This document shows, piece after piece, positions 1 to 61,360 of a stretch of DNA of 61,360 nucleotides. The stretch comes from Acidobacteriota bacterium (GTDB lineage Bacteria > Acidobacteriota > JAAYUB01): NCBI GenBank assembly GCA_012517875.1, contig JAAYUB010000012.1:1-61360 (forward strand). Direction: 5' to 3'. The notes under the pieces were generated by a model that was not told where the DNA came from, made no database searches, and saw nothing but the letters and a program-made list of their open reading frames with translations. Both the position numbers and the translations under genes were made by a program. Position 1 is the first letter of the stretch. Each line of letters starts with the position of its first letter.

Positions 1-1613
1 GACAGCAGCAGCGTGGCCAGCTTGTGGCGGATGGCGAACCGGAGGGTGGTGTCGTAGAAACGCAGCATCGCGCCGAACACCTTCTCGGAGGTCCGGTAGA
101 GGGCGCCGTGGCGCACCTCGCCGGGCGGCCGCAGGAACCGCGAGGCCAGCATCGGCGTCAGGGTGAGGGACACGATGCCCGAAATCAGGATCGCCGCGGC
201 GATGGTCACGGCGAAATCATGGAACAGCCGGCCCAGGATGCCGCTCATGAAGAGAACCGGGATGAAGACGGCGGCCAGCGAGATGGTCATGGAGATGATG
301 GTGAAGCCGATCTCCTTCGAGCCGTCGAGGGCGGCCTGCATCGGGGTCTTGCCCATCTCGATGTGGCGGACGATGTTCTCCAGCATGACGATGGCGTCGT
401 CCACCACGAAGCCCACCGACAGGGTCAGCGCCATGAGCGAGAGGTTATTCACCGAGAAATTGGCCAGATACATCACGGCGAACGTGCCCACGATGGAGAA
501 CGGCAGCGCCAGGCTGGGGATGATCGTGGCCGAGACGTTCCGGAGGAACAGGAAGATCACCAGGATGACCAGGCACAGTGTGAGCATGAGCGTGAACTTG
601 ACGTCGTTGACCGACTCGCGGATCGACTGGGAGCGGTCGAAAATGACGCTGAGCTCCACCGACGCGGGCAGCTGTTTCTGAAACACGGGGAGAATGTCCC
701 GAATGGCCTGGACGATGGCGACGGTGTTGGTTCCGGGCTGGCGCTGGATGGCCAGGATGACCGCCCGCTTGGCGCTCTCGCGGGTCACATGCCAGGCGGC
801 GACCTTGTCGTTTTCGACGCTGTCGATCGCCTCGCCGAGGTCCCGCAGATACACCGGCGCGCCCTCGCGGTAGGTGACGATCAGCCCGCCGTAGGCGGCG
901 GCCTCGAGCAACTGCCCGTCCGACTCCACGGTGTAGGCGCGGTGCGTGCCGTAGAGCACGCCGCTGGGCAGGTTGACGTTGCCGTTGCGGATGGCGTCGG
1001 CCACCTCGTTGATGCCGATGTTTCGGCTGGTGAGCCGGTCCGGATCGAGCCGAACCCGGACGGCGTACTTCTGGGAACCGTACACTTGCACCTGGGCTAC
1101 GCCGTTGACCATGGAGATCCGCTCGCCCAGGGTGGTGGCGGCATACTCGTTGAGGGTGGACAGCGGCAGCGTGTCCGATTTCATGGCGAGCATGAGGATC
1201 GGCGAGTCGGCCGGGTTGACTTTCCGGTAAGACGGCGGCGTGGGCATGTCGCGGGGCAGTTGCCGCTGGGCCTGGGCGATGGCCGCCTGCACGTCCTGGG
1301 CGGCGGCGTCGAGGTCCCGTTCCAGCGCGAACTGGAGGGTGATCTGCGTGGAGCCGATGCCGCTCGACGAGGTCATGTTGTCGATGCCGGCGATGGTGGA
1401 GAACTGCCGCTCCAGCGGCAGGGCCACCGTCGAGGCCATGGTTTCGGGGCTGGCACCGGGCAGGCTGGCCGACACGGTGATGGTGGGAAAATCGACGTTG
1501 GGCAGGTCGTTGACCGGCAGGGTGATGTAGGCCATGACTCCGAAGAGGATGATCCCTAGCATCACCAGAACGGTGGTGACAGGCCGGCGGATGAACAGGG
1601 CCGGAATGTTCAT
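1..1613 (-). CDS. RND efflux permease, HAE1/MdtB-C-like (3' part outside window)
   Basis: This is the N-terminal 537 residues of an inner-membrane proton-driven drug exporter; the 3' end lies beyond base 1. The start (MNIPALFIRRPVTTVL) is the classic RND N-terminus with the first transmembrane helix. The TM4 proton-relay pair is intact (VVDDAIVMLEN, Asp405-Asp406, matching AcrB Asp407/408). The ATG at 1613 overlaps the adaptor gene's stop codon in an ATGA quartet, so the two are translationally coupled. Gene order (outer membrane factor, adaptor, permease) predicts a self-contained tripartite pump. Substrate cannot be told from sequence. Confidence 0.93.
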   Translation of the reverse strand, partial: MNIPALFIRRPVTTVLVMLGIILFGVMAYITLPVNDLPNVDFPTITVSASLPGASPETMASTVALPLERQFSTIAGIDNMTSSSGIGSTQITLQFALERDLDAAAQDVQAAIAQAQRQLPRDMPTPPSYRKVNPADSPILMLAMKSDTLPLSTLNEYAATTLGERISMVNGVAQVQVYGSQKYAVRVRLDPDRLTSRNIGINEVADAIRNGNVNLPSGVLYGTHRAYTVESDGQLLEAAAYGGLIVTYREGAPVYLRDLGEAIDSVENDKVAAWHVTRESAKRAVILAIQRQPGTNTVAIVQAIRDILPVFQKQLPASVELSVIFDRSQSIRESVNDVKFTLMLTLCLVILVIFLFLRNVSATIIPSLALPFSIVGTFAVMYLANFSVNNLSLMALTLSVGFVVDDAIVMLENIVRHIEMGKTPMQAALDGSKEIGFTIISMTISLAAVFIPVLFMSGILGRLFHDFAVTIAAAILISGIVSLTLTPMLASRFLRPPGEVRHGALYRTSEKVFGAMLRFYDTTLRFAIRHKLATLLL

Positions 1614-2812
1614 GGCTGGATGACCTCGGGCTCCACCTTCCGGCGGACGGTGATCCTGGAGCCCGGGGTGAGCCGCATCTGGCCGTCGACGATGACGGTG
1701 TCGTCGGCGCGCAGGCCGTCGCGGATGACTGCCTCGCCGGCCATGATCCGATCGACGGTGACCTTGCGCACCGCGGCGGTGTTGTCCGCCGTCACAACGT
1801 AGACCAGCGAGCCCTCCTGGCTGGGCACCACCGCCTGGGCGGGCACCACCAGCGCCTGTGGTTCGGTGTCCAGCACCAGCAGCACGTCGACAAACAGGCC
1901 GGGCCACAGCACGCCGTTGGCGTTGTCGCAGGTGGCCTTCAGGTGGATGGTGCCCGTGCCGGAAGCGACGGTGCTGTCCAGGAAGGTGACGGCGCCGCGC
2001 TCGGCTGGCGCGCCGCTGTCGGGGATGGTGGCGGACACGGTCAGGCGGTCGCGGCGCATCTGTTCGCGCAGGCGGGGCAGGACCTGCTCGGGCACGGTGA
2101 AGTCCACGTAGATGGGGCGGATCTGGTAGATCTGGACGAGGATGGTTTCGTTGAGCCGGGCCATGTTGCCGGCGTGGACGAGGAGTTCGCCCGTCCGCCC
2201 GCTGGCGGGGGCGGTGACGGTGCAGTAGCCGAGATCGAGGCGGGCATTGAGCAGTTCGGCCTCGTCGGCCCGCACTGACGCTTCGTCGGCCTGCAGGGTG
2301 GCCTGCAGCGCTTCAGCGTTGGCCTTGACCGTATCGTACTGCTGGCGGGTGACATAGTCCTTGGCCACCAGCTCGGCATAGCGCTGCACGTCGGCTTCGG
2401 CGTTGCGCCACAAGGCGCGGTCGCGCTCCAAGTTGGCCCGCGAGCGCGCCAGCGCCGCCTCGGCGCGCTGCACCGCCGCCTCGAAGGGGGCCGGGTCGAT
2501 GGTGAACAGGGTCTGGCCGCGGCGGACTTCCTGACCTTCGCTGAAGTGGACGCTGAGGATGGGGCCGCTGACCTGGGTCTTGACCGCCACGGTGGAATAC
2601 GCCTCGACCGTGCCGATGGCTTTGAGCTGAACCGGCATCGGTTTCTGAACCACTGGGGTGGTGGTGACGGCCACGGGCGGCGCGGTCCGCGGGGTGCTGT
2701 CGGCGGATTTGCCGGTGCAGCCGACGCCGCCGACGGCGAGTCCGGCCAGCAGGACGGCGGGGGCGACCGTGCGCAAGCGGGTCAGCAGGCGGGTGCGGGC
2801 GATGCGTGTCAT
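1610..2812 (-). CDS. RND periplasmic adaptor (membrane fusion protein, HlyD/MdtA family)
   Basis: The 400-residue protein bridges the RND permease and the outer membrane factor. It has a lipoprotein-type N-terminus (hydrophobic stretch ending AVGGVGC, a lipobox-like Cys), a barrel-sandwich half-motif (VAVKTQVSGPILSVHFSEGQ), a coiled-coil hairpin of about 90 residues rich in Ala/Glu/Arg, then the second lipoyl half and beta-barrel. I chose the ATG at 2812 because it overlaps the upstream stop in an ATGA quartet and gives a normal signal; the open frame extends upstream to 3136 only as a shadow of the upstream gene. It is the second gene of a three-gene efflux operon. Confidence 0.93.
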   Translation of the reverse strand: MTRIARTRLLTRLRTVAPAVLLAGLAVGGVGCTGKSADSTPRTAPPVAVTTTPVVQKPMPVQLKAIGTVEAYSTVAVKTQVSGPILSVHFSEGQEVRRGQTLFTIDPAPFEAAVQRAEAALARSRANLERDRALWRNAEADVQRYAELVAKDYVTRQQYDTVKANAEALQATLQADEASVRADEAELLNARLDLGYCTVTAPASGRTGELLVHAGNMARLNETILVQIYQIRPIYVDFTVPEQVLPRLREQMRRDRLTVSATIPDSGAPAERGAVTFLDSTVASGTGTIHLKATCDNANGVLWPGLFVDVLLVLDTEPQALVVPAQAVVPSQEGSLVYVVTADNTAAVRKVTVDRIMAGEAVIRDGLRADDTVIVDGQMRLTPGSRITVRRKVEPEVIQP

Positions 2813-4350
2813 GGTTGTCCTTCGGGGGATCGGGGTGGAGCGGGCGGATCGGGCGGCGCGGGCGATGCGACCGCCGCGGCGGGGCCGGCGGTGAGTAGCT
2901 GGCCGGTGTTGCGACCCAGCCGGGCCATGGCCAGCAGCCACTCGGTTCGGGCACGGGTCTGCTCTGAACGAGCAGCTTCCAGGGTGCGCTGGGCGGACAG
3001 CAGGTCCAGGATGTCGCCCACACCGGCGCGGTAGCGGTTGAGCGCCACGTCGTACGATTGCGTCGCGCTGCTCAGCAACTCGTCGGTGGTGCGGATCTTC
3101 TCGCCGGCGGTCTGCAGGGCGTAGAAGCTGCGCCACACCTCGTGCGCTACCGTCTGCGCCAGACTGTGGACACGCGCGGTGGCCGCCGCCGACTGTTCGC
3201 TTGCCTGAATGACGTTGTTGGCGTGGGTGTACCCGGTGAAGATGGGCAACCGGAGCGTGATGCCCACGGAGTAGTTGTCCAGCAACGTGTCCCAGCCGGT
3301 GTTGTACAGGGCGCCGGCTCCGGCGGTGGCAGCCACCGTCACGCCGCCGGCGGCCTGCACGCTGCGCACACGGGCCTCGGCGCCGAGCGCTTCCGCCCGG
3401 GCGGCGGCCAGGTCGGGGCGGAGACGCTGGGCGACCTCGATGAATCGATCCACCTCGCCGGCGGCCGCGTCGGCCGGGATCTCCGGTTGGAAATCAGCCA
3501 AGCGGATCGCCGTGTTGGCGGGCAGGCCCACGGCCGCGGCCAGCGCGCCCTCCAGCGTGCGCAGGTCGCCGGTGGCCGTCTGCAGGGCCAGTCGGGCCTG
3601 GGCCAGGGCGGAGCGCGCCTGGAGCACGTCGGCGATGGTGGCCACGCCGGCACGATGGCGCTCCGTGGCGGATTCGAGCACCGCCTGAGCCTCGCGCACC
3701 GCCGTCTCTTCCGCCGTGACAAGGGTATTCACGCCGTGGTGGAGGTAGTACGCCTCCAGCACCATGAGCATGACGTCCTCGAGCACGGCGCGATGGGTCC
3801 AGTTGGCGGCCCGCAACGCCTGGCGGGCCTCCTCCAGATCCGCCGCCCGTCCGCCGGAATCGTACAGGAGATAATTGACTGCGATGGACGGCCCGAGTGC
3901 GCCCTGCCATTCCTCGTACTTCGAGGAACGGGAGCCGTACCCCGCCTGGCCGATGCCTTCCAGATCGACAGTGGGGAGATAGGCGCCGCCTCGGCTCGCC
4001 TTGGCCGCCGCCGCCGCCCGGGCGGCGTGCCAGGCAGCCTTGGTGCGGGGATTGTGGCGGAGGGCGTAATCGATCAGGTCGCTGAGCCGCCACCGGGCGT
4101 CGGCGGAAAAATCAGGGGGTGTTCTCTCCGGCGCGAGCAGGGTCGGGAGTTCGGCGGGATCGGGCGTCCAGGGGGAGGCCGGGCTGGCCGATGTGTCCCC
4201 CGGCGTCGGATGCCAGGGGCGGTACTTCACCGGGCGGCCGGGATCATCGCCGGCCGCGGCGAGTGAAGCCAGGGCCAGTGCGGCCGCCAGGCTGATGCTC
4301 CGGACAGCGAACCGGCAGAACCGAACGCTAGGCAGACGATTCAGGCACAC
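2809..4350 (-). CDS. TolC-family outer membrane efflux protein
   Basis: The 513-residue outer membrane channel component is the first gene of the efflux operon. The GTG start at 4350 is preceded by AGGAG about nine bases upstream and gives a Sec signal peptide (RSISLAAALALASLAAAG). The mature protein shows two repeated TolC/OEP halves: long Ala/Glu/Arg-rich helices with conserved LxxAxxxNPxxKAAW near residue 95 and the matching second-half motif ending LLSAQRTLEAARSEQTRA. A Pro/Ala-rich tail closes the protein. The stop overlaps the adaptor ATG. Confidence 0.92.
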   Translation of the reverse strand: MCLNRLPSVRFCRFAVRSISLAAALALASLAAAGDDPGRPVKYRPWHPTPGDTSASPASPWTPDPAELPTLLAPERTPPDFSADARWRLSDLIDYALRHNPRTKAAWHAARAAAAAKASRGGAYLPTVDLEGIGQAGYGSRSSKYEEWQGALGPSIAVNYLLYDSGGRAADLEEARQALRAANWTHRAVLEDVMLMVLEAYYLHHGVNTLVTAEETAVREAQAVLESATERHRAGVATIADVLQARSALAQARLALQTATGDLRTLEGALAAAVGLPANTAIRLADFQPEIPADAAAGEVDRFIEVAQRLRPDLAAARAEALGAEARVRSVQAAGGVTVAATAGAGALYNTGWDTLLDNYSVGITLRLPIFTGYTHANNVIQASEQSAAATARVHSLAQTVAHEVWRSFYALQTAGEKIRTTDELLSSATQSYDVALNRYRAGVGDILDLLSAQRTLEAARSEQTRARTEWLLAMARLGRNTGQLLTAGPAAAVASPAPPDPPAPPRSPEGQP

Positions 4351-4464
4351 GCAGGTCGCTCCTCGTCGCGGATTCTATCCTCATACGAAACCGAACCATT
4401 GATGTTTGCAGCACTCTCAGCGGGATCCGGTGACGGCTGTCACGTTTTTCGACGTTCGGCCTCC

Positions 4465-5283
4465 TCACTGCAAGTCGTGCAGCAGGTCGTGCGGTGAGAC
4501 ACCCAACTCGCCGGCTACTTCCTTGAGGGTCGAGTCGCCGCCGGCCTCAACACCGCGGGCCTTGAGCCGCTCCAGGGCAATCGGCAGTCGAATCAAGCCT
4601 TCGCGCTCGAGTTCGGCCAGAGTCTTGCGGCCGAGACCGCTGCCGGCGCCGGGCGGCGGCAGTTTGTTCGCAGATTGTCCGGCGGGACCGACCGGCCGGA
4701 GCACATCATAGACGCGCTGGGGCGGGACGCCGTTACGCCGGGCGACGGTGTCGACGGTCTGGCCGACGTCATCGACCCGAAGACCGCCGGCGCGGAGGCG
4801 CGCCAGGGCATCGTCAGGCGGGATCCCCAGGTAGCGCGCGAACTGGCTCAGGGTGGACAACTCGGCGTGGCCGTAAGGCGGCTCGCCGTACGATGCGATC
4901 CAGGATGCCTTGACTGCGCCGTTGAACGCCACCAGGTTGCGGAACGGCGGCCACGCCAGCAGCGTACCGACGAAGACCACGACAGTCAGCCCCAGGGCCA
5001 GCAGAAACTCGGGTGTGACCACCACCAGGCGGCGGGCGGCGTTGCGCAGGTAGGACACCAGGCAGGCCCAGTTCAGATATATGTGCAGGATGGAGGCGAT
5101 GAGGAATACCACCATGAAATTGATGTGGACGGCGGAGTAGTCGTCCTTACCGAGACCCCACAGCGTCCAGTTGGCCCAGTTGGCCACCCGGCCCTGGGGG
5201 CTCAGGAACAGCATGATCCCGGTGTACGCCATCATCACAAACGACAGGGTGGTCACGAGCGAGACGATGCGTCGGAACGACAT
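4465..5283 (-). CDS. DUF4405-type membrane protein, possible cytochrome b fold, with C-terminal extension
   Basis: The 272-residue protein has an N-terminal half of about four membrane helices matching the DUF4405 pattern: short helix, AYTGIMLFL, then AVHINFMVVFLIASILHIYLNW, in which two His residues on facing turns are the family's presumed haem ligands. The third and fourth helices follow at about residues 85-115. The C-terminal half (about residues 125-272) is soluble and unusual, with two small helix-turn-helix-like segments (ARYLGIPPDDALARL; VAGELGVSPHDLL). GGAGGAG precedes the ATG. The ureohydrolase gene lies 44 bases upstream on the same strand. Redox partner unknown. Confidence 0.72.
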   Translation of the reverse strand: MSFRRIVSLVTTLSFVMMAYTGIMLFLSPQGRVANWANWTLWGLGKDDYSAVHINFMVVFLIASILHIYLNWACLVSYLRNAARRLVVVTPEFLLALGLTVVVFVGTLLAWPPFRNLVAFNGAVKASWIASYGEPPYGHAELSTLSQFARYLGIPPDDALARLRAGGLRVDDVGQTVDTVARRNGVPPQRVYDVLRPVGPAGQSANKLPPPGAGSGLGRKTLAELEREGLIRLPIALERLKARGVEAGGDSTLKEVAGELGVSPHDLLHDLQ

Positions 5284-5327
5284 GATGCGATGACTCCTCC
5301 AGATGATGTACCGGGCCCGGGGCCGAC

Positions 5328-6167
5328 TCAGTCGTCGGCCAAAAGCCGGGCGGCCAATTCCTTGACCAGCTTGGCGGCGACCCGGGCGGTGGCGTCTCCG
5401 GCATCGTGGGCCGGCAGGTATTCGACGATATCGGCCCCCACCAAGGGGCCCGGCAGGGTTTGGATCAGCGTCAGGAGTTCCCGCGTGCTGCAGCCCCCGG
5501 GCTCGGGATGGGCCACGCCGGGAGCGAACGCCGGATCCAGAATGTCGAGGTCCACGCTCAGATAGACGGGTCCGGACACAGCGGGAAAGGGGCCGTGCGG
5601 CCAGTCGCGCATGTCCAGAACCCCCACACCGAACCGTTCTGCCTGGTCGCGCTGGTGGGGGTTGCGGGTGCGCACGCCCACCTGGACAAGCCGCGTCACC
5701 AGGCTCTCCTCGAGCACGCGGGCGAAGGTGCAGGCATGGGACAGACGGTTGCCGCCGTAATTGTCGTACAGGTCGGGGTGGGCGTCGAGCTGAACCACGG
5801 TCAGTCCCGGAAAACGAGGTCCATAGGCGCGCAGTACGGGGAGGGTGACCGAGTGATCGCCGCCCAGCGCCAGGACGCGGGCGCGACGCATCAGCACGTC
5901 GGCCACCGCCGCGGTGATCGCCGCCGGCGCCGCGGCGCCGGCGGCGTCGAGGTCGAGATCGCCCAGATCCGCCAGCCGCGGCTCCGTCCCAAGCTCGAGG
6001 CCGTTCTCGGTGCTCAGGTTTGTGGACTCGCAGGCCAGGGCCGCCCGGATCCGCGGCGGCGCCGCCGCGGCTCCGCTCCGGAACGACGAGTGTTTGTCCA
6101 GTGGCAGGCCCAGCAGGGCCACCATGTCCGGTTTGAGCGCGGCCGGAGTGATCGATGCGTCCAGCAT
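5328..6167 (-). CDS. Ureohydrolase (agmatinase/arginase family)
   Basis: The 279-residue binuclear manganese hydrolase would release urea (or formamide) from a guanidino or formimino substrate such as agmatine, arginine or formiminoglutamate. All metal-ligand motifs are visible: GGDHS (102-106), DAHPD (128-132) and the double-aspartate SVDLDILDPAFAPG (about 204-217). The loop NRLSHACTF replaces the usual SHG of agmatinases, so substrate is open. No Shine-Dalgarno is seen before the ATG at 6167. It is probably co-transcribed with the DUF4405 gene. Confidence 0.86.
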   Translation of the reverse strand: MLDASITPAALKPDMVALLGLPLDKHSSFRSGAAAAPPRIRAALACESTNLSTENGLELGTEPRLADLGDLDLDAAGAAAPAAITAAVADVLMRRARVLALGGDHSVTLPVLRAYGPRFPGLTVVQLDAHPDLYDNYGGNRLSHACTFARVLEESLVTRLVQVGVRTRNPHQRDQAERFGVGVLDMRDWPHGPFPAVSGPVYLSVDLDILDPAFAPGVAHPEPGGCSTRELLTLIQTLPGPLVGADIVEYLPAHDAGDATARVAAKLVKELAARLLADD

Positions 6168-6243
6168 GCGGATAGTCTGACAGATCGCAGGCGGGGTTGC
6201 AACTGATTGCGCAGCGGCCGCGCCGATTGTGCCGTCGGTCGGG

Positions 6244-7824
6244 TCAGCCGCTGCCCGTCGGTGGAGCGTGGCGGCGCAGCCAACGGACGGGCATCCCGCC
6301 GGCGCCGGCCGTGGCCAGCCGGAGCAGCGCCCGGAGTGTCACGGCCACAGGCGGGAGCCAGCGCCCGCCCGGCGCGAACAGCCGCCGGTGCAGCCTCAGG
6401 ATCTCCGCTTCGGTGAGCGTCGCGGTGTCGTAGCCGAGCGACGGCGCCGCCGCGGCGGAGGCGGCGATAAAATCGCCGAGGCTCCGCCGGCGCCGGCGCA
6501 CGCCGTAGCGCTCCGGTGCTTCGAACCAGGGCGCGCCCGGCTCCATCTCGACGGGGAAGACGTGCACGCTCCGGATGGAGGCGAACCGCCGCCGCAGCCG
6601 ACGGATGTAGTCGTGGGTGGCCAGCACCCCGGCGGCCGTCTCACCGGGGAGTCCCAGCGCGAAGTAGAGCGTGGTGGGCGCGCGGAGCTGGTTCAACAGG
6701 TCCAGCCTCTCCTCCAGTTCACCATTGGTGAACGGGTAGGCCCGGTGAGTCTGCCGAAGCGCCTCATCCGCGGTCTCCGGCGACAGGATCACCGTCGAGG
6801 TGTGGTGCAGCACCCGCCGGAACAGGCGGCACAGTTCAGGGGAGGGTAGACCGAAAAACTCGAAGTCCGCCCGCACCGCAGGCCGGAGCCGCCCCAGCGC
6901 CGCAACGAGGGCGGCGGTGTGGTTCTCGCAGGCGGGATCCGGGTCGAAGCAGAAATAGAACCGCGCGATTCCCCAGTCGGTCCGGAGCCGCGCCACCGAT
7001 TCGGCCACCCCTTCGGGTCCGCGCCGCACCGTCACCGTGCGTCCCGTGAGGCGGCGGACGCCGGGGCCGCTCCCGCCGCACCAGGTGCACGAGCCCGGGC
7101 AGCCGCGGCCGGCGGGCACACCGTACACCGCCGCGGCCCGCTGGTCGCGGCCCAGCCGCTGCAGGAGCCGCACCGGACCTTCCCATGGCACGATCCACTG
7201 GAGCCGGAAGACGGTTTCGGGGTGGCGGTAGAACCGCAGGGCGGCGAAATCGGCCGCATCCAACTCGGCGGCGTCCGCGCAGTAGCCGATGGGGTTGTGC
7301 CGTACCGCGCCGCCGGGGTCGCGCCAGCTCACGTTGGGAATTTCGGACAGATCAGGCTGTCCGCTCCGGACGGCGTCGGCGAGCGCCGCCAGCGGCCGCT
7401 CCCCTTCACCCCGCACCACGGCGTCGACGAACGGGCACTCGGTGAGGATCTCCCCGGCGAAATGGCTGGCGGTGTATCCGCCGAGCACCACCCGCACACG
7501 CGGCCGGACCGCCTTGAGTTGCCGGGCGGCTGCCAGGGTGTCGTAAGTTTGAGGATGCCAGTGGAGAGAAAACGCCGCCAGCGATGCCCCGGACGCCCCG
7601 ACGTAGTCCGCGAGCAGGAAGCGCGGGTCCAACAGCTTCTCCGCGCCCAGGTGGACGATCCGGCAGCGCCGGGCCCGCCGCTCCAGCTCCCCGGCCAGCG
7701 CCAGCAGACCGGCAGCGGGAAAATTGATCCGGGCATGCGACCCCAGCACCGGGTCGCGCACAAGCATTCGGGGCACATGCACCAGCACGGCGTCCAGGTT
7801 CAGGTCGGCGGCGTCCAGGTGCAT
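6244..7824 (-). CDS. B12-binding-type radical SAM protein
   Basis: The 526-residue protein has an N-terminal cobalamin-binding-like Rossmann region (residues about 10-150, with VVLGGYTAS and VRGEGE typical of the family but no obvious DxHxxG ligand motif) and then a radical SAM core with Cys242, Cys246 and Cys249 in GCPGSCTWC. The core continues with FYFCFDPDP, ILSPETAD and LGLPGET. The C-terminal 90 residues resemble the DUF4080/RRRR tail seen in B12-rSAM enzymes. GGAGGA sits ten bases before the ATG. It diverges from the small gene at 8023 and the SPASM-type rSAM at 8560, suggesting a shared modification pathway; substrate unknown. Confidence 0.85.
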   Translation of the reverse strand: MHLDAADLNLDAVLVHVPRMLVRDPVLGSHARINFPAAGLLALAGELERRARRCRIVHLGAEKLLDPRFLLADYVGASGASLAAFSLHWHPQTYDTLAAARQLKAVRPRVRVVLGGYTASHFAGEILTECPFVDAVVRGEGERPLAALADAVRSGQPDLSEIPNVSWRDPGGAVRHNPIGYCADAAELDAADFAALRFYRHPETVFRLQWIVPWEGPVRLLQRLGRDQRAAAVYGVPAGRGCPGSCTWCGGSGPGVRRLTGRTVTVRRGPEGVAESVARLRTDWGIARFYFCFDPDPACENHTAALVAALGRLRPAVRADFEFFGLPSPELCRLFRRVLHHTSTVILSPETADEALRQTHRAYPFTNGELEERLDLLNQLRAPTTLYFALGLPGETAAGVLATHDYIRRLRRRFASIRSVHVFPVEMEPGAPWFEAPERYGVRRRRRSLGDFIAASAAAAPSLGYDTATLTEAEILRLHRRLFAPGGRWLPPVAVTLRALLRLATAGAGGMPVRWLRRHAPPTGSG

Positions 7825-8022
7825 GGCCGGTCATCCTCCGCGAGGCCCGTTGGCGGGCGTCGGCGGTGAAAGCGTTGGCGTCGGCATGTGATCCTGTGCT
7901 ATTAATACCACACGTTTTCCTCACAGGCGTGCCGAGTCGGCAAACGACGGCGGGAAGGACTCCGCTGTCGCAGCGCAGGCGGCGGCATGCGTGATCGGAC
8001 AATTTGACTTGGAGGTGGTTGG

Positions 8023-8415
8023 ATGGGTGGAGAAACCGCGTATCCCAATGTCCACGTCTGGCTGGATCAGATTCAGGCGCTGCTGGCGGCGACACCGGCG
8101 GGCGCGCCGGTGAAGGACGCCCGACGGGCACTGGACATCCTGCGACGGATGCTGACGCCGCCGGCTTTGGGAAGCCGGACAGCGGCAGATGACGTTCCGG
8201 CCGAAGGCGTCCGGTTGATCTACCTGCTGGGTTGGATCAAGGCGGGTGTCGCGGCCGGCCTGACGGTCGCCTCGAGCGAGGTCGCGGCAGCCGCGGAACG
8301 CGCTGTGACCGGTCTCGAGACCGTCCTCGGTTCGCCAGAACCCTCGAACACGCGCGACTGCGCCGAGTACATGAGCCGGCCGTCGCCGTGTCCGCCGGCT
8401 CGGCCTGGAATCTGA
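8023..8415 (+). CDS. Small protein of unknown function between two radical SAM genes
   Basis: I do not recognise this 130-residue protein. A strong GGAGGTGG precedes the ATG, so it is very probably translated. Residues 1-110 look helical and soluble (WLDQIQALLAATP, LIYLLGWIKAGVAAG). The last 25 residues change character to a Ser/Pro/Cys-rich tail (SNTRDCAEYMSRPSPCPPAR) holding the protein's only two cysteines. It sits between a divergent B12-type radical SAM gene and a SPASM-type radical SAM gene 145 bases downstream on the same strand. Inference: it could be a peptide substrate with a long leader, or a helper protein; neither is proven. Confidence 0.62.
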   Translation: MGGETAYPNVHVWLDQIQALLAATPAGAPVKDARRALDILRRMLTPPALGSRTAADDVPAEGVRLIYLLGWIKAGVAAGLTVASSEVAAAAERAVTGLETVLGSPEPSNTRDCAEYMSRPSPCPPARPGI

Positions 8416-8559
8416 TCCGGGAACAACCGGCGGAATAACCAGGACGGAGCCGACCGGCGATCCGGACATGACCGGTCGACTCTCTCCGATGGTTTCCGGC
8501 GGGTGTCGGGACGGCGGGGGCGGCCCGCCGCCATCGGCTCCCGAGCACGGTCCCTTCCA

Positions 8560-9660
8560 ATGCGCTGGACACATCTCACCCTGATGATGACCGAGCGGTG
8601 CAACTACCGCTGCGTCTACTGCTACCAGCAACGGTCGCAGCGGGATCTGGCGGATGACCGGATCCGACAAGCCTGCACGCGGCTCCTGCCGCTGGCTGCG
8701 CCGCGCTGCCGGGTCACATTTTTCGGCGGGGAGCCGACACTGGTGTTTTCGGCCGTACGGCGCGCTGTGCGGCGGATCGAAGTGTGGAACCGGGGCGGGC
8801 AACGAGACCTGACCTACGGCATCACCACCAATGGCAGCCTCCTGGGGCCCTGCAAGCTGGCATTCCTCAACGCCCACCGGTTCCGGGTGGTGCTGAGCCA
8901 TGACGGCGTGCACCAGGATCGTCACCGTGCCCCCGGCAGCACGGCTAGGCTGGCCCGGTTGCTGGAATCCCTGGGCGACTATCCGGGCATCCGGCTGGCG
9001 GTCAATTGCGTGGTTACCCGGGACACGGTCCGGGACCTGCCGGCCACGGTGCGCCTCCTGCTCGGTTTGGGCGTCCCCCGCCTGATCCTGGCTTACGACC
9101 GGCAGTCGCCGTGGCGCGACGCAGAGATCGTCGCGCTAGCGGCGGCACTGCGGGAAGTGCGCCCGTTGCTGCCGCCGCCCGACCCGGAGGATGAGGCGGC
9201 CCCCGGGGCATTTCGACAGACGGACGGCGAGCGGCGGATCTTTCGCTGCCCCGCCGGTGAGACGCGGTTGGCGCTCGCGGCCGACGGGACCGTCTGGGGC
9301 TGCCACCTCTTCGCCGATTATTTCCGCGGCCGTCAACACACCGATGAATTCACCCGCTACTGCCTCGGCGACATCCGCCGACTCGATCCGGACAGCCTGG
9401 CTGGGCGCAACGGGCTGCTTGCGCCGTACCGGCAGCTGGCCATGAACAACGGCCTGACGCCGGGCGGCTTCTGCATGTTCTGCGGCGAACTCTTTGAATG
9501 CGCCATTTGTCCGTTGGACGCGGCCCTGAGTTCGGGGCGCATTGGCCGGATCCCGGAGTGGTACTGCCGGTTTGAGCGGATCCTGCGAGGCGGGCGTGTG
9601 CCTGGACCCGGCGCACCGGACGGGCGGGAATCCGGGGCAGCTCTTCAGGCAGGCCCCTGA
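8560..9660 (+). CDS. Radical SAM protein with SPASM-like C-terminus (anSME-like)
   Basis: The 366-residue protein has the radical SAM motif C14-x3-C18-x2-C21 (TERCNYRCVYCYQ) followed by FFGGEPTL and ITTNGSLL. The C-terminal region has a SPASM-type cysteine set: FRCPAGETRL, VWGC, then FCMFCGELFECAIC and WYC, implying two auxiliary Fe-S clusters as in anaerobic sulfatase-maturing enzymes and peptide maturases. I start at the ATG at 8560 because the radical SAM barrel begins there; a GTG at 8503 in frame would add 19 low-complexity residues. Neither start has a good Shine-Dalgarno. No sulfatase lies in the window, so a peptide or protein substrate encoded nearby is likelier. Confidence 0.86.
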   Translation: MRWTHLTLMMTERCNYRCVYCYQQRSQRDLADDRIRQACTRLLPLAAPRCRVTFFGGEPTLVFSAVRRAVRRIEVWNRGGQRDLTYGITTNGSLLGPCKLAFLNAHRFRVVLSHDGVHQDRHRAPGSTARLARLLESLGDYPGIRLAVNCVVTRDTVRDLPATVRLLLGLGVPRLILAYDRQSPWRDAEIVALAAALREVRPLLPPPDPEDEAAPGAFRQTDGERRIFRCPAGETRLALAADGTVWGCHLFADYFRGRQHTDEFTRYCLGDIRRLDPDSLAGRNGLLAPYRQLAMNNGLTPGGFCMFCGELFECAICPLDAALSSGRIGRIPEWYCRFERILRGGRVPGPGAPDGRESGAALQAGP

Positions 9661-9676
9661 CCGCCGCACGGCGGGC

Positions 9677-12553
9677 CTAGGGCAAACGGCCGGCGGCGGC
9701 CTCCTTCAGTTCCGGACGATCGGGATCAGCATCCTTCCAGACGTTCAGAAACCGCCCGAAATGGCGGCGGGCGTCCTGAGCGTTCCCCTGCTGCCGGGCG
9801 CACCGGCCCAGGTTCAGGAGTGCGAGGGCGTAGCTGTCGCTGGTGTTCAGGCGGCTGGCGGCCGAATCGCGCAACCGGGTGAACGCGCTCACAGCCCGGT
9901 CCATGCGCCCGCTCGCCCGGTAGGCCTCGGCGAGCAGCGGCAGGTAGAGCGACGGGCTGCCGAAGAACCGGACGTCGGGCGTCCAGTCGAGGAGCGGGAG
10001 TGCCAGCTCCATCAAGGCGGCGGCCCGACGGGGATCGCTCCGGTGCAGGGCCAGGGCGGCCGACAGGTGGTAATAGTGGCGCCGCAGTTTCGCCATGCCG
10101 GTCGCCATCTCCAGCGCCTGCAGGCGCCGGGCGGTGCCCGCCGCCGCCTCGGCCCGTCCCTGCGCCAGGAGCGCCAAACCCTGCAGGTGGAGCGCGAGCG
10201 CGTCGTATTCAGGATCCAGCAGCGCCGGCGCCGCGCCGCCGGCGGACTCGGCGTGTCGCAGCGCGCCGGCGGCGTTGTCGCGCCGCAGCTCCAGGTAGGC
10301 GGCCAGCAGGGCCAGGTCCACGCGGATGGCATTTTCACCGAGTGTCTCCGCTTCACGCAACCCCGCGTCGAGCACACGGGCGCTCTCGGCGTAGCGGCCT
10401 CGGCCGATAAGAAACTCCGCCAGGACATAGTGGCCCATCAACCGCTGGTCAGGATCGGCATGCCGAATCCGCTCGCGGAGGATCCGCTCGGCTTCGCCGG
10501 GCCGGCCGCAGAGATTCTCCACGGCAGCCAGCCGGACGTGAAGCCAGCTCTTCTCGCGCGGCAGGTCCAGGCACTGCATCAACTCCTGGCGTGCCTGTTG
10601 GTACTGGTTTTCCAGAAGATAGGTCCATGCCAGCCGGCCCTGATAGGGCATTGGATCTTTGAACAGCGGACGGTTGCGCACGAGGAGCGTTCGGGCCGAG
10701 CCGGCCAGACCCTGGCGGATGTCGATCTCCGCCAGGTTGAGCACAGCCAGGTGATCGGTGGGGTCGGCCATCGCCGCCCCGCGGAACCACCGGCTGGCCT
10801 CCGGCCAGTCCTCGGCGTTCCGGTAGATCCCGCCCACCAGCCGCTTGATCCCGGCGTCATTGGGATAGAGGGCGTCGAAACGCCGGCCCAGGTCCGCCCG
10901 CTTGAGGTAGTTGACCTCGGTGAATTTGGAGTACAACAGCTCCAGGTTGAAGCGCTCGCGCGGCGTGAGCCGCGCCTTGTAGGCCAGGGCTTTCTGCATG
11001 TACCGGCGGTCGTTTTCCAGCTCGCGCAGGTGGCCGTAGTTGACCGACATCCGGGCGTAGGCCATGGCGAACTCGGGATCGAGGGCCGTGGCCTGCTCCA
11101 GACGAGCGTTACTCTCCGTGAACCGGCCGCTGGCGTAGAGCTTGTCGGCCTCGATGTACAGCCGCAGCGCCTCCCGCGACGAGGTGGTGACGTCCCGCAG
11201 CGCGGTGTCGATGTCGCCGGCGATGGATTCGGGCGAGAACTGGAGCGCCTCCTTGATCTTGGGCGTAAGCGCGTCGATGAGATCCTGCGGGTCCGCCGGC
11301 TCGGCCAGCTCCACCTGGGCCGAGGCGATATACTCCTGTGTGGTCGCGTCGAGAATAGCCGCCTGGAGGCGGCAGGCGCTGCCCTCCAGGTACATCACCC
11401 GGACCCGGTGAGTGGCCCCCTCGGGCTCTTTGATCACCGACAGGTAGCGGGACTGGAAAAGGTCAACCTCCAGCAGGAAAGTCAGGATCTCGCTCAGGTT
11501 GGGGGCGTCGCCCACCGGGCTGGCGATCTTGACGGGCTCGACGAAGATTTTTGGTTTGCGGGCGGCGGCGGTCTCGCCGCCGGGGTGCCGTTCGGCCGTC
11601 GGCGGGGCCGTCGGCCGCGTGATGACGAAGTAACCGGCCGCCGCGGTAAGGAGCAGGAGCAGCGTGGCCAGCTGCCAGCCCTGGCGGCGGGACAGCCGGG
11701 CCGCCGTCCGGCGGAGGGTGTCGGACGCAATGCCGGCGCGGTTGTTCCGGCAATCGATGAGCTGGTCCAGCACGCCGGCCATGGACGGCGCACGCTGCTC
11801 CGGCGGCCGGGTCAGGGCGGCGACGATGATCCGGATCAGTTCGGGGGGCGTATCGGGCCGGACGTCGGTCACCGGCGCCGGCGTCTCGTTGAGGATCGTG
11901 TGGACCGTCGCCTTGGTGTAGGGCGCCGCGAACGGATTGCGGCCGGTCAGCATCTCGTAGAGGACGACGCCGAAAGACCAGACGTCGGTGCGGGCGTCCA
12001 CCGGCAGCCCGCGGGCCTGCTCCGGTGACATGTATGCCGTCGTGCCCACGGTGCCTTCCGCCTCGCTGGTCTGCGCGTGGCCCGACAGTTTGGCCAGCCC
12101 GAAGTCGAGTATCTTGACGTCGCCGGTGCGGGTGATCATGATGTTGGCGGGCTTGATGTCCCGGTGGACCACGCCGGCCTGATGGGCGCCGACCAGTCCC
12201 TGGGCGGTCTGGATGGCGACGGAGAGGATCTCCTCGATGGACATGGCGCCCCGGGCGAGCCGGTCCTTGAGCGTCTCCCCCTCGTAATGCACCATGCAGA
12301 TGAACATCCGTCCGTCGGCGGTCTCGCCGATCTCGTGCACGCCGCATATGTTGGGGTGGTCTAGGGCCGAAGCCGCCCGGGCTTCCAGGACGAGCCGCCG
12401 GCGGGCCGCGGAGTCCCGGGTCAATTCGAGGGGCAGGAATTTCAGGGCCACGGGACGGCTCAGCAGGGTGTCTTCGGCCTTGTACACCTCGCCCATCCCA
12501 CCGGCGCCGATCCGCTCCAGGATCCGGTAATGGCCGATGGTGCGGCCGATCAT
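9677..12553 (-). CDS. Membrane Ser/Thr protein kinase with TPR sensor region
   Basis: The 958-residue Hanks-type kinase has its kinase domain at residues 8-270: glycine loop IGAGGMGEVY, Lys38 (ALKFL), catalytic HRDIKPAN (His130) and DFG (150-152), then GTTAYMSPEQA. One membrane helix follows at about 318-338 (LATLLLLLTAAAGYFVI). The remaining 600 residues start with an alpha/beta domain and continue into TPR-like helical repeats. This architecture is common in Acidobacteriota and related phyla for signal reception. The ATG at 12553 is chosen because the kinase fold begins there; a near-consensus promoter lies 82-110 bases upstream (12635-12663). The target is unknown. Confidence 0.92.
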   Translation of the reverse strand: MIGRTIGHYRILERIGAGGMGEVYKAEDTLLSRPVALKFLPLELTRDSAARRRLVLEARAASALDHPNICGVHEIGETADGRMFICMVHYEGETLKDRLARGAMSIEEILSVAIQTAQGLVGAHQAGVVHRDIKPANIMITRTGDVKILDFGLAKLSGHAQTSEAEGTVGTTAYMSPEQARGLPVDARTDVWSFGVVLYEMLTGRNPFAAPYTKATVHTILNETPAPVTDVRPDTPPELIRIIVAALTRPPEQRAPSMAGVLDQLIDCRNNRAGIASDTLRRTAARLSRRQGWQLATLLLLLTAAAGYFVITRPTAPPTAERHPGGETAAARKPKIFVEPVKIASPVGDAPNLSEILTFLLEVDLFQSRYLSVIKEPEGATHRVRVMYLEGSACRLQAAILDATTQEYIASAQVELAEPADPQDLIDALTPKIKEALQFSPESIAGDIDTALRDVTTSSREALRLYIEADKLYASGRFTESNARLEQATALDPEFAMAYARMSVNYGHLRELENDRRYMQKALAYKARLTPRERFNLELLYSKFTEVNYLKRADLGRRFDALYPNDAGIKRLVGGIYRNAEDWPEASRWFRGAAMADPTDHLAVLNLAEIDIRQGLAGSARTLLVRNRPLFKDPMPYQGRLAWTYLLENQYQQARQELMQCLDLPREKSWLHVRLAAVENLCGRPGEAERILRERIRHADPDQRLMGHYVLAEFLIGRGRYAESARVLDAGLREAETLGENAIRVDLALLAAYLELRRDNAAGALRHAESAGGAAPALLDPEYDALALHLQGLALLAQGRAEAAAGTARRLQALEMATGMAKLRRHYYHLSAALALHRSDPRRAAALMELALPLLDWTPDVRFFGSPSLYLPLLAEAYRASGRMDRAVSAFTRLRDSAASRLNTSDSYALALLNLGRCARQQGNAQDARRHFGRFLNVWKDADPDRPELKEAAAGRLP

Positions 12554-12634
12554 ATCCGTATTGTCAGGGGTCCGGCCCGTGCAATCGCCCGGATCTTCCA
12601 CCCTACCTACTCCTGCGCGAAACCAATGACCTCC

Positions 12635-12663
12635 ATTGTAGGTCAACTCGGGGAGCGTGGCAA
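12635..12663 (-). promoter_or_regulatory. Sigma70-type promoter of the kinase-TPR gene
   Basis: Read on the minus strand: TTGCCA (12663-12658), 17-base spacer, TACAAT (12640-12635). This predicts a 5' leader of about 75 bases before the ATG at 12553. The same TTGCCA-N17-TACAAT occurs before the next gene upstream (13225-13253). Confidence 0.65.
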
Positions 12664-12751
12664 GGTCTGTGCCGCAGCCCGGCGGTGGCCGCAAGCGGCG
12701 GCGGGAACCCGATGGGGAGGATCGTTGCGGGTGGAGTCGGAGCGGGGGCCG

Positions 12752-13219
12752 TCAGCTGCACCGGGACCGCAGCGACCGGGCGCTGGTGATGGCGGCACAA
12801 AGGCGATCGGGCTCGTCGGTACCGATCCGGAAGCGGCGGCCGCCGGCCAGGGTCAGCTCCACGGCGTCAAGTCCGGCGATGTTGAACATCCAGCCGTGGG
12901 GTGTCAGGCGGACGCCCCAGCCGTACAGCCAGCTGTTGCGGACCTTGGCGCAGCCTGTGATGTTCTCGAGTTTGATGGACCGTCGGATCAGACCGGGCCC
13001 GAAAAAACATACCAGCCGGTCATCCCGGATCTCCACCGTGAGCCGGGAGAACAGGAAGGCCATGATGGCCAGGAAGACGGCCACGACAAAGACCTGGGGC
13101 GGCGCCGGTCCGGTCAGGAAAAAGACGAGCAGAACCAGGATGGACATGCCGAGCACGATCAGGATCAAGGTGCCGATCTGGGTGTGGCTGTAGTGGAGCA
13201 TGACGTCCTCGAAACTCAT
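12752..13219 (-). CDS. Small membrane protein with PH-like domain
   Basis: The 155-residue protein has two adjacent hydrophobic helices (residues about 16-37 and 43-60) and then a compact beta-rich segment (VEIRDDRLVCFFGPGLIRRSI, ENITGCAKV, GWGVRLTPHGWMFNIAG, VELTLAGGRRFRIGTDEP). This is the shape of bacterial PH-domain membrane proteins (YdbT/DUF304-like). The function is unknown. The only plausible ATG lies five bases after a TACAAT -10 box, so the mRNA is probably leaderless (see promoter entry). The kinase promoter lies just downstream. Confidence 0.75.
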   Translation of the reverse strand: MSFEDVMLHYSHTQIGTLILIVLGMSILVLLVFFLTGPAPPQVFVVAVFLAIMAFLFSRLTVEIRDDRLVCFFGPGLIRRSIKLENITGCAKVRNSWLYGWGVRLTPHGWMFNIAGLDAVELTLAGGRRFRIGTDEPDRLCAAITSARSLRSRCS

Positions 13220-13224
13220 TCAGT

Positions 13225-13253
13225 ATTGTATTGTTTGGGCCGGGTTATGGCAA
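13225..13253 (-). promoter_or_regulatory. Promoter predicting a leaderless mRNA
   Basis: Minus strand: TTGCCA (13253-13248), exactly 17 bases, TACAAT (13230-13225), then five bases and the ATG at 13219. A start site six to seven bases after the -10 box falls on the ATG itself, and there is no Shine-Dalgarno. Confidence 0.68.
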
Positions 13254-13340
13254 TATCACACCAACACATCCCGCGGCTGATTCCGCGGACCGCGATGCTA
13301 CCGGCATCGCGGTGATGAAACATACGGCAGGAGGCGCGCC

Positions 13341-14090
13341 ATGAACCATCATCCGGAGAGCATTGGCATCATCGGCTGCGGCCGGCTGGGCCGGCTGTTG
13401 GCGGAACTGATGGAGCGGGATTTCACGGTCCGGGTGTATGACCGGGATTCGCAGCGGATCTCCGGCCATGCCGGTGCGACCTCTCTGGCCGGAGCGGCCG
13501 GCGCCGACGCGGTGCTGTTGGCGGTGCCGGTGCGGGAGCTTTCCGGCGTCCTCGCGGCGGTGACACCGCACCTGCGTCCCGGGGCGGCGGTGCTGGAGAC
13601 CGGGGCGGTGAAGGTGCTGCCGGCCCGGCTGCTGCGGCGCCTGCCGGCGGGGGTGGCGGCGCTGCCCCTGCATCCGCTCTTCGGGCCGAGCAGCCTGGGC
13701 GAACGGCCGGCGGGGCAGACGATGGTCCTCTGCCCCATCCGGCGGACGCCGCCGCCGGTCGCTCGGTTCTGGGAAGCATACTGGACCGGTCGGGGGTTCC
13801 GGGTCGTGCGGACAACTCCGTCGGCCCACGACCGGGTGATGGCCCGGAGCCTTGTGCTGACCCAGTGGCTGGGCCGGGCCTGCCTCGGGCTTTCGGCCGG
13901 GGAGCCGCCGTTCGCGGCCCCGAGTTGGGATCACCTGCGGGCGTTGATGGAAACGGCGGCCGGCGACGACTGGATCACCTTCACCGATCTGCAGGCGTGC
14001 AACCCGTACGCCCGGGCCGAGCGGCGGCGGTTGCGGATCGAGATGGCCCGCCTGGAACGCGAACTGCGGGACAGCCCCGCCGTCGGTTGA
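13341..14090 (+). CDS. Prephenate/arogenate dehydrogenase (TyrA family)
   Basis: The 249-residue NAD(P)-dependent dehydrogenase of tyrosine synthesis has the dinucleotide-binding motif at the N-terminus (GIIGCGRLGRLL), DAVLLAVPV at the end of the Rossmann domain, ETGAVK and LPLHPLFGPSS (the TyrA substrate-site signature) and a shortened helical dimerisation half. AGGAGG precedes the ATG. It is somewhat shorter than the usual 270-290 residues and has no ACT or chorismate mutase domain. No other aromatic pathway gene is adjacent. Confidence 0.85.
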   Translation: MNHHPESIGIIGCGRLGRLLAELMERDFTVRVYDRDSQRISGHAGATSLAGAAGADAVLLAVPVRELSGVLAAVTPHLRPGAAVLETGAVKVLPARLLRRLPAGVAALPLHPLFGPSSLGERPAGQTMVLCPIRRTPPPVARFWEAYWTGRGFRVVRTTPSAHDRVMARSLVLTQWLGRACLGLSAGEPPFAAPSWDHLRALMETAAGDDWITFTDLQACNPYARAERRRLRIEMARLERELRDSPAVG

Positions 14091-14187
14091 CCAGGGGCGG
14101 CCGAAACTTCGAGTTGTTGATCATCACGTCAGCTGACCGTTACCGCCGGGATCTGGGCGATTCGGGATCCGGGAGGGTGACGATTTT

Positions 14188-14213
14188 GAACCGGGCGGCA
14201 ACCTGGACGTAGA
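14188..14213 (+). promoter_or_regulatory. Candidate ECF-type (autoregulated) promoter
   Basis: GAAC (14188-14191), 16 bases, CGTAGA (14208-14213) has the spacing of ECF promoters and lies just before the ECF sigma gene. A transcript from it would start near 14220, which excludes the upstream ATG at 14213 and supports the start at 14276. Confidence 0.4.
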
Positions 14214-14275
14214 TGTCGGTGAAAGCACCAATCCGGCCGGGACCGGCCGGCGACGCCGTCAAGGAGCGGCGGGAC

Positions 14276-14806
14276 ATGCGGGAGCCGATGGAAATACTGT
14301 TCATGCGCCACCGGGACGACCTGTACACGCTGTGCCGCCGGCTCGCTGCCAACCGGGCGGATGCCGACGATCTGTTTCAGGACACCTGGGTGCAGGCCTG
14401 GCGGAACTTCCAGCGGTACGATCCCGGCCAACGGTTTCTTCCCTGGCTGGTGACGGTCTGCGTGAACCTGCACCGGGATCGGGGCCGCCGGCGCCGGCGG
14501 TGGCTGCGACGATGGGTGGAGTTCTTCTCCCGGGAGCAGATGGAGCTCGAGCTCGAGCGGGTCAAATCGGGGACGCCCGATGCGTATGAATCCCAGGCGC
14601 GGCGCGAGGAGAAGGCCATGCTCACAAAATGTCTCGACGGATTGGAGGCGCAGTTCAGAATCCCGCTGGTGCTGCACTACTACTTTGACTGGAGCCTTGA
14701 GGCGATCGCAGAGGTTCTGGATGTGCCGCCGGGCACGGTGAAGAGCCGCATGTGGACAGGCCGGCGCCGGCTGGCCGATGCCATGCAGGAGGCAGGTCAT
14801 GAATGA
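14276..14806 (+). CDS. ECF-family RNA polymerase sigma factor
   Basis: The 176-residue sigma-70 family member contains only regions 2 and 4. Region 2 is seen in RRLAANRADADDLFQDTWVQAWRNF and region 4 in LEAIAEVLDVPPGTVKSRMWTGRRRL. An upstream in-frame ATG (14213) exists, but AAGGAG nine bases before 14276 and the candidate promoter favour this start. It overlaps the next gene by eight bases, so sigma and putative anti-sigma are coupled. Likely role is a stress-responsive regulon including its own operon. Confidence 0.9.
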   Translation: MREPMEILFMRHRDDLYTLCRRLAANRADADDLFQDTWVQAWRNFQRYDPGQRFLPWLVTVCVNLHRDRGRRRRRWLRRWVEFFSREQMELELERVKSGTPDAYESQARREEKAMLTKCLDGLEAQFRIPLVLHYYFDWSLEAIAEVLDVPPGTVKSRMWTGRRRLADAMQEAGHE

Positions 14807-15125
14807 GGATCGGGTGGACGAGTTGCTTCGGGAGATCGGCCGGGAACGGATGACCCCGCCCGCTGAGCTGGTCCGGCGGATCGAACAGCGCGCCAACGCC
14901 GACCGGCTGCTGGCGGTGGTCATCGCGACCGGCCTGGTTCTGTCGGCCCTGTGGGTGGTGCCGCTGGCGTTGATCTGGTGGTTGCCGGGCTTGAGCTGGA
15001 CGATGAAAGTGGCGGGCTACGTCGGTACGTCACTGCTGAGCAGCGTGGCGATGCTCCTGCTGCTCGTCGGCCGGGAACCGGTGGGGCACCTGTTGATCGC
15101 CGCGGATGAACGGTTGAAATTTTAA
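14799..15125 (+). CDS. Putative membrane anti-sigma factor
   Basis: The 108-residue protein is encoded immediately after, and overlapping by eight bases, an ECF sigma gene. The N-terminal 40 residues are cytoplasmic and helical (DRVDELLREIGRERMTPPAELVRRIEQRA), followed by two membrane helices (about 46-68 and 74-95). There is no HxxxCxxC zinc motif, so if it is an anti-sigma it is of a non-ZAS type. GGAGG lies before the ATG. The function is inferred from position and topology. Confidence 0.65.
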   Translation: MNEDRVDELLREIGRERMTPPAELVRRIEQRANADRLLAVVIATGLVLSALWVVPLALIWWLPGLSWTMKVAGYVGTSLLSSVAMLLLLVGREPVGHLLIAADERLKF

Positions 15126-15138
15126 TGGAGGTACGACA

Positions 15139-15606
15139 ATGGCTCATCAATCTGTGTTCAAATACGTGTTCTGGGCAATCACCGGGCTAGTCGCGCTGCT
15201 GGTGAGCGCGGCCGTGTTCGTGGTGATCCTGCCCAACGTGCTGGCCGAAACGACGGACCGGACCTTCCTGTTGTTTCTGCCCCTGCTGATCGTGCCGTTC
15301 GGCATCCTGACGCTGATCGCCGTCCTGGTCTATCGGGATGCCGCCAAACGGGGGCTGGATCCATGGCTATGGGCCACCGTGGCGACCTGGGTGCCGAACC
15401 TGGTGGGCGTGATCATCTACCTGGTGGTCCGCTTCATGCACAAGAAGGTCTGCTTGGGGTGCGGCCAGGGGCTGCAGGCCGATTACAAGATCTGTCCCTA
15501 CTGCGGCCACGATCAGTCCATGACCTGTCCCAAGTGCGGGAAGCCGGTCGATCCCAACTGGTTGCTGTGCCCCTTCTGCGGCCAACCGCTGAAATCCGGT
15601 GCCTGA
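15139..15606 (+). CDS. Membrane protein with C-terminal double zinc ribbon
   Basis: The 155-residue protein has an N-terminal membrane part of three helices (about 10-30, 42-62 and 75-100). It is followed by two zinc-ribbon pairs: CLGCGQGLQADYKICPYCG and CPKCGKPVDPNWLLCPFCG. Such modules bind zinc and often mediate protein or nucleic acid contacts. TGGAGG precedes the ATG and the gene starts 13 bases after the putative anti-sigma gene, so it probably belongs to the ECF unit. Function unknown. Confidence 0.75.
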   Translation: MAHQSVFKYVFWAITGLVALLVSAAVFVVILPNVLAETTDRTFLLFLPLLIVPFGILTLIAVLVYRDAAKRGLDPWLWATVATWVPNLVGVIIYLVVRFMHKKVCLGCGQGLQADYKICPYCGHDQSMTCPKCGKPVDPNWLLCPFCGQPLKSGA

Positions 15607-15690
15607 GTCCTGCCGCCCCGTCGGCCTGAGTCGCGCGGCGCGCCGGAACAGCGGACGGCCACCCGCCTCCGGCGCGCCCGGTTCTCCGGC

Positions 15691-15719
15691 TTGCGCTAAC
15701 CTTTCCACCGGCGTATGAT
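15691..15719 (+). promoter_or_regulatory. Sigma70-type promoter of the small membrane protein gene
   Basis: TTGCGC (15691-15696), 17 bases, TATGAT (15714-15719). It lies 119 bases before the ATG at 15839. The rest of the gap 15607-15838 holds no recognisable gene. Confidence 0.45.
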
Positions 15720-15838
15720 CAGCCCACCGATCCGAAGTACCGACTGCCGGTCGATGGCCGGCCCCTCCGCGTTCCGCCCATCGGCCGCCGCGCCGGACGG
15801 GGTCGGACCATCGATTGAACCACTGGTTGGAGGAAGCC

Positions 15839-16099
15839 ATGAAGCTGCAAGTCGTCCGTTTCGGGTGTGCCGTGTCCGCGGTCTGGGGCCTGACGCTCCT
15901 GTGCGTCGGCGTGGCCAACCTGCTGGTGCCGGGTTACGGCGAGGCGTTTCTCCGGCTGTTCGACTCGATCTATCCGGGATACCACTACGGCCAGTGGGGC
16001 TTCTGGGGGGTGCTGGTGGCCGTGGGCTACGGCGTCCTGGACGGCTGGATCGCCGGCGTGCTGCTGGCCTGGCTGTACAACAAGATCACCCGCCAGTGA
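15839..16099 (+). CDS. Small integral membrane protein (DUF5676/holin-like pattern)
   Basis: The 86-residue protein has two membrane helices (about 8-28 and 50-78) separated by YGEAFLRLFDSIYPGYHYG, and ends GVLLAWLYNKITRQ. The pattern of a first helix, a Tyr-Pro-Gly-Tyr turn, and 'DGWIAGVLLAWLYNKI' resembles the small proteins annotated DUF5676 or 'bacteriophage holin', though no phage genes are near. GGAGG precedes the ATG at 15839, which I prefer to an upstream ATG at 15815. Function unknown. Confidence 0.68.
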   Translation: MKLQVVRFGCAVSAVWGLTLLCVGVANLLVPGYGEAFLRLFDSIYPGYHYGQWGFWGVLVAVGYGVLDGWIAGVLLAWLYNKITRQ

Positions 16100-16120
16100 T
16101 CCGGCGGCGCCGCATCGCCG

Positions 16121-17011
16121 TCAGCGTCGCGCCTGCTGGAGGTAGAGCCCGGCCAGGATCAGGATGGTGCTTCCCGCCATGATCCCCGTGACCGGTTCGC
16201 TGAACCAGATCCACGCCAGGGCCGCGACGCCCACCGGCACCAGGCTGTAGACGACGCCGGCAGTCCGCGTGGGTCCCGTCAGGGAGATGGCCCGGTTATA
16301 CAGCAGATAACCCAGACCCGAGGTGCCGATCCCCAAGTACAGGATCGCCGCCCAGCCGGCGGGCGACAAGGCCAGCACCTGTCCCGCCACGTCGTCCGCC
16401 GCGATGGCGGCCAGCGCCAGAAACAGCAGGCCGTAACCGGTGCTGGCGAAGGTGATGGTCCAGCCGTCGAGGCGGGCCGACAGGCGCCGCACCAGCAGGG
16501 CGTAAGCGGCCCAGGCGACCACCGCCAGCAGCATGAAGAGGTCACCCCGGTTGGGCGGCTGTGCCTGCAATCGGGCCGGGTCGCCGCGACTGAGCAGCAG
16601 CAGCACGCCGGCGACGGCAATGGCGACACCCGCGTATTGGCGCGCCGCCAGCCGCTCCCGGATGCACACCGCCGCCAGGATGGCCGTGACGATGGGGCTC
16701 AGCGCGTTGATGATAGCGGTGTGGACCACGGCGGTGTACCGGAGCGCGGCGAAGAAGAGGAACTGGTAAAGGCTCACGCCCGCCAGGCCGGCCAGGAGGA
16801 GCATGCCGTGGTCGCCCGCGGACAGGCCCCCCGCCCGGCGACGCGGCCACGCGGCCAGCGCGGCGAGAAAGGCGAAGCCAGCGACATAGCGGAGCAGCGC
16901 CGCGGTCAGCGGCATCAGTTCGGCGGTGGTGATCCGCCCGGCGACGTAGCTGCCGGAAAAGAGCAGCGCCGCCCCGACCGGCCAGATCCAGTGCCGCTGC
17001 CTGTGGCTCAT
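16121..17011 (-). CDS. EamA/DMT-superfamily transporter
   Basis: The 296-residue protein has ten predicted membrane helices in two EamA repeats (about 5-135 and 150-290). The repeats show the usual VSLYQFLFFAALRYTAVVHTAIINALSPIVTAILA and GIGTSGLGYLLYNRAISLTGPTRTAGVVYSLVPV segments. It probably exports amino acids or other metabolites. The ATG at 17011 starts directly at the first helix, but no Shine-Dalgarno is seen, and the frame stays open upstream. It ends 21 bases from the convergent gene at 15839. Confidence 0.85.
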   Translation of the reverse strand: MSHRQRHWIWPVGAALLFSGSYVAGRITTAELMPLTAALLRYVAGFAFLAALAAWPRRRAGGLSAGDHGMLLLAGLAGVSLYQFLFFAALRYTAVVHTAIINALSPIVTAILAAVCIRERLAARQYAGVAIAVAGVLLLLSRGDPARLQAQPPNRGDLFMLLAVVAWAAYALLVRRLSARLDGWTITFASTGYGLLFLALAAIAADDVAGQVLALSPAGWAAILYLGIGTSGLGYLLYNRAISLTGPTRTAGVVYSLVPVGVAALAWIWFSEPVTGIMAGSTILILAGLYLQQARR

Positions 17012-17106
17012 GGTTTGCGCATCGCGCGTGTCCGCAGCCGCCACCGCGGGCAAACGGTGAATCCAATCGGTTGATGAGTGATCGGCAGACACGTTGGCGG
17101 TCGGGA

Positions 17107-18291
17107 TTAGTTCGGGATATGACAATCCGTCGGCAAACACTCGAATCCGGGTTTGGCGAAAAGGAATCCCTGAAACAGTTCGATCCCTTCGGACCGGAAC
17201 CAGGAGTATTCGTCCGACGTCTCGACACCCTCGGCGACGACATCGATCCCGAGATCTTGGCATGTGTGGAGGATGCCGCGGACGATCGCCTGGCGCGGAC
17301 CCTTGCTTTCGATGCCGCGGGCGATCTGCATGTCGAGCTTGACGAGATCGGGCTGGAACTCGGCCAGCAGGTTCAAGCCGGCGTAGCCCGCGCCGAAATC
17401 GTCGATGGCAAAGGTCAGGCCGGCGGTCCGGTAGGCGTTGATCGCCGACGCGAAGTCCTCGGTGCTGCCGATGATGTCGCTTTCGAGGATTTCCAAAACG
17501 AGTCGGCTGGACGGGACGTCGCAGCGGCGGGCAGCCTCAATCAGCGAAGAGATAGCGGTCGGTGACAGGCGGACATCCGACGGCATGAAATTGATGTTGA
17601 GCCGGGTGGTCAATCCCAAACGCGCCGCCAGCTCGACAGCGGCGGTGCGGCTCCGCTCGTTGAAACGGACGCGCTGGGCCGGATGTATCCCCTGCAAGAT
17701 CGTTGCGGCCGGTTCGCCGTCCGGACCGCGGAGCAGCGCCTCGTAGGAGTAGATGGACCGACTTGGCGCATGGATGATCGGCTGGAACGCGAACGTGAAC
17801 CAATTCGGCGGCTTCGAATCCGGGCGGGCCGTGGTCAACCCAGGGACGCTCCGGTCGCTGAGCGCCGCGCGCCAGCGTCCCTGCCGAAAGGCCGCCAGCA
17901 GCTTCTTAGCCCGGCCCTCACCGATTTCGGTGAAGGATTCCCCCCGGGCGAAAAAGTCGTTGGCGCCCACGACGCCGTCGAGCTCCGCCGGCGTGATGTC
18001 GGCGACCCCCATGGTCCACTCGGCGAAGTTCCGGGCGGCCAGCGGCTCACGGATGATGACGGTCAGCTGGCGATGGCGCGTGTCGCGGCGGATGGCTTCG
18101 AACAGTCCGTCTACGGAATCCGGTGGGCCTTCTAAAACCTGAAAAAAACTGCCCGCGATGTACAGCAGCATGCCGGTGATCCCGAGACGGGCGTTGTTGG
18201 CGCGGGCCCGGCTCAGCAGCGTCGCCAGCTCCTCCCGGCTGAGGGGGCGCGCCGCCGCGCTGCAGTAGATCAGATGGATCAGATCGGTCAT
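17107..18291 (-). CDS. BLUF-EAL blue-light-regulated c-di-GMP phosphodiesterase
   Basis: The 394-residue photoreceptor has an N-terminal BLUF flavin domain (about 4-95) with the key Tyr (LIYCSAA), Asn (NNARLGITGMLLY), Gln (FFQVLEGP) and the Trp-Met pair (FAEWTMGV). A linker leads to an EAL domain (about 165-390) with catalytic motifs present: YEALLRG, LNINFMPSD, LEILESD, AIDDFGAGY, LVKLDMQIARG, VVAEGVET and FQGFLFAKP. This is the BlrP1/YcgF architecture, and with all metal ligands present it should hydrolyse c-di-GMP in response to blue light. It has its own TATAAT box inside an inverted repeat. Confidence 0.93.
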   Translation of the reverse strand: MTDLIHLIYCSAAARPLSREELATLLSRARANNARLGITGMLLYIAGSFFQVLEGPPDSVDGLFEAIRRDTRHRQLTVIIREPLAARNFAEWTMGVADITPAELDGVVGANDFFARGESFTEIGEGRAKKLLAAFRQGRWRAALSDRSVPGLTTARPDSKPPNWFTFAFQPIIHAPSRSIYSYEALLRGPDGEPAATILQGIHPAQRVRFNERSRTAAVELAARLGLTTRLNINFMPSDVRLSPTAISSLIEAARRCDVPSSRLVLEILESDIIGSTEDFASAINAYRTAGLTFAIDDFGAGYAGLNLLAEFQPDLVKLDMQIARGIESKGPRQAIVRGILHTCQDLGIDVVAEGVETSDEYSWFRSEGIELFQGFLFAKPGFECLPTDCHIPN

Positions 18292-18318
18292 TTCAGCCTG
18301 CGTTTCACCTGGGCGCTG

Positions 18319-18340
18319 GATCGATTATAGCCTGTCGATC
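18319..18340 (-). promoter_or_regulatory. -10 box framed by an inverted repeat, BLUF-EAL gene
   Basis: The TATAAT box (minus strand, 18329-18324) is flanked by perfect six-base arms GATCGA and TCGATC (18319-18324 and 18335-18340). This is an operator-like arrangement, 28-49 bases before the ATG at 18291. No good -35 is visible, consistent with an activator or repressor controlled promoter. Confidence 0.45.
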
Positions 18341-18383
18341 GTCTGTTCGCTAGGCACTCGCGTCATGAGCCTGTCAACGTTTG

Positions 18384-19295
18384 TCATCTCATGGGTGCGT
18401 TGTCAGACACCGTCCCGATCGGTACCAATTCAGATGACCGGACGGGCGTCGGCGCCTCCGGGGCGACGGCCGGTTCGGGCAGCGGCCGCTGCCCCGGCTG
18501 CCGGTAGGCGCGGATGGCCGCCTCGGCCAGAACCCGGGTGGCGTTGACCACCGGCACATGGGCCCGCGCCGGATTGAACGCGAGCGGGATCTCGGTGCAA
18601 CCCAGCACGATCACCTGGGCGCCTTTGGCCTCGACGTGGTCGCCGGCCCTGGCCAGCAGGTCTTCGGCATCCTGGCGTCCCGTGCCGGCCTTGATGTGGC
18701 CGTAGACCGCCTGCATGACGCAGTCTCGCTCCACGGCCTCGTCGGGCGTCACCACCCGGATTCCCCGCGCGGCGAACTCTTTTGCGTACAAGCCGGTTTG
18801 CAGCGTGCCGGTGGTGGCCAGCAGCCCCACGGTCTTGCACTCCGGATGGCGACGGACCACCTCGTCGGCCGCCTCGCGGATCATGTGCAGGATGGGGATG
18901 GCGACGGCGGCCTGCATCTGGTCGTGAAAGTAATGGGCCGTGTTGCAGGGGATGACGATGAACGCCGCGCCAGCCTTCTCCAGGCGCGTCACACCCTCCA
19001 CCAGCCACGGGATGATGGCCGGGTCGTTCGCCATGATGGCCGTCGTCCGGTCGGGCACCTGGGGCAGGCTGTAGATCAGGGTGGGGATGTGGTCCTGGTC
19101 CCGTGTGGCGGGTGTGAGCCGGATGATCTCCGCATACAGGTTGGCGGTGGCCTCGGGACCCATGCCGCCGAAGATACCCAGGATCCGGTCGGGACGGACC
19201 GGCGGCGGCGGTTCCTCCACCGCCGGGGCGGCGGCAATGATCGGGGCGGCCAGAAGAGCCAGGACCAGACCCTGGAGCAACCAGCATCTGTTCAT
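18384..19295 (-). CDS. Exported aspartate/glutamate racemase family protein
   Basis: The 303-residue cofactor-independent racemase has the two catalytic cysteines in their motifs: Cys117 (VIPCNTAH) and Cys233 (VLGCTEIPL), plus LGIFGGMGPEATANLY at the start of the fold. Unlike the cytoplasmic MurI and RacD enzymes it begins with a Sec signal peptide (LVLALLAAPIIAAAPA), so it should act in the periplasm. AAGGAGGAT precedes the ATG. It is the last gene of the ferredoxin-AOR-FliB-YfcC operon, 43 bases after the YfcC-like gene. A Pro-rich tail of about 30 residues has no counterpart in typical racemases. Confidence 0.86.
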   Translation of the reverse strand: MNRCWLLQGLVLALLAAPIIAAAPAVEEPPPPVRPDRILGIFGGMGPEATANLYAEIIRLTPATRDQDHIPTLIYSLPQVPDRTTAIMANDPAIIPWLVEGVTRLEKAGAAFIVIPCNTAHYFHDQMQAAVAIPILHMIREAADEVVRRHPECKTVGLLATTGTLQTGLYAKEFAARGIRVVTPDEAVERDCVMQAVYGHIKAGTGRQDAEDLLARAGDHVEAKGAQVIVLGCTEIPLAFNPARAHVPVVNATRVLAEAAIRAYRQPGQRPLPEPAVAPEAPTPVRSSELVPIGTVSDNAPMR

Positions 19296-19338
19296 GACGG
19301 ATCCTCCTTCGCGGAAGGGCTTGCGGTTTGCCGGGCGG

Positions 19339-20757
19339 TTAGAACGGCCCCCAGCGCAGCAGCACCGGCGGCACCAGCAGCGCCAGGCTCAGCGCCATCA
19401 GGATGAGCATCAGCGGCAGGAACCAGCGGGCCCACTTTTCCCACGGCACCCGCGCCACCCCCAGCACGCCCATGGTCACCGCCGAGGTGGGCAGGATGGG
19501 ATTGACGAATTCGCAGAGCTGGAAAGCGAAGACCACGGTCTGGCGCGTCAGGCCCAGCAGGTCGGCCAGCGGCGCCATGATGGGCATGGTCAGCGCCGCT
19601 TGGGCGGTGCCGGAGTGGATGAAGAAGTTGATCGCCGACTGCACCAGGAACATCATCTGGGCGGCCACCACCAGCGGCAGGGCGGAAATGAGGCCGACGC
19701 CGGCGTTCAGCATGGTGTCCAGCACCTGGCCGTCCTTGGCGATGATGAGGAGCGCCCGGCCGCAGGCGATGATGAAGGCGACATTGACCATGTCCTTGGC
19801 GCCGGTCACGAATCCCCGGGCGATCCGGCTCGGCCTCAGTCCGGCCACGGCGCCGAGCATCAGGCCCATGGCCAGGAACAGCGCGGCGATCTCCTCGATG
19901 TACCACTGCTTTTCGAGGATGCCCCACACGAGCAGCACCATGGTCAGGGCGAACAGAAAAATGACCAGGATGTGGCGGACGGTCCAGGTGTCGTCGACCG
20001 TTTCGCCGCTGCCCGCGGATTCGCGCGACCGGTCGATGGCGTAGACGGGGCTGAGCTGCGGATTTCTCTTCACCTTGGCGGCGTACACCATCACGTAGGC
20101 GATGACCACGGCGGTGCCGATCACCCAGCAGATGAGGCGATACTCCAGGCCGGAGTAAAGGGGCAGTTCGGTGAGTCCTTGGGCGATCCCCACGGTGAAC
20201 GGGTTGAAAAAGGCGGCGGCGAAGCCTGCCGCGGCGCCGAGAAACGGGATGGAGATCCCGACGATGGAATCGTAGCCAAGCGCCAGCGACAGCGGGATGA
20301 AAATGAGTACGAATGGGATGGTCTCTTCGGACATGCCGAACACGGAGCCGGCCAGCGAGAAGAACACCATCAGCAGCGGGATGAGCAGTTTCTCGAGGTG
20401 CGGCCGGGCGGCGATGGCCCGGGTGACGCGGCGGATGGCGAAGGTGATGGTGCCGGTCTCCTGCACGACGTTGAAGGCGCCGCCGATGACGAACAGGAAG
20501 GCGATGATAAGCGCCCCGTCGACGAAGCCGCGCACGGGCGCGATGAGCAGCATCTCCGGCCCGAGATAAGCCTTGGGCAGGGACTTGAATGTGCCGGGGA
20601 CGGTGACCTGCCGCCCGGCCTTTTCGATGCGCTGAAACTCGCCGGAGGGGAGCAGCCAGGACAGCGCCAGGACCAGCACCACCAGGGCCATGACAATGAC
20701 CAGGGTGTGGGGCAGGCGGAGGGCGGGGGGAGTTGGCGGGGTCGCGGGATCACGCAT
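19339..20757 (-). CDS. YfcC/DcuC-type anaerobic C4-dicarboxylate or peptide carrier
   Basis: This is a polytopic membrane protein of 472 residues from the ATG at 20757 (491 if the ATG at 20814 is used; neither has a clear Shine-Dalgarno). About twelve helices are visible. The family pattern is seen in LPHTLVIVMALVVLVLALSWLLPSG, the PVRGFVDGALIIAFLFVIGGAF segment and SGTAQAALTMPIMAPLADL near the C-terminus. YfcC/DcuC members carry C4-dicarboxylates or small peptides and amino acids. The 20757 start overlaps the FliB-like gene by eight bases. It lies next to an exported racemase, suggesting amino acid uptake. Confidence 0.83.
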   Translation of the reverse strand: MRDPATPPTPPALRLPHTLVIVMALVVLVLALSWLLPSGEFQRIEKAGRQVTVPGTFKSLPKAYLGPEMLLIAPVRGFVDGALIIAFLFVIGGAFNVVQETGTITFAIRRVTRAIAARPHLEKLLIPLLMVFFSLAGSVFGMSEETIPFVLIFIPLSLALGYDSIVGISIPFLGAAAGFAAAFFNPFTVGIAQGLTELPLYSGLEYRLICWVIGTAVVIAYVMVYAAKVKRNPQLSPVYAIDRSRESAGSGETVDDTWTVRHILVIFLFALTMVLLVWGILEKQWYIEEIAALFLAMGLMLGAVAGLRPSRIARGFVTGAKDMVNVAFIIACGRALLIIAKDGQVLDTMLNAGVGLISALPLVVAAQMMFLVQSAINFFIHSGTAQAALTMPIMAPLADLLGLTRQTVVFAFQLCEFVNPILPTSAVTMGVLGVARVPWEKWARWFLPLMLILMALSLALLVPPVLLRWGPF

Positions 20758-22171
20758 GGGTGCACGCTGGCCGTCGGTATTCTCGATCCGGGCGCTGGTC
20801 GCGGGCCGTTCCATCGCCGACGTCGAGGAAATAGAGGAGGGTCAGCAGAAACGGCATGCCGAAGGCCCCCAGACCGTACACGTAGGAAGTGATCTCCGCC
20901 TGCAGGGCCGCGTTGTGGATGGTGCAGCGGGACAGCTGCGTGACGGTTTCCGTGACCGCCGCATCGAGCGCGGCGGCCGGATCGGCGGGACGAGGCCCGC
21001 CCTCGCCGGCCAGGGCGCAGACGTCCGGCAGGCCGTGGAGCAGGACGCTGAACGTCGCCAGGTGCACCGCAAGCGTCTGCAGGTGTCCCATCAGTTCGGT
21101 CTCGTTCAGGGGCGCGGCGCCGAACAGCGCGTGCCGGCTGTAGCGGCGCCAGTACCCGGCCACGCGTCCGGGGCAGACCGATTCCACGGCGACGCGGCGC
21201 CGGCGGTAGCCCGCCAGCGTGGCGGCGGTGGGCCACCGGGACGGGACGGCCCCGTCGCGGTTCCAGTGGACGTTCTCCCGCCCGTCGATGCCGGGGATGG
21301 GCCGCGGCTCCGTGCCGGGATAGCTGTCAAGCGCGGCGCGGATGAACGGCCCGTACGGCGTGTCGGTGCGCCGCGCCGACCAGGCCAGGAGCGTCCAGGC
21401 GGTGTGCAGCGCCGAATGTCCCACCAGGGCCGAATCGGCAAACGACCTCCGCATCCGGTCCAGCCAGGCGGGATCGGCCAGACGGTCGGCCTCGGCGGCC
21501 AATCGGTCGGCGGTCGGGCCGGCATCCGCTTCCGCAACGGTCACAGCCAGACGCTGCGCGAAGGTCCCCGCCAGGAACAGGGCGAAATCGACGGCGTGCC
21601 GGCCGGGCTCCAGCAGCTCCCAGAGGATCTCCAGGATCCGGGCGGCATACCGGTCGGCGGGATCCGGCTCGTCGGTGCTCCGCCACCGCGAGGCCGGGTC
21701 GGCCAGGGCGCCGGGACCGGACGCCGGCGTCAGGCGGAGGAGAGTCGGTTCCGGCACCGCCACCAGGGCCAGCCGCGTCGATTCGGGGCAGGCCAGGGTG
21801 TCGCGCATCAGCAGGCCGCGGGCGGTGGGATGGTAGCGGCGGGGAAATTTCCGGCAGACGAGGGGGAGCAGGTCCTCGCCGTACTGGACCTGCAGGCGGC
21901 AGAGATGGTCAGATCGCAGGTACGGGCACTCCCGGCTCCCCGGTGCGGCGACGAGGCGGTGGATCGGAGGTATGGCCTCGGGATCTGCGGGAAAGCGCGT
22001 GTCCAGGATCCGCTGGTCGGCCGGATGGGCGGCCATGGCGGCGCGGAGGCGCACGAAGTGCTCGTGGTCGATCTCGATGATCCAGTCGGTGATGCAGCAG
22101 ATGTGCGGACAGGCGGTGCCGAGGCAGGCGAAGCCCGCTAGATAATCCAGGAGAACGAGGTGGCGGTCCAC
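20750..22171 (-). CDS. FliB-like Fe-S lysine N-methylase family protein
   Basis: The 473-residue protein resembles flagellin lysine-N-methylase FliB. The N-terminus has a clustered-Cys motif (FACLGTACPHICCITDWIIEID), followed by ECPYLRSDHLCRLQVQYGEDLL and LVCRKFPR, the FliB/YkgJ-type iron-sulfur signature. The C-terminal half is helical and poorly conserved. The GTG start at 22171 lies seven bases after the AOR stop. No flagellin or other flagellar gene is in the window, so a non-flagellin substrate is possible. Membership in an AOR operon is the odd point. Confidence 0.75.
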   Translation of the reverse strand: MDRHLVLLDYLAGFACLGTACPHICCITDWIIEIDHEHFVRLRAAMAAHPADQRILDTRFPADPEAIPPIHRLVAAPGSRECPYLRSDHLCRLQVQYGEDLLPLVCRKFPRRYHPTARGLLMRDTLACPESTRLALVAVPEPTLLRLTPASGPGALADPASRWRSTDEPDPADRYAARILEILWELLEPGRHAVDFALFLAGTFAQRLAVTVAEADAGPTADRLAAEADRLADPAWLDRMRRSFADSALVGHSALHTAWTLLAWSARRTDTPYGPFIRAALDSYPGTEPRPIPGIDGRENVHWNRDGAVPSRWPTAATLAGYRRRRVAVESVCPGRVAGYWRRYSRHALFGAAPLNETELMGHLQTLAVHLATFSVLLHGLPDVCALAGEGGPRPADPAAALDAAVTETVTQLSRCTIHNAALQAEITSYVYGLGAFGMPFLLTLLYFLDVGDGTARDQRPDREYRRPACTHA

Positions 22172-22178
22172 GGGCGCC

Positions 22179-23933
22179 TCAGAGCCGGGTCATGTAGTGC
22201 GCGATGCCGCGGCGGATGTACTCCTCGTCAAACGGACCGGCGGGCGAGGGCGTTTCCACAATGCGCCGGGGGATGAGCAGGGCGGCCGCGTCGAAGCCCT
22301 CGCGGCGCTTGAAGTCGAATTTGCGTCGCAGCGTCTCAGCGCCCATGGCGGAGAGCGCCTCGGCCGTGGTCGTCACGCCGGCGGCGGCCAGTGCCCGGAT
22401 CACAGTCGCGGAATCGTAGACGCCCCGGGCGAAGAGGCAGACGACCAGGCTGGTCAGCACCTGGCGCCAGCGTTCCTCCTCGAGCAGCGCCTCGGCGGCC
22501 TGCTCCGGGGTGAGATGCTCGCCCTTGGCGGCGGCCTTCTGGTCGACGCTGTAGCCGGCATTGTCCAGGTGGCTGTGGCGGGCGCCCACGAGGTAGCCGA
22601 GGTGGCCGATGGGGCCGGTGTGGTAGCCGGGCATCTCGTTGCCGCCGAAGGTGAGGGCGAAATCGGCCCCGCCGTAGACCGCGGCCGCGTGGGCGGTGCC
22701 GCAGGCCAGCGCCCGGTAGAAGTCGGTGGGCTGGCGGACGATCCGACCCATGGCGGCGATGTACGTATCGGTGTCGCCGAAGGCCAGGGCCAGACCGTCG
22801 GTGTCGGCAGTGGAGATCAGCCCGCGGGCCAGCGCCTCCGTGGCCCAGGCCAGGGCCACGCCCGCGCTCATGACATCGAAGCCGTGGATTTCCGCCTCGT
22901 CGAGCAGCCGCAGCAGTCCGGCCGGATCGGTGACGCCCAGCATGCTGCCCATGGCGTAGACCGGCTCGTGATCGTAGCCGATCATCAGAGTCTTGTAGAA
23001 ATAGGGATCGTTGGGATAGGGCAGGCGGAGTGTCGCCAGGTGGATGCATGCCACAGGACAATGGGTGCAGGCCACCCGTCGGCCGAGGTATCCACTGGCT
23101 AAAGCCTCGGCGGAAATCGCTTCGGCGCCCTCGAACTGTCCCGACTGCAGGTTCCGCGTGGGCAGGGCGCCGGCCGCGTGGAGAGGCAGCACGTTCATGG
23201 CCGTGCCCAGGTCGTGGTACTTTTTCATGAGCGGCGAATCCACCGCCGCGTGGTAGATGGCGTCGTAGGCGTCACGGTAGGCCTTGCGATCGGGGACGTC
23301 AAACGTCCGGCGACCGCCTACCACCAACGCCTTGAGCTTTTTGGCGCCGAATACGGCGCCTAGGCCCAGGCGGCCGAAATGGCGATAAGTCTCGGTGATG
23401 ACACAGGCGTACCGCACCCCTCGCTCGCCGGCGCGGCCGATGCGCATGATGGAGCGGGCACCGGCGCCGGCCTCGCGGGCGCGGATCACCGTGCCCACGG
23501 TGGCGGCGCTGCGCATCCCCCACAGCGCTGAAGCGTCGCGGAAACGGGCGCCGCGCCCGTCCACCGACAGGTAGACCGGCGAGGCGCTGGCGCCGCGGAT
23601 CACCAGCGCGCCGAAGCCGGCGGAGCGGATGGCCACGGCGCTGCGGCCGCCGGCGTGGCTCTCGCCCAGGTTGCCGGTGAGCGGCGACTTGAACATGGCC
23701 ACGGTCTTGGATGCCAGCGGGAAGAGCCCCACCAGCGGCCCCACCGCCATAACGATGGGGTTGTCGGGTCCCATCGGATCGGCGCAGGCCGGGCATTCCT
23801 CCTCCAGGAGGCGGATAGCCGCCCCGGTTCCGCCGAGGCCGTCGCGGAAGACGTCGGGTCGCTCCCGGACCTCGGAGCGCCGGCGGGCCAGGTCGATGTA
23901 GAGCACGCGGTGGAGGGTGGAATCAACGTTCAA
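22179..23933 (-). CDS. Aldehyde ferredoxin oxidoreductase (AOR family, tungsten/molybdenum)
   Basis: The 584-residue enzyme would oxidise aldehydes (or reduce carboxylic acids) with ferredoxin. The N-terminal domain contains SPLTGNLGESHAGGRSAV, the bis-pterin binding region. The [4Fe-4S] ligands are Cys289, Cys292, Cys296 (CTHCPVAC) and Cys499. I choose a TTG start at 23933 because GGAGGT lies six bases upstream and the AOR fold begins there; the frame upstream is a shadow of the ferredoxin gene. It overlaps the ferredoxin gene by 11 bases. The pairing with a dedicated polyferredoxin suggests this is the electron acceptor. Confidence 0.9.
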   Translation of the reverse strand: MNVDSTLHRVLYIDLARRRSEVRERPDVFRDGLGGTGAAIRLLEEECPACADPMGPDNPIVMAVGPLVGLFPLASKTVAMFKSPLTGNLGESHAGGRSAVAIRSAGFGALVIRGASASPVYLSVDGRGARFRDASALWGMRSAATVGTVIRAREAGAGARSIMRIGRAGERGVRYACVITETYRHFGRLGLGAVFGAKKLKALVVGGRRTFDVPDRKAYRDAYDAIYHAAVDSPLMKKYHDLGTAMNVLPLHAAGALPTRNLQSGQFEGAEAISAEALASGYLGRRVACTHCPVACIHLATLRLPYPNDPYFYKTLMIGYDHEPVYAMGSMLGVTDPAGLLRLLDEAEIHGFDVMSAGVALAWATEALARGLISTADTDGLALAFGDTDTYIAAMGRIVRQPTDFYRALACGTAHAAAVYGGADFALTFGGNEMPGYHTGPIGHLGYLVGARHSHLDNAGYSVDQKAAAKGEHLTPEQAAEALLEEERWRQVLTSLVVCLFARGVYDSATVIRALAAAGVTTTAEALSAMGAETLRRKFDFKRREGFDAAALLIPRRIVETPSPAGPFDEEYIRRGIAHYMTRL

Positions 23934-24348
23934 CGGGCACCTCCGGTTCCACGTCCTCGAGCGCAATGACGCCGTAGGGGCAGTAGCCGGCGCAGTAGCC
24001 GCAGTAGACGCAGACCAGCGGCTTGTCGGCGGTGTCGTCCCAGAAGATGGCGCCGAAGGGGCAGGCGCGGGCGCAGTTGCCGCAGCCGATGCACAGCTCG
24101 CTGTTGAGCCGGACCCCGCCGCCGGGCCGCGCCGGCAGCGCGTCCACCGGGCAGACCTTGCTGCAGGGCGGGTCGGCGCAGGCGCGGCACACCACCACCA
24201 GAAAGCCGCGCCGGATGCCGCCGGCGGAACGGACACCGATGCAGGCGCCGCCGAGGCCGCCGTGGCCCGTGCGCCGCACGCAGGCGAACATGCACGACTG
24301 GCAGCCGACGCACCGCTCGGTGTCGATGACCGAAAGGCGTTTGACCAT
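23923..24348 (-). CDS. Polyferredoxin (four [4Fe-4S] clusters, HycB/CooF type), AOR partner
   Basis: The 141-residue electron-transfer protein has the cysteine sets CVGCQSCMFAC, CRACADPPCSKVCP, CIGCGNCARACP and CVYCGYCAGYCP. It is the electron-transfer subunit type found with oxidoreductases such as formate dehydrogenase or AOR. It is the first gene of a five-gene operon and overlaps the AOR start. A near-consensus promoter lies 34-61 bases upstream. Confidence 0.9.
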   Translation of the reverse strand: MVKRLSVIDTERCVGCQSCMFACVRRTGHGGLGGACIGVRSAGGIRRGFLVVVCRACADPPCSKVCPVDALPARPGGGVRLNSELCIGCGNCARACPFGAIFWDDTADKPLVCVYCGYCAGYCPYGVIALEDVEPEVPVER

Positions 24349-24381
24349 GTGGCACCACCGTGTGGATTCAGGCCTGTGGCG

Positions 24382-24409
24382 ATTATAACCTGCGGTGGCG
24401 GGGAGTCAA
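24382..24409 (-). promoter_or_regulatory. Promoter of the ferredoxin-AOR operon
   Basis: Minus strand: TTGACT (24409-24404), 16 bases, TATAAT (24387-24382). It is one of the best promoter matches in the window and the only clear one before the five-gene operon 24348-18384. Confidence 0.68.
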
Positions 24410-24546
24410 CCGCGCCCGGAGGCTGGAGTCAAAAAAGTCGGTGAGGACGGCCGAACGGGGCAGCCGCTGTGCGGGGGATGTGTGTCCCGCTTGCGCCGGA
24501 GCCGAGGATGTCGGACAATGGCGCCATCACCGGATCAGGAGAGAGC

Positions 24547-25791
24547 ATGAGCCAGCCGTTTATCTACACTGTCGTTGCGTCGCCGCTGCACGACGCCGCC
24601 GCCCTGCACCAGGCCGTGTCGGCCTACACGCGCGCCCTCGACGCCATGAGCGGCCAGTCGATCCTGCCCGAGTCCGTGACTGACGAGGCGCCGGCGCTGA
24701 TCCTGGTGGGCACCGGAGGCACCGAGCATGCGGTAATGGAACTCGCGGCGCGCACCGGCGCCGGGGATCGGGCCCGGCCGGTGCTGCTCCTGGCGCACCC
24801 CGGGCACAACTCTCTGCCGGCGGCGCTCGAGGCGCTGGCCCGCCTGCAGTCGGACGGCCTTCGGGGGCGGATCCTGTTTCTGGACGGGGCCGGCGACGCC
24901 ATCGGTTGGGAATATGTGGCGGAGGCGCTGGCGGGCGTGCGGGCGGCCCGGGCGCTGGCGGCGTGCCGCATCGGCCTGCTGGGCGCGCCGTCGGACTGGC
25001 TGGTCGCCAGTTCCCCCGATCCGGCGGCGATGCGCCGCCGCTGGGGGCCGACGGTGGTGAAGCTGCCCGTAGACTGGCTCTATGACCGCTTGGCCGCCCT
25101 GCCGCCGGACGCAGGCGCCGAGCGGGCCGCCAGGACAGTCGCCGGCGCCGCCGGCGCCGGCGAGCCGGACGAGGCGGCGGTGGGGGCGTCCGCCCGGGTC
25201 TGGGCCGCGCTGGCCGCGCTGGTGGAGGAGGAGCGGCTGGACGCGCTCACGATGCGCTGCTTCGACCTGATCCGTGAGCGGACGGTCACCGGTTGCCTGG
25301 CCCTGGCCTGGCTGGCCGACGACGGGATCGTGGCGGGGTGCGAGGGAGACCTGTACAGCACGCTGGGCCTGCTCCTGGCCGACCGCCTGCTGGGGCGCCG
25401 CGCCTGGATGGCCAACCCGTACCGGATCGTTCCGGCCGCCGGGAAACTGGGTCTGGCCCACTGCACCGTGCCCTTTCGGCTGGTGGATGGCTACCGGTTG
25501 CGCACCCACTTCGAGTCGGGCGTGGGCGTCGGGATCCAGGGGACCTTCCGGCCCGGCCCGGTGACGCTGCTCCGCGTGGGCGGGCGGGATCTGGAGGCGC
25601 TGTGGCTGGCCGAGGGCGAAATCACCGCCGCCGGAACGGCCGACGGGCTCTGCCGGACCCAGGTGGCGTTGCGGATCGATCCGCCGGACGCGGCGGAGCT
25701 GCTGGCCGCGCCGCTCGGCAACCACCTGGTGCTGGTGCCGGGCCGCCACCGGTCGCGCCTGCGCGCGTGGTGGGAGCTGCACATCCGCTGA
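24547..25791 (+). CDS. L-fucose/L-arabinose isomerase-like protein (FucI fold)
   Basis: The 414-residue protein has a FucI-type layout: two Rossmann-like N-terminal lobes (about 1-150, with LILVGTGGTEHAV) and a C-terminal half with CLALAWLADDGIVAGCEGDLYSTLG, the conserved Cys-Glu-Gly-Asp metal-site segment, then a beta-rich C-terminus. AGGAGA precedes the ATG at 24547; an upstream in-frame ATG (24469) has no support. The substrate is not determinable: many such proteins are annotated 'fucose isomerase-like' without proven activity. It stands alone and diverges from the AOR operon. Confidence 0.72.
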   Translation: MSQPFIYTVVASPLHDAAALHQAVSAYTRALDAMSGQSILPESVTDEAPALILVGTGGTEHAVMELAARTGAGDRARPVLLLAHPGHNSLPAALEALARLQSDGLRGRILFLDGAGDAIGWEYVAEALAGVRAARALAACRIGLLGAPSDWLVASSPDPAAMRRRWGPTVVKLPVDWLYDRLAALPPDAGAERAARTVAGAAGAGEPDEAAVGASARVWAALAALVEEERLDALTMRCFDLIRERTVTGCLALAWLADDGIVAGCEGDLYSTLGLLLADRLLGRRAWMANPYRIVPAAGKLGLAHCTVPFRLVDGYRLRTHFESGVGVGIQGTFRPGPVTLLRVGGRDLEALWLAEGEITAAGTADGLCRTQVALRIDPPDAAELLAAPLGNHLVLVPGRHRSRLRAWWELHIR

Positions 25792-26357
25792 CCGCGCGTC
25801 GAAAGTGCCTCGCGGCCTCCGGCTGCTAGTTCCATCTGTAAAAGGTTGAGAATTCCATCGGCGAGAGATGGGGGATCCCGGCGGCGCGATAGGCGGATTC
25901 TGGATAATGCGCAGCGGGTGCAGCGGCAGATCGGTTGAGCCTGCCCTAGCCGAACTCGGGCACGGCAGCAACGCAAGGTGCAACAGGCCGCGAGGCCCGG
26001 GGAAGTTGTGGATATGAAATGGACGCAAGCTGCGCGGCAGCTGCGGAACAGGGTCAGAGTCCATGACAGGGGTAGAAAGTTGATGTCCCGATGTGCCTTT
26101 CTGACATGGGCGAAAATATGGCTGTCCCCATGTACCGTTCGGCACAGCCCGTGATTGGGGCCGAGTATCTCGTTCCTAATCGTATGTCCCGACACACGTA
26201 GGATGCCAATTTCCCACTGGCACGGTTTACATACCTTGTTGTTTCAAACTGGGCGGCTTTCCGCCTGCTCCGGATGCCGGACGGTTGAAACATCGGACCG
26301 GGAAGCGTAAAATAATGATAACAATTAACAAACAATTGCGACAAACGGAGGTGCTGT
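25792..26357. other. 566-base gap without a recognisable gene
   Basis: I see no gene here. The stretch 26070-26200 contains several short TGTCCC/ATGTCCC-type words and is less GC-rich than its neighbours, which might be the remains of a mobile element or a structured RNA, but no end repeats or coding remnant can be shown. The last 75 bases hold the promoter and leader of the gene at 26358. Confidence 0.4.
26285..26313 (+). promoter_or_regulatory. Sigma70-type promoter of the FGE-fold gene
   Basis: TTGAAA (26285-26290), 17 bases, TAAAAT (26308-26313), then an AT-rich leader and GGAGGT (26347-26352) before the ATG at 26358. Confidence 0.65.
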
Positions 26358-27974
26358 ATGCGCAGCTTCCAGGCGTTTATTCTGCTGGGTCTGCTTGGCG
26401 CGTTGACGCTGGCGGCGCCGGCGCAAGTCTATCGGTATTTCGGTCCGCACATCACTGCGGTGGAGCCGTGGGTCAACTGGATCGAAATTTACAACATCAC
26501 GTATTCCGAGGACGGATTCTACCTGGTGGTTTGGGATGCCGCCGGCCGTCCGTTCCTTTACCTGTGGGCGACGGTGCCGCCCTGCGATTCCATGACGCTC
26601 GTCCTGCCGGCCGATCCGGCGTACGTGCCGGGCCCGGAGGAGGTGGCGCTCCCCGCCGTGGAGGGCACGTTCGCGCTGTATACGGCCAGCGCCCAGCTGC
26701 GGCCGAAACTGTCCTACCGCTACGGCGACACGCCGTCGCTGAGTGAATTCTTCCTGCAGGATTCGCTGTCGACGCAGTATCTTGTGCCCAACACCGTCCA
26801 GGCCCACTTCGACTGGACCGGCCTCACCCTCATGAATCCGGGGAACGAGACCCTGAACGTCTCGATTTACGCCTTCAAGGACGGGGAGATGGCGGGCTGG
26901 ACCACCCAGAACGTGCCGCCCCACACGAAGTTCGTCCGGCTGTCCGAGTTCATCTGGACCGGCGTGGGTTACGCGGACTTCGACCTGGTGACGTTTCAGT
27001 CGCTCGACGCGGCGTTCCCGCCGCCGCTGGCCATCACCGGAAACACGGAACAGGACCGCCACGTGTTTTTCAACGGCCCGCCGACGCAATTGTATGAGCC
27101 GGCAACGCCGGGGATGGACTTCATCTACGCCCCCATCGTGGGCCCGCTGCACTATGCGCCGCCGGGGGTGTTCACCCAGGGCTCGCCCGATGCTGAACCC
27201 TGCCGGGAGGCGGCGGAGCGATCCTTCACGCACGTGCTGGTGCGGGACCTGGCGGTGATGCGCACCGAGGTGACTCGGCAGATGTGGGCGGACCTGCGGG
27301 CCGTCCAGCCGGATCTGCCCGCCGACCCGTCTTCGCACACCGGCAGCGCCAGCCTGCCGGTGCAGGGCGTGTCGTGGCAGCAGGCCCTGCTGTTCGCCAA
27401 CCTGCTGTCGGTGCAATCGGGCCTTGCGCCGTGCTACTACGTGGACGGCTGGCTCACCCAGCCGCTGGACGCAACCAACTACACGGACGGCGCGTACTTC
27501 TGCGACTTTTTCGCCGGCGGCTACCGGCTCCCCACCGAGGGGGAGTGGGAGTACTTCTGCCGGGCGGGGAGTGTTCATCCGTTTGGTGTGAAAGACTCCA
27601 GCTACAGCGCGGCCAACTGTTTCACCTGCACTCCGAGCGGGCTGGCGGACATGATGGCGGCGGTGGTGTTCTGCGCCAACTCCGGTGGCCAGCCGGCTGT
27701 GGTGGGCAGCAAGAATCCCAATTTCTGGGGCTTGTACGACGTGCACGGCAACGTGGCGGAGTGGTGTTGGGACTTGCTGGATGACATGGACCCGGCGTAC
27801 CCCACCGGCCAGGTGTTCGACCACTGGGGCGCCATGACCGGCAACTTCCGGGTGGCGCGCGGCGGATCGTTCCGCGACAACGCGGCGGCGTGCCGCAGCG
27901 CCTTCCGGCAATCGTTTCAGGATCACAAGGCCTACGACGACCTGGGATTCCGGCTGGTGCGGACGGTCCGCTAG
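26358..27974 (+). CDS. Exported protein with C-terminal formylglycine-generating-enzyme (SUMF1) fold
   Basis: The 538-residue secreted protein has a signal peptide (FILLGLLGALTLAAPAQ). Residues about 25-280 are beta-rich and unrecognised, including an immunoglobulin-like stretch (GLTLMNPGNETLNVSIYAF). Residues about 290-538 are the FGE-sulfatase fold: VMRTEVTRQMWADL, YRLPTEGEWEYFCRAG, GLYDVHGNVAEWCWD, FRVARGGSFRDN and DLGFRLVR. Only one Cys (AACRSAFRQ) lies where catalytic FGE has two, so it may bind ligand rather than make formylglycine. The strong promoter and GGAGGT suggest good expression. Confidence 0.82.
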   Translation: MRSFQAFILLGLLGALTLAAPAQVYRYFGPHITAVEPWVNWIEIYNITYSEDGFYLVVWDAAGRPFLYLWATVPPCDSMTLVLPADPAYVPGPEEVALPAVEGTFALYTASAQLRPKLSYRYGDTPSLSEFFLQDSLSTQYLVPNTVQAHFDWTGLTLMNPGNETLNVSIYAFKDGEMAGWTTQNVPPHTKFVRLSEFIWTGVGYADFDLVTFQSLDAAFPPPLAITGNTEQDRHVFFNGPPTQLYEPATPGMDFIYAPIVGPLHYAPPGVFTQGSPDAEPCREAAERSFTHVLVRDLAVMRTEVTRQMWADLRAVQPDLPADPSSHTGSASLPVQGVSWQQALLFANLLSVQSGLAPCYYVDGWLTQPLDATNYTDGAYFCDFFAGGYRLPTEGEWEYFCRAGSVHPFGVKDSSYSAANCFTCTPSGLADMMAAVVFCANSGGQPAVVGSKNPNFWGLYDVHGNVAEWCWDLLDDMDPAYPTGQVFDHWGAMTGNFRVARGGSFRDNAAACRSAFRQSFQDHKAYDDLGFRLVRTVR

Positions 27975-28108
27975 CGGCGGGGATGCGTTCGGACCGGTCG
28001 TCCGTCCGCGAACAGGAATCGGGCATGGCGCACATGCCGCCTCCTCCTCTATAATACCCTCGCCCCAGTCCGGCGGATGATTTCCGGGACAAGGGGTGGG
28101 AGAACCAG

Positions 28109-28756
28109 ATGTCCGAGGCGATGCGGGACGGAATCCGGAGTCGGCGCAGCATCCGGCAGTTCATCCCGGAGCCGGTGGCGCCGGAGTTGCTGCGGGAGCT
28201 GGTGGACACGGCCCGCTGGGCCCCGTCCCACTGCAACACCCAGGCGATCCGGTTCATCGTCGTGGACGATCCCGCCTTGCGCCGCCGGTTGGTGGCGCAC
28301 GGCGGCGCGCGGGTGATCGAGCGCGCCCCGCAGGGGATCCTCGTGCTCGCGGCGGACGACTCGGACAACCGGGCCTATCGGCCGCATTTCCAGAGCGCCG
28401 CGGCGGCTGTCCAGAACCTGTGCCTGTACGCCCACGCGCGCGGGCTGGCCACCTGCTGGATCATCCACCTGCCGCGGCCGCGGGTCATCCGGCGACTGTT
28501 CGGCATCCCCCGCGGTTGGGTCCCGACCGCCTACGTCGCCGTGGGCCGCCCGTCCGTCGAGCCGCGGCCCGTGGAGCGCAAATTCGGCCTCGATGAGGTG
28601 CTGGCGTTCAACCGCTACCCGTGGGGCACGGACGGCGGGCGAAAGCCGTATCTCCGGATCATGGCGCGGAAGCTGTACTACCTTCTGCCGGTCGGGCTCA
28701 AGCGGCGGCTCGAGGAGTGGGTCAACCGCCGGTTCGTGCGCCAGTTCGACAATTGA
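28109..28756 (+). CDS. Nitroreductase-family flavoprotein
   Basis: The 215-residue FMN-dependent oxidoreductase shows the family motifs RRSIRQF, ARWAPSHCNTQAIRFIVV and AAAAVQNLCLYAHARGLATCWI, with a Lys/Arg-rich C-terminal tail of about 50 residues (RKPYLRIMARKLYYLLP) not found in most members. TATAAT near 28050 may be its -10. It precedes the acetyltransferase and FrhB-like genes, a set commonly found in exopolysaccharide clusters, so it may serve the same pathway. Substrate unknown. Confidence 0.82.
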   Translation: MSEAMRDGIRSRRSIRQFIPEPVAPELLRELVDTARWAPSHCNTQAIRFIVVDDPALRRRLVAHGGARVIERAPQGILVLAADDSDNRAYRPHFQSAAAAVQNLCLYAHARGLATCWIIHLPRPRVIRRLFGIPRGWVPTAYVAVGRPSVEPRPVERKFGLDEVLAFNRYPWGTDGGRKPYLRIMARKLYYLLPVGLKRRLEEWVNRRFVRQFDN

Positions 28757-28807
28757 GACCGTCCCTGCCGGAGGGGCGGAATACCGCCGGAGGTATTCGC
28801 CGTGGTG

Positions 28808-29239
28808 ATGCGGATCATCAAGTTGTTCTACCGTCCCTACCTGCTCCGGGTCAAGCCGTGGGTGATCCGGCGGATGGGGATCATGCTCGGCGCCAACTGC
28901 CGCGTCTAGACCCCGCTGGCGAACCTCGACAACATCGCCCCGCGGCTGATCCGGATCGGGGATAACTGCTGCCTGTCGCGGGGGGCCGTCATCCTGACCC
29001 ACGATTTTTCGCGTTTCGGCTTCGACCGGCCCGAAACGAAGCCGGTCACCCTGGGGAACAACGTCTTCGTGGGCAAGAACGCCATCATTCTCCCCGGTGT
29101 CTCCATCGGCGACAACTGCGTGGTCGGAGCGGGGGCGGTGGTCACCCGCGATGTCGCGGCGAACACGGTCTGCGCGGGCAACCCGGCGGCGCCCATCTGC
29201 ACGTATGACGAGTACCTCCGCAAAGCGGCTCATTCCTGA
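28808..29239 (+). pseudogene. Left-handed beta-helix acyltransferase interrupted by an in-frame amber codon
   Basis: The frame from the ATG at 28808 encodes MRIIKLFYRPYLLRVK, then an in-frame TAG at 28907-28909, and continues without a further stop to the TGA at 29237. After the TAG it shows normal hexapeptide-repeat acetyltransferase sequence (IRIGDNCCLSRGAVILTHDF, VFVGKNAIILPGVSIGDNCV, GAGAVVTRDVAANTVCAGNPA). Homologues would have Tyr (TAC) here, so a single base change explains it. No restart codon with a Shine-Dalgarno follows. It may be a fresh pseudogene or a sequencing or assembly error. Confidence 0.8.
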
Positions 29240-30509
29240 GCACCTATGCGCCCGCTGCGGCGCCTGCGTGCCGGCCTGCCCCCACAGCGTGCTGGCCCTC
29301 GATGCGGAGCTGTTCCCGTACTACGCCCGGGAGTCGGCCTGCACCCAGTGCCGGCGCTGCCTGGCTGTGTGTCCGGGCGTGGCGGTGGATTTTCGCGCGC
29401 CGGCCGCGGACCGGACGGTCGTCCACCCGCTCCTCGGCGCGTACCGGGACGTCTATCAGGCCTGCAGCCGCGATGCGGCCATCCGGGAGCGGGCCAGTTC
29501 GGGCGGGGCCGTGACCGCCCTCCTGTCCCAGGGACTGCGCACGGGCGCTCTGGATGCGGTCCTGGCGGTGACCATGCGCCCCGGCGATCCCACGCGGGCC
29601 GCCTACGTCCTGCTCACCGATCCGGCCGAGGCGGAGCGCTCCGGACAGGCCAAGTACCAGATCGCCCACCTGGCGGAGGTGCTGCCGGAGATCCGCCGCC
29701 ACGAGCGGGTGGCCGTGGTGGGACTGCCATGCCACATCCACGCCCTCCGCAAGTTCGAGGCGTTGGAGCCGGACCTGGGCCGCCGCATCGTGGTCCGGCT
29801 GGGCACCTTCTGCAACGGAGTATGCGAGCGCGAGGGCACGCTGTACCTGTTGCGCCGGCTGGGGGTGCGGCCGGAGAGCGTGCGCCGGCTGGAGTACCGG
29901 CGCGGTTCCTGGCCGGGTGTTCTGTGGGTGGAGCACGCCGGCGGGGCGCCGGTGGCGATCCGCCGGGACGTCTACGGGGCGCTGCTGTACCTGTACCTTG
30001 CGGAACGTTGCCTGTACTGCATCGACCTGACCGCAGAGCAGGCCGACCTGTCGTTTGGCGACGCGAAGTGGGCCAACGCCTGGGGGGAGGGGCGCTGGTC
30101 GCACCTGATCGTGCGGACGCAGCGGGGCGCGGAGTTTCTGGCTCAGTTAGGAAGCAGCCTGGAATTGCGAGCCGCCGCGCCGGCGGACATCGTCTGCGAG
30201 CAGGCGTACCAGTTCGATTTCAAGAAGCGCCGCGCCTTCCTGCGGCTGCGCCACCGCCGGCCGGCGCCGGAGTATGCGCTCACAGAGCCGCCGGTGACAT
30301 CCGGCGGCCGGCTTCGCGAGACGCTCTTCATGGTTGCGTACCGATCTCGCCCGCTGGCCCGTTGGATCCTGGCGGCCGTGCCCCGGGCGATGCTCTGGGA
30401 AATGTCCCGCCGGCTCTTCGGGCGCATCCGCCGCCGGCGCACGCCCGGCTCATCCGATGTCAGCTCGCCGGCCGGTCCGGCGGCGCCAGTCGGCCGAGCC
30501 AGCCCCTGA
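29205..30509 (+). CDS. FrhB-type coenzyme F420 hydrogenase/dehydrogenase beta subunit family protein
   Basis: The 434-residue iron-sulfur flavoprotein has two N-terminal [4Fe-4S] ferredoxin motifs (CARCGACVPACP and CTQCRRCLAVCP) followed by FrhB N- and C-terminal domains (SSGGAVTALLSQGL, GLPCHIHAL, CLYCIDLTAEQADLSFGD). Members of this type are frequent in polysaccharide clusters. The ATG at 29205 overlaps the acetyltransferase frame by 35 bases and has no Shine-Dalgarno, so its translation may depend on readthrough of the broken upstream gene. Its 3' end overlaps the convergent serine hydrolase gene by 50 bases. The C-terminal 100 residues are basic. Confidence 0.84.
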   Translation: MTSTSAKRLIPEHLCARCGACVPACPHSVLALDAELFPYYARESACTQCRRCLAVCPGVAVDFRAPAADRTVVHPLLGAYRDVYQACSRDAAIRERASSGGAVTALLSQGLRTGALDAVLAVTMRPGDPTRAAYVLLTDPAEAERSGQAKYQIAHLAEVLPEIRRHERVAVVGLPCHIHALRKFEALEPDLGRRIVVRLGTFCNGVCEREGTLYLLRRLGVRPESVRRLEYRRGSWPGVLWVEHAGGAPVAIRRDVYGALLYLYLAERCLYCIDLTAEQADLSFGDAKWANAWGEGRWSHLIVRTQRGAEFLAQLGSSLELRAAAPADIVCEQAYQFDFKKRRAFLRLRHRRPAPEYALTEPPVTSGGRLRETLFMVAYRSRPLARWILAAVPRAMLWEMSRRLFGRIRRRRTPGSSDVSSPAGPAAPVGRASP

Positions 30510-31896
30510 CCGTCCGGGCCACGTCCATCGCGGTCGGGGGATCGTAGTTCGACAGCACCACCAGGGTGTACCCCTTCCCGGCGTCCACTTCCACCATGGC
30601 GTTGATCCCCGGCGCTCCGCCGGCGATCCCGATGCCGGCAACGACCTCGCGGGATCGTTCCGGTGCGGCGAGACCACCCGACTTCAGGACCTCCATCAGT
30701 TTCAGCAGGTCAGCCGCCGTGGCGTAGCCGCCGCCCGCGGAGCTGCCCCGGCAGGGTCGGGTGTAGACGTTGTTGCGGCGGGCCTCGCCGAGGTGCTCGC
30801 CGCCTCCCCAGAGGCGGGTGTAGCCGCTGGCCACGTTCGGAGCGGGAATGTCCGTTTCGAGGTGGCCGCTGTCGCTCATCCCGGCGGGCCCGTAGATATG
30901 CTCTCGCACGTAGTCGAAGTAGCTCTGTCCGGACACTTTTTCGATGATGAGCCCCAGCACGACGTAGCCGCCGTTGGAATATTCGCGGCGGGCGCCCGGT
31001 TCGAAGCGGAGCGGCTCGGCGGCGAAGAGCGGCAGGTAGTCGGACAGGTTCCGGATTCGCTCCTTGGGGGTGGCGGCATAGCGCTCGCCGAAGAAATCGC
31101 CGATGCCGCCTGTCATGTCCAGGAGTTGCCGCACCGTGACCTTTGCCGCAGCAGCCGGGTTCGGATAATCGGGCAGGTAGGTGCCGATGGGCGCGTCGAG
31201 TTGGAGCTTGCCCTTTCCGGCGAGCTGCTCAGTGGCGATCTGGGTGATGAACTTGTTGATGGAGCCCACGTTGAAGCGGGTGTCCAACCGGTTTGGCACG
31301 TTGTACTCCCGGCTCGCCAAGCCATAGGCCTTCTGGAAAACTGGTGTGGCGCCCCGGGCCAGCAGGACGACGCCGGAGAACTCGTCCTTGCCGGCGCGAT
31401 CGGCGAGAAGCTGTTCCAGCTTCCCCACGAGCTCAGCCTCGGTGATGGGCGTCTCCGGTTCGTCCGAGCTTGGCGGGCTGTCCTGGAGTCCGAACCGGAC
31501 GCCCAGCAACCGGTGCGGCGGCGCCGGCTCGAAGGCAAAATCCATCTCGAGCCACTGGCCCTTGGCGGTGCGGGCAAGCAGGGCGAGGGCGCCCGCGCCG
31601 CCGTCGCGGATCCGGACCGGCTCGAGGGCGCCGGTGTCCCCCTTGATCCGCCGCAGCGTCGCCAGGCGGTCTTCCACCGGCATCTGGGACAGTGCCGCCG
31701 GGGCGAGGTTTTCGGTGAGGAACGCACGCAGTACTCCTTCGTCGGGATCATTGAAGGCGCGCACGTAGCCCGCCACCCGCCGCCCGGTCCCGGTGTCCGG
31801 ATAGGCGAAGGGAGTAGCGGCCTGCTGCCCGTCCGACCAACTGCTGAGACTCATCGCCAGGCAAACCGATCCGATCATGATGATGGTTTTGATCAT
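30460..31896 (-). CDS. Exported serine hydrolase (class C beta-lactamase/PBP-like)
   Basis: The 478-residue protein has an N-terminal signal (MIKTIIMIGSVCLAMSLSSW), a unique region of about 140 residues, and then a serine-hydrolase domain with the SxxK nucleophile (FNVGSINKFIT), the YxN motif (REYSNGGYVVLG) and a C-terminal strand LVVLSNYDPP. It may be a D-amino acid esterase or peptidase or a beta-lactamase-like enzyme. The expected KTG box is not obvious. It converges with and overlaps the FrhB-like gene by 50 bases. Confidence 0.82.
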   Translation of the reverse strand: MIKTIIMIGSVCLAMSLSSWSDGQQAATPFAYPDTGTGRRVAGYVRAFNDPDEGVLRAFLTENLAPAALSQMPVEDRLATLRRIKGDTGALEPVRIRDGGAGALALLARTAKGQWLEMDFAFEPAPPHRLLGVRFGLQDSPPSSDEPETPITEAELVGKLEQLLADRAGKDEFSGVVLLARGATPVFQKAYGLASREYNVPNRLDTRFNVGSINKFITQIATEQLAGKGKLQLDAPIGTYLPDYPNPAAAAKVTVRQLLDMTGGIGDFFGERYAATPKERIRNLSDYLPLFAAEPLRFEPGARREYSNGGYVVLGLIIEKVSGQSYFDYVREHIYGPAGMSDSGHLETDIPAPNVASGYTRLWGGGEHLGEARRNNVYTRPCRGSSAGGGYATAADLLKLMEVLKSGGLAAPERSREVVAGIGIAGGAPGINAMVEVDAGKGYTLVVLSNYDPPTAMDVARTVRGWLGRLAPPDRPAS

Positions 31897-31928
31897 GAGA
31901 GCCTCCGTTGTCAGCTAATACGCAGAAG

Positions 31929-31954
31929 GACGCTGTCCGTTCCGCGACAGCGTC
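31929..31954. other. Hairpin upstream of the serine hydrolase gene
   Basis: Perfect nine-base stem GACGCTGTC / GACAGCGTC with an eight-base loop. It lies between the bd-like operon's end (32051) and the serine hydrolase start (31896). There is no U-tract, so it is either an incomplete terminator or a leader structure. Confidence 0.4.
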
Positions 31955-32050
31955 GCCTGCGGGCGGAGAGACGCGCAGGATAAACCGGCAGACGGCCCGC
32001 GGAGTTGCGGACGGTGGGCGAGAGGCGAACATTCAGGGCGATGAGCGCGG

Positions 32051-33127
32051 CTACGGACGTCGCTCCCCGGTGGAAACGTCCGTTTGGACAGGTTGTTCAG
32101 CCGCCTGCACCAGCCGGGCGCGGTGGGGGGCCAGGGTGTTTTCGCGGTAAGTGTGACGGCCCCAGCCCATGAACAGCACCGTGACCGAGAGCAGGGCGAC
32201 GACGGTCCAGAACCGACGGCCCACCGCGGCATCCGTCTCCCGCAGCTCCCGGCCCAATTGGTGCATGGCCGCCAGGGCGAACAGGAGACCGGCGGTGAAG
32301 ATGCCCGCCAATTCCCAGGTCACCCCGCGCCACGGCAGGGTGAAGAAGTTCAGGGGACCCAGCGCCAGCTGCGCCAGCGAGGCGACGAGCGCCAGCCGGT
32401 AGCCGAAACGGATGAGCTCCGGCCGGGTGAAGCCGGGCACGGGCGCAACGGCGGGGTCGGCAGCCCGTCGCAGCCAGCCAGCGAGGAACAGCCCGATGAC
32501 TGCGAGCGTGGCGCACAGGAAGTGCAGGTAGCGGGGCAGCACGTTGGGCAGCAGCGCGGCGCTCCAGAAGCCGCCGACGCTGCCCCAGCGCTGCGGAAAC
32601 AACATCAGGTTCACGTTGGTCAGGAAAACGAGGGGCACCAGCAGGAGCAGGGCCACGGCCAGCCCCAGCACGCCGAGCCGCAGCGCCGGCCGGCGGGACA
32701 ACTGCTCCCACCGGTACTTGTGCAGGTAAAGGAGCAGGAACGCGGCGATGAGAATCGGCACGAGGCTGATCCACAGGCGGCCTGTGAGGATGGTGGCCGG
32801 GTAGAAAAAGATGGGATACAGGGTGTTGATGGCCAGCAACGGCGCCACCCCCAGTACCACCGCCAAACTCTTGTTCACGGTGACGGTGGCGGCCACGGCG
32901 CGCGCCAGTCCGAGGTAGCGCGCCTCGCGCCGGCCGCGCAGCTCCGCCCACAAGGTCAGGAGCGACCCGCCCAGGAGCAGATCCACGAACAGGATGTGCG
33001 CCAGGAAGGCCAGCACCAGGATGACGGCGAGCACACCGGCCGGTAGCGGCAGCGGCAGCGGCAGGTCACGCAGGACGGGCGCGGTTTGGGCAGTGAGGAG
33101 AAGGATCGACAGCGCGTCCATGGTCAC
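32051..33127 (-). CDS. Polytopic membrane subunit partnered with the bd-like cytochrome
   Basis: The 358-residue protein has about eight membrane helices, Leu/Ala-rich, with conserved-looking His residues (LAHILFVDLLL, YLHKYRWEQL, YLHFLCATLAV). It follows the bd-like cytochrome gene with a GTGA overlap (GTG start at 33127; an ATG lies six bases on), so the two form a two-gene operon and probably one complex. It occupies the place of the second subunit of cytochrome bd-type enzymes but I cannot align it to CydB by eye. Role as a redox-complex membrane subunit is inferred from context. Confidence 0.65.
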   Translation of the reverse strand: MTMDALSILLLTAQTAPVLRDLPLPLPLPAGVLAVILVLAFLAHILFVDLLLGGSLLTLWAELRGRREARYLGLARAVAATVTVNKSLAVVLGVAPLLAINTLYPIFFYPATILTGRLWISLVPILIAAFLLLYLHKYRWEQLSRRPALRLGVLGLAVALLLLVPLVFLTNVNLMLFPQRWGSVGGFWSAALLPNVLPRYLHFLCATLAVIGLFLAGWLRRAADPAVAPVPGFTRPELIRFGYRLALVASLAQLALGPLNFFTLPWRGVTWELAGIFTAGLLFALAAMHQLGRELRETDAAVGRRFWTVVALLSVTVLFMGWGRHTYRENTLAPHRARLVQAAEQPVQTDVSTGERRP

Positions 33128-34560
33128 ACTCCCTTCCGCGGGGCGGCTGGCGCCGGCCGCTGGCGAGACGGGTTGACGGTCACGCCGGCATCCTGGGCAC
33201 CCGGCGGTGGTTCGGGCCGACGGTCCACGGTTTGGATGTAGGCGACCAGGGCATCCAACTCGACGGCATTACCGGGGAACGGTGGCATGAAGTACCACGC
33301 CTTGTGCATGCGCAGGATGTAGTCCCGCATGTCCGCGGCACCCATTGTCCGGCCGGGCAAGGCGAGGCGGCGGAACTTGGCGGTTACCGAATTGATGCCG
33401 GTGACGGTGTGGCAGCGGCTGCAGGCGATCATGAACACGTCGCGCCCGGCGGCCAGGCGGTCGGTGCCGGGGGCGGCGAAGGCGGCGTGGGGGAGCACGC
33501 CGTCCCGCTGATAGAGGGGGTATTCCTCGATCCGGAGTCCGTTTGCGTACATGTAGTCTTTGATGACGTACGGTTTGCGGATGAATTCCCGCACCCGCTC
33601 GAAGCTGCCCACAAAAAACGCCAGGCAGAGGATGGGCAAGACGGCCGCCGCCCGCGGCAGCCAGCGCGGCAGGGCGAAGCCCCACAGCGCCACCGCAGCG
33701 GCCGCGACCAGCGTCCCGACGATGATCGCCACGAGCGAGTCGTACCACTGGCTGAAGGCCAGGGTGGACACGGCGGTGGGCATATTGCGCAGCATCTCGC
33801 CGGGGATCACCGCACGGTAGACGAACGCCCCCACGGCCGCGAGCGGCGTCCAGACCAGCAGCCAGAGCGCGGCGTAGCGGACCGCCGACCGCCGGACGGG
33901 GCTGTCCCGGCCGGTGAGCAGCGTCGCCAGCAACAGGCCCACCGCCCCGCCCATCATCATGGCCAGGGCGGTTCGGAAGTAGAGCTGGGGCACATAGATG
34001 GGGTTGGCAAAACCGCTGAGGAAGGTCCGGGTGACCGGCCACGCCCCGGGGTCCATCATGAAGCCGAGGATGGCCACGATGATGGCCATGGTGAGCCAGG
34101 AGAAGACGCAAAGCGCGAAACCGAAGTGGATGTGCCGGCGCTTGGCGTCATCGGACACGACGGATTTCCGCCATGTGTAGTAGTACAGCATGACGAAAAC
34201 CACCTCGAGCACGAAGACGATCCACTCGGTGAACCAGGCGCCGAAGAACACCCGGATCAGGCTGCCGATGGCATCCGGGTTGACCAGGGCGGTGGAGAAC
34301 CAGATCCCGACGCCGGTGAGCGCGCCCACGGTGGTAGTCAGGACGAAACAGACCGCCATCATCCGGCGGGCCAGGTCGTCCCAGGCCTGGGCCGCGATCG
34401 GGTCGGCCGGACGACGGCGGTAGCCCAGGTACTCGATGAAGGTGATGAACGGGATGAAGCCCACCGCCAGCGCGTGATTGATCAGGACATGGATCACCGC
34501 GATCACGGCGATGAGCATCCGGTTCCCCAGCCAATCCAGATGGAAGATCGGAAAATCCAT
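33124..34560 (-). CDS. Cytochrome bd-like subunit I fused to a cytochrome c domain
   Basis: The 478-residue protein has an N-terminal bd-type subunit I of about nine helices: HVLINHALAVGF (His29), TTTVGALTGVGIWF, WFTEWIVFVLEVVFVMLYYYTW (two Glu of the proton/haem region). The position matching the haem b558 His186 of E. coli CydA appears to be Arg196 (QLYFRTALAM), and no quinol-loop motif is seen. The C-terminal 120 residues form a cytochrome c domain with CSRCH (380-384). This fits the 'OR-C' type bd family members that take electrons from cytochrome c. The start MDFPIFHLDW is chosen because TTGAGG-N17-TACAAT lies just upstream. Confidence 0.78.
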   Translation of the reverse strand: MDFPIFHLDWLGNRMLIAVIAVIHVLINHALAVGFIPFITFIEYLGYRRRPADPIAAQAWDDLARRMMAVCFVLTTTVGALTGVGIWFSTALVNPDAIGSLIRVFFGAWFTEWIVFVLEVVFVMLYYYTWRKSVVSDDAKRRHIHFGFALCVFSWLTMAIIVAILGFMMDPGAWPVTRTFLSGFANPIYVPQLYFRTALAMMMGGAVGLLLATLLTGRDSPVRRSAVRYAALWLLVWTPLAAVGAFVYRAVIPGEMLRNMPTAVSTLAFSQWYDSLVAIIVGTLVAAAAVALWGFALPRWLPRAAAVLPILCLAFFVGSFERVREFIRKPYVIKDYMYANGLRIEEYPLYQRDGVLPHAAFAAPGTDRLAAGRDVFMIACSRCHTVTGINSVTAKFRRLALPGRTMGAADMRDYILRMHKAWYFMPPFPGNAVELDALVAYIQTVDRRPEPPPGAQDAGVTVNPSRQRPAPAAPRKGV

Positions 34561-34588
34561 GCCGGCCCCCGAAGTTGATGATGGGCCG

Positions 34589-34617
34589 ATTGTAGACGAT
34601 CTGATCCCAATCCTCAA
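34589..34617 (-). promoter_or_regulatory. Promoter of the bd-like cytochrome operon
   Basis: Minus strand: TTGAGG (34617-34612), 17 bases, TACAAT (34594-34589), 29 bases before the ATG at 34560. Confidence 0.6.
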
Positions 34618-34762
34618 GAAATCGTGAATGACCGATGGAATCGGCGCCATCGAACCGGCGGATCGGTGATAGGGTGAATCGAATGTCTGTTGGTTATCGC
34701 TGGGTGCTTATATTTTATTGGTCATCTGGAAAAGAGTTCGTTCTTGCTGTTGGTGCGATTTA

Positions 34763-35011
34763 GGACCTGGGATCTGGGAACTGGGTCCTGGGAACTGGGA
34801 TCTGGGAACTGGGATCCGGGAACTGGGATCTGGGAACTGGGAACTGGGAACCAGGACCTAGAACCCAGGTCCCAGGTCCGATATCCGAATTCCGATGTCC
34901 GTCAATCTGGAACGAGCCTCTAGCCTCGAGTCTCGAGCCTCGATTACGAGCACGATTACGATGACGATTACGAATTACGAGAACGAACGATCAACCATCA
35001 ACCATCAACCA
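34763..35011. repeat. Heptad-phased intergenic array A
   Basis: From 34763 to 34944 there are 26 consecutive seven-base units without a phase slip. The first 12 are GGNNCTG-type (GGACCTG, GGATCTG, GGAACTG, ...). They drift to GGTCCCA, then to TATCCGA, ATTCCGA, TGTCCGT, then to CCTCGAG and TCTCGAG. Six-base ATTACG/AGCACG units follow to about 34980, then AACCATC copies to about 35011. The last copies supply the stop codon and final residues of the synthase gene (stop 35005-35007). AT-rich words (TTGGTTA, TTGGTCA) precede the array in the gap 34561-34762. Confidence 0.85.
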
Positions 35012-36207
35012 TCGACTGACGCCATGACTCGCGCCGCCGTTTCCGGCCGGGATGTGGTGGGCGTGCGGTCGTTGCCGGCGACGCACCGGACGATGAGGGC
35101 GAGTTCCTCCAAATCCACGGGGCGACCGCCCTGGCCGGCGGCCTTGACGGCCTGAAGCACATCCCGGGCCAAGTTGTCGTCCGCGGCCACGCCGATCCGT
35201 TCCAGTCCGTGGCGCACCGCGGCCAGCCCCGACATATGCCCGAGCGCCACCTCGGGCCGACGGCCCACCAGTTCCGGCGACAGACTGGCGTAGTGGCCGT
35301 TGTGGGTCAGGGCGGCCCGGACATGACCGCCGGCGCAGTGGGTGAAGGCAAAGCGGCCGGTCACGGGGAAGTGCGCCGGCACCGGCCGCCGGGCGGCACG
35401 GCTCACCAGCCGGTAAAGGGCCGGCAGCCGGGACAGATCCCAGCGGCCGTCGCCGCCGAAATCGCCGGCCAACACCGCCAGGAGTTGACCCAGGTCCACG
35501 ATGCCGGCCCGCTCGCCCAGGCCCAGCACCGAGGCGTCGACGATTTCGGCGCCGGCGCGGACGCCGTCCAGCGCGTTGGCCAGGGCCAGGCCCCGGTCGT
35601 TGTGGCAATGAACGGCGATGAGCGGATTGGCGTCCCGCGCCGCCAGCCCGTCGCGGACGCGGCGGACCGTGTCGTGCATGTTGCGGGGCGTGCCCGGCAC
35701 CAGGCAGCCGGTGGTGTCGGCGATGCTGACGATGTCGGCACCGGCGCGGACCGCCTCGGCGGCCGCGATGACGACGTGGCGCAGGGGGCTGCGCACCGCG
35801 TCCTCGGGGGTGAACCGGATGAGCAGGCCGGGCCTCTGCGCGCGAGCCCGCGCCACGGCGGCGGTGATGCGGTCGACGGCCTGGACCAGCGTGAGCCCCT
35901 GGTCCGCCAGCCGCGCCGGGGCGACGCAGAAATAGATGCCGAGAAAATCGACGCCGCAGGCCAGCGCCGCGTCGACGTCCCCGGCCAGAGCCCGGGCATG
36001 GGCGCCGATCCGGACCGGCAGACCGGCGCCGGCCAGCAGGGCCACCGATCGGCGGATCTCGGGGGTGACCACCGGGTGGCCGGCCTCGACGATGTCCACG
36101 CCCACGGCGGCCAGGGCCTCGGCCATCGCCAGGCGCACGTGCGCGGGGAAGGCGACGCCGGGCGACTGCTCCCCCTCCCGGAGGGTGGAATCCAGGACGC
36201 GAATCAT
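35005..36207 (-). CDS. Homocitrate synthase / 2-isopropylmalate synthase family protein
   Basis: The 400-residue HMGL-like enzyme condenses acetyl-CoA with a 2-oxo acid. Its barrel motifs are STLREGEQSPGV at the N-terminus, VEAGHPVV, IADTTGCLVPGT, and VHCHNDRGLALANAL with GERAGIVDL, the family signature with metal-binding His residues. It lacks the C-terminal allosteric domain of full-length LeuA (about 500 residues), as do homocitrate synthases (NifV/AksA/LYS20 type), so substrate is uncertain. Start at 36207 has GGAGG and overlaps a leader ORF stop (ATGA). The C-terminal residues lie inside the repeat array. An ACT-like gene diverges on the other strand. Confidence 0.85.
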   Translation of the reverse strand: MIRVLDSTLREGEQSPGVAFPAHVRLAMAEALAAVGVDIVEAGHPVVTPEIRRSVALLAGAGLPVRIGAHARALAGDVDAALACGVDFLGIYFCVAPARLADQGLTLVQAVDRITAAVARARAQRPGLLIRFTPEDAVRSPLRHVVIAAAEAVRAGADIVSIADTTGCLVPGTPRNMHDTVRRVRDGLAARDANPLIAVHCHNDRGLALANALDGVRAGAEIVDASVLGLGERAGIVDLGQLLAVLAGDFGGDGRWDLSRLPALYRLVSRAARRPVPAHFPVTGRFAFTHCAGGHVRAALTHNGHYASLSPELVGRRPEVALGHMSGLAAVRHGLERIGVAADDNLARDVLQAVKAAGQGGRPVDLEELALIVRCVAGNDRTPTTSRPETAARVMASVDG

Positions 36208-36269
36208 CGCTGCCTCCCCGCCGGCACCGCCGCAGCGAGCCGGCTTTGAAACTTGTAAACGTTGAGCAT
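36204..36269 (-). CDS. Coupled 21-residue leader ORF upstream of the synthase gene
   Basis: An ATG at 36269, preceded by GGGAGGTTGCCC, opens a 21-codon frame (MLNVYKFQSR...) whose TGA (36206-36204) overlaps the ATG of the synthase gene in an ATGA quartet. The spacing, ribosome site and overlap suggest a translated leader peptide, possibly for attenuation or coupling. It has only two Leu residues, so it is not a classical Leu-run attenuator. Confidence 0.5.
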   Translation of the reverse strand: MLNVYKFQSRLAAAVPAGRQR

Positions 36270-36333
36270 GGGCAACCTCCCATCCTGAAGCTGGAGGCCA
36301 GTGTAGAACCGCAAAACGGTGAAATAAAAATTT

Positions 36334-36378
36334 TTGATTATATTTGACTAAAAAACTTTATAGTGTTAAATATTTAAC
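36334..36378 (+). promoter_or_regulatory. AT-rich promoter with a palindrome abutting the start codon
   Basis: Plus strand: TTGATT (36334-36339), 17 bases, TTTATA (36357-36362; TATAGT at 36359-36364 is an alternative). It is followed by the perfect 14-base palindrome GTTAAATATTTAAC (36365-36378), which ends at the base before the ATG at 36379. No Shine-Dalgarno exists, so the message would have a leader of only about eight bases. The palindrome is an operator candidate. Confidence 0.5.
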
Positions 36379-37035
36379 ATGATCCCGATTGCCGCCGCCG
36401 TGGAACGCATTGTCCGGGAATCGCCGCTCCTCGGCGAGGGGCTGGCGCAAGGCATCCTGAACCTGTCGGCGGTGGCCCGTGCCATCGGACCGCAGGTGGC
36501 GGCGGAAACCCTCAAGCCGGCGGGCGAGGGGGCCATCGTCATGGCGCTCAAGCGGCTGGCACCCCGCCTGGCCGGGCCGCCGGCGGACGCCAAGGGGATC
36601 CTGCGCCAGATTCGCGACATCACCGTGCGCTCCAACATCGCCGAGTTCACCTACCTCAACTCGCCGGGCATCGCCGGCTGCCTCCAGCACCTGCTCCGCG
36701 AGACGGCCCGCGCCGGCGACGCGTTCCTTGCGGTCACCCAGGGGGTGCACGAGGTGACGGTGCTCGCTGCCGGCGGCCTGGAGAAGCGGGTGGAGGCGGT
36801 CTTCGAGGGGGAACGGCGCGTGTCGCGCCTGCCGGGACTGGCCGCGGTGGGGATCCGCTATACGCCCAAGGTGGTGGGGATGCCTGGCGTCTACTACGCC
36901 ATCCTCAAGCAGTTGCTGTGGGCGGGGATCAACGTCGTGGAGGTGGTGTCCACGTACACCGAACTGACGCTGATCCTGGAAAAACGGCACGTGGACCGGG
37001 CGTTCACGGTGTTGAAGCGTTTCCTCTGGCCGTAG
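36379..37035 (+). CDS. ACT-domain-like regulatory protein, conserved hypothetical
   Basis: The 218-residue protein has an N-terminal helical region with 'PLLGEGLAQGILNLSAVARAI' and a C-terminal segment with GVYYAILKQLLWAGINVVEVVSTYTELTLILEKRHVDRAFTVL, an ACT-like ligand-binding fold similar to that of aspartate kinases. It may sense an amino acid. It diverges from the synthase gene and has no Shine-Dalgarno (see promoter entry). The name is by fold pattern only. Confidence 0.65.
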   Translation: MIPIAAAVERIVRESPLLGEGLAQGILNLSAVARAIGPQVAAETLKPAGEGAIVMALKRLAPRLAGPPADAKGILRQIRDITVRSNIAEFTYLNSPGIAGCLQHLLRETARAGDAFLAVTQGVHEVTVLAAGGLEKRVEAVFEGERRVSRLPGLAAVGIRYTPKVVGMPGVYYAILKQLLWAGINVVEVVSTYTELTLILEKRHVDRAFTVLKRFLWP

Positions 37036-37081
37036 GGGAAAATACGGCGGCCGGATACGTGCAGGGACCGCTGGAAAGTTT

Positions 37082-37196
37082 GAAGGTTTTGCAAAACCTT
37101 CGAACCTTCGAACCTTCGAACCTTCGAACCTTCAAACCTTCAAACCTTCAAACCTTCAAACCTTCAAACCTTCAAACCTTCAAACCTTCGAACATC
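37082..37196. repeat. Octamer array B with a leading palindrome
   Basis: A perfect 20-base palindrome (GAAGGTTTTGCAAAACCTTC, 37082-37101) leads into four CGAACCTT units (37101-37132) and seven CAAACCTT units (37133-37188) plus one decayed unit, a clean eight-base period. It lies between convergent genes ending at 37035 and 37215. Confidence 0.9.
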
Positions 37197-37214
37197 CCTT
37201 GAAATGCTCGATCC

Positions 37215-37676
37215 TCACTTCCCCTCGTCCAGCCGTCGGCGTCCCTCGACGCTCATGCGGCGGGACGCCTCGCGTCGCAGCGTCCGGATCGCGCCCGCCT
37301 GCCGGAACCGGAGCACCGACCAGTCGTCGTCGATAGCCACCTGCCGGACCGCCTCGAAACCGAGGTCGCCGAGCGGCTGCCAGCCGGTGTCGCGGGAGAT
37401 GTCCGAGGTGTAGGTTTTGGATGTCTTCTTCGGATATGCGAACCACAGCACCGCGTCGGGACCAACGGCCGCGGCCACGGGCGGAGCCAGCGCAGCCACC
37501 TCGGCGCAGGCGGTGACAAACACCAGCGCGAACGGGTACACCGCGCCGGACGCCAACCGGCGGTCCACCCGGACAGAGCCCAGATCGGCCAGCCGCGACC
37601 GAAAGCTGTCCGGCCCGTTCAGCACCAGCACCGGGGCGTGCCCCTTGTAATTGAGCTTGGCCCAGACGGGATCCAT
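37215..37676 (-). CDS. Conserved hypothetical protein
   Basis: The 153-residue protein matches a widespread small hypothetical family by pattern: MDPVWAKLNYKGHAPVLVLN, VTACAEVAALAPPVAAAVGPDAVLWFAYPKKTSKTY, ISRDTGWQPLGDLGFEAVRQVAIDDDWSVLRFRQ. No catalytic motif or signal is visible. It converges with the ACT-like gene across repeat array B. The amino acid permease gene lies 49 bases upstream. Function unknown. Confidence 0.72.
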   Translation of the reverse strand: MDPVWAKLNYKGHAPVLVLNGPDSFRSRLADLGSVRVDRRLASGAVYPFALVFVTACAEVAALAPPVAAAVGPDAVLWFAYPKKTSKTYTSDISRDTGWQPLGDLGFEAVRQVAIDDDWSVLRFRQAGAIRTLRREASRRMSVEGRRRLDEGK

Positions 37677-37725
37677 GCGGTGACCTCCCGGCGCGTTGAG
37701 ACGGACAGCCGGTCCGCGGCCGCGC

Positions 37726-39153
37726 CTATCTGGATTCCGATGCCGTCGCGGCGCCCTCCCGGTTCAGGCGGCTGGAACGGAAGCTGTACAGGAAGTAGAT
37801 CAGCAGACCGATGGCCATCCACCCCAGAAACCGCCACCAGGTGACCAGGGGCAGGCTGAGCATGAGATACGCGCAGAGCACGATGCCCAGCACTGGCAGC
37901 ACCGGGAAGAGCGGCACGCGAAAGGGGCGGGGCAGGTCCTTGCGGGTATAGCGCAGCACCAGCACGCCGGCACAGACGATGATGAACGCAAACAGCGTGC
38001 CGATGGAGCACAGCTCCGAAGATACATCAATGGGCGTCAGCGCCGCAAACACCGCCACGATGCCGCCCGTGATCAGGGTGGTGACCCACGGCGTCTTGAA
38101 GCGCTGGTGGACGTTGGACAGGAACGGCGGCAGGAGCTGGTCCCGTGACATGGCGAACAGGATCCGCGGCTGGCCCATGAGCAGCACCAGCAGCACGCTG
38201 GTGATGCCGGCGATGGCGCCCACGCTCACCAGGGCGCTGGCCCACGGCAGGTCCAGGCGGTTCAGCACCAGCGCCACCGGGTCGGCCACGCCCAGGTCCT
38301 GGTAGGGCACGACTCCGGTCATGATGGCCGAAACAGCCATGTACAGGACTGTGGCGACGGCCAGGGAGCCCATGATGCCGATGGGCATGTCCCGCTGGGG
38401 GTTGATCGCCTCCTCGGCGGTGGTGCTCACCGCGTCGAAGCCTACGAAGGCCAGAAACACGATGGCGGCGGCGGTCATCACGCCGGTGAATCCGAACGGC
38501 ATGAACGGGCTCCACTTGGCCGGGTCCACGTGCCAGACGGTGAGTAGAATGAAGAACAGGATGACGGCGATTTTCAGGATGACGATGAACAGGTTGACGC
38601 GGGAGCTCTCCTTGATGCCACGCACCAGGAGGAACGTGAGCAGCAGCACGATGGCCACCGCCGGCAGGTTGAACAGGCCGGGCGTCTTGTCCCACGGCGA
38701 GGCGGTGTACGCGGCCGGGAGATGGACACCGACTCCTGCGCTAAGCATGTTCACGAAGTAGGCGCTCCAGCCGGTGGAGACCAGGATCGCCGCCACCATG
38801 TACTCCAGAATCAGGTCCCAGCCGATGATCCAGGCGAAGATCTCGCCCAGGGTGGCGTAGCCGTAGGTGTAGGCGCTGCCGGCCACGGGAATCATGGCGG
38901 CCAGCTCGGCGTAACACAGCGCGCTGCAGGCACAGGCCGCCGCTGCGATGGCGAACGAGAGGATGATGCCCGGGCCGGCATTGTGGGCGGCCTGGACGCC
39001 CGGCAACACGAAGATGCCCACGCCGATGATACAGCCGATGCCGATGGCGACGAGGTCAACGGCGCGGAGTGATTTCTTGAGACTGCGGTGTTCGTCCTGG
39101 GTGTCCGCCAGCAGCGTCTGGACGGGCTTGGTTCGCAGCAGCTTGTGGCTCAT
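37726..39153 (-). CDS. Amino acid permease (APC superfamily, YfnA/CAT-like)
   Basis: The 475-residue protein has about twelve membrane helices. The first helix carries the APC substrate motif GIGCIIGVGIFVLPG; later AGSAYTYGYATLGEIFAWIIGWDLILEY and FLAFVGFDAVSTTAEEAINPQRDMPIGI are typical of YfnA-type cationic amino acid transporters. The ATG at 39153 has GGGAGA nine bases upstream. It probably imports amino acids into the cytoplasm. It is on the same strand as, but not clearly in an operon with, the antiporter gene 87 bases upstream. Confidence 0.88.
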   Translation of the reverse strand: MSHKLLRTKPVQTLLADTQDEHRSLKKSLRAVDLVAIGIGCIIGVGIFVLPGVQAAHNAGPGIILSFAIAAAACACSALCYAELAAMIPVAGSAYTYGYATLGEIFAWIIGWDLILEYMVAAILVSTGWSAYFVNMLSAGVGVHLPAAYTASPWDKTPGLFNLPAVAIVLLLTFLLVRGIKESSRVNLFIVILKIAVILFFILLTVWHVDPAKWSPFMPFGFTGVMTAAAIVFLAFVGFDAVSTTAEEAINPQRDMPIGIMGSLAVATVLYMAVSAIMTGVVPYQDLGVADPVALVLNRLDLPWASALVSVGAIAGITSVLLVLLMGQPRILFAMSRDQLLPPFLSNVHQRFKTPWVTTLITGGIVAVFAALTPIDVSSELCSIGTLFAFIIVCAGVLVLRYTRKDLPRPFRVPLFPVLPVLGIVLCAYLMLSLPLVTWWRFLGWMAIGLLIYFLYSFRSSRLNREGAATASESR

Positions 39154-39240
39154 GTCCGTTCTCCCGGTGACCGTGGTGTGTCCAGCCATTGTAGCCGGGC
39201 GGACGGAAAAACTGAAGTCGGAATTGCGGTGCCGCCCCCG

Positions 39241-40473
39241 TTAAACGCGCACGGGCGGCGTGGTGCGGACCAGGTGATTGACAGCGGCCACGAACACCGG
39301 GGTCAGCACCAGGTTCAGGGCCAGGCTGAGCACCGCCACAGCCACAACGGGGCCGCCGATGCCGTAGCTCAGGCTCAGGAGAATGATCCCGGCGCCCACC
39401 TCACCGCGGGGGCACATGCCGACGGCCACCGCCAGGCGTTCCCGCCAGTGCGCCTCCCGCCGGTAGCAGAAGGCCGGAAACAGCTTGCCGATGTTGATGA
39501 GCAGGGTGAGCACGACCACATGCACCACTAGGGTGCCCGGTGACAGCGGCGGCTGGGCGGCGGTCACGGTGACCGCGCCGCCGGCCGGCGCCAGCGCCGC
39601 CGAGCCGATGAACACGGGCATGCTCAAGCCGACCAGGACCATGAAGACCGCCGACACGATGGTGGACACGCGTTGCTCCACGGGCGACTCGGGCCCTTCC
39701 TGGTGGCCCTCGCGGGCGTCGTCACAATGGGGGTTGCACCCCGCCGGTCGCTGGATCACGCAGCCCAGGACGAACGCCGGCAACAGCACTTCGATGTGCA
39801 CCGGGACGTTGTCGTCGATCAGTTTGGTGAACTGGTAGATGAATTCACTGGCGGCGGCGATGGCGAACGCATAGCCAAGAACCCACGGCCAGCTCACCGG
39901 CAGCCGCAACCGGTGCAGCCACCGCCAGCCCACCGCCAGGAGGACGGCCATCACCACCACGATGAAACCAAGCTGCCAGGCCAGGCCGATCATGAGCATC
40001 TTGAGGGGGATCATGAGCAAAACCGTGTCCAGATCGTCAAAGATGGCCAGGATGCGGGTTTTGCGGAAGGTCCAGGTGGCCGACAGTCCCGCTGCGGCCA
40101 TCATGGAAAACAAGATACCCGTGGCCGTGGGAGCGGCGAACCGCCCCGCCAGGATGAGTTCTTTCCACGTCGTCCAGTTCCCCCACTCGGCGGCGGGCAG
40201 CAGAAGGTACATGAAATAGAGGGCGGCGATGATCCAGGGAAACGCCGCGGTGGTCATCGCGACGCCGTAATCCTTGCCGAGCGAGCGCACCTGGCTCTGG
40301 TCCAGCTCGAACTCGTAACCGACGTGGATCATGATGAAGGCCAAACCGAACATGGTGAGAAACCGGACCGCCTCGGCAACGGCGGCATACGCCGATCCCA
40401 GCCCGGCCGGCAGCAACTGGGAACCCACCAGGCCCGCCACCAGAAGTGTGGAGAAGAGGGTGATCTTTTTCAT
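39241..40473 (-). CDS. Cation:proton antiporter (CPA2/Kef type)
   Basis: The 410-residue protein has about eleven membrane helices, starting MKKITLFSTLLVAGLV. The antiporter region includes FAAPTATGILFSMMAAAGLSATWTFRKTRILAIFDDLDTVLLMIPLKML, with the Asp pair that usually carries the cation/proton exchange, and CPRGEVGAGIILLSLSYGI. A cytoplasmic His/Asp/Glu-rich loop (about 240-265, CNPHCDDAREGHQEGPES) is an insertion I do not recognise. AAGGAG ten bases before the ATG supports 40473. The C-terminal regulatory domain of Kef proteins is missing. Confidence 0.82.
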   Translation of the reverse strand: MKKITLFSTLLVAGLVGSQLLPAGLGSAYAAVAEAVRFLTMFGLAFIMIHVGYEFELDQSQVRSLGKDYGVAMTTAAFPWIIAALYFMYLLLPAAEWGNWTTWKELILAGRFAAPTATGILFSMMAAAGLSATWTFRKTRILAIFDDLDTVLLMIPLKMLMIGLAWQLGFIVVVMAVLLAVGWRWLHRLRLPVSWPWVLGYAFAIAAASEFIYQFTKLIDDNVPVHIEVLLPAFVLGCVIQRPAGCNPHCDDAREGHQEGPESPVEQRVSTIVSAVFMVLVGLSMPVFIGSAALAPAGGAVTVTAAQPPLSPGTLVVHVVVLTLLINIGKLFPAFCYRREAHWRERLAVAVGMCPRGEVGAGIILLSLSYGIGGPVVAVAVLSLALNLVLTPVFVAAVNHLVRTTPPVRV

Positions 40474-40603
40474 CGAATCGGCTCCTTTGCGTTCGGCACC
40501 CGTCGGTGATCGTGCGGCATCGGGGTCGCCGCCATTGGATGCCGGCAACCCCTCAAGCGATCCCGCACCACTCGGGCGTCCCGACGTCGGGCCGCGGATC
40601 CAA

Positions 40604-43600
40604 TCAGCGACCGGCGGGCCGCAACTCCAGGTCGAATCCGTCGAGGGCGGCGCCGGCCGCTGCTTCAGCGTCGCGAAGCAGGCGGCGGGGTGGATCGCCC
40701 AACCAGCTGAAGTCCAGCCGGTAAAAACGGGCGGTCGCCACGTCGCCGACGACGAGTGCGCGTCCGTCTGGGGAGAACGCGATGCCCGTAACGCTCTGGC
40801 GACTGCCGATGACCACATCGGGAGTGGCGCCATCCACCGACCAGACAGCGACATCGCCGTCGTTGCCGGCGGCGGCCAGCCGCCGCGAGTCAGAGGTGAA
40901 GGCCAGCCGGATCACGCCGCCGCGCTGCCAAGCCAGGTTTCGGACGATCCGGCGGGAGTTCAGGTCGACCAGTACCACCCGGTCGGCGAAATCGGAAGCC
41001 GCCAGTAACCGGCCGTCGGGCGCGATCACCACACTGAACAGGTCGGCGTCGCTGACGGCCAGCCGGGCGGCGGTGGTTGCGCCGGTGCGGGCGTCCCAAA
41101 AGTCCAGCGCGCCCTTGTCGGACGCAGTGACGATCAGGCACCCGTCGGGTGAGAAGGCCACGCCGCGCACCGGGCCGTTGGCGGGGGCGATCACGCGCAC
41201 CGGACGGTCGCCGGTGCCGTCCCAGATCCGGACGGTGCCGTCGCTGCTCGCCGACGCGAGGCTGGCGCCGTCCGGCGCGAACGCCACGCGCTGAATCAGC
41301 GATTTGTGGGCGGACCAGGACCGCTTCAGTCGGCCGGTCTGCGGATCCCACAGCCGGATGAACCCGTCATATCCGGCGGCAGCCAGAATCCGACCGTCGG
41401 GTGAAAAGACCGTGTCGGAGATGATGTCGCGGCTGGCCGACAACGTCCGCAGCAACCGGCCGGTGGCAGCCGCATAGAGTCGGACGGCGCCGTCATTACC
41501 GGCCACCGCCACGGTCTGCCCGTCGGGGGACAGACTGATTGACCAGATGTACTCCTGGCCGGGGGTGGTATAAACGGGTTGGCCCGGCTGGACATCCCAC
41601 ACCTGCAGCCGGCCGTCTTCGCCGCAGGTGGTCAGCCGGTGTCCATCCGGCGTGAAGGCGACGTCCCAGATGGCATGGGCGTGGCCGGCGAGCTGGAGCC
41701 GCAGGGTGCCCGAAGACGCATCCCACAGGCTGATGGTCGCGTCCCAGGTTCCGGCGGCCACCGTGCGGCCGTCGGGGGCGAAGGCGACGGCAAGGACTTC
41801 GTCGGCGAACTCCTCACCGGTGAACACGGGCCGGCCGGTGGCGGTCTCCCAGACCCGCAGCGTCTTATCGGAACTGACCGACGCCACCAGCGCGCCATCG
41901 GGTGAAAGCGCCACACTCCGGACCACCCCCTGGTGACCTGTCAACACGCGCCGCGCGCGGCCGTCGGGAAGCGCCCAGAGGCGGACCGTCCGGTCGCGGC
42001 TGACGGAGGCAAGGAGTCGGCCGTTGGCGGCGACAGCCAAGTGGGTCACCGGGGCGTTGTGGCCGATGAACACCAGCCGCCGCCGGGCGGTGGTGGCGTC
42101 CCAGACGCCGATGGCGCCTGAGGCTTCGGCGGTGAAGAATGTCCGGCCGTCGGGGGCGAACTCCACATCGGCGATGGTTCCCGGCGGTCCGGTCAGTGCG
42201 AGAGTACCCAAGCCCGACACGGTGTCCCACGCCCGAATCTCGCCCGCGACTCCGGAAACCAACAGTGTCCGCCCGTCCGGCGAAAAAGCCAGTCCTCGCG
42301 GTCCGCGGCGGAAGCCGGTCAAGGTGTGCGCGAGCTGACCGGTGGCCAGCTCCCAGAGGCGGATGGTCCGGTCATCCCCGATGGCCGCCACGAACCGGCC
42401 GTCCGGTGAAACAGACCCGGCCAGCAGGGGAGTGCCCGCGTCGATACCACGCTGGTGCGTCAGCAGTGCGTTCGCCTGGGCCTGGAACAGCCGCGAGCAG
42501 GCGATCACCCGCTGACGGACGCTGTCCGGCTGCGACTCTGTGAACGCGGCTGACGCGAACGGCCCGGCCGGATTGGCCGGATTGTGCAGCAGCGAGGCGG
42601 CGGCAAACACCCGTGCGGCCAGATAGTGGCGGTCCTGGACAAGCCGGGCCGACTTTTCGTTGAAACCCTGGGCGATGTGATAATTGGCCAGCAGATGCTC
42701 CCGATGTTCCCGGGCTCGGGCCTCGCGGAGGCGGGCGTTGGCGATGCCCAGCAGGACCAGCGCCACCAGGATCACGCCGAGGATCACGCCGGCGGCGATG
42801 ATGGCCGGCTTGTTTTTGACGGCGAAGCGGCGGAGATGCTGCCAGGAGGTGTACTCGTGCGCGATGACGCGGGCGCCGCTTTGGAAGGACTGGATTTCTC
42901 GCGCCAGCTCCCGGGCCGAGGCGTACCGGTCGGCAGGGTCGCGCTGAAGCGCCTTGAGGCAGATCGATTCCAACTCAGCCGGGAGGGACGGCTCAAGCTG
43001 GCGCGGCGGGGTGAACCGGCCGTGCATCACGGCGAAGATGACCTGGATGGGCGACTCGCCGCCAAAGAGCCGATGACCGGTGAGGATCTCGTAGAGCACC
43101 GCGCCCAGGGCCCAGACGTCGGAGCGCTCGTCGAGCTGGTCGAGGTGGCCCTGGGCCTGCTCCGGCGACATATAAAAGGGTGTACCCACCACGGCGCCGT
43201 CCAAAGTGATTCCTTCGCGGCCGTTCTGCAGGGCCTGCATGTCCCGCGACAGCTCGTGACGGTGGATATCCTTCTTGCCTTTCACCTTGGCTAGGCCCCA
43301 GTCCAGCACCACTGTTTCGCCGAATTCTCCCAGCATGACATTGTCGGGCTTGATGTCGCGATGGATGACACCGCGACTGTGGGCGTAAGCGATTGCCTGG
43401 CAGAGGTCGGTGAAGTGGGACAGCAGGTGGAGCCGATCGGTCAGCGTCCGGCAGTCGCGGAGCGCCTGGGTGAGGGTGCGGCCGCGGACCCGCTTCATCG
43501 TGTAATACAGAGTGCCATCCGGGCGGATGCCCAGCTCATAGACCGGCACGATACTGGGATGCTCCAATTGGCCGGTGACCCGTGCCTCGCGCAGGAAGCG

Positions 43601-43900
43601 GATGACGGTGAGCGGCGCGGTGCCGGCGGTGCCGGCCCCGGACACGGAAAGTGTATCGCGGCTCACCGCGAACTCGCCGAGCAGTTCCTTGAGCACGATC
43701 TCGCGACCCAGGTGCCGGTCGTGCACCAGCAGGATCCGGCCGATCCCCCCGCGAGCCAGCTCGGCCGCCGCGGCGTCGCCGCCGGGATAGTCGTATCGAT
43801 GGGCGCACTCCGGAGTCACCGTGAACAGGTCCGGTCCGGATTCAGGCAGGTGCGGCTCATCCGTCCGCTCGGGCGGCGGGTCGTCGGGGGGTGTCCTCAT
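40604..43900 (-). CDS. Membrane Ser/Thr protein kinase with WD40 propeller
   Basis: The 1098-residue protein has its kinase domain at residues about 45-340: GGIGRI loop, Lys71 (VLKEL), HRDIKPDN (His180) and DWG (200-202, in place of DFG), then GTPFYMSPEQA. One membrane helix lies at about 365-388. The C-terminal 600 residues form about thirteen WD40-like repeats (SPDGRFVAAIGDDRTIRLWEL, VALSPDGALVASVSSDKTLRVWE and others). The N-terminal 30 residues are Pro/Glu-rich. Together with the kinase at 9677 it suggests dense Ser/Thr signalling. Confidence 0.92.
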   Translation of the reverse strand: MRTPPDDPPPERTDEPHLPESGPDLFTVTPECAHRYDYPGGDAAAAELARGGIGRILLVHDRHLGREIVLKELLGEFAVSRDTLSVSGAGTAGTAPLTVIRFLREARVTGQLEHPSIVPVYELGIRPDGTLYYTMKRVRGRTLTQALRDCRTLTDRLHLLSHFTDLCQAIAYAHSRGVIHRDIKPDNVMLGEFGETVVLDWGLAKVKGKKDIHRHELSRDMQALQNGREGITLDGAVVGTPFYMSPEQAQGHLDQLDERSDVWALGAVLYEILTGHRLFGGESPIQVIFAVMHGRFTPPRQLEPSLPAELESICLKALQRDPADRYASARELAREIQSFQSGARVIAHEYTSWQHLRRFAVKNKPAIIAAGVILGVILVALVLLGIANARLREARAREHREHLLANYHIAQGFNEKSARLVQDRHYLAARVFAAASLLHNPANPAGPFASAAFTESQPDSVRQRVIACSRLFQAQANALLTHQRGIDAGTPLLAGSVSPDGRFVAAIGDDRTIRLWELATGQLAHTLTGFRRGPRGLAFSPDGRTLLVSGVAGEIRAWDTVSGLGTLALTGPPGTIADVEFAPDGRTFFTAEASGAIGVWDATTARRRLVFIGHNAPVTHLAVAANGRLLASVSRDRTVRLWALPDGRARRVLTGHQGVVRSVALSPDGALVASVSSDKTLRVWETATGRPVFTGEEFADEVLAVAFAPDGRTVAAGTWDATISLWDASSGTLRLQLAGHAHAIWDVAFTPDGHRLTTCGEDGRLQVWDVQPGQPVYTTPGQEYIWSISLSPDGQTVAVAGNDGAVRLYAAATGRLLRTLSASRDIISDTVFSPDGRILAAAGYDGFIRLWDPQTGRLKRSWSAHKSLIQRVAFAPDGASLASASSDGTVRIWDGTGDRPVRVIAPANGPVRGVAFSPDGCLIVTASDKGALDFWDARTGATTAARLAVSDADLFSVVIAPDGRLLAASDFADRVVLVDLNSRRIVRNLAWQRGGVIRLAFTSDSRRLAAAGNDGDVAVWSVDGATPDVVIGSRQSVTGIAFSPDGRALVVGDVATARFYRLDFSWLGDPPRRLLRDAEAAAGAALDGFDLELRPAGR

Positions 43901-43976
43901 GCCTGCATTGTAACGGCCCTTCCCGCCGGGTTCAACGTCTAAGCGCCGCGATCCATGCGTCAGGGGGAGGAACGGT

Positions 43977-44459
43977 TCAATCGGCCAGGGGTATGTAGGC
44001 GGCCAGGTTCAGCAGGACCAGCGTCCGGATCTTGTTCTCCATCTGCAGTAACCGCAGCACCTGTGTGGCGGGGAGCACGGCTTCGAACTTGTGCTGGGAT
44101 TGCTTCTTCAGATGGACCTCCGCCTCCTCGATGGCCTGGGCTTCGGCGATCAGCTTCTGGGCGTCCTCGTCCTGCACGGCGCCCTTGTTCCAGACATCGG
44201 TGTAGGCGAACACCAGCTTTTGGATCCACTCGTTGATCTTGGTCAGGTCCGCCTGGCGGGCGTCGTAGACGGGCCAAAACGCCCGGGCCTGCACGGTGGT
44301 CATCGTCAGGTTCTCGGCCACCAGTAGCTTCTTGTCCGCCTTCAGCTTGTTGCGCAAGATCTGCCAGTCGTCCGCCGGTTCGGACCGGGCGGAGTCGGCC
44401 GCCAGGAACGACACGGCCGGCAGTATCAATTCGAGGCACACGGTGACAGTTGAAATCAT
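43977..44459 (-). CDS. Small exported protein, paralogue of the one at 53700-54164
   Basis: The 160-residue protein has an N-terminal hydrophobic signal-like stretch (VTVCLELILPAVSFLAADSARS) and a helical body. It shares a pattern with the protein at 53700-54164: an N-terminal LTMTTVQARAFWPVYDARQADL (other: [22 protein letters not shown]) and a C-terminal FEAVLPATQVLRLLQMENK (other: [19 protein letters not shown]) ending AAYIPL / AQKIPL. This resembles the CpxP/Spy-like style of small periplasmic helical proteins but I cannot assign it. Weak Shine-Dalgarno. Confidence 0.6.
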   Translation of the reverse strand: MISTVTVCLELILPAVSFLAADSARSEPADDWQILRNKLKADKKLLVAENLTMTTVQARAFWPVYDARQADLTKINEWIQKLVFAYTDVWNKGAVQDEDAQKLIAEAQAIEEAEVHLKKQSQHKFEAVLPATQVLRLLQMENKIRTLVLLNLAAYIPLAD

Positions 44460-44552
44460 GGGAGCTTCTTTGATATTGGATCAAACAGCATGTCTCTCGA
44501 TCGTGGCCGGGAATCCGGCATCGGCAATGGGGACATGATTGTTGAGCGGTCA

Positions 44553-44592
44553 CAGAATGGCAGCAGATTTCTTCGGATAGCTGCCCATTCTG
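44553..44592. other. Bulged hairpin upstream of the small exported protein
   Basis: CAGAATGGCAGC and GCTGCCCATTCTG form a 12-base-pair stem with one bulge and a 15-base loop. There is no U-tract. It lies between the hexamer repeat array and the start of the gene at 44459. Confidence 0.4.
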
Positions 44593-44623
44593 CACCGCAC
44601 CTGTTCGTGCTCCAACTCGTGTT

Positions 44624-44800
44624 CGTAATCGTAATCCGTAATCGTGCTCGTAATAGTCATCGTAATCGAGACTCGAGACTCGAGACTCGAGGCTCGTTAC
44701 CGATCATCAGTCATCGGACTTCGGAAATCGGACACCGGTGGCGTCGTGTGTCAGCGCTGGCGGCGGGGAGTTGAACTTGTGAACCTGTAAACCTGCGAAC
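44624..44800. repeat. Intergenic array C, inverted relative to array A
   Basis: From 44664 to 44733 ten seven-base units run in unbroken phase. Read on the minus strand they are GTCCGAT, TTCCGAA, GTCCGAT, GACTGAT, GATCGGT, AACGAGC, CTCGAGT, CTCGAGT, CTCGAGT, CTCGATT. They lead into six-base ATTACG/AGCACG units (44624-44663). This is the same word order as array A in the opposite orientation. A GAAC-type run (GAACTTGT, GAACCTGT, AAACCTGC) lies at about 44773-44798. The rest of the gap to 44856 has no gene. Confidence 0.78.
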
Positions 44801-44856
44801 GGTAGATCGCAGGTGCGCGCACGGTTACAAATTACGATGACGATTCCGAGAATACG

Positions 44857-45189
44857 CTAGGGGCGGATGACCCGATCGGCGGAGGCCAGCAATTCCACCG
44901 TTTCCGTCATGGCGCCGACGATGCCGACGCGCAGCGCGGCGCGGCGGCCGTAGTGGTCCAGGCAGGTGCCGCAGGAAGCGACCTTCGCCCCGCGCGATGC
45001 GAGGGCGCGGATGCTCTCCAGCGCCTCGCCGTCGGTGGTGGTGAGAAAGACGCCGGAGTTCACGCACACCACGAAGTCGAGGGTGATTTCGGAGTCCACG
45101 ATTTTCCTTAGGAATCCCTGCAGCAGTTTCCGGCCCAGCTCCGGGTCGCCGGCGCCCATCTGGTCGGAATTGAGGTACAACACCTGCAT
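44857..45189 (-). CDS. YedF C-terminal-domain-like (DsrE-fold) protein
   Basis: The 110-residue protein resembles the C-terminal DsrE-like domain of the selenium-metabolism protein YedF: NSDQMGAGDPELGRKLLQGFL, VVCVNSGVFLTTTDGEALESI and the CxxC motif C73GTC76 in SCGTCLDHYG. It lacks the N-terminal TusA (SirA) domain that normally precedes it and no TusA or selenium gene is in the window. It may handle persulfide or selenide, as a stand-alone unit; this is inference. The short ORF otherwise has no signal peptide or membrane helix. Confidence 0.7.
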   Translation of the reverse strand: MQVLYLNSDQMGAGDPELGRKLLQGFLRKIVDSEITLDFVVCVNSGVFLTTTDGEALESIRALASRGAKVASCGTCLDHYGRRAALRVGIVGAMTETVELLASADRVIRP

Positions 45190-45333
45190 GGATCACGCCT
45201 CCCCGAAAATGATACGGTCCATTTCAACATAAGATCGAATCCGGTCCAAGCACTTTCTGGGTAGCGGGCCTCGATCCGCTTATTCAGAGCAAAACGATGA
45301 CAGATCAGGTCCAACACCGGCAGGGGGGTGCCT

Positions 45334-48300
45334 TCAGACCTGCCGCTCCAGGAGGAGCTCCCGGCCGTCGCGGCGGAAGCCGGCGGCGCGCAGCGCTTCG
45401 GCATACGGGCTGGCGGCAGCAGGCTCGCCGTTGATCTCCGCCACACGGACGCGGGGCAGCGGCCGCACCGCCCGTTGCGTCCAGGCGGCGAACATGGCCA
45501 GACCGCGCGGCAGCGACGGGTCGTCCGGCGGCACCGCGATCGCCAGCGCTTCGCCCATCCGCCGGGAGACCAGCATGATGTCCGTCCCGCGGAAGACCAC
45601 GTGGTTCGACGGCAGGCGCGCCGGCAGCGCCGCCGGCAGCCCCGGCAGGCCCAGCCCGCAGGGGGAGGCCGGGTCGGCGGCGCAGAGCCGGTACACGACG
45701 TCGGCCGGGAGCGGTTCGGCTAACGCCCGCGCCGCCGCCGGCGAGGCGAACTGGATCCCGGGCACCCCGTCAAAGAAGCGCCCGGCCACCACCTCGCCCG
45801 ACAGCTCCATGAGTCGGAGCGCCGGGAACACCGCGCCCCAGCGCAGCTCCGGCCGTTCGCCGGCCAGCAGCTCCCGGAACACCACGCCGTAGCGCCGCAG
45901 GAGCAGGCGGACCCGTTCCTTGGCGAACTCCAGCCGCTCCAGGGCGTCGGCCGGTTCCGGGTCCGCCGGCAGGGCCCGCCAGAGGCCGGCCCAGGGGCGG
46001 CTGGCCCGCCAGCGGGCCAGCCCCGTGCGGCGGCCGTGTCCGGCCAAAGCGGCGACGGATTCGACCTCGAAGCCGTGCTCCAGCCCCCGTCGGACTGCGG
46101 CGAACGCGTCGGTGGTGAGAACGCCCGCCCAGGCCAACTGCCAGAGGCCGCGGGTGGCGGTCTCGCTGGACAGACCCATCTCCGCGATCAAGTCGTCAAG
46201 CCGGAAGCGGCCGCGATTGCCGCGGAAGAACGCCGCCAATTGAGCAGTCGCCGGATCCGCCGCCGGCCCGGTCGCATCCGGCCGGGCGAACAACGCCAAC
46301 TGGTTTTCGAACGAAAACGCCAGCCGCTCCGCGCCGTCGCCGAACCAGGCCAGCCCCTCGCCGGCCATGAGCGCGTCGAGCCAGTCAGGCCGGTAGCCGG
46401 CGAGGCGGGCGGGGAGGATCTCTGTTTCCCAGAGCTCCACCCGCGCGCCCCAGCCCATGAGCGCGTCGAGCCGCGCCCGCAGCGCGTCGGGTCCGTCGTC
46501 GTCGGCAAGTAGCCCCTGATGTGCCGCCAGGAAGAGTGGCAACTCCGCCAGCGGCCGCACCGGCGCCGCCGGCCGGGCCTCGCGGCGGCGGAGCCGGAGC
46601 AGCGCGTCCAGGTTGCGCCGGTCGCAGACGGCATCCGGATCCTCCGCCGGCGGCTCGCGGAAGGGGCCGGCGGCGAGGTGGCCGTCGGCCAGCAGCCGCG
46701 CCAGGGCCTTCCGCAGCCGGGCTGGGGGCACACCCAAGGCGGCGACGATTTCGGCGGGGGTCACCGGGCCGTAGAACACCAGCCATTCCTGCAGAAAGGC
46801 TGCGAGTTCCGCCTCGTCACCGGCCAGGGCATGGAGCACGTGGTCTGCTTCTCTGGCGGAGACGCGCACGACGCCACCGATGGGTCCGGCGAGGCGCGCC
46901 ACCCGGCCGGCAAGTTCGTCCGCCCAGGCCGCTGGATCGGCGCCTGCGTCCCGCGCGGCCGCCGCCAGCAGCGCCGCCCATTCGGCTTCGGGGATGGCCC
47001 GCCGCTCGCCCACCCAGAACGCCAGCTCATCGGGGGTGTCGGGGGCATAGCCCGGCGCCAGGCGGTGGAGCTTGGCCTGAAACGCGTCCAACAAGCCGGC
47101 GGGAAGCCGGGGGCGGGCGGCGGGTTCTCTGGCCAACGCATCGAGGACGTCGGCGTCGGTGGGCAGTTCCCCCGGGGCCTCGGGCGTGTCGTCGCCGTAC
47201 AAGTAGGTCCCGGTCCGGCGCCACAGCACTGCGGCGGCGAACGGAGACGGCGCGCGCGTCGTCACCTCGGTGACGCGGATGGCGCCGGAGCCGAGCTCCG
47301 CCAGGAGCCGCTCCAGGGCGTCCAAGTCGAAGTCGACGGTCAGACATTCCCTCCACGCCTCGGCCAGGATGGGGAACTCGGGATCGTCCCCCACCGCCGC
47401 CAACAGCTCCTTGGCCCGCAGCCGATGGAGCCACAGCGGCGTCCGCTGGCGGAAGCCCGCGCGCCGCAGCAGCAGCGCCCGGCCGGCGCACTCGCGGAAG
47501 CGGGCGCCGAAATAACCGGTGGCGCCGAGTCGCGCCCGGACCAGGTCGCGGACGGTGGCCGGCGTCACCCACTCCAGCAGGCGGGCGACGGTCACCTCCG
47601 GCGGCGCCTCCAGGAGCACGCAGTCGTCGCTCACGAAGTAGGGGACCGCGCGACCGAGGTGCGCCACGCAGGCGGCGGCCGCGGCCAGGGCGAAGGGGCG
47701 GTTGACGCAGCCGCCCCAGCCGGTATGGAGCAGGAGCTGGCGCCGCCGCTCGGGGTGGACCGGATCGGGACAGCTTTCGGCGAGCAGGTGGTGCCGGTGC
47801 GGCAGCGACGCACCGGCGGCCTCGCGCTGGCGGCGCAGGTAATCGCCCAACACGCCGGCCGCCTCGGGCGTCAGGTGGTAGCGGGACGCCAGCTCGCCGG
47901 GGTAGTCCGGATCGTCCAGCCGCCCGTCGGCGATTTCCAGCAGGCAGCCGATCCGCTCCGCCAGCGACCAGGTGCGGCCCTGCTCCTCGGCCCGCCAGAA
48001 CGGGACCAGGGAATGGCCGCGGCCGCCGGGGACCGCCTCCACCTCGTTGGCGGTGATGCGGGTGATGCGCCAGATCTGGTTACCCAGGGGGAAAGCGTCG
48101 CCGAGCGACCGCTCCCAGACGAACTCCTCGTCGAGCTGGCCCACAGCCGCCTTCGTGTCGGCGGCGCGCAGGGTGAAATAGCCGCGGTCGGGGATCACCC
48201 CGCCCGACAGGAGCAGCAATCCGCGCACGTGGGGCCGGGCGCGGGCGCGCCCGGCGGCGTCCACCGCCAGCCGCGGCTGCAGCTCCCGGAGCCGTGTGCC

Positions 48301-49728
48301 GGCCCACCGGCCGGCCAGCATGGCCACGACGCGGTCGAAGTCCCGCCGCTCCAGGTCGTGGTACGCGGTGCAGCACCGAACCTCGGCAAAGAGCTCGTCC
48401 AGCGAGCGGGCGTCGTCCACGGTCATGGCCAGAATCACTTGGGCCAGCACATCCAGCCCGCCGGGGCGGGGGACGACGGGCTCGATGGCGCCTTCGGCCA
48501 CCGCCCGGGCCGTGGCCGCCGCGTGGACGAGCGCCGACGGGTGCAGCGGCAGGAAGCAGCCGCGCGACGTCCGGCCCACGCCGTGGCCGGCCCGGCCAAT
48601 GCGCTGCACCGCCGAAGTCACGGAGTAGGGCGGCTGGACCAGGACCACCGCCTCGACGCTGCCGATGTCGATGCCCAGTTCCAGCGAGGAGGTGGCCACG
48701 ATGGCGGCCAGCTCGCCCCGCTTGAAGCGGGCCTCCGCTGCGGCGCGGATCTCGCGGGCCAGCGCCCCGTGGTGGGAGTAGGCCAAGTCGCGGCCGGCCG
48801 ACTCGTTGATGGAGCGGGTGAGCCGCTCCACCAGGCGGCGGCTGTTGGCGAAGAACAGGGTGGTGCGGTGGCTCTCGATCTCACCGCGGCACCGCTCCGC
48901 CACCTGCAGCCACCAGTGAGCCGGCGGCTCGCCCGGCGCCGGCGCGGGCGGAGCGTCCACCCGCAGATCGTAGCGCCGGGCGCCGGGCGCCTCCACGTGC
49001 TCCACCGCCCGTGCCTCATAGAAGGACTCGGGGGGAGCGACCACGAGGCGGTATCCGCCCACGAACGCAGCCACCGCCGCCGCCGGCCGCACCGTGGCCG
49101 ACAAGGCCACCCGCTGGAACTCGCCGCCGAGCCGCGCGAGCCGCTCCACCGCGGTCATCAGGAACAGGCCACGCTTCTCGCCGGCCACGGCGTGGATCTC
49201 GTCGAGGATGACGGTGGCCGTTCCCTGCAGGGCGCGCCTGCCCGAGGCCGACAACAGGAGGATGTTCAGGCTCTCGGGCGTGGTGATGAGGATCTCGGGT
49301 GGGCGGCGGATGATCCGGCGGCGCTCGCCGAGATCGGTGTCGCCGGTGCGCACCGCCACGCGGATCTCGGGGAACGGGGCGTCCCGCGCGGCGAACAGCT
49401 CCCGCAGCTCCGCCAGCGGCCGCTCCAAATTCTGCCGGATGTCGTTGCCCAGCGCCTTGAGGGGCGACACGTACAGCACGCGAGCTTCGGCGGGGGGGAC
49501 GTCGCCCGCGGCGAAGCGGTTGAGCGCCCACAGGAATGCCGCCAGCGTCTTACCGCTGCCGGTGGGTGCGGTGAGGAGCACGTGCCGCCCGGCGGCGATG
49601 GCGGGCCAGGCGAGCGCCTGCGCGGCAGTGGGCGCGCCGAGACGGCCGCGGAACCACTCCGCCACCAGCGGGTGGAACGCAGCCAGTGGATCGGGCCCGG
49701 CGGCGGGCGGTGGGGACGACTCGGTCAT
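45334..49728 (-). CDS. lhr: Large helicase-related protein Lhr (SF2 DNA helicase)
   Basis: This 1464-residue protein is a superfamily 2 ATP-dependent helicase. Motif I is TAPTGSGKT (Lys60), motif II DEIH (176-179), motif III ALSATVRP, and motif VI is QRIGRAGHGVGRTSRG. After the helicase core (about 1-480) come a winged-helix and Lhr-core C-terminal region and a further extension rich in Ala/Arg (about 850-1464) similar to the Lhr C-terminal domain of long bacterial Lhr proteins (E. coli Lhr about 1538 residues). It probably acts in DNA repair. The ATG at 49728 has only a weak Shine-Dalgarno. A TATAAT box (minus strand) lies about 45 bases upstream. Confidence 0.9.
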   Translation of the reverse strand: MTESSPPPAAGPDPLAAFHPLVAEWFRGRLGAPTAAQALAWPAIAAGRHVLLTAPTGSGKTLAAFLWALNRFAAGDVPPAEARVLYVSPLKALGNDIRQNLERPLAELRELFAARDAPFPEIRVAVRTGDTDLGERRRIIRRPPEILITTPESLNILLLSASGRRALQGTATVILDEIHAVAGEKRGLFLMTAVERLARLGGEFQRVALSATVRPAAAVAAFVGGYRLVVAPPESFYEARAVEHVEAPGARRYDLRVDAPPAPAPGEPPAHWWLQVAERCRGEIESHRTTLFFANSRRLVERLTRSINESAGRDLAYSHHGALAREIRAAAEARFKRGELAAIVATSSLELGIDIGSVEAVVLVQPPYSVTSAVQRIGRAGHGVGRTSRGCFLPLHPSALVHAAATARAVAEGAIEPVVPRPGGLDVLAQVILAMTVDDARSLDELFAEVRCCTAYHDLERRDFDRVVAMLAGRWAGTRLRELQPRLAVDAAGRARARPHVRGLLLLSGGVIPDRGYFTLRAADTKAAVGQLDEEFVWERSLGDAFPLGNQIWRITRITANEVEAVPGGRGHSLVPFWRAEEQGRTWSLAERIGCLLEIADGRLDDPDYPGELASRYHLTPEAAGVLGDYLRRQREAAGASLPHRHHLLAESCPDPVHPERRRQLLLHTGWGGCVNRPFALAAAAACVAHLGRAVPYFVSDDCVLLEAPPEVTVARLLEWVTPATVRDLVRARLGATGYFGARFRECAGRALLLRRAGFRQRTPLWLHRLRAKELLAAVGDDPEFPILAEAWRECLTVDFDLDALERLLAELGSGAIRVTEVTTRAPSPFAAAVLWRRTGTYLYGDDTPEAPGELPTDADVLDALAREPAARPRLPAGLLDAFQAKLHRLAPGYAPDTPDELAFWVGERRAIPEAEWAALLAAAARDAGADPAAWADELAGRVARLAGPIGGVVRVSAREADHVLHALAGDEAELAAFLQEWLVFYGPVTPAEIVAALGVPPARLRKALARLLADGHLAAGPFREPPAEDPDAVCDRRNLDALLRLRRREARPAAPVRPLAELPLFLAAHQGLLADDDGPDALRARLDALMGWGARVELWETEILPARLAGYRPDWLDALMAGEGLAWFGDGAERLAFSFENQLALFARPDATGPAADPATAQLAAFFRGNRGRFRLDDLIAEMGLSSETATRGLWQLAWAGVLTTDAFAAVRRGLEHGFEVESVAALAGHGRRTGLARWRASRPWAGLWRALPADPEPADALERLEFAKERVRLLLRRYGVVFRELLAGERPELRWGAVFPALRLMELSGEVVAGRFFDGVPGIQFASPAAARALAEPLPADVVYRLCAADPASPCGLGLPGLPAALPARLPSNHVVFRGTDIMLVSRRMGEALAIAVPPDDPSLPRGLAMFAAWTQRAVRPLPRVRVAEINGEPAAASPYAEALRAAGFRRDGRELLLERQV

Positions 49729-49795
49729 GGCGACGATGCGGTCTCCCGGTCTTTGCCGGAGATTATATCACCCGCGGCGCCGGTGAGGCAGAATC

Positions 49796-50115
49796 ACCAC
49801 GGAGGCACGAAGGACACGAAGAGAGCATCCCATTTGCCATTGATCATTTTATATTTTGTCAGTTTTCATTTCAGATCGGTGCATGGGAGAAGATTATTGG
49901 TTATTGTTGATTGCTGATATCTGTTTGGTTGTTTGGAGCCGCGTCGGATTGTGCCGGGACCAGGGTGCTGGGACCTGATGCCTGGGATCTGGGATTCGGG
50001 GCCGAGGTCCAGGACCCAGAACCGAAAACTCGGAATCGAGGTCCCGGGTCCGAAGTCCGGTGTCCGACGTCCAACATCTTCCTTTGTGTCCTGTGCATCT
50101 TCGTGGTGATTAACG
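49796..50115. repeat. Intergenic array D with inverted flanking motifs
   Basis: From 49944 to 50076 nineteen seven-base units run in one phase: GTGCCGG, GACCAGG, GTGCTGG, GACCTGA, TGCCTGG, GATCTGG, drifting to ACCGAAA and ATCGAGG, then TCCGAAG, TCCGGTG, TCCGACG, TCCAACA. Upstream lie AT-rich units (CCATTTG, CCATTGA, TCATTTT). The block is flanked by related sequences in inverted orientation: ATCACCACGGAGGCACGAAG near 49795-49814 and its near-complement ending CTTCGTGGTGAT near 50101-50112. It occupies the gap between the helicase start and the end of the rSAM gene. Confidence 0.75.
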
Positions 50116-50129
50116 GCCGAAAAGAATGT

Positions 50130-51164
50130 TCAGTCGTCTTCCGCGAGCGGGCACTGAGGATCGTCGGCAAGGTAGTCGCCGGTGAGCGCGTGGGCCAAGG
50201 CCCAGCACCCGGCGCAGTCGGCCACGCCGCAGAAGCCGCACCGCAAGCCGCTGAGCTGCGGGCGCAAGGCGTCCATGGAAAAGCGCGCCAGCCGGCGGAG
50301 GATATCGGCGAACGGTTCCGCCAGCGCGTTGCCCACCCGCAGGGGCAGCCGGCGGCACGGATAGACGTCCCCGTCCGGCATGAGCGCCATGGATTCGTCC
50401 CCCAGATTGCAGAGCGCGCCGCGGAGTGGATCCGCTTCTCCGGGCGGCAGCCCCAGCCAGAAGGCGCGGTACGGCAGCAGGGCCTCGGGTTCGGTCTCGA
50501 GCCCGGCCGCGGCGGCGATGGCCGCCACGGCGTCGCGCCAGTCGGCGGCGGTAAGCACCTCGGCGGCGAGCCGGCGGCCGCGGCCCAGGGGCACGAAGCG
50601 TTCGAAGATGATGCCGTGGAGGTCCGCGCCGCGCGCCCACCGCACGGCCTCGGCGATGCGGCCGGCGTTGTATCGCGCCAGGGTGAGCATGACCACCAGG
50701 GGCTTGCCGGTGTGCCGGAAGCGCTCCAGGTTGGCGGAGACGCGGTCGAAATTGCCGCGTCCGCGCACGGCGTCGTTGGCCGCCGCGTCGGCGGCCTCCA
50801 GCGAGATCTTCAGCGCGCCGATCCGGGGAAAGGCGGCGATGCGCGCCAGGGTGTCGTCGTCGGCCACGGTGCCGTTGGTGATGATGTGCGCCTCGGCCAG
50901 GTTGGCGAAGCCGTGCAGATGCGTCACCAGGTCAAAGAATCCGGGCAGGAGCAGCGGCTCGCCGCCGGTGAGGTTCACCGACACCGGCCGCGGCGCCAGC
51001 GCGCCGAACACGCGGTCGGCCAGTCGGCGGAGTGCCTCCGGCGCCAGTTCGCGGCTTCCGTCGAATGCGTCCTGGTAACAGTGGGTGCAGCGCAGGTTAC
51101 ACCGGTCGGTGAGGTGCCACTGGAAGCCGAAGAGCGGAGCGGTGTCGGGTTGCTGGTCGTTCAT
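50130..51164 (-). CDS. Radical SAM/SPASM protein
   Basis: The 344-residue protein has the radical SAM Cys set C22-x3-C26-x2-C29 (TDRCNLRCTHCYQ), LTGGEPLLLPGFF and IITNGTVADD. The C-terminal SPASM-type region carries LCNLGDESMAL, YPCRRLPLRVGN and GLRCGFCGVADCAGCWALAHALTGDYLADDPQCPL. The set implies two auxiliary [4Fe-4S] clusters. It is unrelated in position to the radical SAM pair at 6244-9660. A TATAAT box followed by CTCC lies near 51190 on the minus strand. Substrate unknown. Confidence 0.86.
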   Translation of the reverse strand: MNDQQPDTAPLFGFQWHLTDRCNLRCTHCYQDAFDGSRELAPEALRRLADRVFGALAPRPVSVNLTGGEPLLLPGFFDLVTHLHGFANLAEAHIITNGTVADDDTLARIAAFPRIGALKISLEAADAAANDAVRGRGNFDRVSANLERFRHTGKPLVVMLTLARYNAGRIAEAVRWARGADLHGIIFERFVPLGRGRRLAAEVLTAADWRDAVAAIAAAAGLETEPEALLPYRAFWLGLPPGEADPLRGALCNLGDESMALMPDGDVYPCRRLPLRVGNALAEPFADILRRLARFSMDALRPQLSGLRCGFCGVADCAGCWALAHALTGDYLADDPQCPLAEDD

Positions 51165-51255
51165 GGTTCGTGGGCGCCTTGACGCCGGGAGATTATACCA
51201 TCGGTCGGGGAGAAGGCCGCGGCGGGGAGAGCGGGCATGATTCCGCGATCGTCTT

Positions 51256-51420
51256 TCATTAGTCAGTTTTCATGTGTCATTGTATTAGCTATTGATTATG
51301 GCTCATTTTTTATAGGCTATTTGGAGTCATGATACGCAATTGCATATCCCGAACTTCGAATCCCGAATGCCGAGCCGCGAACCCGAACCGCGAGCCTCGA
51401 TTACGAACTACAATCACGAT
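51256..51420. repeat. Heptad-phased array E, AT-rich passing into GC-rich words
   Basis: From 51256 to 51381 eighteen seven-base units keep one phase: TCATTAG, TCAGTTT, TCATGTG, TCATTGT, ATTAGCT, ATTGATT, ATGGCTC, ATTTTTT, ATAGGCT, ATTTGGA, GTCATGA, TACGCAA, TTGCATA, TCCCGAA, CTTCGAA, TCCCGAA, TGCCGAG, CCGCGAA. It then passes to GCCTCGATTACGA and CACGATTACGAGCAC (to about 51430). The rest of the gap 51165-51528 has no recognised gene. Confidence 0.85.
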
Positions 51421-51528
51421 TACGAGCACACACTCTCAATGAATGGGAACGAACCCGGAATTCCGGCAACTTTTTCCCGCTCCACTCGTACACGCCAGCG
51501 TCATTATTCTGAATCATTGGAGCACAAC

Positions 51529-52839
51529 ATGGGGAAGCAGGAAGGACTGGATCGGCGTCGGTTCATCCGGGGCGGTGTGGCCGGAGTGGTGGGAGCCGGA
51601 CTCCTGCCGGTCGGCGGTTTGCTGGCGGCGGATGAACCGCCTGCCGCGCCAGCCGATCCGAAGATCCGGGAGTACCGAACGCTGGGCCGCACGGGGTTCA
51701 AGGTGTCGGACATCAGCTTGGGCTACTGCAACGCTGAGGCGGTGATCAAGATGATGCTCGCCGGGGGGCTGAACTACATCGACACCGCCGAAAGCTACAA
51801 GAACCAGACGGTTGTCGGCAAAGCCATCCGGGACCGGGACCGGAAATCGGTCTTCATAACGTCCAAGCTGGAGCTCAAGAAGGAGGACACCGTCGAGGGG
51901 CTCACCGACCGGTTCCGCAAGTGCCTCGAGGAGCTGCAGACCGAGTACATCGACTGCATGATGAACCACATGCCGGAGGAGCTCGAACTGGTCCGGCACG
52001 GGGCGTTCCACGCCATGACGGCCAAGATGAAGGCGGACGGCAAGCTCCGGTTTGTCGGCATCGCCCATCACGGCGTGAGCTGGGCGGAGGATCCGAAGAA
52101 CCCTATGGAGATGGTGCTCGGCGCCGCGGCCGAGGACGGCCGCTACGACGTCATGCTGCTGGCGTACAACTTCCTGGCGCGCGAGGCCGGCGAGAAGGTT
52201 CTGCGACTCTGCGCCGAGAAGAATATCGGCACCACCCTGATGAAGACGGATCCCATCGGCAAGTACTACCTCCTGAAGGAACGCGTGGACAAACTCGTGG
52301 CCGAAGGGAAAGAGGTGCCGGAGTTCTACAAGAAGTACCTGGAGCGCCTCCAAAAGGATCTGGAGAACGCCCAATCGTTCATCAAGGAGCACAACCTGAC
52401 CAACCCGGCCGAGATCCGCGCTGCGGCCATCCGGTGGGCGCTGGCCAATCCCCATGTGCACGCCGTCTGCTGCAGCGCCCAGAATTTCGACCAGGCGTCC
52501 GCCTTCATGGAACTGTCGGGCACCAAGCTGACCCGCCGCGAGGCGCGCCAGCTCCAGGCGTACGCCGATGGGTTCGGCCGCTACTACTGCCGCCACGCCT
52601 GCGGCGCCTGCGAGGCGAGCTGCCCGCGGGGCGTGCCCGTCAATACCATCATGCGCTACCACCACTACTACGACGCGCACGGGCGGGAGAAGCTGGCCAT
52701 GCAGCAGTACGCCCGCCTCACCACGGCCAAGGCGGACGTCTGCACCGACTGCGAGGGTCACTGCGAGCGGAGCTGTCCCCATGGCGTGGCCATCCAGGGC
52801 CTGCTGACGCTGGCGCACCGGCGCCTCACATTGGTTTAA
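51529..52839 (+). CDS. Tat-exported aldo/keto reductase with C-terminal Fe-S motifs
   Basis: The 436-residue protein starts with a Tat signal (DRRRFIRGGVAGVVGAGLLPV), then a TIM-barrel aldo/keto reductase: GRTGFKVSDISLGYCN, GLNYIDTAESYKNQTVVGKAI, DCMMNHMP, IGIAHHGVS-type strands. The C-terminal 100 residues hold two CxxC...CP clusters (CRHACGACEASCPRGVPVN and CTDCEGHCERSCPHGVAI), as in the family of Fe-S-tailed AKRs exported with cofactor. The ATG at 51529 has GGAG six bases upstream; the longer frame from 51340 runs through repeat array E and is rejected. Substrate unknown. Confidence 0.86.
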   Translation: MGKQEGLDRRRFIRGGVAGVVGAGLLPVGGLLAADEPPAAPADPKIREYRTLGRTGFKVSDISLGYCNAEAVIKMMLAGGLNYIDTAESYKNQTVVGKAIRDRDRKSVFITSKLELKKEDTVEGLTDRFRKCLEELQTEYIDCMMNHMPEELELVRHGAFHAMTAKMKADGKLRFVGIAHHGVSWAEDPKNPMEMVLGAAAEDGRYDVMLLAYNFLAREAGEKVLRLCAEKNIGTTLMKTDPIGKYYLLKERVDKLVAEGKEVPEFYKKYLERLQKDLENAQSFIKEHNLTNPAEIRAAAIRWALANPHVHAVCCSAQNFDQASAFMELSGTKLTRREARQLQAYADGFGRYYCRHACGACEASCPRGVPVNTIMRYHHYYDAHGREKLAMQQYARLTTAKADVCTDCEGHCERSCPHGVAIQGLLTLAHRRLTLV

Positions 52840-52907
52840 GGGACGATACCCGACCCGTCTGGTTCGGGCGGGCGGTTAGTCGGTGAAGGGGTGGATCGGT
52901 GAAGCGA

Positions 52908-53180
52908 GAGGCGAATCAACCATCAATCGCATTGAAACCTGCAACCCTTTCTACGGCTCGATGACGATCACGAGCACGATTTCAAAATATGATTACGAAT
53001 TCCGAGCACGAACCCTCAACCCTCAACTGATCTCGAACCTGAAACCTGCGAACCCGGAACTTGCGAACCTGGAACCTGTGAACTTGTGAACCTGGAACCC
53101 GTGAACCCTCAGGTCCGTTCGAGATAAAACCAGGGCGCGGGTACGAGCCCCCAGCCTCGAGCCACAAGTCTCAAGTTGTT
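52908..53180. repeat. Intergenic array F, mixed hexad/heptad/octad words
   Basis: The gap 52840-53179 between convergent genes begins with AACCATC-type words (from about 52918) and ACG hexads (GATGACG, ATCACG, AGCACG at about 52960-52978). GAAC units follow that alternate seven and eight bases (GAACCTG, AAACCTGC, GAACCCG, GAACTTGC, GAACCTG, GAACCTGT ... 53034-53116). Finally come five heptads AGCCCCC, AGCCTCG, AGCCACA, AGTCTCA, AGTTGTT (53146-53180) whose last base is the first base of the queF stop codon. Confidence 0.78.
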
Positions 53181-53587
53181 CACTCCCCCTTCCGGTATTC
53201 CGCCTCCACCGTGATGGCGATGCCGCCGCGGGCGGCGAACTCGCCGCGGACCACGCACCACCGGGGCGCCAGCGCCCGCACCAGGTCGTCGAGGATCGTG
53301 TTGGTCACATGTTCGTGGAAGGCGCCCTCGTTGCGGAACGACTCGAGGTAGAGCTTGAGCGACTTGGACTCCACGATCTTCCGGTCGGGAACGTACTCGA
53401 TGGTCAGGCTGGCGAAGTCCGGCTGGCCGGTGACGGGGCAGACGCAGGTGAACTCGTCGGTTTCGAGAGTGACCGTGTAGTCCCGCTTTGGATGCCGGTT
53501 GGGGAACGTCTCCAGCTTGCGGCTCGGCTTGGCCGGGTGGCCGAGAATCGTCAAACCATTCGCCTTGGATTGTTTCTTTGTGGCCAT
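53180..53587 (-). CDS. queF: NADPH-dependent 7-cyano-7-deazaguanine reductase (QueF, type I)
   Basis: The 135-residue enzyme reduces preQ0 to preQ1 in queuosine synthesis. The single-domain type I form is complete: catalytic Cys50 and Asp57 in [12 protein letters not shown], Glu73 in ESKSLKLYL, and FHEHVTN (His91-His93). The ATG at 53587 is preceded by AGGAGGA; a longer frame to 53674 is rejected because the promoter lies within it. No other queuosine gene is in the window. Confidence 0.95.
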
Positions 53588-53603
53588 GGCGCATCCTCCT
53601 GAG

Positions 53604-53616
53604 GTGACACTGTCAC
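53604..53616. promoter_or_regulatory. Inverted repeat at the queF -10/start site
   Basis: GTGACA (53604-53609), one base, TGTCAC (53611-53616). It overlaps the edge of the -10 box and the likely start site, an operator-like position. Confidence 0.5.
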
Positions 53617-53644
53617 TGTACCGCCCGCCGGTCCGGACCGTCAA
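53615..53644 (-). promoter_or_regulatory. queF promoter
   Basis: Minus strand: TTGACG (53644-53639), 18 bases, TACAGT (53620-53615). It lies inside the only longer reading frame for queF and so supports the start at 53587. Confidence 0.6.
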
Positions 53645-53699
53645 CGGCTTTTTCGTTTCAGGCTGTTGGATCAAGCGACGAAAGCCCGTGGCGTCACCA

Positions 53700-54164
53700 T
53701 CAGGGCGTCAGCGGAATCTTCTGGGCGATATCGTGGCGCAGGAAGGCGTCCAGCTTGTTCTCGAGCTGGTAGAAGCGGGTCACCTTCGAGGCGGGCAGGA
53801 CGGCGCGGAACCTGGCCACCCACTGCCGGCGTGTGGCGAGCAGCGCCTCCTCGAAATCCAGCCATGCGTCCAGCAGTTGCCCGGCCTGCAGCTCGCTCAG
53901 AGTGGCGGGCGATTGGGCGAATTTCAGGAGACGGTCCACGAGGGGATCGCCCAGAGGCTCGATCGCCGCATGGTATTCCCGGTACAGGGGCCAGAACGCC
54001 GCCGCCTCCGCTTCAGTGAGCGTCAGGTTGTCGCGGATGATCGTCTGCCGCTGGGTCAGGATGATCTGGCGGTTCAGCTCGACGCGGGCCCGTTCCTGGG
54101 CGGCGGTCCCGGCCGTCAGCAGGCCCAGCAGGCAGATGATGATGGTCAGGAGACGTGGATGCAT
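53700..54164 (-). CDS. Small exported protein, paralogue of the one at 43977-44459
   Basis: The 154-residue protein has an N-terminal signal peptide ([20 protein letters not shown]), then a helical body. It shares [18 protein letters not shown] and [19 protein letters not shown] with the protein at 43977-44459 and ends [14 protein letters not shown] precedes the ATG. The motif 'FWPxYxxY' followed by a C-terminal 'LENK' helix suggests a periplasmic helical hairpin; function unknown. It lies between the queF and lipocalin genes. Confidence 0.66.
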
Positions 54165-54273
54165 GCGAAACCTCTGGATGGGGATATCCGGCGCGGGCTA
54201 GCAGACACCGCCGGAACGGATCTGCCAAAGAACAGTTCCAACGGACGCCAGAAATCGGCGCCGCCGGGGGCGT

Positions 54274-54783
54274 TCAGGGCTGGGGCGTGGTGATGATCGG
54301 CTTCAGGTCATATCCCTGGACGGCGATGCGCCGGAGGATGTCGTCATACACCGCCGGTTCCAACGCCGGGGTGCGGCTCAGGATCCAGAGGTACTTGCGG
54401 TCGGGGTGGCCCACCACCGCCCAGCGGTAATCGGGATCCAGTTCGATGACCCAGTAGGCGCCGCTGAACGGCCAGAAGAACTGGACCTTCAGCTTGGCGT
54501 TCGTGGCGCGGTCAACCACCCACGCCTTGCCGCGGGCCTCGCTCGTGTCGCCGTCCTGTTCTCGGCAGCGGTTGATCACGGTGATTTTGCCGTCAGGGCG
54601 CAGCTCGTAGGTGGCGGTGGTCCCGCCGGCACACTGCTTCTGGAAGAAATTGGGGTAGCGGGCAATCTCGTACCATGTGCCGGCGTAGCGCGTGAGGTCG
54701 ACGCGGTCCACCACGCGGGGCGGTGCCGCTTGGGAATGCGCCGCGGTGAGGCAAAGCAGGGTACCGATGGTTAACCAGCGCAT
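54274..54783 (-). CDS. Lipocalin (Blc-like, exported)
   Basis: The 169-residue beta-barrel protein has a signal peptide (MRWLTIGTLLCLTAAHSQA) and the lipocalin motifs YAGTWYEIARYPNFFQ (the GxW signature), RAVINRC-like strand KITVINRC, and YLWILSRTP with a C-terminal YDLKPIITTPQ. It matches the Blc/apolipoprotein D group that binds lipids at the outer membrane. It lacks a lipobox, unlike E. coli Blc. GGAGG precedes the ATG at 54783; an upstream frame to 54828 is rejected. Confidence 0.88.
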   Translation of the reverse strand: MRWLTIGTLLCLTAAHSQAAPPRVVDRVDLTRYAGTWYEIARYPNFFQKQCAGGTTATYELRPDGKITVINRCREQDGDTSEARGKAWVVDRATNAKLKVQFFWPFSGAYWVIELDPDYRWAVVGHPDRKYLWILSRTPALEPAVYDDILRRIAVQGYDLKPIITTPQP

Positions 54784-54889
54784 GGGCCGCACCTCCGAAT
54801 GTGACTGGCAATCACCCCGTGATTGCAATCGATCCGACCCGTGCTGGGATGCGCGGAGCGGCCGCCGGATTCCGCCGGCGGATTGCAGG

Positions 54890-57800
54890 TCAGGCCTTTT
54901 CCGGTGCGTCCGGAGCCGCTAGGCCCGCCGCCCGGCGCACGACGCGCACGGTCCAGTCGCGCAGGTCCTCCACCACAAGGTAGAGAGTGGGCACCACCAC
55001 CAGGGTCAGGAAGGTGGAGGTGGTCAGTCCGCCGAACAGGGCCAGGGCCACCGGTGCGTACTGCTGGGCCCGGAAGCTCACGGCGCCGAACCACTGGGGC
55101 ACGATCACCGGGAGGATCATGGGCAGCAGGCCGAAAATGGTGGTCATGGCCGTCATCAGGATGGGGCGAAGCCGGTCCTTGCCGCCGGTGACCAGCGCCT
55201 CGAGCCGCGGCAGCCCCTTTTCCCGGCGCAGGATGTTGACGTGGTCCACAAGGATGATGGCGTTGTTCACCACCACCCCGCACATGAGCATGATGCCGAG
55301 GTAGGCGGTGGAAGACAGCGGCGTCCCGGTGAGCCAGAACGTCAGGCTGACACCGGTGATGGCGAACGGCACGGTGATCATGATGATCATGGGCTGGGCC
55401 AGCGACTCGAACAGCGACGCCATGATGATGAAGATGAACAGCAACGCCAGCCATACGGCGAAGGTCTGCATCTCCTGGCTCTCGGCGAAGCGTCGGAACG
55501 AGCGGCCCATCTCCCACGAGTAGCCGGGCGGCAACTCGAGGTCGCCCAGGGCGTCCTGGAGGCTCTGCTGGAGCCACATCATGCCGGAACGGCCGGTGTT
55601 GGCCGAGATGGAGACGATCTGCTTCCGGTTTTCCTTGCGGATCACTCGCGGCCCGGCCTGGAATTCGGGCTGGGCGACGGTGGACAGGGTGACCAGCGCG
55701 CCCGACGGGGCGGCCACTTTCAGGTTCAGGATCTGGTCGATGCTCTTCCGGTCCGCCTCGCGGAAACGGACGATCACATCCACCTCGCCCATCTCGGTGT
55801 TGTAGCGGGTGGTTGCCCGTTCGCTGAGCGCGCCGCTGATGGTCTGGGCCACCTGCCGCGGGTTGAGGCCCAGCGACTCGGCCTTGACCCGATTGACGCG
55901 GAAGTGCAGCTCCTGATCGCCGCTCTCGAGGTCGGTGGTGACGTCCTTGACCTCGGGCAGGCTCATGAGCCGGGTCTTGATCTGTTCGGCGTAGAGGGCG
56001 AGGATTTCGCGGTTGTCGCCGCGCAGCTCCACGTTGAAGCCGCCCTCGGAACCGCCGAAGTGCCGCATGGCGCCCACCTGGTATTCGACACCGGGCTCGG
56101 CCGGCAGCAGCGCCTGCATCCGCTCCTTCAGGATGTCGACAGACGTGAGCTGGTCGCCCTCCTCGGTGAAATAGAGGCTGAGCTCACCGCTGTAGCGGCC
56201 CAGGCTCCGCCGCTCCTTGCCGTAGGAGGTGGTGTAGGTCTCGACCTCCAGCGCCTGCCGGTTCTTGGCCACCGTGTCCTCGATCCGGTCGAACAGGGCC
56301 GCCATCTCCTCCATGTTGTAATTCGACGGCATCAGCACATTGACGTTCAACTCGCGCGCCGCCACCCGGGGCATGTCCTCCTGCTCGATCTGGGAGAAAA
56401 GCCAGAAGCTGAACCAAAGCACCGGGACCAACAGCAGCAGCACGACATAGCGTCCGCGCAGGGTCCAGGCCATGAACCGGCCGTAGAGTTGGGTGATCCA
56501 CTGCAGGAGGCGCAGCTTGGGCTTTTCCTGGCCGGTGTAGATCCGCGAAGCGATCATGGGCACGAGGGTGAGCGAGACGACCAGCGAGGAAACCAGCGCC
56601 AGGGTCACGGCGATGCCGAAGTCGCTCATGAACTTGCCGAACATGGACTGCGAGGCGAAGAGCAGCGGCACGAAGACAATGATGGTGGTCAGGGTCGAGG
56701 CGGTCACGGCCATGCCCACTTCGCGACTCCCCACCCGGGCGGCGTCCATGGCGTTGAGCCCTTCCTCCTGCCTGTGGCGGAAGATGTTCTCCAGCACCAC
56801 GATGGAGCTGTCCACGATCATTCCGACGGCGAACACCATGCCCATGAGCGAGATGATGTTGATGCTGATGTCCACGACGCCGAGAGACCGGAGGGCGTAC
56901 ATGCCGGCGAATGTGAACACCACGCAGATAGGCATCGAGATGGACAGAATGAGCGTACTGCGGACCTTCCAGAGGAACAGAAACATGATCGCCAGCGCCA
57001 ACAGGCCGCCGTACATGCCGCCCTCGCTCAGGTCGGAGATGGTGCCCAGGATCTCCTCCGACGAGTCGCGGAACACGCGGTACTCGAGCCCTCTGAGCTC
57101 GGGCAGCTTGTGCAGCTGCTCCAGCTCGGCCGTCACCGACTGGCACACCTCCACAACATTGGCGGTGGAGGCCTTGAAAATCCGCACAGTCACGGCATCC
57201 TGGCCGTTGAAGTGATAGACGCTGGTCCGTTCGGGATAGGCATAGCGCACGTCGGCTACGTCGCGGATGCGCACCGTGGTTCCGCGGATGGGCAGGTCCC
57301 GGATCTCCTGCAGGTTCTGGAATCGGCCCACCGCCCGCAGGAAGTACTTCTTGCCCTGTTCGTACAGGTACCCGGATCCCAGGTCCAGGTTGTTGTTCCG
57401 GAGAGACTGGCCCAGGGTGTATACATCGAGGCCGAACGCCTGCACCCGGTCCGGATCGATGTCGATGTACACGTCTTTCTGGTCGAGGCCGCGGACGTCC
57501 ACGTTGGCGACGCCGTCGATCCGCTCCAGCCGGGGGCGGATCACGTTGTCCATCAACGGGTTGAGTTCGTCGCGCGACTGCTTCAGGGTCATGGTCAGAT
57601 GGAGGATGGGGCTCTGGGTGGTCTGCCAGCGCCGGATGTAGACATTGCGCACGCCCGATGGAAGCAGGTTCCGCACCTGGTCGATCTTGTCGCGCACCTC
57701 CAGGCTCTTCAGGTCCATGTCCGCGTCGTAATCGAATTCGAGCATGACATTGGAGCCGGAGCCGGAGGACGACGACGACATGCTCTTGAGTTCGGTGACG

Positions 57801-58018
57801 GTGCCGAGGATGTCCTCGATGGGACGGGTGATGTCCTGCTCCACCTCTTCGGGTGACGACGACGGGTAATCCACCTGCACCCGGAGGCTCGGGAAGCTGA
57901 TCTCCGGCATGAAGAGGAGCGGCAGCTTGAAGATGCTGATGACCCCGAGGACGATGGCCATCAGCGTGAGCATGATCACGGTAACCGGCCGGCGGATGGA
58001 CAGTTCCGAGAGGTTCAT
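54890..58018 (-). CDS. RND efflux permease (second of a tandem pair)
   Basis: The 1042-residue HAE1-type permease begins MNLSELSIRRPVTVIMLTLMAI. TM4 carries MIVDSSIVVLEN, so the second proton-relay Asp is Ser. The ATG at 58018 overlaps the stop of the upstream permease in an ATGA quartet. The frame to 58222 is a shadow. The order adaptor, permease, permease suggests a heteromeric pump (as MdtBC) served by the adaptor at 61210. No outer membrane factor is encoded nearby on this side. Confidence 0.92.
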   Translation of the reverse strand: MNLSELSIRRPVTVIMLTLMAIVLGVISIFKLPLLFMPEISFPSLRVQVDYPSSSPEEVEQDITRPIEDILGTVTELKSMSSSSSGSGSNVMLEFDYDADMDLKSLEVRDKIDQVRNLLPSGVRNVYIRRWQTTQSPILHLTMTLKQSRDELNPLMDNVIRPRLERIDGVANVDVRGLDQKDVYIDIDPDRVQAFGLDVYTLGQSLRNNNLDLGSGYLYEQGKKYFLRAVGRFQNLQEIRDLPIRGTTVRIRDVADVRYAYPERTSVYHFNGQDAVTVRIFKASTANVVEVCQSVTAELEQLHKLPELRGLEYRVFRDSSEEILGTISDLSEGGMYGGLLALAIMFLFLWKVRSTLILSISMPICVVFTFAGMYALRSLGVVDISINIISLMGMVFAVGMIVDSSIVVLENIFRHRQEEGLNAMDAARVGSREVGMAVTASTLTTIIVFVPLLFASQSMFGKFMSDFGIAVTLALVSSLVVSLTLVPMIASRIYTGQEKPKLRLLQWITQLYGRFMAWTLRGRYVVLLLLVPVLWFSFWLFSQIEQEDMPRVAARELNVNVLMPSNYNMEEMAALFDRIEDTVAKNRQALEVETYTTSYGKERRSLGRYSGELSLYFTEEGDQLTSVDILKERMQALLPAEPGVEYQVGAMRHFGGSEGGFNVELRGDNREILALYAEQIKTRLMSLPEVKDVTTDLESGDQELHFRVNRVKAESLGLNPRQVAQTISGALSERATTRYNTEMGEVDVIVRFREADRKSIDQILNLKVAAPSGALVTLSTVAQPEFQAGPRVIRKENRKQIVSISANTGRSGMMWLQQSLQDALGDLELPPGYSWEMGRSFRRFAESQEMQTFAVWLALLFIFIIMASLFESLAQPMIIMITVPFAITGVSLTFWLTGTPLSSTAYLGIMLMCGVVVNNAIILVDHVNILRREKGLPRLEALVTGGKDRLRPILMTAMTTIFGLLPMILPVIVPQWFGAVSFRAQQYAPVALALFGGLTTSTFLTLVVVPTLYLVVEDLRDWTVRVVRRAAGLAAPDAPEKA

Positions 58019-61000
58019 GACTGCTTCTCGCGGATGATCCAAGTATAGAGCACCGGGATCAGCACCAGGGTCAGCAGTGTTGACGACGTCAGGCCGCCGA
58101 TCAGTGTGAGTGCCAGCGGCCTGCGGAGCTCCGCGCCGCGCGCCATGCCCACGGCCATGGGCAGGAGCCCCAGCACCGTTGTGGACGTGGTCATCAGGAT
58201 GGGCCGGAGGCGCAGGTGGCACGCCTTGATCACGGCGTCCCGGATGGTCAGGCCCCCGGCGCGGAGGTGGTTGACGCAGTCCAGGAGCACGATGGCGTTG
58301 TTCACCACCACGCCGGCCAGGATGATGACGCCGATGAACACCACCACGCTGATGCTCTGCCGGGTGAGCCAGAGGGTCAGCAACACGCCCACCACGGAAA
58401 ACGGGATGCTGAACATGATGATGAGCGGCTGGATCATCGACTCAAACTGGGATGCCATGACAAGGTAAATGAGAAAGATCGCCAGCAGCACAGCGAACGC
58501 CATGCTCTGAAAGGCGACTGCCTGCTCCTCGCTCTGGCCGCCCAGGAAGGCGGTGAACCCAATCGGCATGGGGTTGCCGGCGATCACCCCGCGGATTTCG
58601 GTGATGACCGACGCCAGGTCGCGCCCCTCGACGTTGCCGCTGATGAGGGCGACGCGTTGCTGGTTGAGTCGACGGATTTCCGCTGGCCCTTCGGCCACCT
58701 CCAGGCTGGCCACGGTGGTGAGCGGGATGGTGTTGCCGGCGGAGTCGTGGATCTTCAGCTCGCGGATCTGGGTCAGCGTCTGACGCTGCGCCTCGGGGAG
58801 GCGGACCCGGATGTCCACCTTCCGGTCAGGCCGGACAAACTCGGTGGCCACGTCGCCCAGGATCTGGTTCCGAATGGCGGTGGCCACCCCTTGGATGGTG
58901 AGCCCGTAGGCGGACAGGCGCTGCCGGTTGAAGACGATCTGCACCTCGGGATTGCCGGCCTCGGTGCTCGCCTTCAGATCGGTGAGGCCCCGCAGGCGAC
59001 ACAACTCGCCGGTCAGCCGCGCAGCCATGCGCCCCAGCACCTGTTGGTTGTAGCCCTGGATGAACACCTCCACCGGCGACTTGAAGCTGAAGAAGGTGGG
59101 CCGCGAGAACTTGTAGTCCAGCCCCGGCAGCGGCGCCACCCGGGTGCGGATCTGCTCCAGGATGTGGTCTTCGGCCGCCGGGGTCACCGTGTCGTCCATC
59201 TGGATGTACAGCCAGGCGGCGTTCTCCTTGTTCTCCTCGATGCTCATGCCGGACTGGGTGGACAAGCCGGTGACGGCATAGACGCCGGCGATGCCATCGA
59301 TCCCGCGAATCTCTTTCATCAGCAGGTCCACGGTCTGCTGGGTGTTGTCGATGGGGGTCCCTTCGGCCCGGTTCAGGGTCACCGAAAGCTGCCCCTGCCG
59401 GACTTCGGGGATCAGTTCACCGCCGAGCAACGGGTAAATGGCCACGGAGGCCACGGTCATGATCAACGTGACCAGCAGCACCACGGTCCGATGGCCCAGC
59501 GCGTAGAGCAGCAACCGCTCATATGCTCGGCTCAGGCCGGCGTACGCGATGTTGAAGCTCCAGGTCAGCGGCGTCAGCAGGAACAGGATGCCTTTCCAAA
59601 CCAACCGGATCAGACGGGACAGGAGTCCCAACAGCATTCCAGGTAGCTCGATGGCGACAAAACGGAGGACCCGTCGCACGCCGCCGGAAGGCGCACGGTC
59701 CGGGACGTGCGTTACACCGTTGGCGTCCGGCTCGGGTTTCATTCCCTTGGAGGCCAGCATGGGAATCAGCGTGAGCGACACGAGCAAACTGGCGCTGAGC
59801 GAAAACGTTACCGTCAGCGCCTGGTCGGCGAAGAGCTGCCGGGCCACGCCCTCGACGAAGACGATGGGTAAAAAGACGCAGATCGTGGTGAGAGTGGAGG
59901 CGATGACCGCCATGCCCACATCCGAGGCGCCCTTCATGGCCGCCTCGAAAACGCCAAGACCCTCCTCGCGGAACCGCTGGATGGATTCCAGCACCACGAT
60001 GGAGTTGTCCACCAACATGCCGATGCCCAGGGCCAGGCCGCCCAGGCTCATGATGTTCAGCGACAGATCGAACAGGTACATGAAGAAGAAGGTGATGATC
60101 ACCGACAGCGGGATGGAGAGCGAAATGATGGACGTGCTCTTGAAGTCGTGCAGGAACAGGAACAGGACGCCCACGGCCAGGATGCCGCCCAGGAGGCCGG
60201 TGTCCAGCACCTCGTCCACAGCCTGGCGGATGAAGATGGACTGGTCGAACACCGGCGTCAGCGCCAGGCGCACGCCCCCGACGTTGATGTCGGGGAGAAG
60301 GTCCTGGGCGCGCTGCTTGACGGCGTCAGCCACGAGGATGGTGTTGGCGTCGGCGGCCTTGTAAACGGCCAACTCGATGACCTCGCGGCCGTCGAGCTTT
60401 GTGATGACGGTCCGGTCCTTGTACCCGGAGTAGACGCGGCCGATGTCCTTGAGCAGAATGTTGGCCGACCCGCGACGGGCGACGATCACCTCGCCGATCT
60501 CGTCCACTTGCTGGAACTGGCTCAGTGTCCGCACCAGGAAACGGCGCCGCCCCTCGTCGAGAATGCCGCCGCTCAGGTTGATGTTCTCCTGGGCCAGTCG
60601 CGAGGTGATCTGGGTGATGGGCAGGTTGAGGGTGTTGAGCTTGCCGTGATCCAGCTCGACGTAGATCTCCTCCTCGAGACCGCCGTTGACCTTGACTGCA
60701 GCCACGCCCTGGATGTTCTCGAGATAGGGCTTAACCTTCTCCTCGGACAGCAAACGGATCTGGGCCAGGTTCTGGTTGCCGGTGACGCCGATGCGCAGAA
60801 TCGGGTCGGAGGACGGATCGTACTTGAGCAGGACGGGCTTCTCGGCGTCGTCGGGAAGCTGAACGAGGTCCAGCTTCTCCCGGACGTTCAGGCCGGCAAA
60901 GTCCATGTTGGTCTTCCAGTCGAACTCCAGAATGACGTACGACTCGCCGGCGCGGCTCACCGAGGAGACGCGGACGATGTTGTTCACCACGCCCACCGCT

Positions 61001-61206
61001 TCTTCGATTGGCTTGGTGATGACATCCTCGACCTCAGCCGGTGCGGCGCCCTCGTAGATCGTCTTGACCGTGAGTGACGGGTAGGTGATGTCAGGCAGCA
61101 GATTCACCGCCAGGCGGCTGTAGGAGACAACGCCGAAGATCACCAACGCCAGGATGAGCATGCTGGTGGTGACCGACCGGCGGATGGAGAATTCGACCAG
61201 TCGCAT
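58015..61206 (-). CDS. RND efflux permease (first of a tandem pair)
   Basis: The 1063-residue HAE1-type permease begins MRLVEFSIRRSVTTSMLILA. TM4 has GMLVDNSIVVLESI, with Asn in place of the second Asp. A basic cytoplasmic loop of about 60 residues between TM6 and TM7 (GMKPEPDANGVTHVPDRAP...) is larger than usual. It starts three bases after the adaptor stop and overlaps the next permease by four bases. The pair probably forms one heterotrimeric pump. Confidence 0.92.
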   Translation of the reverse strand: MRLVEFSIRRSVTTSMLILALVIFGVVSYSRLAVNLLPDITYPSLTVKTIYEGAAPAEVEDVITKPIEEAVGVVNNIVRVSSVSRAGESYVILEFDWKTNMDFAGLNVREKLDLVQLPDDAEKPVLLKYDPSSDPILRIGVTGNQNLAQIRLLSEEKVKPYLENIQGVAAVKVNGGLEEEIYVELDHGKLNTLNLPITQITSRLAQENINLSGGILDEGRRRFLVRTLSQFQQVDEIGEVIVARRGSANILLKDIGRVYSGYKDRTVITKLDGREVIELAVYKAADANTILVADAVKQRAQDLLPDINVGGVRLALTPVFDQSIFIRQAVDEVLDTGLLGGILAVGVLFLFLHDFKSTSIISLSIPLSVIITFFFMYLFDLSLNIMSLGGLALGIGMLVDNSIVVLESIQRFREEGLGVFEAAMKGASDVGMAVIASTLTTICVFLPIVFVEGVARQLFADQALTVTFSLSASLLVSLTLIPMLASKGMKPEPDANGVTHVPDRAPSGGVRRVLRFVAIELPGMLLGLLSRLIRLVWKGILFLLTPLTWSFNIAYAGLSRAYERLLLYALGHRTVVLLVTLIMTVASVAIYPLLGGELIPEVRQGQLSVTLNRAEGTPIDNTQQTVDLLMKEIRGIDGIAGVYAVTGLSTQSGMSIEENKENAAWLYIQMDDTVTPAAEDHILEQIRTRVAPLPGLDYKFSRPTFFSFKSPVEVFIQGYNQQVLGRMAARLTGELCRLRGLTDLKASTEAGNPEVQIVFNRQRLSAYGLTIQGVATAIRNQILGDVATEFVRPDRKVDIRVRLPEAQRQTLTQIRELKIHDSAGNTIPLTTVASLEVAEGPAEIRRLNQQRVALISGNVEGRDLASVITEIRGVIAGNPMPIGFTAFLGGQSEEQAVAFQSMAFAVLLAIFLIYLVMASQFESMIQPLIIMFSIPFSVVGVLLTLWLTRQSISVVVFIGVIILAGVVVNNAIVLLDCVNHLRAGGLTIRDAVIKACHLRLRPILMTTSTTVLGLLPMAVGMARGAELRRPLALTLIGGLTSSTLLTLVLIPVLYTWIIREKQS

Positions 61207-61209
61207 GAG

Positions 61210-61360
61210 TTACTTCTTCCCGTATTTTTCCATCAGTTGCTGGAAGAACGCCCGGCGCTTCTCGGGGTCGCGGAAGAGATCGGGGTCGCTCTTGCGCTTG
61301 GCCTCGACCTCGGCGCGGGCGTCAGGATTCTGCATGATCTCCGCCATGGGGCCGCGCATC
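61210..61360 (-). CDS. C-terminal end of a protein, probably the RND adaptor (partial)
   Basis: Only the last 49 codons are present; the 5' part lies beyond the window. The visible residues are highly charged (EVEAKRKSDPDLFRDPEKRR), ending MEKYGKK. The stop (61212-61210) is three bases before the first permease. By position it is the periplasmic adaptor with a charged C-terminal extension, or a small gene between adaptor and permease; sequence alone cannot decide. Confidence 0.5.
   Translation of the reverse strand, partial: MRGPMAEIMQNPDARAEVEAKRKSDPDLFRDPEKRRAFFQQLMEKYGKK

Follow-up and report, generated by a model that had tools for sequence, protein, structure and literature searches.

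Ordered arrays of short tandem words in an Acidobacteriota genome, probable copies of a directional, modular repeat family

The arrays of short tandem words that we designate A, C and E are probably dispersed copies of one directional, modular repeat family that is intergenic and specific to a single genus of Acidobacteriota. The window in which they were noted is a 61,360 nt stretch, contig C12 of the source MAG (G000), a genome of 4.02 Mb in 182 contigs. Judged from its letters, the family appears to be a composite of about 16 modules, each a run of degenerate 6-8 bp words, arranged as H-V-R/W-X-(K-C-T-L-G or J-F-P-Q)-A-J/M. Each genomic copy carries a subset of these modules, mostly in the composite order.

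Arrays within the window

On direct reading, arrays A (plus strand) and C (minus strand) have in common the order TCCGANN, a GGGAACGAG-type linker, GAGYCTC and ACGANN (T-L-G-A), mirrored between the two (Table 1), just as the preliminary description had it when it took C for the word order of A inverted. On the minus strand of array C the AACGAGCC..GAGYCTC span runs 44698-44666. For array A the words had been recognised correctly, but the extent first given (34875-34980) was too short, the full array occupying about 34763-35009. Array E had been thought to repeat the order, which holds for GAGCCTC (once, 51392-51400) and the ACGANN pieces after it (51398-51406 and 51417-51425) but not for the start: its first part is CCGAANN/TCGAANN-like, and direct reading of 51347-51430 finds no exact TCCGANN tandem. 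The orthologous site in the related species G001 holds a clean series of three GAGCCTC, a long ACGANN run and CTCAAC. As far as can be read from it, array E is a weaker, eroded copy of the A/C order.

Table 1. Positions of word blocks and arrays in the window
Feature	Position	Strand	Basis
Array A, K block (CTGGGANCTGGG, the C word inverted)	34767-34848	+	sequence
Array A, C block (CCCAGNN)	34864-34879	+	sequence
Array A, T block (TCCGANN)	34877-34900	+	sequence
Array A, linker end AACGAGCCTC	34911-34920	+	sequence
Array A, linker end and G block (GAACGAGCC.. GAGYCTC; also written AACGAGCC..GAGYCTC)	34911-34943	+	sequence
Array A, G block alone (GAGYCTC)	34914-34943	+	sequence
Array A, A block (ACGANN)	34941-34986	+	sequence
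Array A, J block (ATCAACN)	34990-35009	+	sequence
P block (AAACCTTC x12.5), pure octamer expansion; this length absent in relatives	37094-37193	+	sequence, species comparison
Array C, A block (ACGANN, hexamers mixed with heptamers)	44617-44668	-	sequence
Array C, G block (GAGYCTC x4; near-palindromic word)	44666-44695	-	sequence
Array C, start of linker/G transition, AACGAGCCTC, diverged form of GTTACGGGAACGAGCCTC	44689-44698	-	linker family conserved genome-wide
Array C, T block (TCCGANN x about 3), first in element orientation	44714-44732	-	sequence
F block (GAACCTGN) adjoining array C, orientation opposite to C	44774-44795	+	sequence
Array E: degenerate TCGAA/CCGAA words, one GAGCCTC, ACGANN pieces	51347-51430	+	sequence
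Further array: ACGANN-like, CTCAAC (J) and GAACCTGN (F) blocks	52959-53107	+	sequence

Nothing unusual marks the genes around the arrays. Array A has a cytochrome c domain protein and a homocitrate-synthase-like protein beside it, array C a DsrE-like protein, and array E a radical SAM protein and an aldo/keto reductase. The J block of array A supplies the stop codon of the minus-strand homocitrate-synthase-like gene (35005-36207, overlap 35005-35009).

Within array A (34763-34880) the CTGGGANCTGGG run stands opposite the CCCAGNN run, forming a long, strong K-C hairpin (RNA z -4.96). Neither the RNA structure (z +0.4) nor the DNA fold of array C is unusual, and in the folding of these two arrays a strong fold is limited to that hairpin. 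An Rfam search of the window returned zero matches; on this ground, and on the z value of array C, a structured RNA family was rejected.

Word families and their conserved order

The order was examined in 40 stretches of the source genome and the window (580 kb together) and in 32 stretches of two species of the same genus, G001, which matches Acidobacteriota MAG USMO_maxbin.051 (JAKQOW), and G002, which matches Go_SlDig_bin_198 (JAGOHA). These 1.15 Mb yielded 1374 blocks in 16 word families. The source stretches, about 14% of that genome, were picked around pattern matches, which enriches the sample for arrays, and the word patterns and their ranking were written after viewing the data. Across the 4.02 Mb genome the three main patterns matched 441, 336 and 251 times, compared with 0, 0 and 77 for the reversed-pattern control.

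The order matrix of the 1374 blocks from the three species is almost triangular and reads H-V-R/W-X-K-C-T-L-G-A-J-F-P-Q-A-M, with a second A position between Q and M. The words are ACCACAGAG..CACGAAGG (H), TCATTNN (V), TTATTGG (R), GTGAATNG (W), GGGAGAC (X), CTGGGANCTGGG (K), CCCAGNN (C), TCCGANN (T), GTTACGGGAACGAG (L), GAGYCTC (G), ACGANN (A), ATCAACN (J), GAACCTGN (F), AACNTTCN (P), AAACGGYTCGAT (Q) and CTCCTATCTC (M). Direct neighbours follow this order far more often than its reverse: C to T 41:0, T to G 48:1, G to A 95:16, A to J 42:0, F to P 20:1, H to V 11:0 and W to X 10:0. Over 179 clusters, 493 same-strand neighbour pairs were ordered and 114 disordered, against about 284:283 when blocks were shuffled within clusters, where the ordered share never exceeded 55%. 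Strand agreed in 607 neighbour pairs and differed in 215. Because the ranking had been set by viewing the data, it was also learned in the source genome alone and tested on the two related species, where 261 pairs agreed and 31 disagreed, some of the sites being orthologous and therefore non-independent.

Long ordered copies exist, such as H V W X J F P Q A M and V W C T L G A M, and they have alternative middles, K-C-T-L-G or J-F-P-Q, between a common start and a common A end. Junctions that are not themselves repeats recur (CCCAGGTCCGA 49 times, GGAACGAGYC 102, GTGAATCGGGAGAC 12 and GAGCACGAAC 52), and linkers outside the repeats are conserved, for example GTTACGGGAACGAGCC. The ordered pairs, the held-out species and the linkers thus support the proposal of a single directional composite with dispersed copies, and both the shuffles and the held-out test place the conservation of order far beyond chance genome-wide. 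In one contig of G002 (G2_L169, JAGOHA010000045.1, 2866-3446) a C-T-G-A unit with a spacer of about 55 bp is present as a tandem triplicate.

Genomic placement and unit composition

The arrays are dispersed over hundreds of intergenic places in one genome, with more than 90% of A, T and G blocks lying outside genes as called by our own codon-usage procedure rather than by published annotation. Convergent spacers are enriched for ACGA blocks (33/84 against 39/220 of all spacers, p=1e-4), and divergent spacers are depleted of them (8/84 against 58/220, p=1e-3). Almost half of the sampled spacers (103/220) carry a block. Whether orientation follows gene strand or replication direction had been raised at the outset; in 33 stretches of this fragmented assembly, which make for a weak test, it tracked neither coding strand (Spearman 0.12) nor GC skew (0.05). 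In several contigs of the source genome (e.g. C79, C162, C16 and C20) an array lies no more than a few hundred bases from the contig end, which suggests that arrays probably break assemblies. Care should be taken, as they can also be misread as separate microsatellites.

At most core positions the units agree to 93-99%, and each word has one or two positions that are free; at the free position of ATCAACN the frequencies are C.44, T.28, A.17 and G.11. In units flanked by two intact units and aligned to the relatives, 22 of 428 core positions (5.1%) differed between species compared with 24 of 164 free positions (14.6%; p=3e-4). Coding DNA differs by 8.0% and aligned non-coding DNA by 13.2%, so that free positions match non-coding DNA and cores fall below coding DNA. 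On these counts the contrast would fit either purifying selection on the cores or gene conversion among copies, the latter because copies agree at their cores and differ at free positions.

Orthologous sites and rearrangements

Comparison of word-bearing spacers across the species (30 comparisons) indicated that the place and orientation of an array are usually kept, while its blocks and their copy number vary. The AAACCTTC P block of the window measures 99 bp in the source genome, 27 bp in G001 and 19 bp in G002. The preliminary description had set the arrays against local slippage; the order beyond chance bears this out, but the statement was too strong, as slippage acts inside blocks such as this one.

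In one stretch of the source genome (L024, 10768-11108) the interior reads A' G' T' F P A, as against A' P' F' T G A in G001, and it aligns better when reversed (score 151 vs 100.5 forward), the reverse match covering 281 bp at 81%. As an alignment result, this shows a local inversion between inverted arms of one array. Two gene-sized inversions have their ends in arrays (L012 vs G2_L115 and L007 vs G2_L177). In G002 a 4.2 kb insert splits array A and is bordered by array pieces, and in G001 the spacer of array C holds about 8.2 kb of extra DNA. About half of 19 rearrangement breakpoints carry arrays on one or both sides, an association that is suggestive only, because about half of the sampled spacers carry a block anyway.

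The search for an empty site was fruitless because alternative alleles also hold words, and none of the orthologous-spacer comparisons offered a clean one; no target-site duplication was found in them. Terminal inverted repeats were not found either (the M block resembles inverted X by eye, and element ends vary among copies), nor was a dedicated mobilising enzyme for the arrays. Inverted repeats at the ends and duplicated target sites are marks of MITEs, a group that BOX and RUP elements resemble.

Distribution outside the genome

Searched with up to one mismatch, the G-A junction has 82 matches in the source genome, 146 in G001, 107 in G002 and 17 in G028, where the matches sit in a different repeat context. 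The sister genus (G003) has no such matches, and the words occur at control level in the stretches sampled from it. In a sample of about 400 members of the phylum, three have the family in bulk. Among 297 phylum members the W word is likewise found in bulk only in these three species, with small sets in G061 and G268. In G061, an AT-rich member of another family of Acidobacteriota, a GTGAATNG array runs into GGGAGAC via the same junction, GTGAATCGGGAGAC. In this array (C7, about 14729-15604; L293/L229) GGGAGAC is followed by runs of ATTAGGG, AGTTCNT and GATAGTG, which are duplicated nearby.

A collection-wide scan for the junctions gave mostly single matches in unrelated bacteria, several of them inside genes. 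Outside the genus, only the Hydrogenedentota MAG JACQVH had similar ACGANN/GAGTCTC words at several places in that scan. At its loci L130, L131, L145 and L159 the same words stand in another arrangement (GATTACGA..GAGTCTCGATTACGA). Array A had zero matches in plasmid and phage records, and the junction patterns occurred at 8 scattered places in viral contigs, with the composite absent. A mobile element borne by phages or plasmids was rejected on these results. One contig of the viral collection (L306, IMGVR_UViG_3300033696_000020, 9250-9800) holds a mosaic of GGGTGAAT, TTGTCCG and GTCGTTGTTCGTT that is similar in style and different in vocabulary.

Origin and alternative explanations

Under the explanation that we favour, an ancestral composite, or two with common ends, would have spread early in the ancestor of the genus. 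Its spread as a unit is something we infer, since neither a clean empty site nor a terminal inverted repeat, a target duplication or a dedicated enzyme came to light. With its two middle cassettes (K-C-T-L-G and J-F-P-Q), the family may go back to more than one ancestral element. Since that spread, copies would mostly have been inherited in place, with replication slippage probably lengthening and shortening their blocks. The arrays may have been altered further by gene conversion or homologous recombination among copies, and in this way words and order would stay alike; recombination between arrays may occasionally flip or swap the DNA between them. The arrays would accumulate where they do least harm, that is, between convergent genes and away from divergent promoters. 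The data require no host function.

Low core divergence could alternatively reflect selection, and an unlikely though by no means negligible explanation is that the word cores are sites for DNA- or RNA-binding proteins, in an order fixed as a selected architecture (e.g. for chromosome folding, supercoil relief or transcription ending). The constancy of the cores and their divergence below that of coding DNA speak for it, as do the conservation of sites and orientation between species and the enrichment in convergent and depletion in divergent spacers. However, gene conversion among copies gives an identical contrast between core and free positions, block content differs freely between orthologous sites, the sister genus does without arrays, and array C has no RNA structure to speak of (z +0.4). 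In one specific form of this explanation every core has a dedicated protein that reads it, the order of the cores is itself important and free positions serve as spacers. This form seems to us rather improbable; if it were true, the composite would amount to a 'grammar' peculiar to the genus, by which the chromosome is organised or genes are insulated. That each site arose by independent local slippage as an ordinary microsatellite, the order being coincidence or an artefact of the reader, is scarcely credible. Blocks are indeed tandem and vary in length among species, the P block being an example, but order and strand agreement lie far above the shuffles, the ranking held in the held-out species, and the non-repeat linkers are conserved. 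Slippage is refuted by order, strand and linkers as the whole explanation and remains the likely mechanism inside blocks.

Two further sources of dispersed, ordered words were considered, both of them very unlikely. The arrays might be elements of the REP/REPIN type moved by the RAYT (Y1_Tnp) transposases of the genome, of which each genome in the genus has five to seven matches; arrays occur within a few hundred bases of two such genes in the source genome, and the G word is palindromic. Yet arrays are common enough to lie near any gene by chance, and of four RAYT loci scanned for words, two (L259 and L260) have none near the gene. Around the two source genes read with their flanks, the bracketing elements are inverted, GC-rich palindromes of other sequences (CCAGGGGCTGCGCCCCTGG and CAGGCGCAGCCCCGCG). 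These loci give RAYT mobilisation no support. The other proposal, to which we give as little credence, is templated synthesis, in which breaks are filled with ordered words copied from an RNA or master template by a polymerase or reverse transcriptase. A template copied with drop-outs would account for the fixed order, for copies that hold only a subset and for the degenerate positions, and the alternative alleles that were closely examined held other words instead of being empty; inheritance and recombination nevertheless explain the comparisons without a template. Dispersal of one modular family, followed by inheritance, slippage and recombination, is thus the reading that we retain.

Relation to known repeats

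Known bacterial heptamer repeats are treated as single-word microsatellites, while here about 16 ordered words form a recognisable repeat family. With short tandem units of about 7 bp, a consensus core and an intergenic location, the arrays resemble heptamer tandem repeats of the STRR/GGGNATC type. The GGGNATC heptamers of Xanthomonas and Nostoc are intergenic, vary in length within the same gene neighbourhoods and are depleted between divergent genes (Rehm et al. 2015, PMC4692102). They and the present arrays are alike in being intergenic tandem heptamers with fixed and free positions, kept neighbourhoods, variable length and divergent depletion; they differ in having one word family instead of about 16 in a fixed directional order with linkers. 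Three tandem heptanucleotides have been described in Calothrix (PMC4692102). The cyanobacterial STRR heptamers are similar in that several short tandem words are abundant and intergenic. We know of no ordered composite of many families among STRRs. TAACTGA repeats occur in Beggiatoaceae, Cyanobacteria and Bacteroidetes as one unvarying word, for the most part a short distance 5' of start codons (MacGregor 2015, PMC4679880). These too are intergenic heptamer direct repeats of patchy distribution, but with one invariant word near starts, whereas the arrays hold many degenerate words and lie away from divergent spacers.

The hundreds of intergenic copies in one genome, and the distinct modules in consistent order and orientation, are as expected of BOX/BIME-type repeats. 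Pneumococcal BOX elements consist of ordered modules A, B and C in variable number, are thought to be parasitic, are nearly confined to close species and show both target duplications and inverted repeats at their ends (Croucher et al. 2011, PMC3049150). The likeness lies in a composite interspersed repeat with ordered modules of variable number and a narrow species range; the difference is that BOX has three modules and both terminal features, whereas here there are about 16 tandem-word modules and neither feature was found. Taking these comparisons together, by analogy the family is one that works like a BOX/BIME-type composite repeat made of STRR-like heptamer runs. Within this known class it is set apart by its unusually long ordered vocabulary, and a literature search, which missed most subscription papers, found no earlier description of an ordered multi-word array. 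How words arise, persist and homogenise becomes testable in such a family, as does whether arrays drive inversions and gene exchange, the related species already showing inversions and inserted gene blocks with array breakpoints.

BIME, REP and REPIN elements are dispersed, oriented, mosaic and intergenic, and are built on palindromes linked to RAYT genes. The arrays have the first four properties in common with them but not the last, as the RAYT genes read with flanks have separate palindromes of their own. These RAYT-like Y1_Tnp genes (C125:1861-2205, L037, and C80:3978-4319, L019, of the source genome) lie between inverted CCAGGGGCTGCGCCCCTGG- and CAGGCGCAGCCCCGCG-type palindromes, which are likely a separate REP family with scattered copies elsewhere.
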